A DNA stretch of 64,000 nucleotides from Liolophura sinensis. Its lineage: Eukaryota; Mollusca; Polyplacophora; Chitonida; Chitonidae. Under the pieces are notes generated by a model. That model saw nothing but the letters and a program-made list of their open reading frames with translations. It had not been told where the DNA came from and ran no database searches. A program made the position numbers and the translations under genes. Shown piece by piece: positions 1 to 64,000 of the stretch (position 1 is its first letter; every line of letters begins with the position of its first letter). The DNA lies in contig NC_088300.1 of the NCBI RefSeq assembly GCF_032854445.1, positions 38,842,458-38,906,457 on the forward strand, written 5' to 3'.

Positions 1-1140
1 CTTTCTCCTGACTCTAAAGTTGAAACTATCTGACTAGATGGGGCGCTATAACTGTTTAGTACTGCCCGTGTGAGCCAGAAGGCGACTTGATTGCAGCGCA
101 CCCTGGAGTCAGATGGTGTCGTGTGAAAGAGAATCTGAAGTGATGCATACATGTAAACTTAAGTGAGGATTTTCTTAACCTTTATTCACATGCAAGGCCG
201 CACTATTCAATAATGAAACATTCTAGCTAGCGTGTTTGACATGAAGGCCTTGTATAGAAGTGCAGAGAAAGGCAAAGACATAGGATCGAGGCACACATTA
301 GGGTTTCCTAAGAAACATACAGAACACCAACTTTATAATCTTGGAGAATACTTAAAGAAATGTGTAGGAAAGACAATTTGTGTAATACATAAGTTTACAC
401 CTTCTCCATGCTCACTGTAGGAGATAAGTAGGTATTCGCTGACTGAGAATAGCTGCTTGTCAGTTTCAAACCGTCCAGAGAAAATGAATGAATGCATGAC
501 AAAACAAAAAATGTTTGAATGACAGCAACAACAGTCACAAAGCTCCGTATTATTCCACTTTACAGCTCCATTTGTGTTTTTTACCAACATTATGATGAGG
601 GATAGCAAAAGCAGTTTTAAGCAGACTGGGTTAAGATACCTTGCCTAGCCCTTCTTTTATCAATCATACAGCTGAGCAATACTCTCCACAAGATACTGTG
701 TTTATATGTATCACATACGTCCAGGTACTTACAAGGTAGGGGTCCAAAGGGCATGGACCTCTGGCAAGCGGAACTGAATGCACGGATATCTGTAGATAAA
801 ACATTCCATACTTTATAACAGGATTGCTACACGTAAACCTTACGGGTACAGCCAGTATATATTGAAAAGTCTAGGTCACAAATACTCAACCCAACAACAG
901 ATGAAACTAAATTCCTTTGCTAAATTCGACTTAAATGTTTGGTTTTGTTCATATTGTTTATTTCTGGTGTGGAGTTTTCCAGCTCTTCTGGTAGGGACAG
1001 TTTACCTTGTTGTTGTTGTGGGTAATCATATCATGTTTCCAGTCTTCACCATCCTATAGAGACAACAAAAAGTCCACAAACAATTAAACCATGTGGTACA
1101 TGTACTTTGTAACACACACCTACATGAGTATATATTAACT
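1..1140. other. No gene recognised
   Basis: Only short open frames without family resemblance or paired splice signals are visible. I see no clear repeat here apart from scattered AT-rich stretches. Confidence 0.4.
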
Positions 1141-1262
1141 AGATTGGTGTTTACACCCACACTCAAGAATTTTTTCATTTACATGATATGGGTGGAGGAA
1201 AGTAGGTCCTAGGGGAAAACCACCAACCTTTGCCTGGTACCTGGCAAACCTCCAAATTTAAA
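1141..1262 (-). repeat. Diverged SINE-A-like fragment
   Basis: The order of motifs (caagaat, tttcattta, gtggaggaaa, aaccaccaacctttg, cctggcaaacc) follows the reverse complement of the 3' half of the SINE-A family found intact elsewhere in the window, for example at 39526-39796. It is strongly diverged and lacks the tRNA-like head. Confidence 0.4.
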
Positions 1263-1454
1263 GCAGTCGATATAGTGAGGACTGTATTGGCACATACAGC
1301 CTCATTTGTCAAAAGCCAAAAGACCGCTGCAGCTATGCAATGCTTTAACCAGTTATGCATGAAAGGTAAGCAAAAATTCAAGCAAATTCATGAAAGAAAT
1401 TCTGTCAAGCCATTGCCATCTACAACTTTATCATATGAAACAACTTAGATTTAG

Positions 1455-2045
1455 TAGCAAGGCTACTAAGGAGCTCGCTTGTTGGAGACACATGGATGCA
1501 AAATTTCAGCTCAATTAAAAAGTGCTTAAACATTTAACTGAACATGGATTCTAATGCATAAAAGCAACTTAACATCCAGAGTTTTGTAATTTATGGTCAC
1601 CAACACATACGCATCAACAATTTAACATTCACTTGTTGATATTCTGCCTTATTTGTATGCACAACCTGAGCTTGATACAGGTTGCCTTAGCACTTTTTTA
1701 AGATACTTGTACTTACCTTAACACTGATTCCAATATACAAGAGCTAATTAAGCCGTGAATTTTGTAACATATGGTGATTAATATGCATCAGCACATGTCA
1801 ATGATGGAACATTCGCCTCCTATTATTATTGGACTTACTGGACGCTTATGCAGACTCACCACAAAGAAATGGATATAAACTTGGTGAATATACATGAGCG
1901 TATCAAAAAATACATCAATGGATACAAGAATCAATAGCAACTTTTTATTCCATACACAATCTGTATGAAGAGGAGAAGCATATATTTGAAACAAATCAGA
2001 TCTGTAAGTTTTCTCCATTTATAGATGATACTAAGTTTTGCTTTT
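1455..2045 (+). repeat. Dispersed repeat R1, copy 1
   Basis: This stretch is similar in order and wording to 27805-28860: a 'ggctac' start, then 'gagacacatg.atgca', 'ttcagctcaat', 'taatttatgg' and 'atggaa.att.cccc'-like blocks repeated at intervals of under 200 bp. No coding capacity is visible. It is probably a non-autonomous mobile element or an old tandem family; I cannot assign a class. Confidence 0.4.
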
Positions 2046-2383
2046 ACATTCGTTGCCAGTCCAGAAAGTGTAAAAGCAAATAGGTAACAGCTGAACTAAG
2101 CCTTAGCCAGGTACCTCAGAAATCTGACAAGAGGGGACTTCACTTGAACAGTAACGTGTAGAATGAACCCCTGACTGACAGGAGGACGAATTTCACCAGA
2201 TATGTGCGACTGTATGTCAATTACCACATTGTTGTCACTGCTCTGTTTTTACTTGTAGTTCTGTAGTATTTTGTAATCACAGATTATCTAGTGAAATCCT
2301 GGGTATCAATAAGAAACTAGCTGTTATATTAGAGTGGACACATGCAGAATTATATGCACATATTATTAATTATCTAGCATACA

Positions 2384-2884
2384 TGACACCACAAAGGACA
2401 CCACACAGCACATCTCATAACTGTACACCACACAGGACACCTTATAAGAGTAAACACACAGGACACTGTACAGTACACCAAACAGTACACCACACAGTAC
2501 ATCTTATAATGGTTAACCACACAGGACATCATAATAGGACACCACACCGGACATCATACTGTACACCATACAGTACACCACACAGTACACCACACAGTAC
2601 ACTATAGAGTACATCTTGTACTGGTAAACCACATAGGACACACATAACAGTGCACCACATAGGACACGAAATACTGCATGACACAGTAAACCTGATAATG
2701 GGACACCACACAGGACATCGTATAGTACACCACACAGTACATTTCATAACGGTACACCACACAGGAAACCAGATAACACCACACAGAAAACAAGATTACA
2801 GAACACCACACAGTACATCTCATAACGGTACACCACAAAGGATATCACACTGTGCACAACATAGTACACAACATAGTACACCAC
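2384..2884. repeat. Minisatellite next to an exon donor
   Basis: About 500 bp of degenerate 11-13 bp units based on 'acaccacacagt', with longer sub-blocks such as 'gtacatctcataacggt' recurring. On the minus strand it starts about a dozen bases after the 5' splice site of the exon at 2899-3007. The open frames across it are translated repeats. Confidence 0.85.
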
Positions 2885-2898
2885 AAAGCAAACCTTAC

Positions 2899-3007
2899 CT
2901 TCAGCATTTGCTTAATCTGCTGTTTGAGATTGGTAAGCTCTTCGATCAAAGACTCGTTGGGATTTGGTAAAGGCGACTTGTCTGTAAGTGGAAGGCGATC
3001 AGCAGGC
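2899..3007 (-). CDS. Internal coding exon of an unidentified gene
   Basis: On the minus strand a pyrimidine-rich acceptor (ttttgtgtaatttcag) is followed by 109 nt with an open frame, ending at a strong donor (CTGAAG|GTAAGG). The exon enters with one base completing a codon and leaves in phase 0. It encodes 36 residues: a proline-rich start (PADRLPLTDKSPLPNPNES) followed by a short amphipathic, coiled-coil-like stretch (LIEELTNLKQQIKQMLK). I do not recognise the family. It could be a downstream exon of TALPID3, since it is on the same strand, or part of a separate gene running off the window. Confidence 0.55.
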
Positions 3008-3009
3008 CT

Positions 3010-4160
3010 GAAATTACACAAAAGGATCAGTTTACATATATACTGTATATACATAACACTAGTCAAATAGCACACATGTGCATCTGGTTTGTGTCATAGA
3101 ATCGTCATGTTCCAATGGAAACTCTAATGTAATATAAGAGCATTTTAACTCTTAAAAAGCAAGACTCATTTTTACACTATATTAATACATCACAAAATAT
3201 AGACATGAATGTACATGTACATATATATGTCAGGACATGTTTGAAAGTAACAGTGTTATCATTATTTAGGATCTTTATTTTCTGGGCAAAGCACAGATAC
3301 TGGCGCTAAATCCAAAATAATGATACTGTAATTGTTCAACCTTTTGTTATGTTTGCAAGGCGTTTATTCCAGCACATTCTGAAGGCATTACTCTGTGCAG
3401 ACGGATAAAATTGTCCTTTTTGCCAAGCCATGAAACTGGCCAATCAACCACTTTAATTTTGTCTCCAAAATCAAATAAAAATGTGTATTAAATTGCACTT
3501 TCATATGCCAAAAGGTTGAGGAATTTGGGTAATACTAGAACTTTAACTAAAACTTGACTTTCTCACCAGCATCGATCACACCATACACAAGTGCTGTATA
3601 AACTTAGAGGTAACTGCCTCGGAGCCATAACTGTCGAAAACAAACTTTCAGTCTTCATGTACACCTGTGTCTAAGACTTTCAATTTTGATGTTGATGTTG
3701 GTATTTCCTCACTTGGTAACTTACATGTAAGAGAAAATAACAATTACAAGTATAGCTAGTGGTGATTCTTTATGAGGTGATTTTAAAAAAAGACAAAGCA
3801 TATGATATGTACAAGCACATGTAATCACAAACTGGGATCCATTGTAACTATAAGAGAGTTGGAGCTTTATTAGTATGTGTTTTACGGTCTTAATCAATTT
3901 TAGCTGCTCGTGTTTAAAATGAGCTTAAATAATCTGTCAGTTAGTGAAAGTGGTTAATTCCCATACTGAATACTATAAAGTGCAATCATCGACAAACTGT
4001 GGTAAAATACATAGCTATGTGAAAACGTTATTCTTGTCTTCAAATCCAGATAAACCTTGTTCTATGTTAAAATTTTGAGAACTTTTGTAATTTTTCTGTG
4101 TATGTAATCGATAAGATATTGCCATATAACAGTTTCAAGTATGAACACACCAAATAATTT
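3010..4160. other. No gene recognised (intron or intergenic)
   Basis: AT-rich unique sequence, perhaps the intron upstream of the exon at 2899-3007. I see no paired splice signals framing a convincing open frame, and no obvious repeat. Confidence 0.35.
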
Positions 4161-4164
4161 TATT

Positions 4165-4460
4165 CATGACACCTTTGTGCGCTCAATGGTAATCTAAGGT
4201 ACCGTGACTATCAGCTTTGACAAGCACGCATTTCTGACAGATCACCAACCACAGCAACACAATCAACAGCTGGATTTGAACCTGTAACCACGGCTTGATA
4301 TTTTTAAGTCCTCGGAGTGGCTTAGGCTAGATCTGCTCAATCACACAGTTATGTATGCCAGGGACTGGCTGCTCGATGTGGTTGTTACACTGGGTCGGCC
4401 TAATCACCATGAAGGCGCATCCTGACTGCATATACCACTTTGGTGTTTAATGTTAATGTC
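4165..4460 (-). repeat. Possible tRNA-derived SINE
   Basis: On the minus strand, positions 4282-4272 read GGTTCAAATCC, a perfect RNA polymerase III box B. A box-A-like block (TAGCCTAAGCC) lies about 50 bp before it. The spacing suits a tRNA-derived SINE head. No target duplication was found, and the rest matches neither SINE-A nor SINE-B. Confidence 0.35.
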
Positions 4461-5500
4461 ATGCCAAATATGAGAAACAGCCCCCATATGACTGAATAGC
4501 CCTGGATGCCATCAGAAAGACAGCAACTGTCCTGTCTCAGGTCATTTTCTAACAAACATTACAATATTTATAACTACAAAATGACTTCTGAATGTGGACA
4601 GAGTGACAAGGAGCCGTGGAAAGGTGTATAACTACTTGTATTAATCACAAAAGCAGTAAATTAGCATGTGAGGCATGGACCAAATGGTGTATGCAAGAAC
4701 CAGCAACAGATAAATGACCTCAACTTCTTCATGCCATACAAACTGCCCTTGTGCAATCCCAGGCATTGGCAGCCACTACAAATATTGGGGCACGAGCGGA
4801 AAAAAATCTGGCGTAATTGATCCTAAATTTCCTTTCCTTGCACGCTTATTACAGACTGTGAAACGTGTGGGGAATTCTAGTGAAGCCCGCCTTTCTCTGG
4901 CGTGTTATAAAAACATTATCACCAAGGTGTGTACTCGCATTCTAATGAGTTCTGGCTAGTGCTTGCTGAGACCAGGAATTCAATAAGAGAAGAAGGTGGG
5001 ATTTCACATTTTGGTAAACACAGAGAAAACTACCGGCCCTGGGCATCTCAGTTTTAGAGAGGCTATCGGCCCAACTGTCTGTCAGTCAGACTTCTCATGA
5101 GAATGCATACAAATGACTGATTTACTTTATTTACTTCGTCTTAGACAGGCAGTCAGTCTGCCAGCTAAAAACCTGCAGTGGCATTAATAGTGATTGTAAG
5201 GGACAGAATAATAATATGATGATAATAATAATCATGATACTTGTACAATATTGAAAACAGATTAATTAGCCATTCCAAACGAGAATTAACAATCCCTTTA
5301 ACCATTGTCTTCAAATGATCAGGTGTGAGTCTGCATGAGCTACATGTCGAAAAGCAGCTCTTCACATAGTTGGGAAACTTTCATATTAAAGTGGCATTAA
5401 AACACACACAAAAAATTGTTGGTTATTTTTGGATAGGATTTATTTATCTACACATATTTATTTCATTGTTCACTTAACACTTTTGACTTGTACAATGGTG
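4461..5500. other. No gene recognised
   Basis: One 81-codon plus-strand frame (4714-4959) is present. It has no recognisable domain, no splice context and no codon pattern that sets it apart, so I do not call it a gene. Confidence 0.35.
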
Positions 5501-5504
5501 GTCA

Positions 5505-5605
5505 GTTCTGTGGAGTGGAGGATACACGAGTGCTTAGGTATAAACCACCAACCTCTGAAAAGTCATTGATAAACTTCATGGTACATGGCTCCCAACCATC
5601 GGCAC
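5505..5605 (-). repeat. Diverged SINE-like fragment
   Basis: The words 'aaaccaccaacctctg' and 'cattgataaacttc' recur in similar order at 6050-6135 ('aaatccctcaacctttgg', 'actgataaactttcc') and at 1210-1260. This suggests three old copies of one interspersed element related to the 3' part of SINE-A. Confidence 0.3.
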
Positions 5606-5626
5606 ACACGGTTCCATCCCTTGGAC

Positions 5627-5650
5627 GGGGGGGGGGGGGGGGGGGGGGGG
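5627..5650 (+). repeat. Poly-G tract, 24 bases
   Basis: An uninterrupted run of 24 G. It could fold into G-quadruplex structures and is prone to slippage and miscounting. Confidence 0.9.
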
Positions 5651-5665
5651 ATTCATAAATTTGCT

Positions 5666-5825
5666 CACTATAATATTTCAGATGACCTTTCAGGTGAAAA
5701 ATAACCAGCAGGAGATAGAGGTTGTGGGTCTGTTTGCACTGGTTCACTATAATATTTCAGATGACCTTTCAGGTGAAAAATAACCAGCAGATGATGGAGG
5801 TTGTGGGTCTGTTTGCACTGGTTCA
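5666..5825. repeat. Tandem duplication, 79-bp unit x2
   Basis: Two nearly identical copies starting 'cactataatatttcagatg', with period 79, differ at only a few positions. No function is visible. Confidence 0.85.
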
Positions 5826-6049
5826 TGTTTGCTGGAGACCACTCTTTATAGTCTTCAACCAATCATATTGGAGTTGAGGAAATCAGTAGATCACACATGT
5901 GGGATCGAGTTTCTTTACAAAGGTTGGCTATGGGTAGTCAGGTTTCCTCTGTAATACTAAAGATGAAGAACAATCAAACAACTTAACTTACTTGATTCGT
6001 TTTCTTGAACTCCATATTGAAGATTATTTTACTTATAGGATATAGCAGA

Positions 6050-6135
6050 GATTATGGCTGGATGATTCCAGAGGACCCAGGGTAAATCCCTCAACCTTTG
6101 GCATGTTACTGATAAACTTTCCACCGTACTGGTGG
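6050..6135 (-). repeat. Diverged SINE-like fragment
   Basis: Shares the 'caacctttgg...ttactgataaactttcc' wording with 5505-5605. Old and lacking a head. Confidence 0.3.
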
Positions 6136-7458
6136 AAGACCAAGTGGTCAAAACAAATTTCAGACCTTGCAAATATCCACACCACCACCTCTTTAATAAG
6201 CACAAATAAATTCCACAAGCGGCTGTATGTTAATGCAGTGGAAAACAATACCAGACAAAAACTATGCAAAGGGAAGTTCAACCAAACTGGTGAAGTCAAC
6301 CACTGATGTAAAACAACCCACAAGAACTGCAGAATAAATTATTCATGTTCCTGATAAGTCATTAATGAGAGGGCAGACAAAGGAAAGCTGGATATGTTTG
6401 AGGGTACACATTCTAGAATTTCAAAGACTGTTTGCAGATAAACCACACTTATTGTGACCGGGAATTTCAACAGAAAGGACAAAGCAGATTCCAAGCTTTA
6501 AAAAAACCTACCTATATACATGCGTATAAAGATGATATAACATGACTCTAATATGAGTCAGATATGTGTGACTTCCAACCATGAGGATAATTGAGATACT
6601 TTTCGTGAACAAGAACGGATTTACAGAACCAAATTGTGTGAAAAGAATGACAATAAATTTCTGTTTTGTGCAAGAGAAAACAAAAAGAATGACATACCGG
6701 TACAGTGTATGAGATATTTCTGCTTGTAAATCAGTGTACATGTGATCAGTAATTGTTCTGACTTACATGTACATGTATATATACATGTCATTTATATTAT
6801 AATATAATAAAAGTGATATTTCACACTGCTAGATATCACTTTTGTTGTTACATTTTGATATTTCACACCCAGACGCCATCACATCAAAAAAGAAACATTT
6901 TGTTTTATGAGGTTCGGAACATGTTTCGAATGACCTACACATTTTATCAACCATGCTCGAACTTAAGTCTTAAATGGTTCCCATCATTCAGTACAGAATG
7001 CAGCCATAATAAAACTAAGAAAAACATTATCATTTGAATGATTGGACAAAATATTAGGAAGTAGCAAAGAAATTCCTGTCAACATTTGCTGTCAAAATTT
7101 CTTAGAAACTTTTAATTTTGAACGTCTGAATTATTCAGCAGGTATGTCTGGTGATCCGATGAGCTGGACATGACTCCATAAAGCTCTCACGGGATCTCTC
7201 TTACCGTCAGGGTCAGCACTCTTCAGCCGGGCTGCTTTCTGCATCAAGTTACCGTGGAAACCTCTCAGCATCCATTTTGTGCTTCAACTAAGGGTGATGG
7301 ATGGCCATACACTATTCTCTTTGAAAAGGTCTCACAAGCCATGACAGAGCTGTGCCTTAATGTGGCTATATCATGCAAAACAGTAATCAGCTGCACTGCA
7401 AATTTGCATGTTGTTTTCTACCTTAGGAGAGTAGCAGATGTCTATCTCATCTTACATA
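6136..7458. other. Gene-free stretch with a MITE-like end
   Basis: No coding features. Positions 6813-6872 carry 'gtgatatttcac' and 'gatatttcacacc' motifs in an arrangement that recurs at 53911-53975 (gatatcac..ttgttgttacattttgatatttcac against gatatcac..tgttcttgcatttttgatatttcac), so a short interspersed, MITE-like element is likely. Several tacatgta dyads occur at 6760-6790. Confidence 0.4.
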
Positions 7459-8036
7459 TTTAAATCTTCCATTACACTACATGCTACAAATTTAAATCTT
7501 CCATTACACTATATGTTACATATTTGAATCTTCCATTACACTGCATGTTACATATTTGAATCTTCCATTACACTACGTTACATATCTGAATCGTCCATTA
7601 CACTACGTTACACATCTGAATCGTCCATTACACTACATATTACATATTTAAATTTTCCATTACACTATATGTTACATATTTAAATCTTCCATTACACTAC
7701 ATGATACATATTCCAATCTTCCATTATACTACATATTTTAATCTTCCATTACACTACCTTTTACATATTTAAATCTTCCATTACACTACATCTTACATGT
7801 TCGAATCTTCCATCACACTACATGATATATACCTGAATCTTCCATTACACTACATGATATATATCTGAATCTTCCATTACACTACATGATATATATCTGA
7901 ATCTTCCATTACACTACATGATATATATCTGAATCTTCCATTACACTACATGATATATATCTGAATCTTCCATCACACTACATGATATATATCTGAATCT
8001 TCCATTACACTACATGTTACATATTTGAATCTTCCA
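7459..8036. repeat. Minisatellite, 32-bp unit, about 18 copies
   Basis: The unit 'atctgaatcttccattacac' plus 'tacatgatatat' repeats head to tail. The last six or so copies are almost identical while the earlier ones have diverged, so the homogenised part lies at the right end. Confidence 0.92.
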
Positions 8037-9060
8037 TTGGAGCGGCTCATGTATTCACTGATGTTTGGACTGCTCTACAGGTTATTTCACCTACGCTAAA
8101 TGACGTAAAATTTTGCCCACAAAAGTGCATTTTTTGAGGCAAATAAATATTATTTTGGTGCTGAAACTTACAATTTTCCAGTAGAATATCATCCCGTGTT
8201 CCAAGTAAACCTCAAAACACCCTTCTCAAATCAACAGAACTCTTAGAGAGGTAAAATGGGCAAGTTCGTCAAGGAAGAAATTCATGGTTATTTAGGGTAT
8301 ATTATTGAATAAAGCTTACTGAGAAAACACACTAAATGTACTTGTTATATCATACTTAGATGATATTCCATGCTAATCCAGGCCAAAAACGTTTAAGACA
8401 ATTTTATTTGTGCGTGCATGGTATATTTACTGATTTGTGCAGATCAGTCAAATATTGATACCTTTAAATTAAGTTTGAGAGAAGATTGTATAGGTGGCAT
8501 TACCATGCTCTTTATAATTAAGAGCTCTTGAAAGCCTGTCTGTGCCCTGTGGGACCATACATGTTGAACTTTACAGAGATGATAGCTTACCCATTGATCA
8601 GGCAGTAAGATCAAAACAATTTCATTTCTTTTTTGTCTTACAGACTATTGTACACATACTGTATATACCTCCTGTATTTCGGTCAAATACGGAAAAGTCA
8701 AGATGTGCAAAATGTAAAAGTGATATCTGAAGCTTGATCTGTCCAGAAATATATCATCACTTAAGCTGTGTAAGCACGTACTCCACCTTGAGTTACATCA
8801 CAAGTATCTATTAATATACATGCTGGTGTCAGATAGACTTCCTGTATCAGCTACACTATCAGGTTTTCCACACACCACTGGCCTACTTTCAACAGTGCAC
8901 GCCTACAACAGGACCACAGCGTTACTGATCTCAGCACAGCACTTAAGGCTGCGTTGGATAATAATGTAGGAGAATATAATGACTTGCGAGTTGTGATCTA
9001 TGAACCAGATCCTAGTACATGGTAGTCTTACTAAACTGTCTGCAGTTCTTTCTAGAACAC
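8037..9060. other. No gene recognised
   Basis: Unique AT-rich sequence. No exon-like segment with paired splice sites and no clear mobile element. Confidence 0.35.
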
Positions 9061-9065
9061 ATTTC

Positions 9066-9505
9066 TATAATGGGGAATGTAATGACAGATTGGGTTGTAA
9101 CAGAACCTAGAAAACCCCTATGACTGTCGTGGAATGTAATAACAGACTGTGTTGTAATAGAACCGAGAAAACCTCTATGACCATTGGGGAATGTAATGAC
9201 AGATTGGGTTGTAACAGAACCTAGAAAACCTCTATGACTGTCGTGGAATGTAATAACAGACTGTGTTGTAATAGAACCTAGAAAACCTCTATGATCGTTG
9301 GGGAATGTAATGACAGATTGGGTTGTAACAGAACCTAGAAAACGCTTATGACCGTCGCGGAATGTAATAACAGACTGCGTGTGTTGTAATAGAACCTAGA
9401 AAACCTCTATGACCACTGGGGAATGTAATAACAGACTGTGTTGTAATAGAACCTAGAAAACCTCTATGACTGTTGGGGAATGTAATAACAGACTGGGTTG
9501 TAGTA
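9066..9505. repeat. Minisatellite, 57-bp unit in alternating dimers
   Basis: About 7.7 units of 57 bp. Two unit types alternate ('gtaatgacagattgggttg' and 'gtaataacagactgtgttg'), giving a 114-bp higher-order period before the pattern breaks down to the second type at the right end. Confidence 0.88.
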
Positions 9506-9568
9506 GAATAAAAACTGATACACATTTTTATACATGTAGAGAAAATGTCAGGATATAAATAATAAATA

Positions 9569-9715
9569 AAATATTGCACAGTGAAGGTTGAATACCATAA
9601 ATGTTGTTCTCGTGAAAGTTAGAAATGATAACCCATGAGACGTGAAGGTTATCATTTCCACCTCTCACTCGAACAATATTTATGGTATTCATGCCAACTT
9701 TACTGTGCAATATCC
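9569..9715. mobile_element. Foldback/MITE-like inverted repeat
   Basis: The left arm (atattgcacagtgaag, ataccataaatgttgttc, gaaatgataacc) is matched by the right arm read on the other strand (atattgcacagtaaag, ataccataaatattgttc, gaaatgataacc). The arms are about 65 bp around a short loop near 9640. There is no coding content. It is consistent with a non-autonomous DNA element, though no target duplication was confirmed. Confidence 0.65.
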
Positions 9716-10036
9716 TCTATGTATTGATGACTGGGATGGATTTGAAACTATTCAATACTGAGTGGAAAACCTAGAGTTGAACGCTGAATTGAACTTTATT
9801 GAAATGTCAATTATTGGTTTTCTAATCATCATTCTCAGAGATTGCAAGTAATATAGTGAATTTTCCAATACGATGTAATTTAGAGGCTACTAAATAATCT
9901 ACATACAGTAACACTTTTATATCACATTTATATCAAGTATATTATTACAAGTTGATCCAAAAATAGAATAATTTACGCGAAAATATTATTGTCAGAAGAA
10001 CAATATCCACTTGTAGGACAGCTGTAATGCTCTAGA

Positions 10037-10400
10037 GTGAGTGAGTGAGTGCTTGGGGTTTAACGTCGTTCTCAACAATTTTTCAGTCATATGACGACGA
10101 AGGAATCATTAGGATGCATGTACGTGTAATGTGCCTCCTTGTTGCAGGATGGATTTCCACCGCTCTTTTATTTAGTGCTGCCTCACTGAGACGACTTACC
10201 GAAGGCAAGCAAGCCGACCCGCCCGAGCCATTATACTGATACGGGTCAACCAGTCGTTGCACTATCCCCTTCATGCTGAACGCCAAGCGAGGAAGTTACA
10301 ACTTCCTCTTTTAAAGTCTTAGGTGTGACTCGATCAAGGATTGATCCTGGATCTACCGGTCCCGAAGCTGACGCTCTACCAACTGTGCTATCCGGGCTGG
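10037..10400 (-). mobile_element. SINE-B, near full length, with TSD
   Basis: tRNA-derived SINE. On the minus strand it begins at its tRNA-like head (ccagcccggatagcacagtt, then 'ggtagagcgt') and ends in a (CACT)n tail, seen on the plus strand as gtgagtgagtgag. The insertion is bracketed by a perfect 14-bp target duplication, tgtaatgctctaga, at 10023-10036 and 10401-10414, so the insertion event is certain. Confidence 0.9.
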
Positions 10401-10414
10401 TGTAATGCTCTAGA

Positions 10415-11059
10415 AAGAACATTATTATGCACAGATGATATAAATGAAGAGGTATATACATGTAGCCGTGCAGTCCCTACAGGGTTGACCTGGGTTCAAG
10501 CCCGAGTCTAGTCGCAAATAAACCATCTATGTAGACGTATACTTTCTCGGCCATATGTTCACCATCTGATCTGTATAACAGTGTTGGACTAGGTGTACTT
10601 AGGTATTCCTCCCAGATAAGGCAATGTCACCTTGGGACCAGAACAAGGAGACACCATCGAGAAATGACCCATATAATGATGAAAGCAACATTGTTAAGTC
10701 CTAAAGGCTAAGCAAACAAAATGTTTGATTAATTAAATCCTCAGTTATAGTTGAAATTACAGCTAAGGAGTGAAAATTAAAGCCCTGGCTCATTGCAAGT
10801 GTAGCCCTTCAGCCAATCAGATTTCATGTTCAAATCTTTAGCTTTGAGTCAAGAGGTTTACCAAGTGGAGAGTCAATCTAGTGGAAAACATAATGACATA
10901 TAGTGACCATTATTCACTGAAATTTCAGATGACAGGAGAGAGATCATTTAAAAGTTTGAATGCCAAAGAAATCAGACAAACATCACTGTTGAGGCTCATA
11001 TTTTTGAGTTTTACTATCGCTTCTACATATAAGTTATTTTGTCACTTGACTGTCATGTT
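10415..11059. other. No gene recognised
   Basis: Unique sequence between a SINE and a minisatellite. Short open frames only. Confidence 0.35.
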
Positions 11060-12780
11060 ATACTCTCTTACTCATGAATTGTACTGATTACGAACGTCTT
11101 GCTATACTCCCTCTTCTAAACATTTCAAACACTGCACTGATTATAAATGTCGTTATACTCCCTTACTCACATTTTACACACTGCACTGATTACAGATATT
11201 TCGTTATACTCACTTACTCGCCTTTCACACACACTGCACTTATTACAGATGTCTTGTTAAGCTCCCTTACTGTACTGATTACAAATCTCTTGTTATACTC
11301 CCTTACTCAACTTTCACACATGTTGCACTGATGACAAATGTCTTGTTATACTCCCTTACTCAATTTTCACACACACTGCACTGATTACAAAGGTCTTGTT
11401 ATACTCCCTTACATTTCACTGATTACAAATGTCTTGCTACACTCCCTTACTCACATTTCACACACTGCACTGATTACAGATGTTTTGTTAATACTCCCTT
11501 ACTCACAGTTTCACACACTGCACTGATTACAGATGTTTTGTTATGCTCCCTTACTCGCTTTTCCCGCTCACTGCACTGAATACATATTTTGTTACACTCC
11601 CTTACTCGATTTTCACACACACTGCACTGATTACAAAGGTCTTGTTATACTCCCTTACATTTCACTGATTACAAATGTCTTGCTACACTCCCTTACTCAC
11701 ATTTCACACACTGCACTGATTACAGATGTTTTGTTAATACTCCCTTACTCACAGTTCACACACTGCACTAATTACAGATGTTTTGTTATGCTCCCTTACT
11801 CGCTTTTCCCGCTCACTGCACTGAATACATATTTTGTTACACTCCCTTACTCGATTTTCACACACACTGCACTGATTACAAAGGTCTTGTTATACTCCCT
11901 TACATTTCACTGATTACAAATGTCTTGCTACACTCCCTTACTCACAATTCACACACTGCACTAATTACAGATGTTTTGTTATGCTCCCTTACTCACAGTT
12001 CACACACTGCACTAATTACAGATGTTTTGTTATACTCCTTTACTCGCTTTTCCCGCTCACTGCACTGAATACATATTTTGTTATACTCCCTTACTCGTTT
12101 TTCACGCACACTGCACCGATTCCAAATGTCTTTGTTATACTCCCTTACTCACATTTCACACACTAAACTGATTAAAAATGTCTTGTTATACTCCCTTACT
12201 CACATTTCACACACTGCACTAATTAAAAATGTCTTGTTATACTCCCTTACTCACATTTCACACACTGCACAGATTACAAATACCTTGTTATACTCCTTTA
12301 CTAGCCTTTAAGGCACACCGCGCTGATTACAAATGTCTTGATTTATTTATTTCTTTGTTTGATTGGTGTTTTATGCCATAATCAAGAATATTTCACTTAT
12401 ACGACTACAGGCAGCATTATGATGGGAGGAAAACCCAAGACCATCTGCAGGTTACAAATATCTTATTATACTCCCTTACTTACATTTAGCACACTGTGCT
12501 GATTACAGATATTGTGCTGATATTCTGCCTCACTCATATTTCACACTCTCCACTGATTACAAATGTCATATTATACTCACTTCCTCATATTTCACACTCT
12601 CCACTGATTACAAATGTCATATTATACTCACTTACTCATATTTCACACTCTCCACTGATTACAAATGTCATATTGTACTCACTTACTCATATTTCACACT
12701 TTCCACTGATTACAAATGCCATATTATACTCCCTTACTCATATTTTACACACACTGCGCTGATTACAAATGTCTTCTATA
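11060..12780. repeat. Minisatellite, 51-bp unit with 245-bp higher-order repeat
   Basis: The unit 'cttgttatactcccttactc' plus 'acatttcacacactgcactg' plus 'attacaaatgt' repeats about 32 times. Between about 11346 and 12070 five variant units form a block that recurs with a 245-bp period (block starts near 11346, 11591 and 11836). Because 51 is a multiple of 3, long repeat open frames arise, but they shift frame at the block joints. On the minus strand most units read GTGAGTAA, a donor-like hexamer plus flank. Confidence 0.93.
12338..12450 (-). mobile_element. 5'-truncated SINE-A inside the minisatellite
   Basis: Shows the SINE-A 3' part in reverse: 'tttgattggtgttttatgcc', 'caagaatatttcacttatac', 'gcagcattatgatgggagg'. 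Flanks read ttacaaatgtctt and ttacaaatatctt, which may be a target duplication, but the host repeat itself contains this word. Confidence 0.75.
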
Positions 12781-12829
12781 AAGTCACTCATATTCCACAT
12801 TTCGCATATTTAACTTCAAACTTACAGCG

Positions 12830-12899
12830 GTTGCCTTGCTTTGAGGCTCTCGAGTCATTGTGCTTTGCTAGCACCCTAATTACTCTACCACGGAGGCCC
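12830..12899 (-). mobile_element. SINE-A head fragment
   Basis: The reverse complement carries the tRNA-like head (gggcctccgtggtagagtaa) with a box-A-like block. The body is missing. Confidence 0.6.
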
Positions 12900-13379
12900 A
12901 TCAAACGCCTTTGTTAACTCTCTCTTCCTCATATTTTGAATACTGCACTGATTATAAATATTTTTATCCCATAAACCACAAAAGTTAAAACCAGGCACAC
13001 TTAATATAAACGGGAAGATTTTTTTTGAACATTTCAGAGGTCTCTCAAGACTGACAGTTTTGTGTCTTATTCAGTAGAACATCTTTACAGATTTTTGTGC
13101 CCGTCTAACAGACTGAAATTTAAAACCTATGTATGTGTATATAGTATGGTGTTTACCACCCTAGACTTTTTGGTTTAACCTACATGTAACTTAACTGTTA
13201 TCATGGTATAAATCAACCAGCTTCCTTCTGTATATGTCAATGAAATATTGAGTAGGAATGGGTTGGTAGATATGTGTTAAAATGATTACCATAATATAAT
13301 AAAATGATTGTTAGTGCAAATCCAGTGTCAAGTTGTAGTCCTCGTTAACGACCTAAAGTTTCGCTACAAAAAAAAAACA
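12900..13379. other. No gene recognised
   Basis: Unique AT-rich sequence between two minisatellites. Nothing further seen. Confidence 0.35.
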
Positions 13380-13830
13380 TGCTCGATAGTACACTTGTCC
13401 AATAACTCCCCTAACTGTAACATGCCTGAGTGTACACTGATCTGACAGCAGCCCTATATCTGTACCATGTCAGAGTGTACACCAATCTAACAATTGCACT
13501 ATATCTGTCCCATGTCAAAGTGTACACCGATCTAACAATTGCCCTACAGGTGTACCATGTCAGAGTGTACACCGATCTAACAGTTGCCCTACAGGTGTAC
13601 CATGTCAGAGTGTACGCTGATCTAACAGGTGCCCTACAGGTGTACCATGTCAGAGTGCATACTGATCTGACAGTAGCCCTACATCTGTACCATGCCAGAG
13701 TGTACAGTAGCCCTATAGCTGTACCATGTCAGAGTGTACAATGATCTGACAGAAGCCCTATAGCTGTACCATGCCTGAGTGTAGACCTTTCCGACAGTAA
13801 TCCCAGCTGTACCATGTTTAACTGTACAAT
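13380..13830. repeat. Minisatellite, 45-bp unit, about 9 copies
   Basis: The unit 'ctgtaccatgtcagagtgta' plus 'cactgatctgacagcagccc' plus 'tatat' repeats with increasing decay to the right. The 45-bp period keeps a 15-residue repeat frame open (13430-13744), which I regard as spurious. Confidence 0.9.
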
Positions 13831-16119
13831 TATATTATAACCAACTGATTCAAGCTGTATAATGCTTTAACACTAGTCCGACAGTAATTCTAGCTTCAGC
13901 ATGCTTGATTGTACCCTTGACTGACAGCTGTGGCATATTTGAGAACATGCATACGCTGTGTGCACCTGAACACGTCCTCACCACATGATCATGTGTATGG
14001 TCTGCACCTCTTCTGATGGCCAAGGCAGGCAGGTTGGCAGCCGGCTTTTGTATAAGACAACTAGGCAGCAAGTCACATTATTGCATTACACTATTTTATG
14101 TAAGCTTTTTACAATTTTTGTATACATGTCGATCATCCAAAAGGCAAATATCCATCCACATTTGATCAACCCCTCTGCTGATTTCAAGTTCTCAACATGA
14201 CCGTGTTTCATGTCTGTTATAATCCTGCTTACATGGTTATTCTGGTTCCCAGGCTTCACGACTGCAAACAGTACAAACGTTTGGCCCAGGAACCTGGATC
14301 ATATGTGATGGAAGTTCAAGCGAGCAGAGAAGTTGAACATTAAAAAAATGTGAATGTATATTCACCTCAAATTGGGGTGATCAACAGCTTGAGATTGCAA
14401 CTGCTGGGTGATCTAGGTCCCTAAGCATTGTAAAGAATTAACTGGGCAATTGGAGATCAGTAATCAATTGTTTTCCAAAACTTTACCAACCATTCTACAG
14501 TGGTGAATAGAAGCAAGCCATTCATTGCAAAATGGCGGTTATCCAGGGCTATAATAACAGTGTCCCATCAGGCACATGATTGAGCTGATGGGCTGCCAGC
14601 TTTCAATAAATGTAATCCGTGTTCACCCATATTCTGGCAGAGATAGCTGTCTCTGACATAATAATGAAGACGGTCAGCAGGCTGTACACCTGGCCAACAC
14701 ACACACACACTGGTATTTTTCTGGTAGTACCACACAAAAAGGCAGCACAATGTATTTCGATCTACAACATTTTGCAGTACAAGACTAGTTTCTCCATAGA
14801 AACAAATATAGCACTATTTCGCGATAAGAAATGCATTTAACTGGAGCAGTGAAATGTTACATGACTGACTGAAGCTACATTCACCGAAGGTTAGCAAGTG
14901 TAAACACTAGTTCAACAGTCCCTTGAATCTTGGCATACATCCAACAAATATCTTAATACATGTGGCCATAAATAAAACTGGTGGTTTGTAAACAATAGTG
15001 TCAAAGTCCACACAAGAAAACTAGTTCGCTAATACTGTAAGCAGCTTTCGACATAAGACTCCTAAAATAATTTTAAAAATTTATGATTTCCATGCAGAGT
15101 ACCAGCACAAAAAAATGTTTAGTTTATCCCATCTTCTCTTCTACACCGGACATTTCTTCAATAAAACTCAGCCAGAAAACTGCTACACATACATTATCAA
15201 TCAGCTGCAGCTGGACTGTTTACAAACAGGCCTGATTGAAAGAGCAGTTTATAGCTCAAGCTCACACATAATTTATTCAGGTCAGGCATTAGGATTGCAT
15301 TTCATAATAAACTAGAAGTATCTGTAATACAAATGTGGCTATGTGAACTTTGAACTATAACCTTTTCCCTTCCACACACAACACTGTGTTCATTTTACAA
15401 TGTGCTATCATCAGCCTACTTTTATTTCTTTTGTAGCACAAGCTGATATGACCCCATTAGACACAATCACAATGGATGAACAATTTTAAAATCAGCAAAT
15501 TGTATCTTCTTAAGTCAATGTCCTTTTCTCTTTAGTCTTGTTGCAGGGCTAAAATACAGATCTGTTAAAAATCCTCACTGTAGCGGTGTGTTATGTCATC
15601 AACATTCCAGTCAAATACAGGGACACACGTACAGCAGTAACAGTGCATGACAGCTTAACATCCAGGGGGGACATTTTCACCTGTAACCCAGTTGTGTAGC
15701 ACAAAACAGTTGTACGGTTTATCATCTTAATTCAGAGGCAGTGGCACAAAGTATGTACACATATCTCTCACTGGGTACCATTTCAGTTTTATCCCAGTAT
15801 CATATCACACCATGAGGAAGTAAAGAAATCTTGAATTTGAAATAGATACGTAAATTCTGTCCAATCTTTCATGGCCAACGATCTCAGTTAGGGCAGTTTA
15901 ATTAAGTATACTTACAACACCACTAAAACACCGCTAAAACAATGCTGGGCCATGCCATAAATAACACACATGGCACTCAGTTTCCAGTTGCATGTACACA
16001 TGTACAGTATGTAACCATGAAATATATACATGCCAATACAGACAAGATAAAATGTCACCACTGTCAGTCATGTGGAAGTGCCACCAAATCCAAAGAGTTA
16101 GCAACAATAAAATAGTAGT
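13831..16119 (-). other. 3' flank and probable 3' UTR of IRF2BP
   Basis: No independent gene seen. The IRF2BP transcript should run into this region. On the minus strand AATAAA hexamers occur at about 15421-15426 and near 15273, which would give 3' UTRs of roughly 0.7-0.85 kb. No cleavage site can be proved from sequence alone. A short (CA)n lies near 14697. Confidence 0.4.
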
Positions 16120-18060
16120 TTAAGAATCACGTTCCTTCTTAATTTTCATCTCTTTGTAATCTTCTCCTAGAATTGTTGCTATTTCTCCCTGCATGAATGC
16201 CCAAGGTACATTTGATCCCACCAGTGGACATTTCTTACCACTTGGGCAGTACACCTCAGAGCCAGCCCCTTGACGCTTAATGCTCTCCCTGGAGCAAGGG
16301 AAGCAAAACTTGTGTTCAGGAACAGAAGGGCATTGTACAAAGTGAGTGTCTTCTAACCTCTCCTGACACAATGTACACTTGAGGGTTTCATTGCTAGGAA
16401 CAGCAGAGTCTGACTGACCACCCCCGCAGTCCGAGGACAGAGCCCCTTGAGGCAGCCGGGTGCGAGCCCCTGGAGCATGAGATGGAGAGTGGCCTGTCTG
16501 CCGCACACCAGGTCTACCTGTAATCAGGGAGCCCTCACCTGAACGACTGGGCGAGTTTGAGGTAAGATTGTCTGTGACGTTCATTAGAGCTGCCATTGGA
16601 GAGGGACCACCTTGAGAGGGGGCACCATCTGGAGGGGTAGGGGTGTGATTACTCATGGGCGAGACAGATGAAGAGCTTGGGGGACCAGAACTACCAACAT
16701 AGCCTGCTGAGGAAATGGTTAGTTTCAGTGTTTCTGCTTGTGATTGCAGCCACTGCTGGCGTTTATGCTGTTCTTCGCTAACAGTCACCTTACCACTACT
16801 GTTCACATCATGATCTGGTTCTGGGGACAGTTTGCGTTTTTTCATTTGTCCCTCAAAGTATGTGCGAGCAGAGTGTTTAGATGTCAGGTGAGATGATCTT
16901 GGCAAACAGTTGGGGTAATTGGGATCAAGGTATGGTGTTGGCATCATTTCTTTCTTTACCGGTTCTTTAAAAAATCTAACAGGTTCAGAGAGAAAATCTG
17001 CCAGTAGCCTCCAATCTCCAGAATCATGCTTCAGTTCATATTCTAAGTACTTAAGTCCTGAAGACAAGTTCTTACCAAAGTCTTTCATACAGTCTTGAAA
17101 CATCTGCTTCGTGACGCTTGATGTACTGTGATAAATGTTGCTGGAGCCTAATGGATATTCAACGTAAGTCTTCAGTTCACAATCTATTCCAGCTTTTGAG
17201 CAGGCATCAAATCCCAGCACACGACCACAAAAATTATGGTCCTTTTTTAATCTCACCTCAAAAGGGACAGTGGTAGACAGAATGGCCAGTGTCTCACGGA
17301 CGGGGGGAGGTTTGTTGGCCAGCTCCGCCTCCGATGACAGACGTAAATTTCCGGTCTCGTCACTACTGGAATGATTCGAGTTGTCGTCATCTTCATGCTC
17401 CGTTTTCTTACCGTTCATGTGATGAGCAGCTTGCAATGGCTGTGGTGGAGGCGGCCGGCCGTGCGATGAGAAAGTAGCCAGCCCACCGGGTACCCCTCCA
17501 TTATTCATGTGTAGAGGAGGTGGTGGGTGGTGGACGTGTACCCCCGCCCCCCTGACGCCTGTTACACTGGGGCTCCGTCTGTGGAGCTCCGGGGGTCCGG
17601 ATTCATCGCGGTGCAGACTCGGTCCGTTTGTCCCCGCAGGGTTGCTGGAGATGCGCTGACTATAGTCAAGTAGAGACCGTGTCGGCCGAGCATCGTGAAC
17701 AGGAGGGAATCGGTCTAACGGTCCGGGTGGTGGCCCGGGGGGTGGGTGCGGCCGTGAATCCAGACCTGAATGTGAGTCGTGAGCTGTAGTTCGGGCTGAC
17801 ATCGTTCCTGCAGGTCCGGGCACAGAATGAGGCTGGTGTTTCATGGGCGGCCTGCTGTGAGAGCCGTGGGCTTCATGGAAGCTGTGAGCTCTCTTCATTT
17901 GACGAGCTGCCTCAATCACCATTTCTATCCGGTCCGGCCCTTCATAGTTCACACAACCGCGGCATACGGGCTCGGAGAAATCATGTAACATTGCCCATGG
18001 TGTGCGCGGCAAGTCACACAGATAGCAGTGCTGGCGCTGTGCTCGGTGCGGCATGGCCAT
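16120..18060 (-). CDS. IRF2BPL: IRF2BP-family transcriptional co-regulator
   Basis: Intronless 646-residue reading frame. Residues 12-36 form a C-x2-C...C-x2-C zinc finger (C12, C15, C33, C36) followed by the [12 protein letters not shown] helix typical of IRF2BP1/2/L. A Pro/His/Ser-rich linker follows, then a conserved block at about 252-386 ([44 protein letters not shown]). A basic KKRKLSPEP motif at about 407-415 is a likely nuclear signal. The C-terminal RING starts near 560 (C562, C565, C577, H583, C586, C589, C605, C611) and ends [13 protein letters not shown]. Vertebrate members are nuclear corepressors, and IRF2BPL has reported E3 ligase activity; the same role here is inferred from homology. 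Invertebrates probably have one co-orthologue, so the symbol is family-level. The ATG at 18060 has A at -3 and G at +4. Confidence 0.95.
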
Positions 18061-18560
18061 GTTGAAGTTGGCCTACGTGTTCACAGACGACGAGACGAGC
18101 CAGGCGCACCAAGGTACATTTTCCTTCCGATCACAGCAAGGCGACTTTGTAAACACACGCACAGTGTCTGATGTCTACCGACTTCTCTTTTCTCAGCCGG
18201 CAATCAATTGAAATAGTTTGACACCGATTTGGGTGGTGCGCATGCGTATCCCAATGTAAACCAGCTCGGCGTCCTTCCCTCTCACTGACGCGTGTTGGTT
18301 GTGTAGAGCTCTGGCTCACCTAAAATTACAACAGGAACCTTACAGCAAAAAACTGCCCGCAGGGATCTAGACTAAGCGAAGCGGAAAAACAGTGCGATCA
18401 GCCTCGTGGACAAGTCTGCACGCAACTGCCTCGAGTCGAACTGGCAGTAGTATCCGGGCTGATTGCCGTCCATATACTTGATAGCGGGGCACACGCACAG
18501 CTCACCCACCCACGTCCATCCAAGTCCCTCTTCTATACGCCAGGCTGCCCCTTTAACAAC
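18061..18560 (-). promoter_or_regulatory. Putative IRF2BP promoter and 5' UTR
   Basis: The sequence is CpG-rich, continuing the CpG-rich 5' half of the coding region from about 17280. A palindrome TGCGCATGCG at 18237-18246, about 180 bp upstream of the ATG, matches the NRF1 consensus, and a CCAAT word lies at about 18251. These are typical features of a CpG-island housekeeping promoter. No TATA box is evident. Confidence 0.5.
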
Positions 18561-21500
18561 CGGTTAAATTCTCTCCAGTTAACGTTGCCGGGATCCAACG
18601 ACATGTGTTATAATACCAATGGGACAGTAAAGCACAGCCGTGTCTAGTGTCTCAAATACCTGATCACTCATAAGCCGCATGCTTTATTTGTTGATCAAAA
18701 CTCAACGAAAGGAATGCAAATGGTAGACACTGGTGACAAAAGAGAAAACAGACAGATGTGCGATGGAAGAGGAGGAAATTAAGAAATGACGTGGATGATA
18801 TGAGAGTCCTGCACAGGGCCCCTAGTGACGGCTCAGCGAAGATTTACCCCAGGCCACATATTGCGTGCTTTTTCTCCAGTTTGAAACTGGACTGATTGAA
18901 TCAGGCTAGGTTTACGTGTGTTCGTGCTAAGCTCGAATCGTGACGAGAAGCTAGCCCCAGAAAGAAATCGAGCGGATGTGAGGCGATAGCAGGGATCGCG
19001 GACGACATCAATAAAACCAGATTAATGTCATGAATAAAGCTTGTCCATGCTGACATCACGGACGTGTATTTGGTCGGCAGCCCTTGGTCAAAAATCAATA
19101 CTGCATCAATCATTTCTGGGCGGCGGAGAAATGGCACAAGCCCTAAACATCTCCCGGGAAACCATCTGGCTGGGTAGTTGACGTCACTAGCAGCGCGTCG
19201 AGATTTGATAAAGCGCCAAATCGAGCTCACCGACCTAGTTCTTGCAGAGAAACCTAGTTCATTATAGGCTGAGCTAATATAACATTCTTGTCCAGATGCC
19301 AGCGATTAACCAGCAGCAAGACTAGTCACGAAATCCGCTGCCCCTCATATTGTTGTGACATGCATACGTGATCGGGGTAAAGAAAGTAGAAAAAGTCTGC
19401 ACTGAATCTTCCGACGTGCTAAAATAGAAACTAACCCCCGACAGACAGTTTTTGGCAAACATAAGATGGCAACTTCACCCCGCGAGGTATATCCAGCCTC
19501 TTACGCAGCCCTATATCTGTTATAAAATGGCATACATCACGCTTTAAGTATAGCTTTTTATATGTTGTCCTAGATACATCAGGTACATGTATGAACAGCT
19601 ATCTTAACCGAAGAGCATATTATGTCCACCTGGACTCTATAAACCTAAAGCTTATCTTAAGGTGCCTAGCGTTCTATTATTTGTCTCTACCTTTCATTTA
19701 GTTCAAAACAAACATTACAGCGAAAAACAGACAAACAATCTACTGTATGCATGCTTTAACCAATCCATCAAACAGCTATCTTCAAGTACTGGACAGTTAT
19801 CTTCCGTGATCGATTTTCAGCCATGAACTGCTTCTCCGACTGAAAATATCGGTTCCCGAATTGAACCATGTCATCCAAAAGTCCATATGAAATAGTATCA
19901 TTCTTCACATTTCATTCCCGTTGACTCTGAAGTTTAAAATACAACATATTGCCTACCCAGTAGATAGCAGTTACGATGTGGCTTTACGAGTTGGCCACAA
20001 CTGTATGTAAATTCAGATAAAATGTACATGATTACAACAAAATACCAAGGGAGACAAGGAAAAGAAATGTGGTTCTAATGCAGTGAGACATAAAATTTAG
20101 TAATGTAACATACTCATCCGATATCACAGACACTGTTCATATATAGCCTAAGAACACTATGCTATTCAAATTGTCCGCAGAGAATGACGTACATCAGGCT
20201 CATGTTTTCAAGCTCATGTAACCCAGGCAGGAAATTCTCCCCGTAACCTCAATACGGTCGGTATGATGTAGCAGACGAGTGTTTTATTGCTGACCGCCAC
20301 TGAACAGCTTGGCTAGGACTGCTCACGTGATTCACCCTGCACATCGCCTGGAGTCCAGGCTGACAAGACTGATTGCCAACCAGGTTTGCTGATGACATCA
20401 CTGCCCTTGTTATCCCCGACCAGGTGTTTGTTATCAGCCAAGATCCTGGATATCTAAAATATACGACGCTCGCTTGGCCTGCAACATGTTGCCACAAACC
20501 ACCTTACGCTTGGGAATGCCACATGTAGCTCTGCCATGGGATGTATTAAGCATTACAGACGTACATAACTTAATATGGTTGTCTTGAAGTAAACTGAATT
20601 TTGAAGTCAAAAGACAACGCTTTATTGCCATCTCAGGAATTCTTCAATAATATATCGTCCTGCAGGAAAAATAAATCTGTCACGCCCTCATTTGAAGAAA
20701 CAGTCCTGCAGGAAATAAAGTTGATAAACGAAGATATGTGAATAATGTAACCCGTCTAGTTTCACACAAAAGCATGTATCCTTTACCTGTTTGCACAGGT
20801 CTACGTTTTTTCGTTTAAATTTTTTTATTCACTAAATATGCGCTTTAAAAACAGAGAAGTGCAAATAAAACAAGCGGGAATAAAACTTCATGGGGTTTTT
20901 CTAACCCTATATGTAATATAAGCCCTGTACTTGGCTTTTAACAGTTTGTGTCTTCTAACTCTCAATCTTCACAATGTCATGCAGGTATGTACAGTCCGTT
21001 CAGCAGGTCTTGCTGCCATGTCGACACGAGCCCGTGCAGACTACCCAGAAACGCCCTGCCAAACTCACAGACGAACTCCGTCTTTGCACTGGGTCTTACT
21101 CTCTCGCCTTACCTTCCACCAAAGCGCCGCAAACTGATTTGGAGGATGACTTATTAACGTTTACAATGTACAATTTATGAAATACTGACACCTGCTCTAT
21201 GGGTCATAAAGCTGTTTGATTATAGGGGATTATACCGAAGTAACGAGCTCTGCCAGCTATATAATGGTTCGAGTTGTTGTTGTTTCATATAAAGGTTCAC
21301 TCTGTGCATGTATATTAGTGATCTGCCTCATGATAAAAACGGACGTCCGTTTGCACCCAGTTACCCCACCTTTCGGCGTGTGACGTACAGACACGCACAC
21401 CATATATTGGTGATAGACAACTAGGTGGTCTTTATCGAACCGCTGGGGTCGTCGCTCGCTTAGTCATTGTCACCAAGACCCCACAAGCAGTGAGGGCTGG

Positions 21501-22066
21501 GGAACTGATGCCTCATCGAGAAAAACCTTATATCTTCATAGTTTCTGGTCTAGTCACGTGATACCACCCACGCTATCCTATCCGGGACTATAACAAACTG
21601 GGACATTACGAGATTAAAGAAATGTGCAGACTTTCATGTCTCACTATGATAATACAAGTCTTCACAATGCGGAGAAGTTCTTCTAAGGCGTTTGAATGTC
21701 TCCGGAACGCGACCAAAGTGTTGTATACTGCAAGTTAAAAGCAGCGTTTATGAAGGTGTAAAACAATTTTTAAAAAATAGCGCATACATACAACTATTCC
21801 ACATCATATGGTTTAAACAGCTTTTCATAAGATATCTGTTCATTGTATCGTGCAATAAGGTTCTGAAGGGACATGGTTCTGATTACGGCTGTCGATACAT
21901 CAATGAATGAAACATGGATGATTCCAGGTTCAAAAACCCTTCATATTTTCGCAATGTGAAGTCCACCATGCTAAATCCGCTACTTCGATCAAACCACCCT
22001 TGACCTTGTGACGTCACGGCAGTACATTCGCTACAGACACGTGAGGCTTCTCTAAGTGAACAACAC
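18561..22066. other. Gene-free region upstream of IRF2BP
   Basis: No exon-like segments, and no tandem array. The word 'gtcctgcaggaaa' occurs twice (about 20660 and 20703). Several overlapping open frames at 20249-20631 and 20931-21180 lack any family resemblance. Confidence 0.35.
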
Positions 22067-22079
22067 ATGCTGACAAGAG

Positions 22080-22305
22080 TGAGTGAGTGAGTGCTGCTTC
22101 ACTGAGACGACTTACCGAAGGCAAGTAAGCCGCCACCGCCCGAGCCATTATACTGATACGGGTCAACCGGTCGTTGCACTATCCCCTTCATGCTGAACGC
22201 CAAGCGAGGCAGTAACAACTTCCTCTTTTAAAATCTTAGGTGTGACTCGATCAAGGATTGATCCTGTATCTACCCGTCCCGAAGCGGACGCTCTACCAAC
22301 TGTGC
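22080..22305 (-). mobile_element. SINE-B, internally deleted, with TSD
   Basis: The tail (gtgagtgagtgag) joins directly to 'ctgcttcactgagacgactt', so about 130 bp of the 3' body is missing compared with the copy at 10037-10400. The head ends at 'ctctaccaactgtgc', lacking 'tatccgggctgg'. A perfect 13-bp target duplication, atgctgacaagag, flanks it at 22067-22079 and 22306-22318. Confidence 0.88.
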
Positions 22306-22317
22306 ATGCTGACAAGA

Positions 22318-22318
<1 letters not shown>

Positions 22319-22376
<58 letters not shown>
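22319..22376. repeat. (TA)n microsatellite
   Basis: Nearly 60 bp of uninterrupted TA dinucleotides, directly adjoining the right target duplication of the SINE-B at 22080-22305. Confidence 0.95.
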
Positions 22377-22379
<3 letters not shown>

Positions 22380-22439
22380 GATATATAAAACAGCTGTATC
22401 GTGGCCCTCTGAAATAGGGCAATGCATGAAACAACTTTA

Positions 22440-22780
22440 ACCCAGGATGAATAGTTACGACTTTAAGCGAGTGGAATGCTGAACAACTGCGCAGAATGAA
22501 TGGTTACGACTTAGCCAAGTGGAATGCTGAACAACTGCGCAGGATGCATGGTTACGACTTAGCCAAGTGGAATGCTGAACAACTGCCCAGGATGAATGGT
22601 TACGACTTTAGGCGAGTGGAATGCTGAACAAATGCGCGGGATGCATGGTTACGACTTTAGGCGAGTGGAATGCTGAACAAATGCGCGGGATGCATGGTTA
22701 CGACTTTAGGCGAGTGGAATGCTGAACAACTGCGCAGGATGCATGGTTACGACTTTGGGCGAGTGGAATGCTGAACAACT
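22440..22780. repeat. Minisatellite, 48-49-bp unit, about 7 copies
   Basis: The unit 'gaatgctgaacaactgcgca' plus 'ggatgcatggttacgacttt' plus 'aggcgagtg'. A one-base length variant (ttagccaagtg against tttaggcgagtg) separates early from late copies. Confidence 0.9.
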
Positions 22781-22981
22781 ACACTGATTAATTCCACAAT
22801 TAGTCACCAGAACAATACAATTAAAAGAAAAGATGTGTGAAAACAATACGGGGGGAGTACAAGATCAAAAATTGTAACAAATAGGCTGTTAAATACTACA
22901 CATTAATTTGCATTTTGTCACATATATGTATATAGCTTTATACAATTGTGTCAACCATACTGAATTCACGAGTGAAAATGA

Positions 22982-23074
22982 TTTCTTTACTTTGATTGGT
23001 TTTTACGTCGTACTCAAGAATATTTCATTTATACGATGGTGGCCAGCATTATGTTGGGAGGAAAGCGGGCAGAG
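22982..23074 (-). mobile_element. 5'-truncated SINE-A with TSD
   Basis: Only the last 93 bp or so of SINE-A are present (tttgattggtttttacgtcg ... gggaggaaagcgggcag). A perfect 12-bp target duplication, gagtgaaaatga, lies at 22970-22981 and 23075-23086, showing that truncation occurred at insertion. Confidence 0.9.
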
Positions 23075-23330
23075 GAGTGAAAATGAGCTGAATAGCACAA
23101 TTAATATTATTTCAAGCGCAAACAAACAAGCACCACTGTGTTTCCCATCAAAACTGTGAACTTATTACTGTATGAATTAACTCTGATAATAGGTAATCAT
23201 GGTGGAGTTTCATGTATTATTAGTGTACTCAGGCATCTTGTTGTTAGTACGATCTACCCCAACCACAACTTTACACTTTTAAAACTACAACTTTGTGAAT
23301 CTTCGAGAAACGCTAGCAAAAGCATGCACT

Positions 23331-23755
23331 AGCTTACATGAACAACGAATGCCACACGTATACATGCTTGAGAAGGTGGAGCGAAGCAGTCACTAACAGA
23401 CAATATAGACAACGGCTGTGAAACGTGCATGCTTGAGAGTAGGGAGTGAAGCAGGTGCTAACAGGCAATATCGGCAACGACTGCCAAAGGTACACGCTTG
23501 AGAAGAGGGGGCGAAACAGGCGCTAACAGGCAATATGGGCAACGACTGCCAAAGGTACATGCTTGAGAAGAGGGGGCGAAACAGGCGCTAACAGGCAATA
23601 TGGGCAACGACTGCCAAAGGTACATGCTTGAGAAGAGGAAGCGAATGATGCGCTAACATACAATATAGACACTGGCTATACCATACCTACATGTTTGAAA
23701 ACTGGGAGCCAAGAATGTACTGTCAATATAGACGCAGATTGCCATACGTGCATGT
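23331..23755. repeat. Minisatellite, 65-bp unit, about 6 copies
   Basis: The unit 'tacatgcttgagaagagggg' plus 'gcgaaacaggcgctaacagg' plus 'caatatgggcaacgactgcc' plus 'aaagg'. The central copies are almost identical and the outer ones diverged. Confidence 0.9.
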
Positions 23756-23786
23756 GGTATTTAAAACTATTAATCAAAATCAATTC

Positions 23787-24012
23787 GGGGCCTCCGTGGC
23801 TCAGTCGGTTAGCGCGCTAGCGCAGCGTAATGACACAGGAGCCTCTCACCAATGCGGTCGCTGTGAGTTCAAGACCAGCTCATGCTGTCTTCCTCTCCGG
23901 CCGTAAGTGGGAAGGTCTGTCAGCAACCTGCAGATGGTCGTGGGTTTCCCCCGGGCTGTGCCCGGTTTCCACCCACCATAATGCTGGCCGCCGTTGTATA
24001 AGTGAAATATAA
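23787..24012 (+). mobile_element. SINE-A, near full length
   Basis: The tRNA-like head has box A (TGGCTCAGTCGG) and a box-B-like GTTCAAGACC. The body contains 'gatggtcgtgggtttccccc' and 'ataatgctggccgccgttgt', and the 3' end (gaaatataaattaaagg) is decayed. Confidence 0.88.
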
Positions 24013-24296
24013 ATTAAAGGCCACATGTACACGGAGCGCACGGTCTGTGAAAAATTAAACTTTATATCCGTTATGTTCCAATACGAAATTCTCACGAGGC
24101 CATGGGATGCACTTTCATTTAATGTGAAAGCAACCGAAAAAAACAATGTCGCGTCCCTTTTACGCCAGGCACATGGAGGTTAAAAGGCAAAACGAAGATT
24201 CGAGTGACGTACAAGCCGAAACCGACACGTCTTCTGGTTATAGAAGAAATTCTCGCTTTATTGGATAAAACAGATTCGATTGGCTCATGATTTTGC

Positions 24297-24756
24297 GAAT
24301 GAATGAATGCTTGGGATTTAACTCATATTTATTTATTTGATTGATGTTTTACGCCATACTCAAGAATATTTCGCTTATACTACGTCAGCCAACATATCGT
24401 GGGAGAAAACCGGGCAGAGCGCTTGGGATTTAACGTCGTACTTAAAAATTTTCAGTCATGTGACGACGAGGAATAATTTGCTGTGTGTACATATACTGTG
24501 TCTTCTAGTGGCAGGGAAATTCCATGCCGCCGAAGTGCTGCTCCCGCTACTGAAATATCGTGCCGAAGACACCCCACGCACATTATACTGACACCAGGCC
24601 AACCAGTCCTGTTTCCTTGCTCTAGGTTCTGTGGTGAGCGCCAAGGGAGGCAGCAACAAGTACCATTTTTAAAATATTTGATATGACCTGAACCGGGTTT
24701 GATCCCGGTCTCCCGACTTCGAGGCTGGCGCTCAAACCATTATGCCATCGAAGCGG
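24297..24756 (-). mobile_element. SINE-C, third tRNA-derived SINE, with TSD
   Basis: On the minus strand the head (ccgcttcgatggcataatgg) leads to a box B (GGATCAAACCCGG) and a body distantly like SINE-B (gcgctcacca, ttgggatttaacgtcgtac on the plus strand), ending in a (TTCA)n-like tail. A 9-bp duplication, tgattttgc, flanks it at 24288-24296 and 24757-24765. It is interrupted by a younger SINE-A at 24323-24420. Confidence 0.75.
24323..24420 (-). mobile_element. 5'-truncated SINE-A nested in SINE-C, with TSD
   Basis: The SINE-A 3' part lies between two copies of gcttgggatttaac (24309-24322 and 24421-24434), which is SINE-C sequence duplicated on insertion. This orders the events: SINE-C first, SINE-A later. 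Confidence 0.9.
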
Positions 24757-24765
24757 TGATTTTGC

Positions 24766-27279
24766 TTACTTTAAACTGCGCTATCTGGGTTGTGCAACAT
24801 AACAAAAATAAAGTTGTACTTTTTAAACTTCCTGTGGGATACTTTTTCCATGCACATATAGACATTTGGTCTCGACTCGTCTTTTCTTTTAAATTGATTA
24901 GTGCTTCGCGATTTCCCCCCTCACAATCTGCGGTAAAGCCTCTTTAACTTAGCTTTGAACTTTTTGTGCAGCAAATCTGTTAGTCCGATGTAGACCGGAC
25001 TAAAGCTAGACCAATCCATACATCGACATTTCCTCACATTTCGATTTTCATGCCCAAATAATTATGAATTCATAACACAAAATGCAGAAAACGGAGTTGG
25101 AAAATTTTGCTGTCCAAAATATGAAAAATTACAAAAATAACAAAGCTTCTTAGCCACACCTATATAACGAGGACATGTTGAAAGTGTCTGCTACAGCACC
25201 TATAGCAGTTTCACAGCTGCGGTCTGTCAATCCAGAACTCCACTACAGAACGCATTCCAGTCTGGCAGATGCATAAGTGTTTGCCAAATCTACACTGGTT
25301 TGTAGAAGTATTTACTCACAGACAGAACGCTGACGGAGTTTGACGGTGCTTCAATGCCTATCCCCAAGATGGATCGATCTGTAGATCCTAAAACGAAAGG
25401 CCTACACTAAACAACAACACCCACTAAAAGATCCCTCTAAATATTTATTACGAATTCACATAGATTTGGAGAAAGATAAAACAATTTTTTTTCATGCATG
25501 GTTTTTTAAAGTTTTTTCTTATGATGTTCATCTCGCGAATAGTTCTTTGAGAGTATGTTTTATTGCGCAACAGTTCTGCAGACGAAAAATCTAAAAGGCA
25601 CATCAAGATGTCATTCGGTTGATTTTTGCACCACCTGTATGGCTTTACTAGGACTGAGAGAGACATCGGGAAACACTGGCTTCAGTTTATGCATTATTCA
25701 ATGCTATGCGTCTGGGTGCTCAGGTCGCATGACCTGACTTCACAATCAATATGAGGGCCAGCCAACCCAGGAAGCCATGGAAATCACGCGAGCGCCACAA
25801 AGTAATGTCTCTATTCTTCACCTGCCCATATTTGGTGATTATTTCCCTGCTCTGTCCAGCCTTTTCACTTGTCCATAATTACCGTGGGCTTGATAGAAAA
25901 CACCTTACATCTACATACGTTTGATTACTAACGTGTATGTTGAAAGTATGACCCAAAAAGGATAGGACTGTATACTATGAATATATGTCAACGTATACTT
26001 AGGCCTACATGTGAAAACTGACGTAATGGTCTTAGGTATCCTAACAGTCCAGCGGGAAGCAAACCACACTGAGTCGGATAGGAAATGCAATCCAAGTATA
26101 AATATACACGAGACTTGCAACCATTGTGTTCATAGTGGTGATATACATTTGCCCGGCACCAAGGATATAGCCTCCGCTCTCACCAGGTCGACCATTACAG
26201 CTTTACCACTTCACCAATTTCGCCAATTCACCAAAGTTTTGGATTTTCCTTATGACAAGGAGGAACCCTGTGTTAATGAACTAGGTCACCGAAGTACTAC
26301 CTACACAACATGTTTTATGTTTGGTTTGTGTTTCATTATTTATAAATTTATTCCCTTCAAATACATATGTGTAAAACAATTCCAAATACATGTATGTCCG
26401 GTTCTATTGTACATATGTAGAAATCCTTGTACATACGTGTATGTAAGAATGTCATATATGTACAATATTAAGAAACATTTATTTAACATTTGTACTGAAG
26501 AATTACATGTACTAGTAGGCCTATACGTACAATCTTGTATTGCACGTATGTATAATTAGAGAACAAAGACTAACCAAAAGTATAAAGACTAACCAAAAGT
26601 ATAAAACACCTAAAAACAAGGTAAAAACAACACCGGTAGCTCGTCTGATTGAGCAGTTGAGCATAATGTACAAGTCAGATGGTATGTTCAAATACTGATC
26701 TCTAAAGCAAAAAAAAAAGTCGAAAGATCTTGTCATACACGTGAGATATTCTCAGATATTCACAGGTTCATAAATGTCGTCCGTGTGAAATACTGAGACT
26801 GCGGACTTCCGGGCACTTCCCTCGCACTAGTCTGCAGCAAGCAGACAAGGTGAAAGCTAACGTGGAAAATGAACAACATTCAACAATATTCAGAGAAAAT
26901 GATAACCAGAAAATAAATTGTGAATGTAAACGAAACCTGGGTTGAACTTATTAGGCCGTGAAGCAGAGTTTTGTATGAACTCCCATGTTATTTAGACGAC
27001 GTTTTCGCCGTCGTGTGTGAGCGAGTATAAGCGTGTATAAAACTTGGAAAATTTTGCGCGAGGAAAACGGCAAATGCCGACATGTCTGTTGTCTCGAATA
27101 GAACTTAGATACAACATCACGATAATGAATAAGTGGTTAATATGTATAGTTACTGGACACCGACGCTCAGGGTATGACATAAACTAACAAGAGTTCAGGT
27201 GAACACGACACAATCCCCAACAAATGCATCTGTTTGAACTGTATAAAGAATACCAGCAGCATTATGGTGCGTATAACCC
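24766..27279. other. No gene recognised
   Basis: Mostly unique AT-rich sequence. A 182-codon frame at 26011-26559 is the longest here, but its second half is a translation of tacatgta-rich low-complexity DNA, and I see no domain or splice context. Confidence 0.35.
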
Positions 27280-27800
27280 GTGAGACGAATCCTCACGTAT
27301 GTTGATGACAGGTATGTGGTTACCACGACAACTGCACAAGTGAACAATGTATCCACCAAAAGCTAAAAATTGGGCAAAATCGTTATACCATAAAATGCTA
27401 GAAAAAAAAAATGAATTTTTTGTTTCTTGCTAGCATATTCTGAAATGGTCAACTGTGTATGTATGTACCCACCAAAAATTAAAACTCTACCCAGAAAACA
27501 GTTTGAGTTATAGCTCTGACACGAAATCATATCTATATATAAAGTACATGTATATATAAGGAAAATGGCTATGTGGTTACCATGACAACCACCGAAATGA
27601 ATGAATGTGAGTCATGACAAATTGTCATTCATGTATCTATGTATCCATCAAAATGCAAAATTCTCTGTGAAAAACAATTAGAGATATAGCCTGGACATGA
27701 TTATGGGCGGACGGATGGACACATGGACAAAATTGCTATAATATAAAATGGTCCGCCTAATGGCAGGGGTGTATAAATGTAAAAATATATGTATTGTGTT
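27280..27800. repeat. Dispersed repeat with internal duplication
   Basis: The motif 'atgtggttaccacgacaac' and the words around it (aatgtatccaccaaaa, aaaattctc) recur about 265 bp apart. The right end carries 'gggcggacggatggacacat'. It is probably the 3' part of an interspersed element and continues into R1 at 27805. Confidence 0.4.
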
Positions 27801-27804
27801 TTTA

Positions 27805-28860
27805 AAAAAAGATATGGTAGCCACAGGCTACCAAAGAGCCAAAGAGACACATGAATGCAGAACTTCAGCTCAATACATAAATTACTGAAATCATGAACTT
27901 GGTAACATACAATAATTAATATGCATACAGAGCATCATCAATGGAATATCCCCCTTGTGTCACTGTGCTTTATATGCATGTAAAACTTCAGGTCAATATA
28001 TACTGTATTTTTTCAGATATCACCCCTAACATTTTGTTTAACTTTGATTCTCATACACAATACACTAAGTTACTACTAAATTCAGTAATTTATGATATTT
28101 AATTTGTGCACACCAAATCAACGATGGAATATCCCCCTCATGTTATTGTGCTCTACATGTGTGGAGATCCTAAGCTTAATTAATACAAGCTATACTTTTT
28201 GAGATACCTCCTCTAACATTCTGTTCAACACTGATTCTAATCCATACATACATACCAAGTCAGGAATTCAGTAATTTATGGTATGTAATACATACATGTA
28301 CACACAAAATCAAAGACGGAATATCCCCCTCATCGTATTGTGGTCTACATGTGTGTAACCCTGATCTCAATACCGACCCCAACAGCACAGTTGGTAGAGC
28401 GGCCGCATCGGGACGCAGTCCATCCTGGGTGGGGTCACCCCTAAGGCCTTAAAAGGGGAAGTTGTAACTTCCTTGCTTGGCATTCAGCATGAAGGGGATA
28501 GTGCAGTGACTGGTTGACCTGTAGCAGAATAATGGGCGGGGCGGGGGCGGGTCGGGGCATCTTACTTGCTGCCAGTAAGTCATCTCAGTGAAGCAGCACT
28601 AGATAAAAGAGCCGTGGAAATCCGTCCTGCAACAAGGAGGCACATTACATGCACTCTAAGGACTCCTTTGTCATCATATGGCTGAAAAATTGTTAAGTGC
28701 GACGTTAAACCCCAAGCATGCACTCATTCACTCCATACCAGCGGTATGTTTTAAGATACCACCTCTAACATTCTGTTTAACAATGTTTCCCCTGTTACTG
28801 GATGCCAACGAACAGGGTTTTCTTTGTAAGGCGAGCCAAAAAGTAATTAAAAAACCCTGA
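27805..28860 (+). repeat. Dispersed repeat R1, copy 2, interrupted by SINE-B
   Basis: Three internal copies of a roughly 185-190 bp block, each with 'ggaatatccccct', 'tacatgtg' and 'gatacc.cctctaacattctg' words, begin near 27942, 28124 and 28318. The third is split by the SINE-B at 28374-28733. Similar to 1455-2045. Non-coding. Confidence 0.55.
28374..28733 (+). mobile_element. SINE-B, near full length
   Basis: Head 'cagcacagttggtagagcgg', body 'gaagttgtaacttccttgct' and 'ggaaatccgtcctgcaacaa', tail 'ccaagcatgcactcattcactc'-like. It lies inside R1. The likely target duplication is only 5-6 bp (atacc) and is uncertain. Confidence 0.85.
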
Positions 28861-29838
28861 CAGAAAAAATCATACATCACCACCACAAAACTGTCATATA
28901 TCATAAAATTTACTGTACATGTGATATGTTAAACCCTTTCTACAAAGTCTCAGTTTAAAATCTTAAAGGGTAACAAAAATGATACAGAAAACTAAAGGCC
29001 CAAGAGAGAGAGAGAGACAGACTGACAAAGTGAAAGCCTAAAGTACCCTCAATTGCGACCCGCAGAGGGCTTTTCAAAACTAACACTATAATAAATAGAA
29101 TTTATTTTTGTTTCTAACATTAACAAACACTGTATATTATTCATATACTCGTGAACATCTACCTCCTGGGTATAATCTCTATGTCGATTATCAAAGATAA
29201 ATATACCACTGAAGACAACAGTGTCAAGATTATGATATTTATTTCACCACTGAATATTGCAGTCACTGGCAAAGAAAAGGTTTGAGAAATCTAAAGATTG
29301 AGAGTGATGTACCTACTGGTATTTGTTGGTCTGTAAGACATGCCATCAGAGCTGTATCTACTCATTGTCAATTCAACGTTGAAGCCATTGTTCCCAAGGT
29401 AGGAAAAAGCGTGGAGGATTTTTTATTCTTGTCATCAAGAGAAGTGTCAGGCAGAGATAACGAAGGGCATGATTGATAGAGTCAATGAAATCAAGAGGTC
29501 TGCCAGCATTCCTCTCACACTATCACCAATTACTTTGGCCGTCTTTATGGCCACCTGCCCCATGGCCCACGATTGTGACTGGAATGATGGTCTACAGACA
29601 GCTGGGCTCAGCTAGCTACATTTAGCAGTAAATCGAAAATCAGACTTTTGGTGACACCCTCAAGTTTTCCAAGAAATCAAACACTGTTTATCAGTATACA
29701 AATCATAAAGGTGCGAAATATGAAAACAAATATATACTTTCACATAGAAAATAGTATTGGAGATTATGTTATGTTCCTAACAAAATTTAGACCAGACTAT
29801 GCAGGAGAAGGAATGGCTAGAGGAGCTTCCTGTGCATG

Positions 29839-30053
29839 GGCCGATTGCACATAAACTCATTTCCGGCTTATGTCAAAATTTAATCACAGTCTTAATGCTT
29901 ATTTCTGGGCTTTTGTAATTGAAATTTTGTCCACCTCATCAATGTTACCTTAAGGCATTTTTGTTTCCAAATTTCAACTTCCAGTGCCTAAAACTAAGCA
30001 TCATAAAGAGTTTTAAAATTTTGACTTAAGTCAGAAATAGCTTAGTGGAATCG
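29839..30053. mobile_element. MITE-like element with TIRs, copy 1
   Basis: The left end (gattgcacataaactcattt, ccggcttatgtcaaaattt) is matched in reverse by the right end (aaaattttgacttaagtcag, aaatagcttagtggaatcg). No coding sequence. The same family occurs at 30062-30265 and 39263-39478. Confidence 0.55.
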
Positions 30054-30061
30054 TCCCCAGG

Positions 30062-30265
30062 TGCTGATTCTACAAAGCCATTTCTGACTTAGTGAAAATT
30101 TGAGATTGGATTTTGGGGCTTAATTGTGGGTCCAATAAATTTAAAGTTTTTACCACCTCATTAATGTTACTCTAAGACGAAAGTGTCAAAATTATAATTT
30201 TTCAGTATAAAGACGATGACGAGATTTTCAATTTTGACAGAGGTCAGAAATGGCTTGGTGCAATC
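30062..30265. mobile_element. MITE-like element with TIRs, copy 2
   Basis: The left end gctgattctacaaagccatt is followed by tctgactta. The right end read in reverse is gctgattgcaccaagccatt followed by tctgacct. Ends are therefore about 30-bp terminal inverted repeats around a 205-bp element. It is only a few bases from copy 1 and has similar internal words (ccacctcattaatgttac). Confidence 0.65.
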
Positions 30266-30847
30266 AGCTACAGATCATTTCTTTATCTAAATATACATGA
30301 TACAGGTATGTGTGTGTGTAAGGTTGGGTTCTCCTCTTTGTTAAATATAAATTGGTGTTGACTAGCCATGACCAGCATTCACAAATCTTCACAAATGTAA
30401 ACTGGATGTTGCTATTTATTTCCTTCAATAAGACCATTTTTTAAATTGTCAGTTAACTCACTATTGATGCCAGCTAGTCCTAATATTATCTGTCTCATCA
30501 TAATATAAATTAATATATTCTCTGAATGAAATAAATAAATATAGAATAAAAATAAATACATAAATAAATGACACAGGCCAACTGAGACTCATGATGACAA
30601 TCTTTAACTCCATCCATGTACAGTTTCAGTGCCAATTTTCTGGTTTGTAGATATGCATATAAAGTAGTTTAATGCAGGACAACCAGTTGATTACAAGTAC
30701 ATGATGCAGGCATATTAAAACATTGCAGGCTATATCATGCAGCAAACTTAGATACCAAAATTCTAGCAATACAAGCGATTCCACCAGACAGTCTAAACAA
30801 TGAGGCACCAATTGACATCATATTAACATGATCACTGCACCTGTGGG

Positions 30848-31113
30848 AGTGAGTGCATGAGTGCTTGGGGTTTAACGTCGTACTCAACAATTTGTCTAGT
30901 GCTGCTTCAATGAGACAAATTACCGGAGGCAAGTAAGCTGTCCCACCCGAGCCATTATACTGACATGGATCAACCAGCCGTTGCACTATCCCCTTTATGC
31001 TGCACGGAAGTTACAACTTCCACTTTTAAAGTCTTAGGTGTGGCTCAACCCAGGATTGATCCTGGATCTACCGCTCATTACATCGCTCTACCAACTGTGC
31101 TATCCGGGCTGGT
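30848..31113 (-). mobile_element. SINE-B, internally deleted
   Basis: The tail and 3' body (cttggggtttaacgtcgtac) join directly to 'tgtctagtgctgcttcaatg', missing about 90 bp of body. The head ends 'gctatccgggctgg'. The junction differs from that of the deleted copy at 22080-22305. Confidence 0.85.
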
Positions 31114-32062
31114 CCAACTCCAGGATAAACTCCCAGTGTTCCATCAAGCGCCTACATGTACCTACACGAGAAGATGCACTAAACCTCTTAATCCACATGT
31201 TACTAAAGACAACACTATTTAATGTGAACCCTGAATTCTGATCATGCTGGAGGGGCATGGTTACCCTCACACTCTATCATGCATGTATCATGCATGTATC
31301 ATGCAATATGTGTTAGAACATGTAGCGCAGGGTAATAATGTATTCTCTCCCACTATGTTTAAATATTATGTCAGCAGAAACTAAATGTGGCAAAACAGTT
31401 AGAAGAATAGCAAATACAGCACAAGAGGCCAGTTTCATTTCAATTCGTCCATATTCCTTTGTGAACTGATATTTCGGCTTATTTTGAAATGTATCTTGTG
31501 ATTATCAACTATAGGAATGGCTTTTCATGGTTTACCAGTGGGATATGAAGGACAGACGTGATGCTTTATTGATAATACATGTATAAAGCTCCTTGCCCTA
31601 CACATCCAAAATGTGCAAATATCAATAATCCTTAAACTTAATTACATCATTAATTGTCTGTCTGGAGGCACAGTTTGTAAACGCTGGGCTCAACCCTTAT
31701 TGCTAGGTTATGGCAGGTTCTCCAGGTCGTCGGTACACATTTGTCACAGGTCCGTTACAGTATGTATATATGTAACACCTGGACTGTTAACAGCGACATT
31801 CAAGTAGGTCGCGAGAACTGCACGTTTCTATTCAAACCAGATGTGCCTGCTAACAATCAGAAAGTCCGCCTTCACATCCAGGTTTTTGAAATTCTGATAC
31901 CAAAAATATTACCCCGACTTCCTGCACTGAAAGAAAAGTCTAGTGTCAAGTTTCAAAGATATCTGGTTATCTGGATAAGTCTGAAAAATCCTTAAAATGA
32001 TGTAAACTTATAAATATTGGTTTGTTCATTCAAAAGCCTTATCAAGAAAAAAAACTTTTACT
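31114..32062. other. No gene recognised
   Basis: Unique sequence. A triplicated 'tatcatgcatg' word is near 31280. Nothing supports a gene. Confidence 0.35.
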
Positions 32063-32074
32063 CCTAAACTTTGA

Positions 32075-32114
32075 GTGAGTGAGTGAGTGCTTGGGGTTTA
32101 ACGTTGTGCTTAAC
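32075..32114 (-). mobile_element. Forty-base SINE-B 3' remnant with TSD
   Basis: Only the tail and the last bases of SINE-B (gtgagtgagtgcttggggtt, taacgt) were inserted, between perfect 12-bp duplications cctaaactttga at 32063-32074 and 32115-32126. Confidence 0.88.
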
Positions 32115-32327
32115 CCTAAACTTTGAAGGCAACACTGTGGCCATGTATAAAAATTGCCACATGCAACTCAATATCATGCTTTCTCAGAGCTGTTACCTCT
32201 GTGAATGAATAAAATTTTATGAAAACTTAACTTTTCATTGGTAAACCATCATATTTTTGTTCACCAGCCTAATATCACCACCTTCTTTTCACATATATTA
32301 GGAGTCAAATTATGGTATCGTTATTTT

Positions 32328-32526
32328 TTTTGTCTGTCCATCTGTCTGTCTGTCTGTCCATCTGTCTGTCTGTCTGGCCATCTATCTGTCTGTCTGGCCA
32401 TCTGTCTGTCTGTCCATTTGTCTGTCCGTCCAACTCTGTCCATTTGTCTGTCTGTCTGTCCATCTGTCTGTCTCCCTGTCTGTCCATCTATCTGTCTGTC
32501 TGTCCATCTGTCTGTCCATATTTGTG
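32328..32526. repeat. TCTG/CCATC-rich minisatellite
   Basis: Irregular mixtures of tctgtctg and tccatc blocks over 200 bp. Both strands give long low-complexity frames (Cys/Leu/Ser or Asp/Arg/Gln rich), which are not genes. Confidence 0.93.
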
Positions 32527-34639
32527 TCCAGTTACAGCTCTAGTTGCACGTGCAGTTTTGACATTTGATAGATACATGGATACAGAGGTGGTGGCATGTC
32601 CCGCATCGCATCTGTCAACATGTGAACATGGTGACCAGATTGTCACCTTCCTTCTGTTGATTATATTAATAAATGTAGATATGTCTTTCTCCCTATATCA
32701 CAAACGCTGGAGTGATTTGTAGTCCAAGCAGTAACAGGTAACCATTTCTGACATAATCATGGAACAAAGTAAAACACCAAAACAATAAGGCCAGGTACAG
32801 ATGTGTGTAACATTTTCCTGTGGAGATATTGCTTCAGGCTCATAGGCAGCTTGGACACATGGTTGTTTCATGTGGACAGATCAAATTTTAATGACTTGCC
32901 AGCTATTTGATGCCGTGACACTACCCTCAGTGAACTGGTACATTGACCGGCAATATAGCAACCAGTAAAGACATCAGCAATGGAACACAGAAAATGAGGG
33001 GTGGGGGGAGGCCATATCTGAAAGCTTTTGAACTGCAGAATTGCGTGCTTTGCTGACATCATGGTGTCAAGCTTCCATGCCTGATTTAAGGGCCTGGCTG
33101 TTTTGAGATGGTCTTTCCGTGTTGGTTGCTATTTGCCAGAGTGATTAATAACCGTCAACCCACTGCCAGACTCTGCTGACAGCCACTACCTGCATTAATT
33201 AACAATGAGACATCATCAAAAATTTTACTGATTTTTGCCAGGCCTCAACTATTGAAATTATTTAGAAAGACCACAAATTATCACAAATGCACGAACTAAA
33301 GATTTCACAACTGAAAGCAAACCAACGCGCAGGACTTTTTCCACGAAACCTGAGGTTTGTTATTTCATGGTAGAAAATGTGCCTTGTGACATGGCTTGTT
33401 GTCATGTCATTGGCAGACATTTGTCACACTTAGGCTAGGTCAGATTAAAGCCACTCCAATAAAACCATTGGAAACGCATCTTTTAAGTCTTAAGCAATGC
33501 CCTGTTCAGCTATTTTTTATTCTTTGAGAAAAGAACCAAATCAAATTTATATGAATCTGTCACTATTGAGTACATTTATTTGATCAAATTGACAAATGGA
33601 CTGAGCCACACCTCCCAACCTATCTCTAACCAATCAGGACAGCCATAAAACTACCTAAGACAGGACAGGACATCTCACCCCAATAAGCAGCGCTTGACAG
33701 TCACACTAAAACACAGAGAAAACACTAATATCTCTAAAAACCCAGTCAAAACAAAACAAAAAAATAAATGGGTTTCCAAGACTTTCAGAAAATTTACATA
33801 TCAAGTTCTATCATATTCAATAATAAATGAAAGAGTTATGACTAGGTTTAGCTAATATATTCCCAACTTGAATACTGTGTGTTTCAAGGCAGATATACGC
33901 ATAGCCTTTGTATGGAGTACATCCCTGGTGTATTCCATGGTATCCAAGGACAGTATTTGTCCTAGTCCTAAAAGTGGACATAGGTGTGGAATGGTTTATG
34001 AAATAAATCTTGTTAGACAATCCCACAGACGGTTTGTACCCACAAATCCATTTACATGTCTATGTGCTCAGGTGACTGAGTTAGGTTATATAGGTGTATA
34101 ATTGAAAGTACATCCTTGAAGTCTAAAGTTATGTATATATACACAATTATTAAACTAGATTATATACATGTATTCAGGGAAGACAGTCCTGGTATGGTTA
34201 CAAAAAAATAATAATTCATTAATAAAGCATTCTGACAAGATGCAATGTTAAACATCATATCTACAATACATAAAAATAAATTGAATTAAACCTACACCTT
34301 GACAGGAAACGCATGACATAATTTACTGACACAATCAGAAATATATCACAGTACTAGGTGAAATACAAACAGAACAGAAACATGACGAAATGAATAGTTC
34401 AAAACTGAAAGAAATGACTCCATAGCCTACACAGGCTTTATACTGTATGATGGGAACAGTACATATATGTATTTGTTTCAGCAAAATTTCAGTATCAAAC
34501 TTGAAAGAATTCAGCAACCATTTGTTCTGGTTACATAATACAAACAAAAAGAGAAACACCTGGAGACATGTCCACTTTGCAAAAGCAAAGTTCATCAAGA
34601 ATAATTGACTGTCACTGATGATGATGTGCTGTTAAGGCT
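32527..34639. other. No gene recognised
   Basis: AT-rich unique sequence, possibly intronic if TALPID3 extends this far. I found no exon with paired splice sites that resembles the TALPID3 core. Confidence 0.35.
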
Positions 34640-35325
34640 GTGCAGATTTCCCCTGACAAATGTTGATGTTCTGTGCTTTGTCACACAGTTGGGATGAGGG
34701 AAAATGAGGGAGAAGCAATGGTTTAAACAATCTGGTGTTCAGACTTCCTCCTGACAAATGTTGACGTTCTGTGCTTTGTCGCACAGTTGGGATGGGGGAA
34801 AACAAGGGAGAAGCAATGGTTCAAACAATCTGGTACTCAGACTTACCCCTGACAAATGTTGACGTTCTGTGTTTTGTTGCACAGTTGGGATGGGGGAAAC
34901 GAGGGAGAAGCAATGGTTCAAACAATCTGGTGTTCAGACATACCCCTGACAAATGTTGACCTTCTGTGCTTTGTTGCACAGTTGGGATGGGGGAAAACGA
35001 GGGAGAGGCAATGGTTCAAACAATCTGGTACTAAGACTTCCTCCTGAAAAATGTTGACGTTCTGTGCTTTGTCGCACAGTTGGAATGCGGGGAAAACGAG
35101 GGAGAGGCAATGGTTCAAACAATCTGGTACTCAGACTTACCCCTGACAAATGCTGACGTTCTGTGCTTTGTCGCACAGTTGGGATGGGGAAAACGAGGGA
35201 GATACAATAGTTCAAACAATCTGGTGTTCAGACTTCCCCCTGACAAATGTTGACGTTTTGTGTTTTGTCGCACAGTTGGGATGGGGGAAAACGAGGTAAA
35301 AACAATGGTTCAAACAATCTGGTGT
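34640..35325. repeat. Minisatellite, 98-bp unit, about 7 copies
   Basis: The unit 'cctgacaaatgttgacgttc' plus 'tgtgctttgtcgcacagttg' plus 'ggatgggggaaaacgaggga' plus 'gaagcaatggttcaaacaat' plus 'ctggtgttcagacttacc'. On the minus strand the 'cagacttaccc' variants (34841, 35135) read GGG|GTAAGTCTG. Confidence 0.93.
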
Positions 35326-35344
35326 TTTTGATACAGGACTGATC

Positions 35345-37250
35345 GAGCGACCATCATTTTTTAATTTATGCCATTTTTAAATGTTTTTTTTTCAAAATGT
35401 TGGACAAAAGTTTGTTACACATCGTTCTTACAAGAATTTTAATGTTGAAAATTTCACTAAAGATTTACGAAATGCATCTTTTCAGGTGGCAGAAATTTTT
35501 GATGATTTTGATGACCAGTATTTTGTGTTTGAATATTTGCTTAGAGATGTTAAACTAAACACATCAACCCACAAAATCCAGCCATAAACTTGCCTCATGT
35601 CAGAAAAGCCATGCTGAAAAAAGCACAGTTACATAACAAATACAACAGATATCTGAATAAAGTAAACTGGAAGAATTATCGTGAAATACATAATCAGGTA
35701 ACAAAACTGTGTTGCTAAGCGACATGGGAATATTTTGCAGAAAAGTCTTCTCAAGATAATGACAAAACCTGTTCAAACTTTGGCCAACGATTCGACCATT
35801 TTTATCAAAAAGGGTAGTTTCAGAGATGAAAGAATATACATGAATATTGCTAATGAAAATGCAGTAATATCAGATCCCTCTGTGGTTGTAAATGTTATGG
35901 ATATAATGATTTTATAGAATGCACTATAAATGGAAAAACTTGGAAATGATTCCGAGGATGATGTTACCATCCACCAGCATCCAAGTATAAAGCGATTAAA
36001 AGCCCTTATATGACCCAGTTTTCCTTTAGGGAAGTCTCTTCTTATGAAATCTCTCAAATTCTTGAAGCCTGAAACCCCAAAAAGTGACGGGTTGGATCGT
36101 AGTCATGCGATCAAATTGATCAAATTAGCTGCCCCCGTTATAGCATGACTGTTGGCAGTAATATTTAAATTCTGCTATGAAAACAAGTAGGGGTTCTCTG
36201 TGGCTCAGTTGGCTAGCGTGCTAGCGCAGCGTAATGACCCAGAAGCCTCTCACCAATGCGGTCGCTGTGAGTTTCAAGTCCAGCTCATGCTGGCTTCCTC
36301 TCTGGCCACAAGTGGGAAGGTCTCCGACCAACCTGTGGATGGTCGTGGGTTTCCCCCGGACTCTGCTCGGTTTCCTCCGACCACAATGCTGGCGGCCGTT
36401 GCATAATCTTGAAATATTCTTGAGTACGGCGTAAAACACCAATCAAATAAATCAATAAATATATAAATAAAGCAAGTAAATTTCCTTCCTGTTTGTAAAT
36501 ATGTAAATATCAGACTAATCTACAAACAAGGCAATCTTTTAGATAAGAAAAATTATCGCCCTATAAACATTCTTTCTTCTCTATCTAAGATGTTGGAAGC
36601 TTGTGTAAATAAACAACTCCGCACATTTACTAGTCAAGTTTACACAGAATATTTATCAGGGTTCAGTAAAGGTTCCAACACACAACATGCCTTATCGGAC
36701 TAGTAGAAGACTGGAAATTTTCACTAGATAATGGAGATGCAGCCAGGGCTTAGATGATTGACCTGTCCAAAGCATCTGACTCTATACCGCATGATCTCAC
36801 TGACAGATTGATCACTTACGGAATGCACAGCGCTACACTACCAGATTAGCTCACAGACAGGTTCCAGCATGTCCAAATTGACCACGTATCTAGTTCCCTG
36901 AAGCCTATTGTTTCAGCTGTTCCACAAGGCTGTACTCATGGGCCTCTATGGTTCCACATCTTCATTAACAACCCTTTTCCATTCATCAAAAATGTAAATT
37001 GTTAAATTATGCTGATGACAACCACAAGTATGACAGGCGAAGTCGGTCGTAATCTAGACTTCAGCGAAATAGTAGAAATTGGTTTGCGCCTAACTATATG
37101 AAAGTAAATCCCATCAAGTTTCATTTCAGGTTATTAGCCAACGTCCCTGACAATGGCAAACAATTTAAAGCTGATGATAACACAGTACTTTCCTCAGAGA
37201 AAACAGTTAAATTGCTAGGCGTAACTCCTAACGGAGTCAATGTATGGGAG
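35345..37250 (+). pseudogene. Dead CR1/L2-like LINE (endonuclease-RT linker and RT)
   Basis: Broken frames read in order like a CR1-clade ORF2: FDDFDDQYFVFEYLLRDVKL at 35480-35560, HNKYNRYLNKVNWKNYREIH at about 35630-35690, then SDGLDRSHAIKLIKLAAPVI near 36085. After an inserted SINE come RT motifs KKNYRPINILSSLSKMLEAC (about 36550), SIPHDL...YGMHSA, VPQGCTHGPLWFHIF and NYADDNH (about 37010). Several stops and frame changes separate these blocks, so the copy is inactive. The 5' end, with most of the endonuclease, and the 3' end are missing. Confidence 0.85.
36190..36468 (+). mobile_element. SINE-A inserted in the LINE, with TSD
   Basis: Full-length SINE-A: box A TGGCTCAGTTGG, box-B-like GTTTCAAGTCC, 3' tail (aaataaatcaataaat). 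Flanked by aaaacaagta (36180-36189) and aaagcaagta (36469-36478), a 10-bp duplication with one mismatch. The LINE frame resumes directly after it. Confidence 0.92.
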
Positions 37251-38015
37251 TGAGGGTGAGCTAACTTAGTGTCTAGGAAGCTGGGCTGACTGAGCCTGTG
37301 GCATGTAGGAGCCAGAGGAAAAATTACTTCTCAGGGAGTCAATGTGTGGGAGAGAGGATGAGCTGACTTACTATCTAGGAAGCTGGGCTGTCTGAACCTG
37401 TGACATGTAGGAGCCTGTGGCATGTAGGAGCCAGAGGAAAAGTTACTCCTCAGGGAGTCAATATGTGAGAGTGAGGATGAGTCAAATTGCTGTCTAGGAA
37501 ATTGGACTGACTGAGCCTGTGACATGTAGGAGCCAGAGGAGTAAGTGAGTGAGTGAGTGCTTGGTTTTAATGTCGTACTTAACAATTTTTCAGTCATATG
37601 ATGAAGCAGGAGTCCTTAGAGTGTAGGTAATGTGCCTACTTGTTGCAGGACAGATTTCCACCGCTGTTTTATCTAGTGCTGCTTCACTGAGACCACTTAC
37701 CAAAGGTAAGTAAGCCGTCCCACCCGAGCCATTATACTAATACTGGTCAACCAGTCGTTGCACTATCCCCTTCAGGCTGAACGCCAAGCGAGGAAGTTAC
37801 AACTTCCTCTTTTAAAGTCTTAGGTGTGACTCGACCCAGGATCTACCGCTCCCGCAGTAGATGCTCTAACCAACTGTGCTAACTGGGCCGATAGGATTCA
37901 GAGGAAAAGTTACTCCTAACGGAGTCAATGTGTGGGAGTGAGGATGAGCTAACTTACTGTCTAGGAAACTGGGTTGACTGAGCCTGTGGCATGTAGGAGC
38001 CAGAGGAAAAATTAC
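37216..38015. repeat. Minisatellite, about 104-bp unit, split by SINE-B
   Basis: The unit 'ctcctaacggagtcaatgta' plus 'tgggagtgagggtgagctaa' plus 'gaagctgggctgactgagcc' plus 'tgtggcatgtaggagccaga' plus 'ggaaaaatta' occurs near 37216, 37325, 37444 and 37910. One copy has an extra internal duplication of 'tgtggcatgtaggagcc'. The array starts where the LINE similarity ends. Confidence 0.85.
37539..37893 (-). mobile_element. SINE-B inserted in a minisatellite
   Basis: Near full-length SINE-B from tail (gtgagtgagtgagtgcttgg) to head (ctaaccaactgtgctaactg). The host repeat is interrupted after 'agccagagga' and resumes with 'cagaggaaaag', so a short duplication (cagagga) is likely. Confidence 0.85.
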
Positions 38016-38447
38016 TCCTGAGAGTGTCATTTGCATCCTTCTCTGGGCTACGAGTGGCCAGGATTTCCTGCAGAAGACTGCAACCTGTTTGGGGCAAAAA
38101 TAGATAACATCAAATCAAGTATCTGCCTAACTAATGGCTGTGATGTAAATGATAGTAGACACTATATTAAGCATCAAATAAAGAGGAACCATTTTCTGAA
38201 AGATCATGGTGAAATGGTATACTGATTCCGGATGAAGATAGGTCGTATAATCTGGCATTCATATTAAACATTCACACAAAAAGAACCATAGCAAAACAGC
38301 AAAACCTGAAATTTCACACAAACATATACAGTACTCCTGCATTTTCAATCTTTAAAAGGTTGTGTCATGAAAATTTTCAGCATTTTCAGCATGTTCCCTA
38401 CAAGATGTACATTTCACACCAGAAATATTTAGACTCAAAAATTTTGC

Positions 38448-38560
38448 GATTTATTTTATTTATTTGATTGGCGTTTTATGCCAAGCTCAAGAATAGTTCA
38501 CTTAATACAGCCATCTGCAGGCCTTCCCACGTATGACCAAAGACCTCCCTATGATGGACT
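38448..38560 (-). mobile_element. SINE-A fragment, rearranged
   Basis: Reverse SINE-A 3' end (tttatttgattggcgtttta, caagctcaagaatagttcac) joined to an internal piece (ccttcccacgtatgacc) with the middle missing. Confidence 0.6.
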
Positions 38561-39215
38561 GTGGTCAGTTGTAAACTTCTGAAATGCAATTTGAAAAGCC
38601 ATTGTCACCTCTCAAATTCTTAGTTTTCTTCAACTGATTGGAGGAAAGATGATTTGACTTCATTTTGAAAACTTGACAGCAAGTCAGGTTTGCTTTCTCC
38701 TAAAAGGTGGTCTGGGAGAAGTGCCTAAGAAGCTTGATATTCAATACTCGTCAATGATGTTTGTTGGAGATACCTAGCTTTACATCAACGTAGCATACAT
38801 ATTCAACCTGTACCGAGGGTGACAATTTATGAGCGGGAAAGTTTGTCAATGACTTATCAAGGGCTGGTAGTTAACTCTGGGTACTCCCGTCTCCTCTACA
38901 TATATGTACTATAAAGTTGGCTGCCTGTGTGTAAGTGAGGTAGTCATCTGTACAATGTTAAACCCCAATGAAATGAATAAATCAGTTAAAAGCAGACATA
39001 CACAAACTGGTAAACTAGGCCAATTTTTCACAATGTATTTCTGATTTGATGTCTATATGGAATAAAAAGATCTCTATACAACATTTTTATAAAGATGTAC
39101 ACAGCCAACATTTAATTTTTCAGAGAAGTCAAATAGGTGACTTACATATAGATCATACCAATGCTTCCTATAAGACTGTTGTGAACAGCAAGAAGAGCCT
39201 TCAATCATGTTTACA
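38561..39215. other. No gene recognised
   Basis: Unique AT-rich sequence with no exon-like segment. Confidence 0.35.
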
Positions 39216-39262
39216 CCTAAAATTTTGACTTAAGTCAACAATAACTGTGAGGAATCAGGCCC

Positions 39263-39478
39263 TGGGGCCTATTCAACAAAACTATTTTCGACTAAAGTCA
39301 AAATTTCAAAACTCTGTACAGTGTTTACTTTTTGATACTGGAAGTTTAAATTTGGACACATTTGTCTTAAGATAACATGGATGAGGTGGACAAAAGATTA
39401 ATTTTGTAAAGCCCAAAAATAAGCTTTCAGAACCTATTTCAAATTTTGACTCAGAAATGGCTTTGTTTCAAAAAGTGC
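39263..39478. mobile_element. MITE-like element with TIRs, copy 3
   Basis: The left end 'cctattcaacaaaactattt', continuing 'tcgactaaagtcaaaattt', is mirrored by the right end 'caaattttgactcagaaatg', continuing 'gctttgtttca'. The interior is the reverse complement of copy 1 at 29839-30053. A solo right end of the same family lies just before it (39220-39262). Confidence 0.6.
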
Positions 39479-39525
39479 ACCTAGCTAAGCAAGCCTTAAA
39501 TACCATTACTAACTATGTTGTAGAG

Positions 39526-39796
39526 GTAGGGCTTCCATGGCTCAGTTGGTTAGCACGCTAGCGCAGCGTAATGACCCAGGAGTGTCTTACCAATGCGGCT
39601 GCTGTGAGTTGGAGTCCAGCTCATGCTGGGCTTCCTCTTCGACAGTACGTGGAAAGGTCTTTCAGCAACCTGTGGATGGTCGTGGGTTTCCCCTGGCTCT
39701 GCCCAGTTTCCTCCCACTATAATTCCGACAGCCGTCGTATACGTGAAATTTCATGAAAACGTCGTTAAACACCAATCAAATAAATAAATAAATAAA
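39526..39796 (+). mobile_element. SINE-A, full length, with TSD
   Basis: Head with box A (TGGCTCAGTTGG), complete body and a (AAAT)n tail. A perfect 12-bp duplication, tatgttgtagag, at 39514-39525 and 39797-39808 defines both ends. Confidence 0.95.
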
Positions 39797-39950
39797 TATG
39801 TTGTAGAGATACGAAGTGCCCTTTGCTGTTGGCTACATATTAAGCACTTTTAAAGTATTCTTCATGAAAATGGCCCCACGATTTTTTTTCCTGATTTGTA
39901 CTTGCAGTCACCAACAGCCCATTGCAGTTGCTGTGGTCTCCTTCCACCTC

Positions 39951-39956
39951 TTTATT
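39951..39956 (-). terminator. Possible polyadenylation signal after TALPID3 exon 6
   Basis: Minus-strand AATAAA, about 95 nt beyond the stop codon at 40050-40052. It supports, but does not prove, that exon 6 can serve as a terminal exon. Confidence 0.35.
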
Positions 39957-40049
39957 GTGAATCTTCCCTATTTTGCAATGTTTTTTTGTTCAGAATGAAG
40001 TACTTTCTTCTTCTCAAATAAATAACAACAGGCCAAAATTCTGTCTCTC

Positions 40050-40415
40050 CTAAACGGCTGGCAGGCCTTTGATTCCATCCCCAGGAGGCATTCTTGTAAA
40101 GGCATTCATATGTAAATATTTATCCTTCTTAATACCGTTTTGGGTAGCTTTCTGTGGCTCCAAGTTGTACCCAATTGGCCGAGGTGGTTTGGCACGGGGC
40201 GAAGGTGTGTCCAGGGGAGAAGCCATTAGTCCCTCCCTCTCCCTCTGGTGGACTGTGCTAGCAGTCTTTTCATATTTATTTCCCTTGGATACATCAGTAA
40301 CTTTGGACTTATAGAAAGCTTTCTTTGACTGCGCTCTGGATGGATTGGGAGGTGTTCTGGGGTTGTTCACTGGCAGCGATTTACACTCTCTGTCAGCCAT
40401 CGCCAACAGCTGAGT
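40050..40415 (-). CDS. KIAA0586: TALPID3 coding exon 6 (possibly terminal)
   Basis: Acceptor at 40416-40417 after a T-rich tract (gcattggttgatag). It enters in phase 0 with TQLLAMADRECKSLP and runs 121 codons to a TAG. It contains SPLDTPSPRAKPPRP, resembling the SPLETPAPR motif of human TALPID3. No strong donor precedes the stop: the best candidates are TGG|GTACAA and ACG|GTATTA. Either this is the last exon of a short form, or a weak donor leads to exons not found here. Confidence 0.7.
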   Translation of the reverse strand, partial: TQLLAMADRECKSLPVNNPRTPPNPSRAQSKKAFYKSKVTDVSKGNKYEKTASTVHQREREGLMASPLDTPSPRAKPPRPIGYNLEPQKATQNGIKKDKYLHMNAFTRMPPGDGIKGLPAV

Positions 40416-43400
40416 CTATCAACCAATGCAAAAAAAAAAGCAAATACATTAAGGTATAAAATATTTATGTCTTAAGAATGTGTTTAGCTGAGCACTGACA
40501 CCAGAAGATCTCTACCCAACAGCTTCCCAATCACAATGAAAAAATTCTTATAATTACATATTATACATGCTCTGGTCACTGATCTTCTCTATCATGTAAA
40601 TTGACACCCTTTTCCCACATCAAAACTTTCACTCCATCTCATGCTATACATGTCTGAGTCACTAACCTTCTCTATCATGTAAACTGACCTATTCCAGATT
40701 CACCCTACTCCCACATCAGAACTCTCATTCCATCACATACTATACATGTCCCAGTCACTAACCTTCCCTATCATGTAAACTGACTTATTCCAGGTTCACC
40801 CTACTCCCACATCAAAACTCTCATTCAATCACATACTACACATGTCCCGGTCACTAAACTTCCCTATCATTAAACTGATTTATTCCAGGTTCACCCTACT
40901 CCCACATCAAAATTCTCATTCAATCACATACTATACATGTCCCAGTCACTGACCTTCCCTATCATTAAACTGACTTATTCCTGGTTCACCCTACTCCCAC
41001 ATCAAAATTCTCATTCCATCACATACTATACATGTCCCAGTCACTGACCTTCCCTATCATGTAAACTGACTCATTCCTGGTTCACAGTACTCCCTCATCA
41101 AAACTCTTCATTCCATCACATCCTATACATGTCCCAGTCACTGACCTTCCCTATCATGTAAACTGACTCATTCCTGGTTCACAGTACTCCCACATCAAAA
41201 CTCTCATTCAATCACATACTATACATGTCCCAGTCACTGACCTTTCCTATCATGTAAACTGACTCATTCCTGGTTCACCCTACTCCTTCATCAAAATTCT
41301 CATTCGATCACATACTATACATGTCCCAGTCACTAACCTTCTCTATCATGTAAACTGACTCATTCCTGGTTCACAGTACTCCCTCATCAAAATTCTCATT
41401 CCATCACATACTATACATGTCCGGGTCACTGACCTTCCCTATCATTAAACTAACTCATTCCTGGTTCACCCTACTCCCACATCAAAACTCTCATTCAATC
41501 ACATACTATACATGTCCCAGTCACTAACCTTCTCTATCATGTAATCTGACTTATTCCTGGTTCACCCTACTCCCACAACAAAACTTTCACTCCATCACAT
41601 GCTATACATGTCTGAGTCACTAACCTTCCCTATCATGTAAACTGACCTATTCCAGGTTCACCGTACTCCCTCATCAAAACTCTCATTCCATCACATACTA
41701 TACATGTCCCAGTCACTGACCTTCCCTATCATGTAAACTGACTTATTCCAGGTTCACCCTACTCCCACATCAAAACTCTCATTCAATCACATACTATACA
41801 TGTCCCGGTCACTAACCTTCCCTATCATTAAACTGACTTATTCCTGGTTCACCGTACTCTCACATCAAAATTCTCATTCCATCACATACTATACATGTCC
41901 CAGTCACTGACCTTCCCTATCATTAAACTGACTTATTCCAGGTTCACCCAACTCCCACATCAAAATTCTCATTCCATCACATACTATACATGTCCCAGTC
42001 ACTGACCTTCCCTATCATGTAAACTGACTCATTCCTGGTTCACCGTATTCCCTCATCAAAACTCTCATTCAATCAAATACTATACATGTCCCAGTCACTA
42101 ACCTTCTCTATCATGTAAACTGACTTATTCCAGGTTCACCCTACTCCCACATCAAAATTCTCATTCAATCACATACTATACATGTCCCGGTCACTAACTT
42201 TCTCTATCATGTAAACTGACTTATTCCTGGTTCACCCTACTCCCACATCAAAATTCTCATTCCATCACATACTATACATGTCCCGGTCACTGACCTTCCC
42301 TATCATGTAAACTGACTCATTTCTGGTTCACCGTATTCCCTCATCAAAACTCTCATTCAATCACATACTATACATGTCCCGGTCACTAACCTTCCCTATC
42401 ATGTAAACTGACTTATTCCAGGTTCACCCTACTCCCACATCAAAATTCTCATTCAATCACATACTATACATGTCCCGGTCACTAACTTTCTGTATCATGT
42501 AAACTGACTTATTCCTGGTTCACCCTACTCCCACATCAAAATTCTCATTCCATCACATACTATACATGTCCCGGTCACTGACCTTCTCTATCATGTAAAC
42601 TGACTCATTCCTGGTTCACCGTATTCCCTCATCAAAACTCTCATTCAATCACATACTATACATGTCCCAGTCACTAACCTTCTCTATCAAGTAAACCGAC
42701 TTATTCCAGGTTCACCCTACTTCCACATCAGAACTCTCATTCCATCACATACTATACATGTCCCAGTCACTGACCTTCCCTATCATGTAATCTGACTCAT
42801 TCCTGGTTCACCCTACTCCCACATCAAAACTCTTCATTCCATCACATCCTATACATGTCCCGGTCACTGAACTTCTCTATCATGTAAACTGACTCATTCC
42901 TGGTTCACCGTACCCCCACATCAAAACTCTCATTCAATCACATACTATACATGTCCCAGTCACTAACCTTCTCTATCAAGTAAACCGACTTATTCCAGGT
43001 TCACCCTACTTCCACATCAGAACTCTCATTCCATCACATACTATACATGTCCCAGTCACTGACCTTCCCTATCATGTAATCTGACTCATTCCTGGTTCAC
43101 CCTACTCCCACATCAAAACTCTTCATTCCATCACATCCTATACATGTCCCGGTCACTGAACTTCTCTATCATGTAAACTGACTCATTCCTGGTTCACCGT
43201 ACCCCCACATCAAAACTCTCATTCAATCACATACTATACATGTCCCAGTCACTGACCTTCCCTATCATGTAAACTGACTCATTCCTGGTTCACCCTACTC
43301 CCTCATCAAAATTCTCATTCCATCACATACTATACATGTCCCAGTCACTGACCTTCCCTATCATTAAACTGACTCATTCCTGGTTCACCGTACTCCCACA

Positions 43401-46400
43401 TCAAAACTCTCATTCAATCACATACTATACATGTCCCAGTCACTAACCCTCACTATCATGTAAACTGACTTATTCCAGGTTCACCCTACTCCCACATCAA
43501 AACTCTCATTCAATCACATACTAAACATGTCCCGGTCACTGACCTTCCCTATCATTAAACTGACCTATTCCCGGTTCACCCTACTCCCACATAAGAACTC
43601 TCATTCCATCACATACTATACATGTCCCGGTCACTAACCCTCACTATCATGTAAACTGACTTATTTCTGGTTCACCCTACTCCCACATCAGAACTCTCAT
43701 TCCATCACATACTATACATGTCCCGGTCACAAACCTTCTCTATCATGTAAACTGACTTATTCCAGGTTCGCCCTACTCCCACATCAAAATTCTCATTCCA
43801 ACTGACCTTCTCTATCATGTAAACTGACTTATTCCTGGTTCACCCTACTCCCACATCAGAACTCTCATTCAATCACATACTATACATGTCCCGGTCACTA
43901 ACCTTCTCTATCATGTAAACTGACTTATTCCAGGTTCACCCTACTCCCACATCAGAACTCTCATTCCATCACATACTATACATGTCCCAGTCACTGACCT
44001 TCCCTATCATTAAACTGACTTATTCCAGGTTCACCCTACTCCCACATCAAAACTCTCATTCAATCACATACTATACATGTCCGGTCACTAACCTTCTCTA
44101 TCATTAAACTGACTTATTCCAGGTTCACCCTACTCCCACATCAAAATTCTCATTCCATCACATACTATACATGTCCCAGTCACTGACCTTCCCTATCATT
44201 AAACTGACTCATTCCTGGTTCACAGTACTCCCACATCAAAATTCTCATTCCATCACATACTATACATGTCCCGGTCACTAACCTTCCCTATCATGTAAAC
44301 TGACTTATTCCAGGTTCACCCTACTCCCACATCAAAACTCTCATTCAATCACATACTATACATGTCCCGGTCACTGACCTTCCCTATCATTAAACTGACC
44401 TATTCCCGGTTCACTCCTACTCCCACATAAGAACTCTCATTCCATCACATACTATACATGTCCCAGTCACTAACCCTCTCTATCATGTAAACTGACTTAT
44501 TCCAGGTTCACCCTACTCCCACATTAGAACTCTCATTCCATCACATACTATACATGTCCGGGTCACTGACCTTCCCTATCATTAAACTGACTTATTCCAG
44601 GTTCACCCTACTCCCACATCAAAACTCTCATTCCATCACATACTATACATGTCCGGGTCACTGACCTTCTCTATCATTAAACTGATTTATTCCTGGTTCA
44701 CCCTACTCCCACATCAAAATTCTCATATCCATCACATACTATACATGTCCCAGTCACTGACCTTCCCTATCATTAAACTGACTCATTCCTGGTTCACAGT
44801 ACTCCCACATCAAAATTCTCATTCCATCACATACTATACATGTCCCGGTCACTAACCTTCCCTATCATTAAACTGACTCATTCCAGGTTCACCGTACTCC
44901 CACATCAAAACTCTCATTCAATCACATACTATACATGTCCCGGTCACTAACCTTCCCTATCATGTAATCTGACTTATTCCTGGTTCACCCTACTCCCACA
45001 TCAAAATTCTCATTCAATCACATACTATACATGTCCCAGTCACTAACCTTCCCTATCATGTAAACTGACTTATTCCAGGTTCACCCTACTCCCACATCAA
45101 AACTCTCATTCAATCACATACTATACATGTCCCAGTCACTAACCTTCCCTATCATTAACTGACTTCCAGGTTCACCCTACTCCCACATCAAAATTCTCAT
45201 TCCATCACATACTATACATGTCCCGGTCACTAACCTTCTCTATCATGTAAACTGACTCATTCCTGGTTCACCGTATTCCCTCATCAAAACTCTCATTCAA
45301 TCACATACTATACATGTCCCGGTCACTGACCTTTCCCATCATGTAAACTGACTCATTCCAGGTTCAACCCTACTCCCACATCAAAATTCTCATTCCATCA
45401 CATAGTATACATGTCCCAGTCACTGACCTTCCCTATCATGTAAACCTGACTCATTCCTGGTTCACTCTACTCCCACATCAAAACTCTTCATTCCATCACA
45501 TACTATACATGTCCCAGTTACTGACCTTCCCTATCATGTAAACTGACTCATTCCTGGTTCACCGTACTACTCCCACATCAAAACTCTCATTCCATCACAT
45601 ACTATACATGTCCCAGTCACTAACCTTCTTTATCATGTAATCTGACTTATTCCTGGTTCACTCTACTCCCACATCAAAACTCTCATTCATTCTCATTCTT
45701 GAACACAAAATATTCAAGTCTTGAAGATATTATCAGTCACAATACTAGTAATCCTTGCTCAAAACTGTCTTCACATGTATTTAAGCAAATTGCACTTTGG
45801 TTACAGTGGTGCCAAGGCACAGTCTTTATTCTTTACCTGCATTTCTAGCTGTTTTTGTTGAAGTTTATCCAACTGATCCAGCCTGTCCTGGGTAAGTGTA
45901 GAAAACTGATCAGGTACAGGTTTCTCCAAGTATTTTTCGTGTCTGCCCACTTCTGTAGCACCTTCACCTTTCTCACTTTTCAGGTCCGATATACTTTTCA
46001 AGATCTCAGCCATCTTTTCTTTCCAAATCCTGCTGAGCCTGGAACAATAATCTTCAGAACTGTACTCATTTTAGATATTTGGAAATAATATCAGTAAGAA
46101 TAAGACAGTTTACAGATCTACACTGGATTCCACCAAGAATCAAATCCGTGCCACAAAGCTAACTGTCTGAATAGCACTAGACTGGATACATTATTTCCCA
46201 GCAGTTTTGAAGACAGTGTTCTAAAAGACATTAATAGACAAAGAGAAAGTAGGTCAATCAAGCTGACCTAATCATCTAATCATGTGTATCTAATCATGTG
46301 TGAGGGGAATGTCAGGATCAGTAGAAAGCGAACGTGCCAAATATGATTTAAGTGAAAGTGACCCAGGAGGTAGTGAAAAGTGTTCAGCAGAGAAAATAAA

Positions 46401-49400
46401 GTGGTATATTCCACAAATTTAAATGAGCCTATTTAATTTATTTATTTATTTATTAAATTGGTATTTTATGCCGTAGTGAAGAATATTTCACCTATACAAC
46501 GGTGGCCAGCAGAGTTCAAAGACAAAAAAACAAGTTACAGAACGTGTGCTTACTTTGAGGAATGGTTGTGTGGCTGCCACGGCTGCAGTAGCAGCTACAG
46601 CTGCAGTGATGGCGTCAGTGTTTGCTGAGGATAGTTTAGTTTTCTCATCCTCATCATTTGATGACTTGCTGGCTTGACTCACTATTTTAGGCTGTACAAC
46701 TCGCCGAACAGGACCAGGCTTCTCAAATCTGGAAACAGAAAATAAAATCAAATGGAATCTATACATCTCCCTCAAAAAGCAAATGTAACATGTGACCTGC
46801 AAGAATCTAATATCGAGGAAAGAAGTCATGGATTTAGTTATTTGGTTTAAGGCACATGTACATATGTCATTTCATTTTCATTTCAAGGTTTTCATCACTT
46901 CTGGCTTTGGTCATTTTTATGCCGATGAATAGCTTGGCCAAAACCAAGAGAATGCATCACACTGTCATGAGTTTTCCTGCAATCCCAACTGTCTTTTCAA
47001 TGACCTTAATTCGTGTTAACCTGTGGATGGTCGTGAGTTTCCCCTGGGTTCTGCCCGGTTTCCTCCCATAATGTTGGCCGACGTTGCATAAGTGAAATAT
47101 TCTTGAGTACGGCGTAAAACACCAATCAAATAAATAAAAGTCTGAGTCTCAAAGATACTGTCTGTCAATTCTCCTGACATAAATCACCATGACAATGGCT
47201 ATAGACAGGCAGAAGTTCAATGCACTTCAGGACCAGTTTCATAAAGATGTCGTACATGAACGATGATCGCACATGTAGGCCAATGGTACAGTAACAGTGA
47301 TGGGCAAAATATCGTACGACAAATCGACAAATGTACGATAAGAAAATTATTCTACGCCGCATTGTGAAATTGGGCTCAGGGCCAGTTCAGAATTTCATTT
47401 ATATATGTATATCCTTTCCACTATAAACGCAGCAATATGGGACACAAAACAGTCCATACCACCTTGTCAACATGCAGAATATCCTGAACACAAACAAAAC
47501 AACCATCAACAAAATTTAACCCAATACAACAGTTTTATAAACGAGAACATGGAGGATGTAGTTAATACCAAACACACACACCTATTTAATACATTTAATA
47601 GGAACTCAAACTGGTTTGCTAGAAGTTGCACTGCTAGCAGAAACCCCACCTATGCAACCAAGTGCATGTGCTTCTTGCAACATACCATGGAAATCATGTT
47701 GTACAGGTGCATGTAGGTTTTGGACAGAAATGGGTTAACTTCCCAAACCTTTTGCAAGTCAAACTGGTTTGCTAGACGTTGCACTGCTAGCAGAAACCCC
47801 ACCTATGCAACCAAGTGCATGTGCTTCTGGCAACATACCATGGAAATCATGTTGTACAGGGTGCATGTAGGTTTTGGACAGAAATGGGTTAACTTCCCAA
47901 ACCTTTTGCATTCTAACATTGCCTCGGGTCTAGCCAAAATTGCTATACTTCATGGTGTGTGTCAGTAATTTTCAACTAAAGATTTTTCGATACCTTGCTA
48001 CTTAGTATTAATCTGTGGTACACTCAGTATTACTTTCTGACAATTAACATACATTTTAAACAGTAGTAAGGCTTCATAATGGCAGCTCTTCTTTAAATAC
48101 TGTATTCCTAAGACGTTTGGTTTCCTCCACTAAAAAGAAGAATGTTGGTGCCTAACTTGATACAATCAAATTCAAACAAGTGAACACATTTTCTGATAAA
48201 CTAATTTTCTGTGTGTTCTTCATCATTGATGTGCTCAGTTCATGAAAGTGTGTTGCTTTTTTTTTTTTTTTTTTGAATTAAGACCCCAAAGCTGTAAAGT
48301 GGCTACATACACGTACTAACATTATAATTTTATCAGAAGAGCTACCCACAGCTGTAAAATATTTTAATAAACTGTGAGACTTTTTATATTTACATTTCGT
48401 ATAGTGATACAGCTCCAAGACAAGACTATAAGTATAATATGTATATAAGATTGTAGCATATGTAATAATCAACAGAAAGACTGATAAAAGCTGTGTGCGA
48501 GTCTAACTATATGTTCACTTAATTTGCGTGGCTCTATAGACATCAAATCAGCTCGTTTACCGTGTGATATCACACGCTGAAAGTTGTATACAGTGCAGCT
48601 GCCAGTAAATACTGGCTTCAGGGTTAGATCTGTGGCCCTTTCTGTGTAGGCAAAACGGACGCTTCAAAAAATCAAAGGAACCATTTTTTTTAACCCAATC
48701 ATTTTTTAAACCCAAGCACCTATATTCAAACAGTCAAACAAAAATTATTAAAACTTGTGCTTGGAGTTTATCTTTCATATAAATCGATGACCGATTTCAC
48801 CATTTCTCACCAACAAAGGGGAGGTAACTCCATAATAACATGACAGTCTGACCGCTTTGTGGCACTGCTAAAGTCTCCGTGCAGAGATTAAGAAATAGTG
48901 TGTAAAAATTGGTGAAAACTAGTGAACAGGAGAGTTTGCGGTTTCAAACATATGGCTCAGTAATGGCGGGACAGAGAGCTGGGGCTAGGTAAGATATCTG
49001 CAGAAAACGTGTCAAGGGGGCAACATGCAGATATTTCAAAAAGCTGAAAGAAGGCAAGAATCAGATGATCGATCTATTGTGTAATAAAATTCAGTCTACA
49101 AGGTGAGATTATCAGTTACTGCGCACCAAAAATGAGTTGAGAAGTAGGTTTTCACAATGTTCTACAGCCCACCTACTTCCAACGAGGGCATCGGCCACAA
49201 ATGTTGATGACTTTAATACAGAGCAACCCCAATATGTGTCTATGTACTCATATAATGCATTGTGGTTTTGCTTCTGCCTTTGTCCTAGTTTTGGTGACAT
49301 GACCCAAAAACCACTCCAATTTGTCAAAAAATTAAATACAGCGCAAAGCTAAATATTATGGTGTCATTTTTTCAAATGAAAATTTCTTGCATACCCAGTA

Positions 49401-52400
49401 AATTACACACTGTTAATGACCGTCACAAAAGATAAACCGTACAGTAGTCTTTTCTCTTTTTTCAAATAAGGACCCAATTTTAAAATCCTGGATATAGCCC
49501 TGTGGGGATTTACAGACTACATATTAGCACATACATGTACCTCTTCGTAAAACGATCCTTGATGGTCTTCTGTTTGTCTGAGAGCTGACAGTGAATGATA
49601 TGCAGATCTGAAGATTGTCTGTAGCATTCAGCAGCTGACTGACCCACCACAGGGGCACCTTGTTTGAGTGCGGGCACATGCATCTGAAATGTACATGAAC
49701 AGGAACTTCATAACTAGAAAGAATAACTCATGACGACAACACAACGCTTTTATCTTGATTATGTTTTAAGCATGTTCATGCATTCTCTTTTTTTTTTTTT
49801 TTTTTTTTACATTTTTGGGCGCCTTGTTTGAAAGTCTGGACTATGCGATGTGAGATTCACTAGCAAATAAAAGCATCCATGTAAGGACGTTCTTATCGCA
49901 CCTCTCATCCCATCACATCAAAGAATTCAACAATGTGTCACGTGGCATAACTGCCCTTTTTTTTCTTCTGTATCTACACATGCTGGATATAGTGATGTTC
50001 TTGAAATATGAAGTTGTTTCTGGGCTGTACTGTATTTTATTTATTTATTTATTTATTTGACTGGTGTTTTACGCCGTACTCAAGAACATTTCACTTATAC
50101 GACGGTGGCCAGCATTATGATGGGTGGAAACCGGGCACAGCCCGGAGGAAACCCACGACCATCCACAGGTTGCTGACAGACCTTCCCACGTACGGCCGGA
50201 GAGGAAGCCAGCACGAGGCTGTACTGTACGATCATCAAAGAGTTATTCACCCTTACATACGTGTACATACTTTACCATCATCAAATAATTATTCACGCAT
50301 ATATACTTACTTTACCATCATCAAATAATTATTCATGCTTTAATACTACTTTATACTTTACCATCCTAAAAGAGCCATTCATGCTTTATATACTATAATA
50401 CTTACTTTACGATCGTTTGAATCATTCATTTACTTACTTTACCACAAGGCTGAAACTGTCCTGTGCTCAAAACATCGCTGTGCCTTGACTGGTCATCTTC
50501 TGAGTGAGACAACTCACTGGAGGGCTGAGTGGATGGGGCTGTTATTGTCACCAAGCCTCTGAGGAACATTCACGATCTCTGCTTGATCAGGTGAGTCTAT
50601 CTTCACCGACACATCTGTAAAATAAGGCAGATTAGTAGACCCAAGACTACTGTAGCAGGTATCCAGTTTGACAGCAGTACAATGAACATGTACTTGCACA
50701 CTAATTTATAGATTTTTTTTAGATTTTTTTAGATATTTTTAGATTTTTTTTAGATATTTTTAGATTTATCCATATCTAAACTTAAAACTCTGCATGAAAG
50801 ACAGGAAAGTCAGCTTTGTGCAGTTTTCTGAACAGATAGCTGTAGTAAACTTAGTAAAATACATTGCATTCTTGAGAACCTGTGTAACACCTCATCTGTC
50901 AGCCAAACCTCTTCAAATGAAGCCTGAATCAAACCAAGATACATGCACATTGGAACATCACACCTCATCTGTCAGCCAAACATCTTGAAATAAAGCCTGA
51001 ATCAAACCAAGAGACACATGTACATTGGAACATCACACCTCATCAGTCAGCCAAACCTCTTGAAATAAAGCCTGAATCAAACCAAGAGACACATGTACAT
51101 TGGAACATCACACCTCATCAGTCAACCAAACCTCTTAAAATGAAGCCTGAATCAAACCAAGAGATACATGCACATTGGAACATCACACCTCATCTGTCCG
51201 CCAAACATCTTGAAATAAAGCCTGAATCAAACCAAGAGACACATGTACATTGGAACATCACACCTCATCAGTCAGCCAAACCTCTTCAAATGAAGCCTGA
51301 ATCAAACCAGGAGATACATGTACATGGGAACATCACATTTCACAAGTCAGCCAAACCTCTTGAAATAAAGCCTGAATCAAACCAGGAGATACATGTACAT
51401 GGAAACATCACACCTCATCTGTCAGCCAAACATCTTGAAATAAAGCCTGAATCAAACCAGGAGACACATGTAAATGGGAACATCACACCTCATCAGTCAG
51501 CCAAACATCTTGAAATAAAGCCTGAATCAAACCAAGAGATACATGTACATTGGAACATCACACCTCATCTGTCAGCCAAACATCTTGAAATGAAGCCTGA
51601 ATCAAACCAAGAGATACATGTACATGGGAACATCACACCTCTTCTGTCAGCCAAACATCTTGAAACAAAGCCTGAATGAAACCAGAAGATACATGTACAT
51701 GGGAACATCACATTTCATGAGTCAGCCAAACCTCTTGAAATAAAGCCTGAATCAAACTAAGAGATACATGTACATGTGAACATCACAACTCATCAGTCAG
51801 CCAATCCTCTTAAAATGAAGCCTGAATGAAACCAGGAGATACATGTACATGGAAACATCACACCTCATCTGTCAGCCAAACCTCTGAATATTAAATCTGA
51901 ATCAAACCAGCAGGAGATACATGTGATCATCACTCCTCATCTGTCAGCCAAGGACAAGAAGTGTGAATCAAACCAGTAGGAGTTATATGGGAAAATCTCA
52001 CTTCATTAGTCAACTAACCCTCTGGACATAAAGCCCAAATCAAATCAGCAGGAGTCATATAGAAACATCCCACTTCATAGTCAGCTATCCCTGTGCACAT
52101 GCAGCCTGAATCAAACCAGCGGGAGTTATATGGGAAAATCTCACTTCATTAGTCAGCTAACCCTTTGGACATGAAGCCCGAATCAAACCAGCAAGAGGTA
52201 ATTGTATGTAAACACTATAGCCACATTGGTCGATTGACACTGTACATGTGTCATAATACATTATCATTATAAACTCAAACCAGTCTAAACTGAAAGATAG
52301 AAACCATACACCAACACCAATGCTAACGCTGACACTTTCCATGATTTAATATCATCACAACATCTTGTCTTACTTGGTAAAAGAGAGCTAAAAATGACAC

Positions 52401-53254
52401 AAAATTAAAACATGTTTCTATAGAGATTAGACGTAAAGCAATGAGACAGAATCTGGGAGTTCTATACATTTAAAGACATATCAACTTTAAGATAAAGTAA
52501 AGAAAAAGCAAAAGTGGTAAAACTATTTATTAAGTAAGCTAAAAATATGGCATAACATTTTGTCTTCTTGCCACATCATCAGGGTTTTACCTTTGGAGGC
52601 ATGTTGTCTACGGCGTGGAGACAAGAGCCTGGGGTAGGGCTGCACACTCCTGGTTCCATGTGCCACTCCTTCGTCAGATCCCGCAGCAGTTTTGGGTTTA
52701 TGGCACTCTACCACCACCACAGAGGATTCTGGCATAGAGCCTACCTCAGTCCGAGATAACAGGTCACAGATTTGTCTTTTGGTTGACAAAGCTGGAGGAA
52801 CACTAGTCACCTCCTGAGGACGATCTGATGTTTTCTCAAATGGCGATGGAATTTCTCTCACCCTTTTGCTTGAGATTCTAACCCTAGAGGAATTGCTGAA
52901 TGCAGATCCTGAAGAAACCGTTGAGTTCAACGATGGTGCCTCAGCTGATACCCTGTCAACCAAACTGGGTGACTTGATCTGAATATAAGTAGCTGAGGAA
53001 TTTGGGTGCACTTCTTCACAATTATCAACAATTTTCACAGTTCCATTTGTGCTTGAATTTTGTTTGAGAACTTCTCTAGCTCTTGTTGAGTGATCTGTTT
53101 TACTAATGCCATTCTCCATGCCGCAGCCATTGTTATTTTCCTTAGTATTAGTGCTGGCCACCTCTAATGGTGGCTGTGGGTGGGACACAGAAGATCCTCC
53201 TGTTTTAGTCAAACTTTTAACAGCCGCATCTGTCACTTGAAGAATCTCCATCAT
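40050..53254 (-). CDS. KIAA0586: TALPID3 (KIAA0586) orthologue, N-terminal part, six coding exons
   Basis: TALPID3 is a centriolar protein needed for centriole maturation, ciliogenesis and Hedgehog signalling in vertebrates. The exons, described below, join with matching phases except for two single-base frame breaks. Conserved landmarks occur in the human order: KRVREIP...VPPALS, DVSVKI, the Ala/Thr-rich AAVAATAAVAATQPFLK block, the following EILKSISDLKSEK, the coiled-coil DQLDKLQQKQLEMQ and SPLDTPSPR. With the two breaks ignored the model is about 574 aa, against over 1500 in human. The essential downstream core was not found. The divergent neighbour is TIMM9, as in human. A single NRF1-like promoter palindrome lies just upstream. 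Confidence 0.85.
40550..45690. repeat. Satellite array, 96-bp unit, about 53 copies, in a TALPID3 intron
   Basis: The unit 'tcaaaactctcattcaatca' plus 'catactatacatgtcccagt' plus 'cactaaccttctctatcatg' plus 'taaactgacttattccaggt' plus 'tcaccctactcccaca' repeats for 5.1 kb. A 94-bp variant (cattaaac for catgtaaac) is mixed in. Variant positions recombine freely, and trimer blocks of about 288 bp are recently duplicated (42682 against 42971; 42196 against 42482). On the TALPID3 sense strand each unit reads GAAG|GTTAGTGAC or GAAG|GTCAGTGAC, which is donor-like. Confidence 0.97.
45837..46038 (-). CDS. KIAA0586: TALPID3 coding exon 5, coiled coil, apparent frame break
   Basis: Strong acceptor (gattattgttccag) and donor (ATGCAG|GTAAAG). 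In the incoming phase 0 it reads AQQDLERKDG and then a stop. Shifting by one base gives the open frame MAEILKSISDLKSEKGEGAT ... DQLDKLQQKQLEMQ. In human TALPID3 the same region reads VQSDLEAK followed by TELLSKL-like sequence. Removing one base of the AAAA run (plus-strand tttt at 46015-46018) would join both parts, and the exon is then 201 nt and phase-neutral. This is likely a consensus error, but could be real. Confidence 0.78.
46434..46510 (-). mobile_element. 5'-truncated SINE-A fragment
   Basis: (ATTT)n followed by 'aaattggtattttatgccgt' and 'gaatatttcacctatacaac', stopping at 'ggtggccagcag', in the intron just 3' of TALPID3 exon 4. No clear target duplication. Confidence 0.75.
46554..46728 (-). 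CDS. KIAA0586: TALPID3 coding exon 4
   Basis: Acceptor ttctgtttccag and donor CTCAAA|GTAAGC. It enters in phase 2 (AG from exon 3 plus A gives Arg) and leaves in phase 0. It encodes RFEKPGPVRRVVQPKIVSQA, an acidic linker (NDEDEKTKLSS) and the Ala/Thr-rich TAAVAATAAVAATQPFLK, which matches the characteristic alanine-rich block followed by PLIK in vertebrate TALPID3. Confidence 0.85.
47018..47138 (+). mobile_element. 5'-truncated SINE-A fragment
   Basis: Starts at 'aacctgtggatggtcgtgag' and runs to the (AAAT)n tail. The tRNA head is missing. In the TALPID3 intron between exons 3 and 4, antisense to the gene. Confidence 0.88.
47606..47911. repeat. Tandem duplication, 153-bp unit x2
   Basis: Both copies begin 'tcaaactggtttgctaga' and end 'cttcccaaaccttttgca'. 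They differ at only a few sites, so the duplication is recent. Intronic. Confidence 0.92.
47912..49540. other. TALPID3 intron 3, no other feature
   Basis: Unique AT-rich intronic sequence. A T(20) run lies at about 48256-48275. No exon-like segment recognised. Confidence 0.5.
49541..49683 (-). CDS. KIAA0586: TALPID3 coding exon 3
   Basis: Acceptor (tgtacatttcag) and donor AAGAG|GTACAT. Enters in phase 0 and leaves in phase 2, 47 codons plus two bases: MHVPALKQGAPVV...HCQLSDKQKTIKDRFTK. The end of the exon together with exon 4 aligns in order with a human segment of the same character (GQKDALRTVLKQK). A second frame is also open over the exon but does not match the phase of exon 4. Confidence 0.8.
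50035..50216 (-). mobile_element. 5'-truncated SINE-A with TSD
   Basis: A (ATTT)n tail and the 3' two-thirds of SINE-A are present and the tRNA head is missing. A perfect 12-bp duplication, ggctgtactgta, at 50023-50034 and 50217-50228. It lies in a TALPID3 intron in the sense direction. Confidence 0.95.
50232..50437. repeat. Minisatellite starting at the TALPID3 exon 2 donor
   Basis: Degenerate 45-60 bp units built on 'acttactttaccatcatcaa' and 'ataattattcatgcttta'. On the TALPID3 sense strand 'acttacttt' reads AAAGTAAGT, the same nine bases as the real exon 2 donor (AAA|GTAAGT). Further perfect copies sit at 50305-50313 and 50400-50408, with decayed copies near 50259 and 50345. Confidence 0.8.
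50438..50614 (-). CDS. KIAA0586: TALPID3 coding exon 2, apparent frame break
   Basis: Acceptor (gccttattttacag) and donor GGTAAA|GTAAGT. From phase 1 of exon 1 it reads DVSVKIDSPDQAEIVNVPQR and reaches a stop at about 50515. The other frame, SSELSHSEDDQSRHSDVLST then GQFQPCGK, continues to the donor in phase 0, as exon 3 requires. One surplus base is implied. The CCCC run (plus-strand gggg at 50535-50538) is the natural place, giving ...DNNSP followed by STQPSSELS. With that base ignored all phases agree. An alternative weak acceptor at CAGAG (exon start 50556) would also restore frame, but drops the conserved start. Confidence 0.75.
50698..50768. repeat. Low-complexity (T)n-agat repeat
   Basis: Short units of 'tagattttttt' and 'tagatattttt' repeated about five times, immediately before the 75-bp array. 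Confidence 0.85.
50885..52195. repeat. Minisatellite, 75-bp unit, about 17 copies, in TALPID3 intron 1
   Basis: The unit 'cctcatctgtcagccaaaca' plus 'tcttgaaataaagcctgaat' plus 'caaaccaagagacacatgta' plus 'cattggaacatcaca'. The left two-thirds is homogeneous and the right end is degenerate with altered spacing. Since 75 is a multiple of 3, a 179-codon antisense frame of 25-residue repeats (51140-51679) stays open. It has stops in neighbouring units and is judged spurious. Confidence 0.95.
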
Positions 53255-53285
53255 ACATCAGCTGAAGCTTCCTCTCAAACCATAA
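52591..53285 (-). CDS. KIAA0586: TALPID3 coding exon 1 (start codon at 53254)
   Basis: Acceptor ctcttttgtttctgtcag places the exon start at 53285. The coding part begins at ATG 53254 because an in-frame TGA lies two codons upstream. Two upstream ATGs open short frames (M-V-stop, and an overlapping 13-codon frame), which might dampen translation. It encodes 221 residues, Ser/Thr-rich, ending in a basic stretch (SPRRRQHASK), with donor CCAAAG|GTAAAA in phase 1. KRVREIPSPFEKT...VPPALSTKRQ matches the extreme N-terminus of human TALPID3 (KRLREVV...VPPALS), so this protein has about 125 extra residues in front. Confidence 0.85.
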
Positions 53286-53424
53286 CTGACAGAAACAAAA
53301 GAGATGTACATCAACAAAATGTACATGAACAACAAATACAGTAGTACAATAACTAAATATATTCATCAAAAAAAACCTGAATGGCTCCCGCAGAAAGATG
53401 CATGCTGGATAACATACTCCTTAC

Positions 53425-53540
53425 GGCGCATGCGTATCTCTCTACTTTTTGCTTTACAATACTGCCACCACTAGTAAATTCTGTACCAAAATCTTGAACA
53501 CTGAGGGCACAGTGATGAGGCAGGAAGTGATGTCAGAAAA
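53425..53540 (-). promoter_or_regulatory. Putative TALPID3 5' UTR exon and promoter
   Basis: A donor-like GCGCC|GTAAGG (minus strand) ends a candidate non-coding exon at 53425, leaving a 139-nt intron before 53285. The palindrome GCGCATGCG at 53426-53434 matches the NRF1 consensus core, and an ETS-like CAGGAAGTG lies at 53521-53529 on the plus strand. NRF1 and ETS sites are typical of CpG and bidirectional promoters and of nuclear genes for mitochondrial proteins, so TIMM9 may share it. The transcription start is not visible directly. Confidence 0.45.
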
Positions 53541-53910
53541 CACAAACAATCCATCTCAACCTTTGTATCTAACAATACTTTATACACATGCATTCTCTTT
53601 ATCTAGAGTAGGTACAACATGATTCTAGTCAAAACCTAAAACAATTTTATTGATTAATGCTGATTAAATAGTTCCACAGAAGGACACATGTGATGAGGCT
53701 AAGCTTAAACAAGCCTACACCCATCTGAAAGGCTCCAAAGGTCAAGCTTGCCTAGTGGTGGCTTTGATGTAAAGCGAAAGGTAGAGAGCTAAGGATGCGC
53801 TGTGAGGAGTATGGCTGGATAGAACAAGAAGCCAAACTGGTAAACAGATGTACTTATTAAAATTATTTATATAAAGGTACAAACAAAATATAAAGATTTT
53901 TTTCACTGAT

Positions 53911-53975
53911 AAAAGTGAAATGTCACATAGTTCGATATCACCTCTGTTCTTGCATTTTTGATATTTCACATCCAG
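53911..53975. mobile_element. MITE-like end, second copy of the 6813-6872 family
   Basis: Words 'aaaagtgaaatgtcaca', 'gatatcacctctgttcttgc' and 'tttttgatatttcacatcc' parallel 6805-6872 in order and spacing. Inverted gtgaaat/atttcac motifs suggest a small DNA element. Confidence 0.4.
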
Positions 53976-54371
53976 CAGCCCAGTTCATCATCACCTGTAC
54001 ACCTAGATTTTGTATTTATCCACCAAAAATTAATGCAGCATCTACATGTATATTAAATACAAAGCAACTGAAACTATACCTCAGACTCAATAGTCACGCT
54101 TAATACGGGTAAATTTTTTGCGGCAAACATACAGAAACCTAGCAATCAGGTTGTCATGGCAGCTGTGGAAAAGGATAAATGTGAGGTTCAACATGCATGT
54201 ATTGTCACTTCTAAATTTATGTTTCTGCCAAAAGCACAGACTGCATTTGAGACACAAAACAATTTCAGAGGCAAAACAATTTGAGTTGCCAGGACATGAA
54301 TTTCGGAGATAATTATTTCTTACATATACATGAAGGAGGTTGGTACAGAGTAAGCATAGGGTTTACGGACT

Positions 54372-54456
54372 GAATTTGAGCACCTACACCTATGTTCACA
54401 AGGAAAGAGCCCGCAGAATTTGAGCACCTACACCTATGTTCACATGGAAAGAGCCA
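54372..54456. repeat. Tandem duplication, 44-bp unit x2
   Basis: 'gaatttgagcacctacacct' plus 'atgttcaca.ggaaagagcc' occurs twice in direct succession. Confidence 0.85.
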
Positions 54457-54609
54457 GCATCTATAACAGCCCCAGACCAAGATAGTAAGTCATTACTGAT
54501 GAACAGTATCTATAGTATGGATAATCAAGTTGTAGCCAAGAAATTGGCTGTGAATGTTAAACAATGGGTCAGCCAAGTCTAGTTCACAGCAGAGAGAATG
54601 CCCACAGTA

Positions 54610-54850
54610 TTTTATTTATTCATTCGATTGGTGTTTTATGCCGTACTCAAGAATATTTCACTTATGCAATGGCGGCCAGCATTATGGTGGGAGGAAACCG
54701 GGCAGAGCCCGGGGGAAACCCAGGACCACCCGCAGGTTGCTGAGAGACATTCCTATGTACGGCCGAAGAGGAAGCCAGCATGAACTCACAGCCACCGCAT
54801 TGATCAGAGGCTCCTGCGTCATTATGCTGCGCTAACCCACTGAGCCCCAC
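54610..54850 (-). mobile_element. SINE-A, near full length, with TSD
   Basis: Reverse SINE-A from tail to head (ctgcgctaacccactgagcc). Box B is lost through a small deletion between 'agccagcatga' and 'actcacagcc'. A perfect 10-bp duplication, gcccacagta, at 54600-54609 and 54851-54860. Confidence 0.93.
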
Positions 54851-54860
54851 GCCCACAGTA

Positions 54861-57600
54861 AAATTCCTGTGTGGGCACAGAACCTTCTGACGAGCATGTC
54901 GGTGGAACGAAAATATGAGTAAAAACTTATTTTGTCATGAGCAAAAGTGTGGTGAGTTACGTTTTTCGATGGCTCTGTGGTCTTCTGGGCAATTTTCACC
55001 TCATTCTGTGGCGAATATAAGTATGCGAGTGATGATTAAATAATATTTCACTTTTGTACCTTACTCACAACTGTCATGAGAGCGACATTTTACAGGTCAA
55101 GCTGTTGCTACATATGCAAACCCATGTTTCCTCTTTGTGAAATATCAAATCACTGTCAAAGTGTCAATTTCTTATCACTATAAAAGCATGTGGCACTTCA
55201 GCTTTTCCATGGGGGTTTAGGGGATGTTTGTTTGGTGTGGCCATATGCATGAACATTTATACTTAATTGGTTTGGGAGATGCTTGTTCGGTTTGAGAGCT
55301 GCTTATTTCATTCTGGAGATGTACTTTTGGCAATGTTTGCCTTCCATACGTTTTCGGTATAAAAATGACCAAATTGATCAGAGCAGAAGCCGATTTCGGT
55401 CTAATAAAAGTGATATCCCCATGGCTTGGGGTTGCTGATTGAAAAATGTCAGGTAAGAAAAGCTACAGGGGTTCTAAGTGCGGTTAGGAAAATACTCAGT
55501 GATTTGGGATGGGACCTCTGTTCAACGTTGTATCGTTAGCAAACTACATCTGACTCATTAGGCTATTGCGAACTCTATGGGGCTATGTTTATGTACATGT
55601 AGAAACATGGAGAGGGAGAGGGGTAGCGGAAAACCACTTCAGAAAACAGTATGATGACAACAGCACACTGAGAACCGAAGAACGCAGGGTAAGTCAATGC
55701 TTGCATATAGGGTTATGTTTCTACATAACCATGGCCATTGACTAGGCCTATATAGAGCTACATGTAGGCTATTGGGTCTGCAGAAAGCTTTGCTGATGTG
55801 GTAGCTACACAGTTACAGTGTCAGTAGGGTGCACATGTCGCCCGAGCCATGGATGACAGCGGTTTCCGTGTCTCAGATAACATGACCATTCTCAGACCGC
55901 ATTTTCCGGCCAAGCAAGTTGAAACCACGAAGATCGTACGGTATTACAAGTTGTACGACATGTTTCGGCTTCACAGGAGTAAAGTAAAGGCACGTTGGAT
56001 AAGATATACTACATATATGTGGGTAGAGGAAACTACCATTTTTGTAAATGACTTCTCACATCCTACTTTCGATTTCAAATTTTAGTCATTGGCTGTCGAA
56101 AAAGAAGGAATAAAAGAAGAATGTTTCACCACCACACAAGATTTAGTCCACTTCGACTTCCAACATCCCGCCTCAGCTGTCAACAACAACAAACACCTCC
56201 TACGACGCTCGCTATCTTCCTTGTGATTGGTGGAATTGTTTTGCGACAACGTACTGAGCCAATCAAACAGTGTTTTACATTTACAGCTACGCCATTCCAC
56301 TTTCTGGTAGAATGCAACACCATGCTGCTGATTTCGTGTTGTGACTTGCCGGTGGTGCGAACATTTCTCGTCTGCTTTTCACGGTGATCTGACAGTAAGC
56401 TTAAGCCAACTACACGTGATTGTTTGACACATGAACAAGCGCTAAAGAGACACAACCCAAACAGGCTGCCTATGCAATAAACACATAGTACTGCAAATTA
56501 ATCTAACTGAAATAGGCCTGAGTGGCAGTCAAAATTTTTAAACATCACACCGAGTCATAAACGTTGAGGTCTATTTTAAACAATTTCTGATATTTTAACT
56601 CCTAATTGAACTAACCGAGTCCATATAGATGGACTAAAAGTAGGAGTGGGGTATCTATCGTCCTAGCTAGATTACGTCACAGCAATCTAGGATGATTCCA
56701 CCAAGTGGTACAATTATTAACTTCACATGTAAATTTCTACACGTACATATCTAATTATACAGCGTGTATTTAAAAGTGGTAAACCAATTACCGTAGTAAT
56801 TCCATCTTACATTATCGTGATCAGATCTGTAAAGATTTATGACCCTTGTATCTTACTTCTAAAGATTACTGGGATAGAGCCTATGATGCATACGAGTTCT
56901 CGGGAGGTCCACACGGGGCGCTAGCGCATATACAAAAAGCTGGGGTTAGAATCGTGGCGACACATTGCCTTAGCGCATGAGTGTTGGGCGAATGGGGTGT
57001 ATTCTAACCCCAACTGCAGGTATATGTATGAGCGCCCCCATGCAGAGACAGTGAGAACTTGTATCCATCATAGGCCCTATAACCAAGTAGCACCTCTGGC
57101 TGATTGTTAAATACTATCAACATAGATATACACTATCTGTGTTACTCCTTTCTGTGATCAAATCTGTAAAGATTTGTCTCTTACATCTAAAGATTACTAG
57201 AATAAAGGAAATGTACATATAGCAACTTAACACTATCACAACTATCTTTAGAAGGTCACTGTTTAGTGAGACAAACTTCTAAATCATACCAAGGTACTAA
57301 TATTATATCTACATACATACAAGTACTGGTACATGGAAATACAATTTATAACATTCATGTCTGCTTGAGAAGTGGTAGATCCAGGGTCAATCCTGGGTCG
57401 AGTGACAGGAAATGAAAACCCTGTTCAAAAGATTTATCATGATTGGGTGTCACAAGTTAGTGAAAATCAAAAGCGTTCAGTGCAGATAAATTTTAGATTT
57501 TGGATTGGTGGACACTTTGTGATATTTTTCCCTTAATACTTTCAACCTGGCAGCTGTCATAAGAAACGGTATTACACATTTTTGAGGTTTGATTTGTTTT
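54861..57600. other. TALPID3-TIMM9 intergenic or 5' UTR-intron region
   Basis: No coding exon recognised. The first TIMM9 coding exon is preceded by an acceptor, so a non-coding first exon must lie upstream. Inverted CCAAT boxes at 56226-56230 (ATTGG) and 56259-56263 (CCAAT), followed by a possible donor TGACA|GTAAGC near 56393, make 56.1-56.4 kb an alternative promoter candidate to 53.4-53.5 kb. Confidence 0.35.
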
Positions 57601-57624
57601 AAACCCTTAATATACATGTGCATA

Positions 57625-57890
57625 GGGGCCTCCGTGGCAGACGGGCGTAGCATATCAGCATGGCGCAATGACCCAGAAGCCTCTTACCAATGGGTGGCTG
57701 TGAGTTCAAGTCCAGCTCAGGCTATCTTCGTCTCTGGCTGTACTTTTTAAGATGTGGCAGGAACCTGCGGATGGTCGTGGGTTTCCCCAGGCTGTGGCCG
57801 GTTTCCTCCTGTTATAATGCTGGCCGTTGTCGTATGAGTGAAATATAACACAGCATAAAACACGAATCAACCAAATAAATAAATAAATAA
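57625..57890 (+). mobile_element. SINE-A, full length, with TSD
   Basis: Head ggggcctccgtggcagacgg (box A damaged), box-B-like GTTCAAGTCC, body and (AAAT)n tail. A 9-bp duplication, atacatgtg, at 57612-57620 and 57891-57899. Confidence 0.92.
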
Positions 57891-58634
57891 ATACATGTGT
57901 CTATTGAGGAACAGTTTATTTTCACTGCATTTAGCAATTTATAAATGCAATCATTTTCTTGATGTTTACAGGTAAATACAGTAGATCTTATAAAAATCTA
58001 ATCAGGCAATTATATATTATTATTTTGGCTTTTAAAACTCCAAGCTCAAATCACTGTTCAGATGATCAAGATCCGTACAGCAATTACCTACTGATGATTT
58101 GAATAGTACATAGTCACAGTTAATCATGATGTCCAAAACATAACATTGAAACGTGCACACGCGAAGAGTAGTTTCGGTACTGTCAGAAGCCAATGGTACT
58201 GTATTTGTGTGTCTGTTGTACATAACTCATTTTGGAAAACTGCTCGAAAATAATTCTGCCTCACAACATGTTGATGGATCAGATAAAAATCAGAACTCTA
58301 AAATAACTCAGGACAAATGTAATTTCTTGGCGCATACAAGCTATTGATATCAATTAAACAAATTATGCAGTTATCTTTATTTATATTTTATAGTAAACAT
58401 TCATGGACATTATATTAACTCTCTACATTTGAGAGACCTTTTATAAATTGCTAAGTCTGAAACCTGGATGTGTAAAGTAATATCTTTATATTTATTTTTT
58501 GTCTCTAACTCTTAAATCAAATCTCATAATCTTGGAAACACCTTCCCTTCTAAACAGTACATTAGATATGTGATTTGTCATATTGGTTGAAAGTTTACCA
58601 AGTGTTCTTTCTCCATTTGCCTGGCAGTCTAGAG

Positions 58635-58679
58635 ATGGCTCAGCCTCAGTCATTGGACACAGAAGCCACTGTGAAACAG
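58635..58679 (+). CDS. TIMM9: TIMM9 first coding exon
   Basis: An acceptor (ctccatttgcctggcag) ends at 58627, so seven untranslated bases precede the ATG and a non-coding exon must exist upstream. It encodes [15 protein letters not shown] and ends in phase 0 at GTGAAACAG|GTTAGT, a donor with a non-consensus T at +3. Confidence 0.93.
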
Positions 58680-61600
58680 GTTAGTGTAGTGGTATTGTAG
58701 CAGGTGTGTGAAAGACAGGTGAGTGTGAACAGGTGTATGTGAAACAAGCGAGTGTATAGGTTAATATGTCAGGTGTGTGTGAAACAAGAGAGTGTATAGG
58801 TTAATATCTTAGGTGTGTGTGAAACAGGTAAGTGTATAGGTATCATGTTAGGTGTGTGTGAAACAGGTGAGTGTGTATCCAGTCAGGTGCGTGTGCGTGA
58901 AACAAGTGTATTAGGTATCATGTCAGGTGTGCATGAAACAAGTGTATTAGGTATCACGTCAGGTGTGCTTGAAACAAGTGTATTAGGTATTATATCAGGT
59001 GTGTGAAACAGGTGAGTGTAAGTATCATGTCAGGTGTGTGTGAAACAAGTGAGTGTAGGTATCATGTCAGGTGTGTGTGAAACAGCTGAGTGTAGGTATC
59101 ATGTCGTATATATGAAACAGTGACAGGTTCATATAAATCGTCATATTCCGTCCGTTGATTGAATAGAAAACTCAATAACTGTTTATAATTATTCAAATTG
59201 AGGGGGAGGGGGGTTGTTGAAAGAAATTTTACATAAACTCAGTTTGAACATATCCAAAGTTCCACGAAGCAGCCTGTTTGCGTTACAACTTATCTCCCTT
59301 CTGTGGAAATTTTAGATTTAAGAAGGCAATTTTTGGAAGCGGAGGGGCGTATGAAATCAAACATGAAACGTAGTAAGCTTCTTTAGTCTGTTAAATCGAT
59401 CCTCGCAAATAATTTGACCTACTTTGGCCTCCGATCATTCTGTTTTTAACATTAGCCTTTTGCGAGTGACTGCATGTGAGCGCACAAGGTCTAACTGGTT
59501 TCCTACCCCTGATGTCCGGTGGCGCTAATATCTTCAGCTCCTTTCAAGGCAAGCACACAGTTAGCATCTAGGTTTCATTTTCGGGGGTCTGAAGTTTGAT
59601 AAATGGATTTGAACATTGAAATTAAAATCTTCTTTGTCAGATATGAACATTAACCAGCGACATCGATTCGCTATAAAAGCGTGGTTTTTATTCACAGACT
59701 GAACGTGGAGAACTGTATCTGACAGGACTTCAGCCGTTCAGGCTGGTGAGATCCAGCAGTATTCATCGTGGAAAAAGAGACAACACACTGATCAATGTTT
59801 TTCATCTCTCTAAATATGTTGCCTCTCAATTTAAAGATCATTATAGTTAATACTCCATGGGGTAAATTACTATTTGTGGGTCTTTTTAATTTTCTCATTA
59901 CCGTGGCTGATTTTCTGAGTAAATTTCAAATCAGATTTCGTTTTGAACTGCTCATGTTGATTGAAATCTTCGTTTATTTTGACAAGTAAGGCTAATATTT
60001 CAAGAGAATTTAGATAATTCAGAGCATTCATCTGGATGCACTATTCAGATTAGGTTCTAGTATACATGTAAGGTGTTGCATATATTTTGATTTTCTTAAA
60101 TGTTTTTTTTTTCTTTAGATCATTTTTGACATGTCCTTTTACAGACTGAAAGTTACAAGATCACATATTCCATAAGCCACGAATGCATGACCATTCTGTC
60201 TTGATTCACGATTGAATATTTTCTAAAAGTGATTTTACACTTCACTGTGTCGGCATCCTGTAATACATATGATAATAACCGCAATGTGTGCCGATTGTCA
60301 GTTTGCAGTATCAGTTAGGAGGACGGCTTGAGTTTTTATATAGGCAGTGATAATTTCTTTAATCAATAAAGTATGGTATCATACAAAAATATTAAATTTT
60401 TTTGAACATGTCGAAACAAAAAAAAAAATCCATTTCAGCTGAAAGAAAAACTCAGTTTTGCCCAGAAAGTGTTGGTCAGTACGTGAAAAAATGATTTATA
60501 TGAACCCCTGGAGTATAAATAGATGTTGTGTGGATGGGGAGTAGTTTCCCGAGGAGAGGCCAGCTTACAGCTGTTGTTGGGAATTTCTCCCCTACACATG
60601 TACCTTTAGTACTCTGATTGTGATACATGTATTCCACATACATTTATTTCACTCGAGTCATATTGACGTTGAATTCGAGGTCACTGAAAGGCCACGCATG
60701 AAGTAAAAATCATGTTACAAAGTTTCAGAGAAAACTTATTTCAAATTTCAAAAAACTTGGTATATATTATCCTCTACACTGAGGTTGCAAACTGGACAAA
60801 CATTGGTCTGAAGATCTATGTTTTGCAGAAGTTGCAGGAAAATTGGTTGCTCACAGTTTCTCATTTGTTCCATGCATGTCGTATTGAAGTACCTGGAGAA
60901 GATCAAGGTCACCGAAAGGTCACTAATGTGCTAAAAATCTTCTTACAGGGTTTCCCAGTTATTGGTTCTGTCTTCACTGTTAAAGGTTGCGAACTGAACG
61001 AGTTTTGATGAACATGATGCAACGGTCAGGGTCATGCCAATGTTGAAACATCTGGAGGCTGCTTTTAATGATCAGTGTGTGACTATCATTTACAAATTTA
61101 TTTTCTGATAACTTATGGAAGCCATTTTTCTTTCAGTTCAAGGAGTTCCTATTGTCATACAACAAACTTTCTGAGATGTGTTTTAATGACTGTGCTACTG
61201 ATTTCACAACAAGAAAAGTTTTAGATTCAGAGGTAAGCGAGAATGTAGCCGTGCTTAGGTGTGGGGATGTTTTTTTTCTTTTTCAGTATTTTTTTTACTT
61301 TCTGCTTTTAAAAGTGAAACAATTATATATATGCTTGTTTCTTTAACTGGTAGACAGAGACAGGGTATAAATTCATAAATTAACATAATTACCCCAAGGT
61401 TGCATGGCCCAATGGGAGATTAGGTGTCAGTTGTGTTTAAGGCCATTATCAAGAATATTTCACTTCTGTGGCAAGAATCATAGTTTTTAGGCGAGGAAAC
61501 TGAAAGTAACCAAGAGGAAATCAGCATGCCTCTGCACACAGGCAGACCAGCAGAAGCTGGAATTGAACATGCAACCGCAGAACCCACAACAGGCTTTGCC

Positions 61601-61897
61601 TCCAGTGAGTATAGAAAAATGACATTAAAAAAAATAAATAGAAAAGTTGGTTTTATCACAAACGGTGGTATAAAGTGTATAACTGTGTTCATCCGAAATG
61701 TAAGAAATGAAATCTTCAGTTAAATTGCCTAGGATGTTGGAATTGATTGTCTCTGTTTCTGTTCCTAGGATAAGTGTTCCCTGAACTGTATGGAGAAATA
61801 TCTGAAGATGACTCAGCGGATTTCTCTGCGCTTTCAGGAGTACCAGCTCCAGCAGTCTGAGGGGGCAAGTGTCATGCCAGGGATGATGCAGAGGTAG
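58635..61897 (+). CDS. TIMM9: TIMM9, mitochondrial intermembrane-space Tim chaperone
   Basis: Three coding exons join without phase breaks into an 89-residue protein, the same length as I recall for human TIMM9. The twin CX3C motifs are CFNDC (residues 30-34) and CSLNC (residues 50-54), spaced as in small Tims; they form the two disulfides of the helical hairpin. Family signatures are [20 protein letters not shown] and the highly conserved [20 protein letters not shown]. With Tim10 the protein forms a hexamer that escorts hydrophobic carrier precursors across the intermembrane space to TIM22; this role is from family knowledge. There is no presequence, as expected for Mia40-imported proteins. 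The ATG has G at -3 and +4. Introns are 2457 and 536 bp. It is divergent from TALPID3. Confidence 0.97.
58680..59106 (+). repeat. Minisatellite seeded at the TIMM9 5' splice site
   Basis: About eleven degenerate 34-40 bp units with consensus 'aggtgtgtgtgaaacaggtg' plus 'agtgtaggtatcatgtc'. Each unit carries the last bases of the coding exon (TGAAACAG) joined to an intron start. Four units keep a full CAG|GTRAGT, with donor G at 58719, 58828, 58867 and 59012. Others read AAACAAGTGAGT or have lost the GT. Confidence 0.92.
60665..61020 (+). repeat. Degenerate two-copy repeat in TIMM9 intron 1
   Basis: Two diverged segments (about 60665-60840 and 60880-61015) share 'gaggtcactgaaaggccac'/'aaggtcaccgaaaggtcac', 'ttacagggttt'-like words and 'ggttgcaaactg'/'ggttgcgaactg'. 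They look like an old tandem or interspersed family. The 98-codon frame across them is not supported as a gene. Confidence 0.45.
61137..61232 (+). CDS. TIMM9: TIMM9 second coding exon
   Basis: Acceptor ccatttttctttcag and donor TCAGAG|GTAAGC. Exactly 32 codons, phase 0 at both ends. Contains the first CX3C motif (CFNDC) and [11 protein letters not shown]. Confidence 0.97.
61420..61590 (-). mobile_element. Old SINE-like element in TIMM9 intron 2
   Basis: The plus strand shows 'tcaagaatatttcacttctg' and 'aggcgaggaaactgaaag', then on the minus strand a box-B-like GTTCAATTCC (about 61560). Layout resembles a decayed SINE-A relative. Confidence 0.5.
61769..61897 (+). CDS. TIMM9: TIMM9 third coding exon with stop
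   Basis: Acceptor tttctgttcctag. 42 codons and [23 protein letters not shown], then the conserved [11 protein letters not shown] and a short divergent tail ending MMQR. Confidence 0.97.
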   Translation, partial: DKCSLNCMEKYLKMTQRISLRFQEYQLQQSEGASVMPGMMQR

Positions 61898-62700
61898 AAG
61901 TGCCCCTTAGCAGCCTCATAGGTTCAGGTGGCACAGGTGTGCAGTGCTGTGTATAAGGAGAGCAGACAGCAGTTTGGGATAGGGAGCGACAGGCAGTGCT
62001 GGAGACAGTCAGTGTGACTATACTGCTGGAAAGGCTTCAGCATTCTACACAGTAGGATGTTTATTTTTTTTTTTTTGTGAGAATGGAGTACAAAAAGGAG
62101 GGAAGCATTCTTCTATGGAGTAATGAAATGAGCCTATATCATGTTTGTGAAAATAATGAGAACCTTTCTAGTAGGGAAGAAATTTGGGTTAGTTTTCTAA
62201 TCATCAGCTGAGTACTGCTGTACTAACTGATCTATCAAGGCAGATGAAATTAGCTTGCTATTTTGTAGGAGACAGATTGTATGCAAGCTGTAAGTTCCAG
62301 CCTCGTAAAAATAATAACAATAACAAGAAAAAACAGAACGATTACAATAGGGATCGCGTTCGGAGAGAAAATATATTTAAAAGTGAGAGTCTGTGTTTGT
62401 TATATTTGCTACTGTAATTCTTCAGTGTTTTTGTACATTTACCAGGTGTGTCTTAAAGGGATTCATAATCGACGCTGATTGGCTGACAATGGAGATTGGG
62501 TTTCCTGGGTTAAACCATGCAACTTTAGTTCCACATGAAATTTAGCTTAGCCTAAGCATAGCTTGGACTTGCCTCTCTCTCACACCAGTCAATATCCCTT
62601 TAAGGCCTACTTTGAAAGCTCTTATTCTCTCTCCATTGTGACAGCTGATCTTCATGTTGCATGATTTTGTAATCCAGTGTCATCACAGAAATTAAAGTGT
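61898..62700 (+). other. Probable TIMM9 3' UTR
   Basis: No AATAAA lies close to the stop. The first plausible variant signal seen is ATTAAA at 62691-62696, implying a 3' UTR of about 0.8 kb. This is inference only. A T-rich run is near 62065. Confidence 0.35.
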
Positions 62701-62753
62701 TAATTATGATTTGTATGCTGCTTCCATGCATGCCCTTGTATATAGGGAAAGGA

Positions 62754-63005
62754 GGGTTCGATGGCTTGGTGGTTAGCTTGCTGGTACAGCACAATGACTC
62801 CAGAGCCTCTCACCAATGAGGTCGCTGTGAGTTCAAGTCTGTCTCTTAATGGCTTCCTCTCTGGCTACACATTAGTAGGTGGCAGTAACCTGTGGATACT
62901 CATGGGTTTACCCCAAGGTATGCCTCTTTTCTTCCCACCGTAATGGTGGCTTGTATACGTGAAATATTCTTGACTATGGCATAAAACACCCGTCACATAA
63001 TTAAA
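62754..63005 (+). mobile_element. SINE-A, diverged full-length copy
   Basis: Head gggttcgatggcttggtggt with a decayed box A, box-B-like GTTCAAGTCT, and 3' end 'gtgaaatattcttgactatg', then 'gcataaaacaccc'. More mutated than the other full-length copies. Confidence 0.88.
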
Positions 63006-64000
63006 TGAATACATACATGTATATTGGTAAAGGTTGATGAGTTGTGTGACTGCACTATTTACATGTAGGCCTATGTCTTTGAAGTGTCAAAGACACTACA
63101 ATGTAGAAATCCTCTGGAGCAAAACTGCATTTTCCATTGTGTAGATCATATATATAGTCACAGTGAAGTCCTACATACACATATCCTTACGCCCCTTCTT
63201 GTGGTATATTGGTTTTTATGTCAATACTGTAACGTAAGAACTGCTTCAGTGGGTATGATTTAAGGATATCGGGTAGTATTTTGATGATCAGCACCAGGCT
63301 TGACCACATTGTTATTTGTTCTGTCATGTCAAGGGTATCCTAAGGTTCAACAACCCTTGTTTTCATTATGATTTATGAACACTGAATTGGAGCATGTTGC
63401 TTCACCATAGCCAATTCCAGACAAACCCAAACTGAGTCGGCAAGAGTTAGGATTCAAACATCTGACCTCACTGGTCAGAGGCTAGTAGTACTAAGTAGGA
63501 GTGCATAAAGACAGTACTATGAACAGGATAAACGGTAGGGTTCAGTGTACATGTATGATTTGAGTGATAATGGTACTTTCATTATCAGTACTGAGCTGTC
63601 TCTGATCCGTATTGCAATACAAGGAATTGCCCTATTGATATTATTAAATCATTCTTCACTCAAAGGAGAGAGCTAAACCTGATCATTATCTGGAACATGA
63701 TCCTGACTAACAGTAGCACAATCAAAAAGGCCCTTTTGTGCACTGCACAAACTCTTCATTTTGTGAAACAGGCTGTTCTACACAAATAGAGTCACAAACA
63801 CAACACAAATTTACTGGTGATCCTCTTTAGCTTTACTGGTTTGTTTGTAGGTTGCTCATATGATGTTAGGTTTAAAGAAGAAAAAAACTTAAAAACATGA
63901 AAAAAAAAAAAAAAAAAGGCTGAAAAGAGCACATTTTTTTTCTATCTGGTGGTGCGTACTACATCATTTTGTGATTTTTCCACGCCATACACGTAAAGCC
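63006..64000. other. No gene recognised
   Basis: Unique AT-rich sequence. An A(19) run is at about 63900-63918. 'gttaggattcaaacatctga' near 63448 faintly resembles a reversed box B, but nothing more supports an element. Confidence 0.35.

Follow-up and report, generated by a model that had tools for sequence, protein, structure and literature searches.

A minisatellite at the first coding exon of TIMM9 in the chiton Liolophura sinensis, probably seeded by the exon–intron junction

The TIMM9 gene of the chiton Liolophura sinensis carries, immediately behind its first coding exon, a tandem array whose units repeat the exon–intron junction. As judged from the sequence, this array is probably a minisatellite of the mirage type that was seeded by the junction, with the first donor being used for splicing and the copies inside the intron being close to neutral. 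The kind of repeat is already known, as the mirages of lancelets; for its occurrence in a mollusc no earlier report was recognised in the open-licence literature searched, and the TIMM9 array is part of a wider set in the same genome. The array was analysed within a window of 64,000 nt, the whole stretch of DNA under study, taken from C6:38842458–38906457 in the 609-Mb assembly of L. sinensis. This genome was published, according to the accessible part of the report, as that of Liolophura japonica (PMC11068029), and the species name has since been corrected from L. japonica to L. sinensis (PMC12441733).

The identity of the gene was determined from its predicted product. The spliced frame of three coding exons (58635–58679 for the coding part of the first; Table 1 for the other two) yielded a protein of 89 residues, for which the match to human TIM9 (2bsk_A) gave an E value of 5.8e-28, that to yeast Tim9 9.3e-16 and that to human Tim10B 1.6e-6. 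The ranking of Tim9 above the other small Tims identifies the gene as TIMM9. A good predicted 3' splice site was detected upstream of the ATG, ending at 58627, 7 nt before it. Because of this predicted acceptor, the ATG exon is probably an internal exon of 52 nt, and the array-bearing intron is probably not the first of the gene. The sequence-only reading, made earlier on the same DNA, had spoken of the first coding exon and of intron 1; the former designation stands, while the latter probably does not.

Table 1. Features of the TIMM9 locus (window positions) and junction arrays detected elsewhere in the genome. The slash marks the exon–intron junction or its copy.
Feature	Positions	Strand	Basis or property	Exonic stretch in repeat
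TIMM9 first coding exon	58628–58679	+	ATG at 58635; frame and TIM9 match; acceptor predicted from sequence
Repeat unit 0, junction TGTGAAACAG/GTTAGT (GT of the real donor at 58680) plus the intronic bases next to it	58670–58706	+	nhmmer, units 2–11
In-frame TAG on read-through of the real donor	58698–58700	+	upstream of all four strong copies
Intronic array, units 1–12 (31–40 nt each, last one truncated)	58707–59130	+	TRF, by hand
CAG/GTGAGT copy, GT at 58719	58716–58724	+	U1 energy −14.1
CAG/GTAAGT copy, GT at 58828	58825–58833	+	U1 energy −14.0
CAG/GTGAGT copy, GT at 58867	58864–58872	+	U1 energy −14.1
CAG/GTGAGT copy, GT at 59012	59009–59017	+	U1 energy −14.1
TIMM9 second coding exon	61137–61232	+	spliced frame
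TIMM9 third coding exon, including stop codon	61769–61897	+	spliced frame
L006	C1		EGF exon, E 1.3e-5; 96-nt unit
L010			RNA polymerase III RPC1, E 1.3e-9	32 nt
L015			ABCC transporter, E 6e-17	44 nt
L016			sodium/glucose cotransporter, E 5.5e-18
L017			GMC oxidoreductase, E 6.8e-10	0 nt
L020			SNF2-type helicase, E 1.8e-18 (presumably BTAF1/Mot1-like)	21 nt
L022			alpha-L-fucosidase, E 1e-10	3 nt
L023			iron-hydrogenase-like, E 4.4e-13 (presumably CIAO3-like)	35 nt
L024			2-oxoglutarate dehydrogenase, E 1.5e-20	49 nt

The end of the first coding exon was confirmed to be TGTGAAACAG/GTTAGT, and GTGAAACAG is the junction word of the array. The last ten bases of the exon form part of repeat unit 0. 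A hand count that starts from the exon end as unit 0 gave 13 units, of which the last is truncated near 59130; TRF detected 10 copies with a period of 36–40 between 58730 and 59105. The repeat reported earlier as about eleven units is thus real, but its number has to be corrected to 12 intronic copies by the hand count, the truncated one included. The full CAG/GTRAGT is present in four of these 12 units, and one more was found in the window outside the array, at 50591. A weaker second donor-like word, CAG/GTGTGT, which the sequence-only reading had passed over, occurs at five places within the array. Units 0, 1 and 12, at the edges, are the most diverged. Inspection of the unit showed no polypyrimidine tract, and the idea that the array serves recursive splicing or contains new exons was therefore dropped.

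Homology of the repeat with the junction was observed on both of its sides. The window holds six occurrences of the exonic word TGTGAAACAG, with an expectation of 0.36; four lie in the intronic array, one ends the exon and one is elsewhere. When the nhmmer model was made of units 2–11 only, the exon end was recovered as the 11th match (12.8 bits, E 0.01), in a register that sits exactly on the TIMM9 junction; the next matches were unit 1 (E 1.2) and then the first one outside the array (E 2.3). On the intronic side, none of the window's 22 other donor-like sites fits the unit as well as the tail past the donor word does, and an equally good fit was obtained in 74 of 20,000 shuffles; by itself this tail match is modest, good but not overwhelming. 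The exonic letters of the repeat encode V-K-Q, and human TIM9 has I-K-Q and yeast Tim9 K-Q at the same place. Since K-Q is kept in human and yeast, it is apparently the protein that constrains the exon end, and the array would have been copied from the exon. Search of the genome with the whole array, in which very common words were skipped, gave one place only. Altogether, the in-register homology, the conservation of KQ, the single genomic place and the 10 shared exonic bases lend good support to the earlier proposal that the array has grown out of the exon–intron junction.

Other arrays were sought by a genome query for three CAGGTRAGT words 15–45 nt apart, with the backward word as control. 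The triple donor word was found 996 times versus 249 for the backward word, and the single donor word 19,904 times versus 7,585, so that the donor excess per single word is about 1.5-fold in these clustered counts. An excess as small as this does not require arrays to be born preferentially at junctions, and no such role of donors is claimed; arrays have arisen at many sites, a part of them falling on exon ends. Among the matches listed, 16 distinct donor-word arrays were recognised, all on C1 below 18.85 Mb, and the stretches of all 16 were examined; this number means at least 16 for that part of C1, and TIMM9, L006, L016 and L017, which were found by other routes, stand outside it. In six of the 16 among the matches listed (L010, L015, L020 and L022–L024), the array starts at the 3' end of an exon or within that end, and a homologue of the exon was recognised. 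L025 is likely to be another junction array, with no homologue found for its exon, and L012 and L013, which look junction-like but gave no homologue and were scored as non-junction, are possible ones; for seven of the 16, no junction start was seen by eye. Four places chosen for likeness to the TIMM9 unit gave three more junction arrays (L006, L016 and L017), and the examined stretch of L018 was not clearly a junction array. Nine further donor-unit arrays, on C1, C7 and C13, were thus observed at or beside the 3' ends of exons with homologues (L006, L010, L015, L016, L017, L020 and L022–L024).

For the backward word, 19 distinct control arrays among the matches listed, from C1–C8, were inspected by eye, and none started at an exon 3' end. 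The contrast of 6 of 16 donor arrays with 0 of 19 control arrays among the matches listed (Fisher, 0.005) arises partly by construction, because the donor arrays were picked by the donor word; moreover, open frames of the controls were judged by eye only, those of the donor arrays also through Pfam or PDB, and the donor arrays all came from C1 below 18.85 Mb, the controls from C1–C8. One control array (L037:664–966, 43-bp units) seems to adjoin an Ig-like exon on its acceptor side and is perhaps an acceptor-type mirage. Within the window, 13 other arrays were inspected by eye and none lay on a junction. A 5.1-kb minisatellite of 96-bp units was observed at 40605–45696, starting, on the minus strand, about 150 nt past an exon-like stretch that ends CAG/GTAAAG, and two 79-bp copies of 96% identity with acceptor-like TTTCAG words lie at 5665–5825, just after a long G run. 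Eight adjacent molluscan haemocyanin beta-sandwich domains were also noted at C8:37880506–37891931, where every domain lies in an open frame longer than 400 aa.

The closest known system is that of the lancelet mirages, minisatellite-like repeats of exon–intron boundaries described for Adh3 and the globins BflGb6 and BflGb9; in the accessible part of that report, length and somatic instability are given for them, and the data on Adh3 and the globins are taken there as a sign that the repeats leave regular splicing undisturbed (PMC3087553). TnC and PGBD5 were added to the mirage genes in another report, with splicing again said to be undisturbed in the part of the report at hand (PMC3902484). 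Like a lancelet mirage, the TIMM9 unit runs across the exon–intron boundary, with 10 exonic bases in common, and splice signals are carried by many but not all of its units (4 of 12); diverged edges, as found here, are also mentioned in the accessible part of the lancelet report (PMC3087553). The host differs, being a mollusc here, and the instability and splicing reports belong to the lancelet, whereas the TIMM9 array is known from one assembly. No mirage in a mollusc was recognised in the open-licence literature searched, mostly at the level of titles and abstract openings. Internal tandem repeats at exon–intron boundaries of human duplicated genes (PMC2812944) and intron gain via duplication of splice signals (PMC3087553) likewise involve tandem duplication at such boundaries. 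These reports, in their accessible parts, deal with new introns or alternative splicing, whereas the TIMM9 array is proposed to lie inside an intron taken as older.

We examined the strength of the donors by pairing with U1. The chiton U1 gene starts ATACTTACCTG; a tandem cluster of U1 snRNA genes with a period of about 2 kb is located at C10:30033968–30140539 and contributes to the 41 U1 matches found genome-wide. The real donor at 58680, with T at +3, gave a duplex energy of −10.1 and ranked fifth among 92 GT sites, behind the four complete CAG/GTRAGT copies (−14.1 to −14.0), as had been proposed from inspection. At least four downstream copies outpair the gene's own donor in 6 of the 11 junction arrays measured, in L016 by only 0.3 kcal/mol. 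Reading past the real TIMM9 donor meets a TAG as the seventh codon, in agreement with the earlier prediction of a truncating TAG within ten codons. Read-through to any of the four strong copies would give a peptide of 21 residues, and splicing there would place the stop 114 to 407 nt ahead of the last junction. A stop at such a distance before the last junction is expected to trigger nonsense-mediated decay.

Donor strength alone predicts use of the copies, which is a point against the preferred reading and in favour of active decoys: the copies would compete for U1, some transcripts would gain the TAG and undergo decay, as the position of the stop would permit, and the length of the array would tune TIM9 output. 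A precedent for donor use exists in human IFI6 (6-16), whose minisatellite with multiple splice donors was reportedly described by Turri in 1995. In the accessible part of a later source, two downstream repeat units of IFI6 serve as donors, giving three mRNAs (PMC4526556). A tandem repeat with several donors just 3' of an exon is common to IFI6, as there described, and TIMM9, but the IFI6 units are used as donors, whereas the TIMM9 copies are known from sequence and their use would truncate the protein. Against decoys stand the undisturbed splicing reported for lancelet mirages, as far as the accessible parts of the reports go (PMC3087553, PMC3902484), and the presence of the full word in just 4 of the 12 intronic units.

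Conservation of the copies bears on the same question, since copies that are used and harmful should be purged, and useful ones preserved. The donor GT is retained in 84% of copies in seven junction arrays versus 82% in eight other arrays (p 0.73), and the full donor word in 59% versus 63% (p 0.78); the two groups were also not distinguishable in how far donor columns depart from the rest (p 0.28). This is a small sample, in which L025 was counted as a junction array without an exon homologue, L019/L014, a single array with a consensus lacking the donor word, was excluded to leave 8 of 9 other arrays, and two of these eight, L012 and L013, may be junction arrays. As the donor words of junction arrays, in this small sample, are neither purged nor preserved in comparison with those of other arrays, they are best read as splice-neutral by-products, and decoy use in TIMM9 appears unlikely.

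A still less probable reading is that the array arose independently of the exon and came to lie next to it, the common junction word being due to chance or a short overlap. The modest tail match would agree with this, and a 19-mer of the unit is also found exactly on C1, in L006. The homology, however, spans the junction in register, and the C1 copies come from another exon junction: the EGF exon of L006 also ends TGTGAAACAG, and the rest of its 96-nt unit is unlike that of TIMM9. With at most one mismatch, all 13 matches of the unit pattern fell in TIMM9 (8) or L006 (5), and the search with the whole array, which skips very common words, gave no second place. The genome searches with the array and the unit pattern likewise lent no support to a mobile or dispersed source of the TIMM9 unit.

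The suggestion that the copies are back-up donors, which rescue splicing upon loss of the real donor, can practically be dismissed for TIMM9 despite the strong consensus of four of them, because the in-frame TAG precedes all four and none could restore the protein, and only one of the 136 CAGGTRAGT copies over 11 junction arrays, in the fucosidase-like gene, would keep the frame open.

We thus favour a minisatellite seeded by the TIMM9 junction. A segment of about 37 bp across the exon–intron junction would have been tandemly duplicated into the intron, and the duplicated units may then have been copied, shortened and homogenised in the manner of minisatellites. The exon-proximal donor at 58680 is most likely the one used, and the intronic copies would be removed with the intron in spite of their better match to U1, being close to neutral. 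The array would be one of several in a minisatellite-rich chiton genome, some of which may have begun on exon ends.

The finding would extend mirages from lancelets to a mollusc, where they recur in conserved genes such as those for RNA polymerase III RPC1 and 2-oxoglutarate dehydrogenase. Tentatively, we also suggest that the chiton junction arrays form a genome-wide class independent of the lancelet ones, in which the spliceosome takes the exon-proximal copy regardless of strength. If this is true, conserved genes hold naturally occurring sets of donors that compete with one another and are often identical. The junction-array genes with stronger downstream copies would offer a direct test of donor strength against exon nearness in the choice of splice sites.
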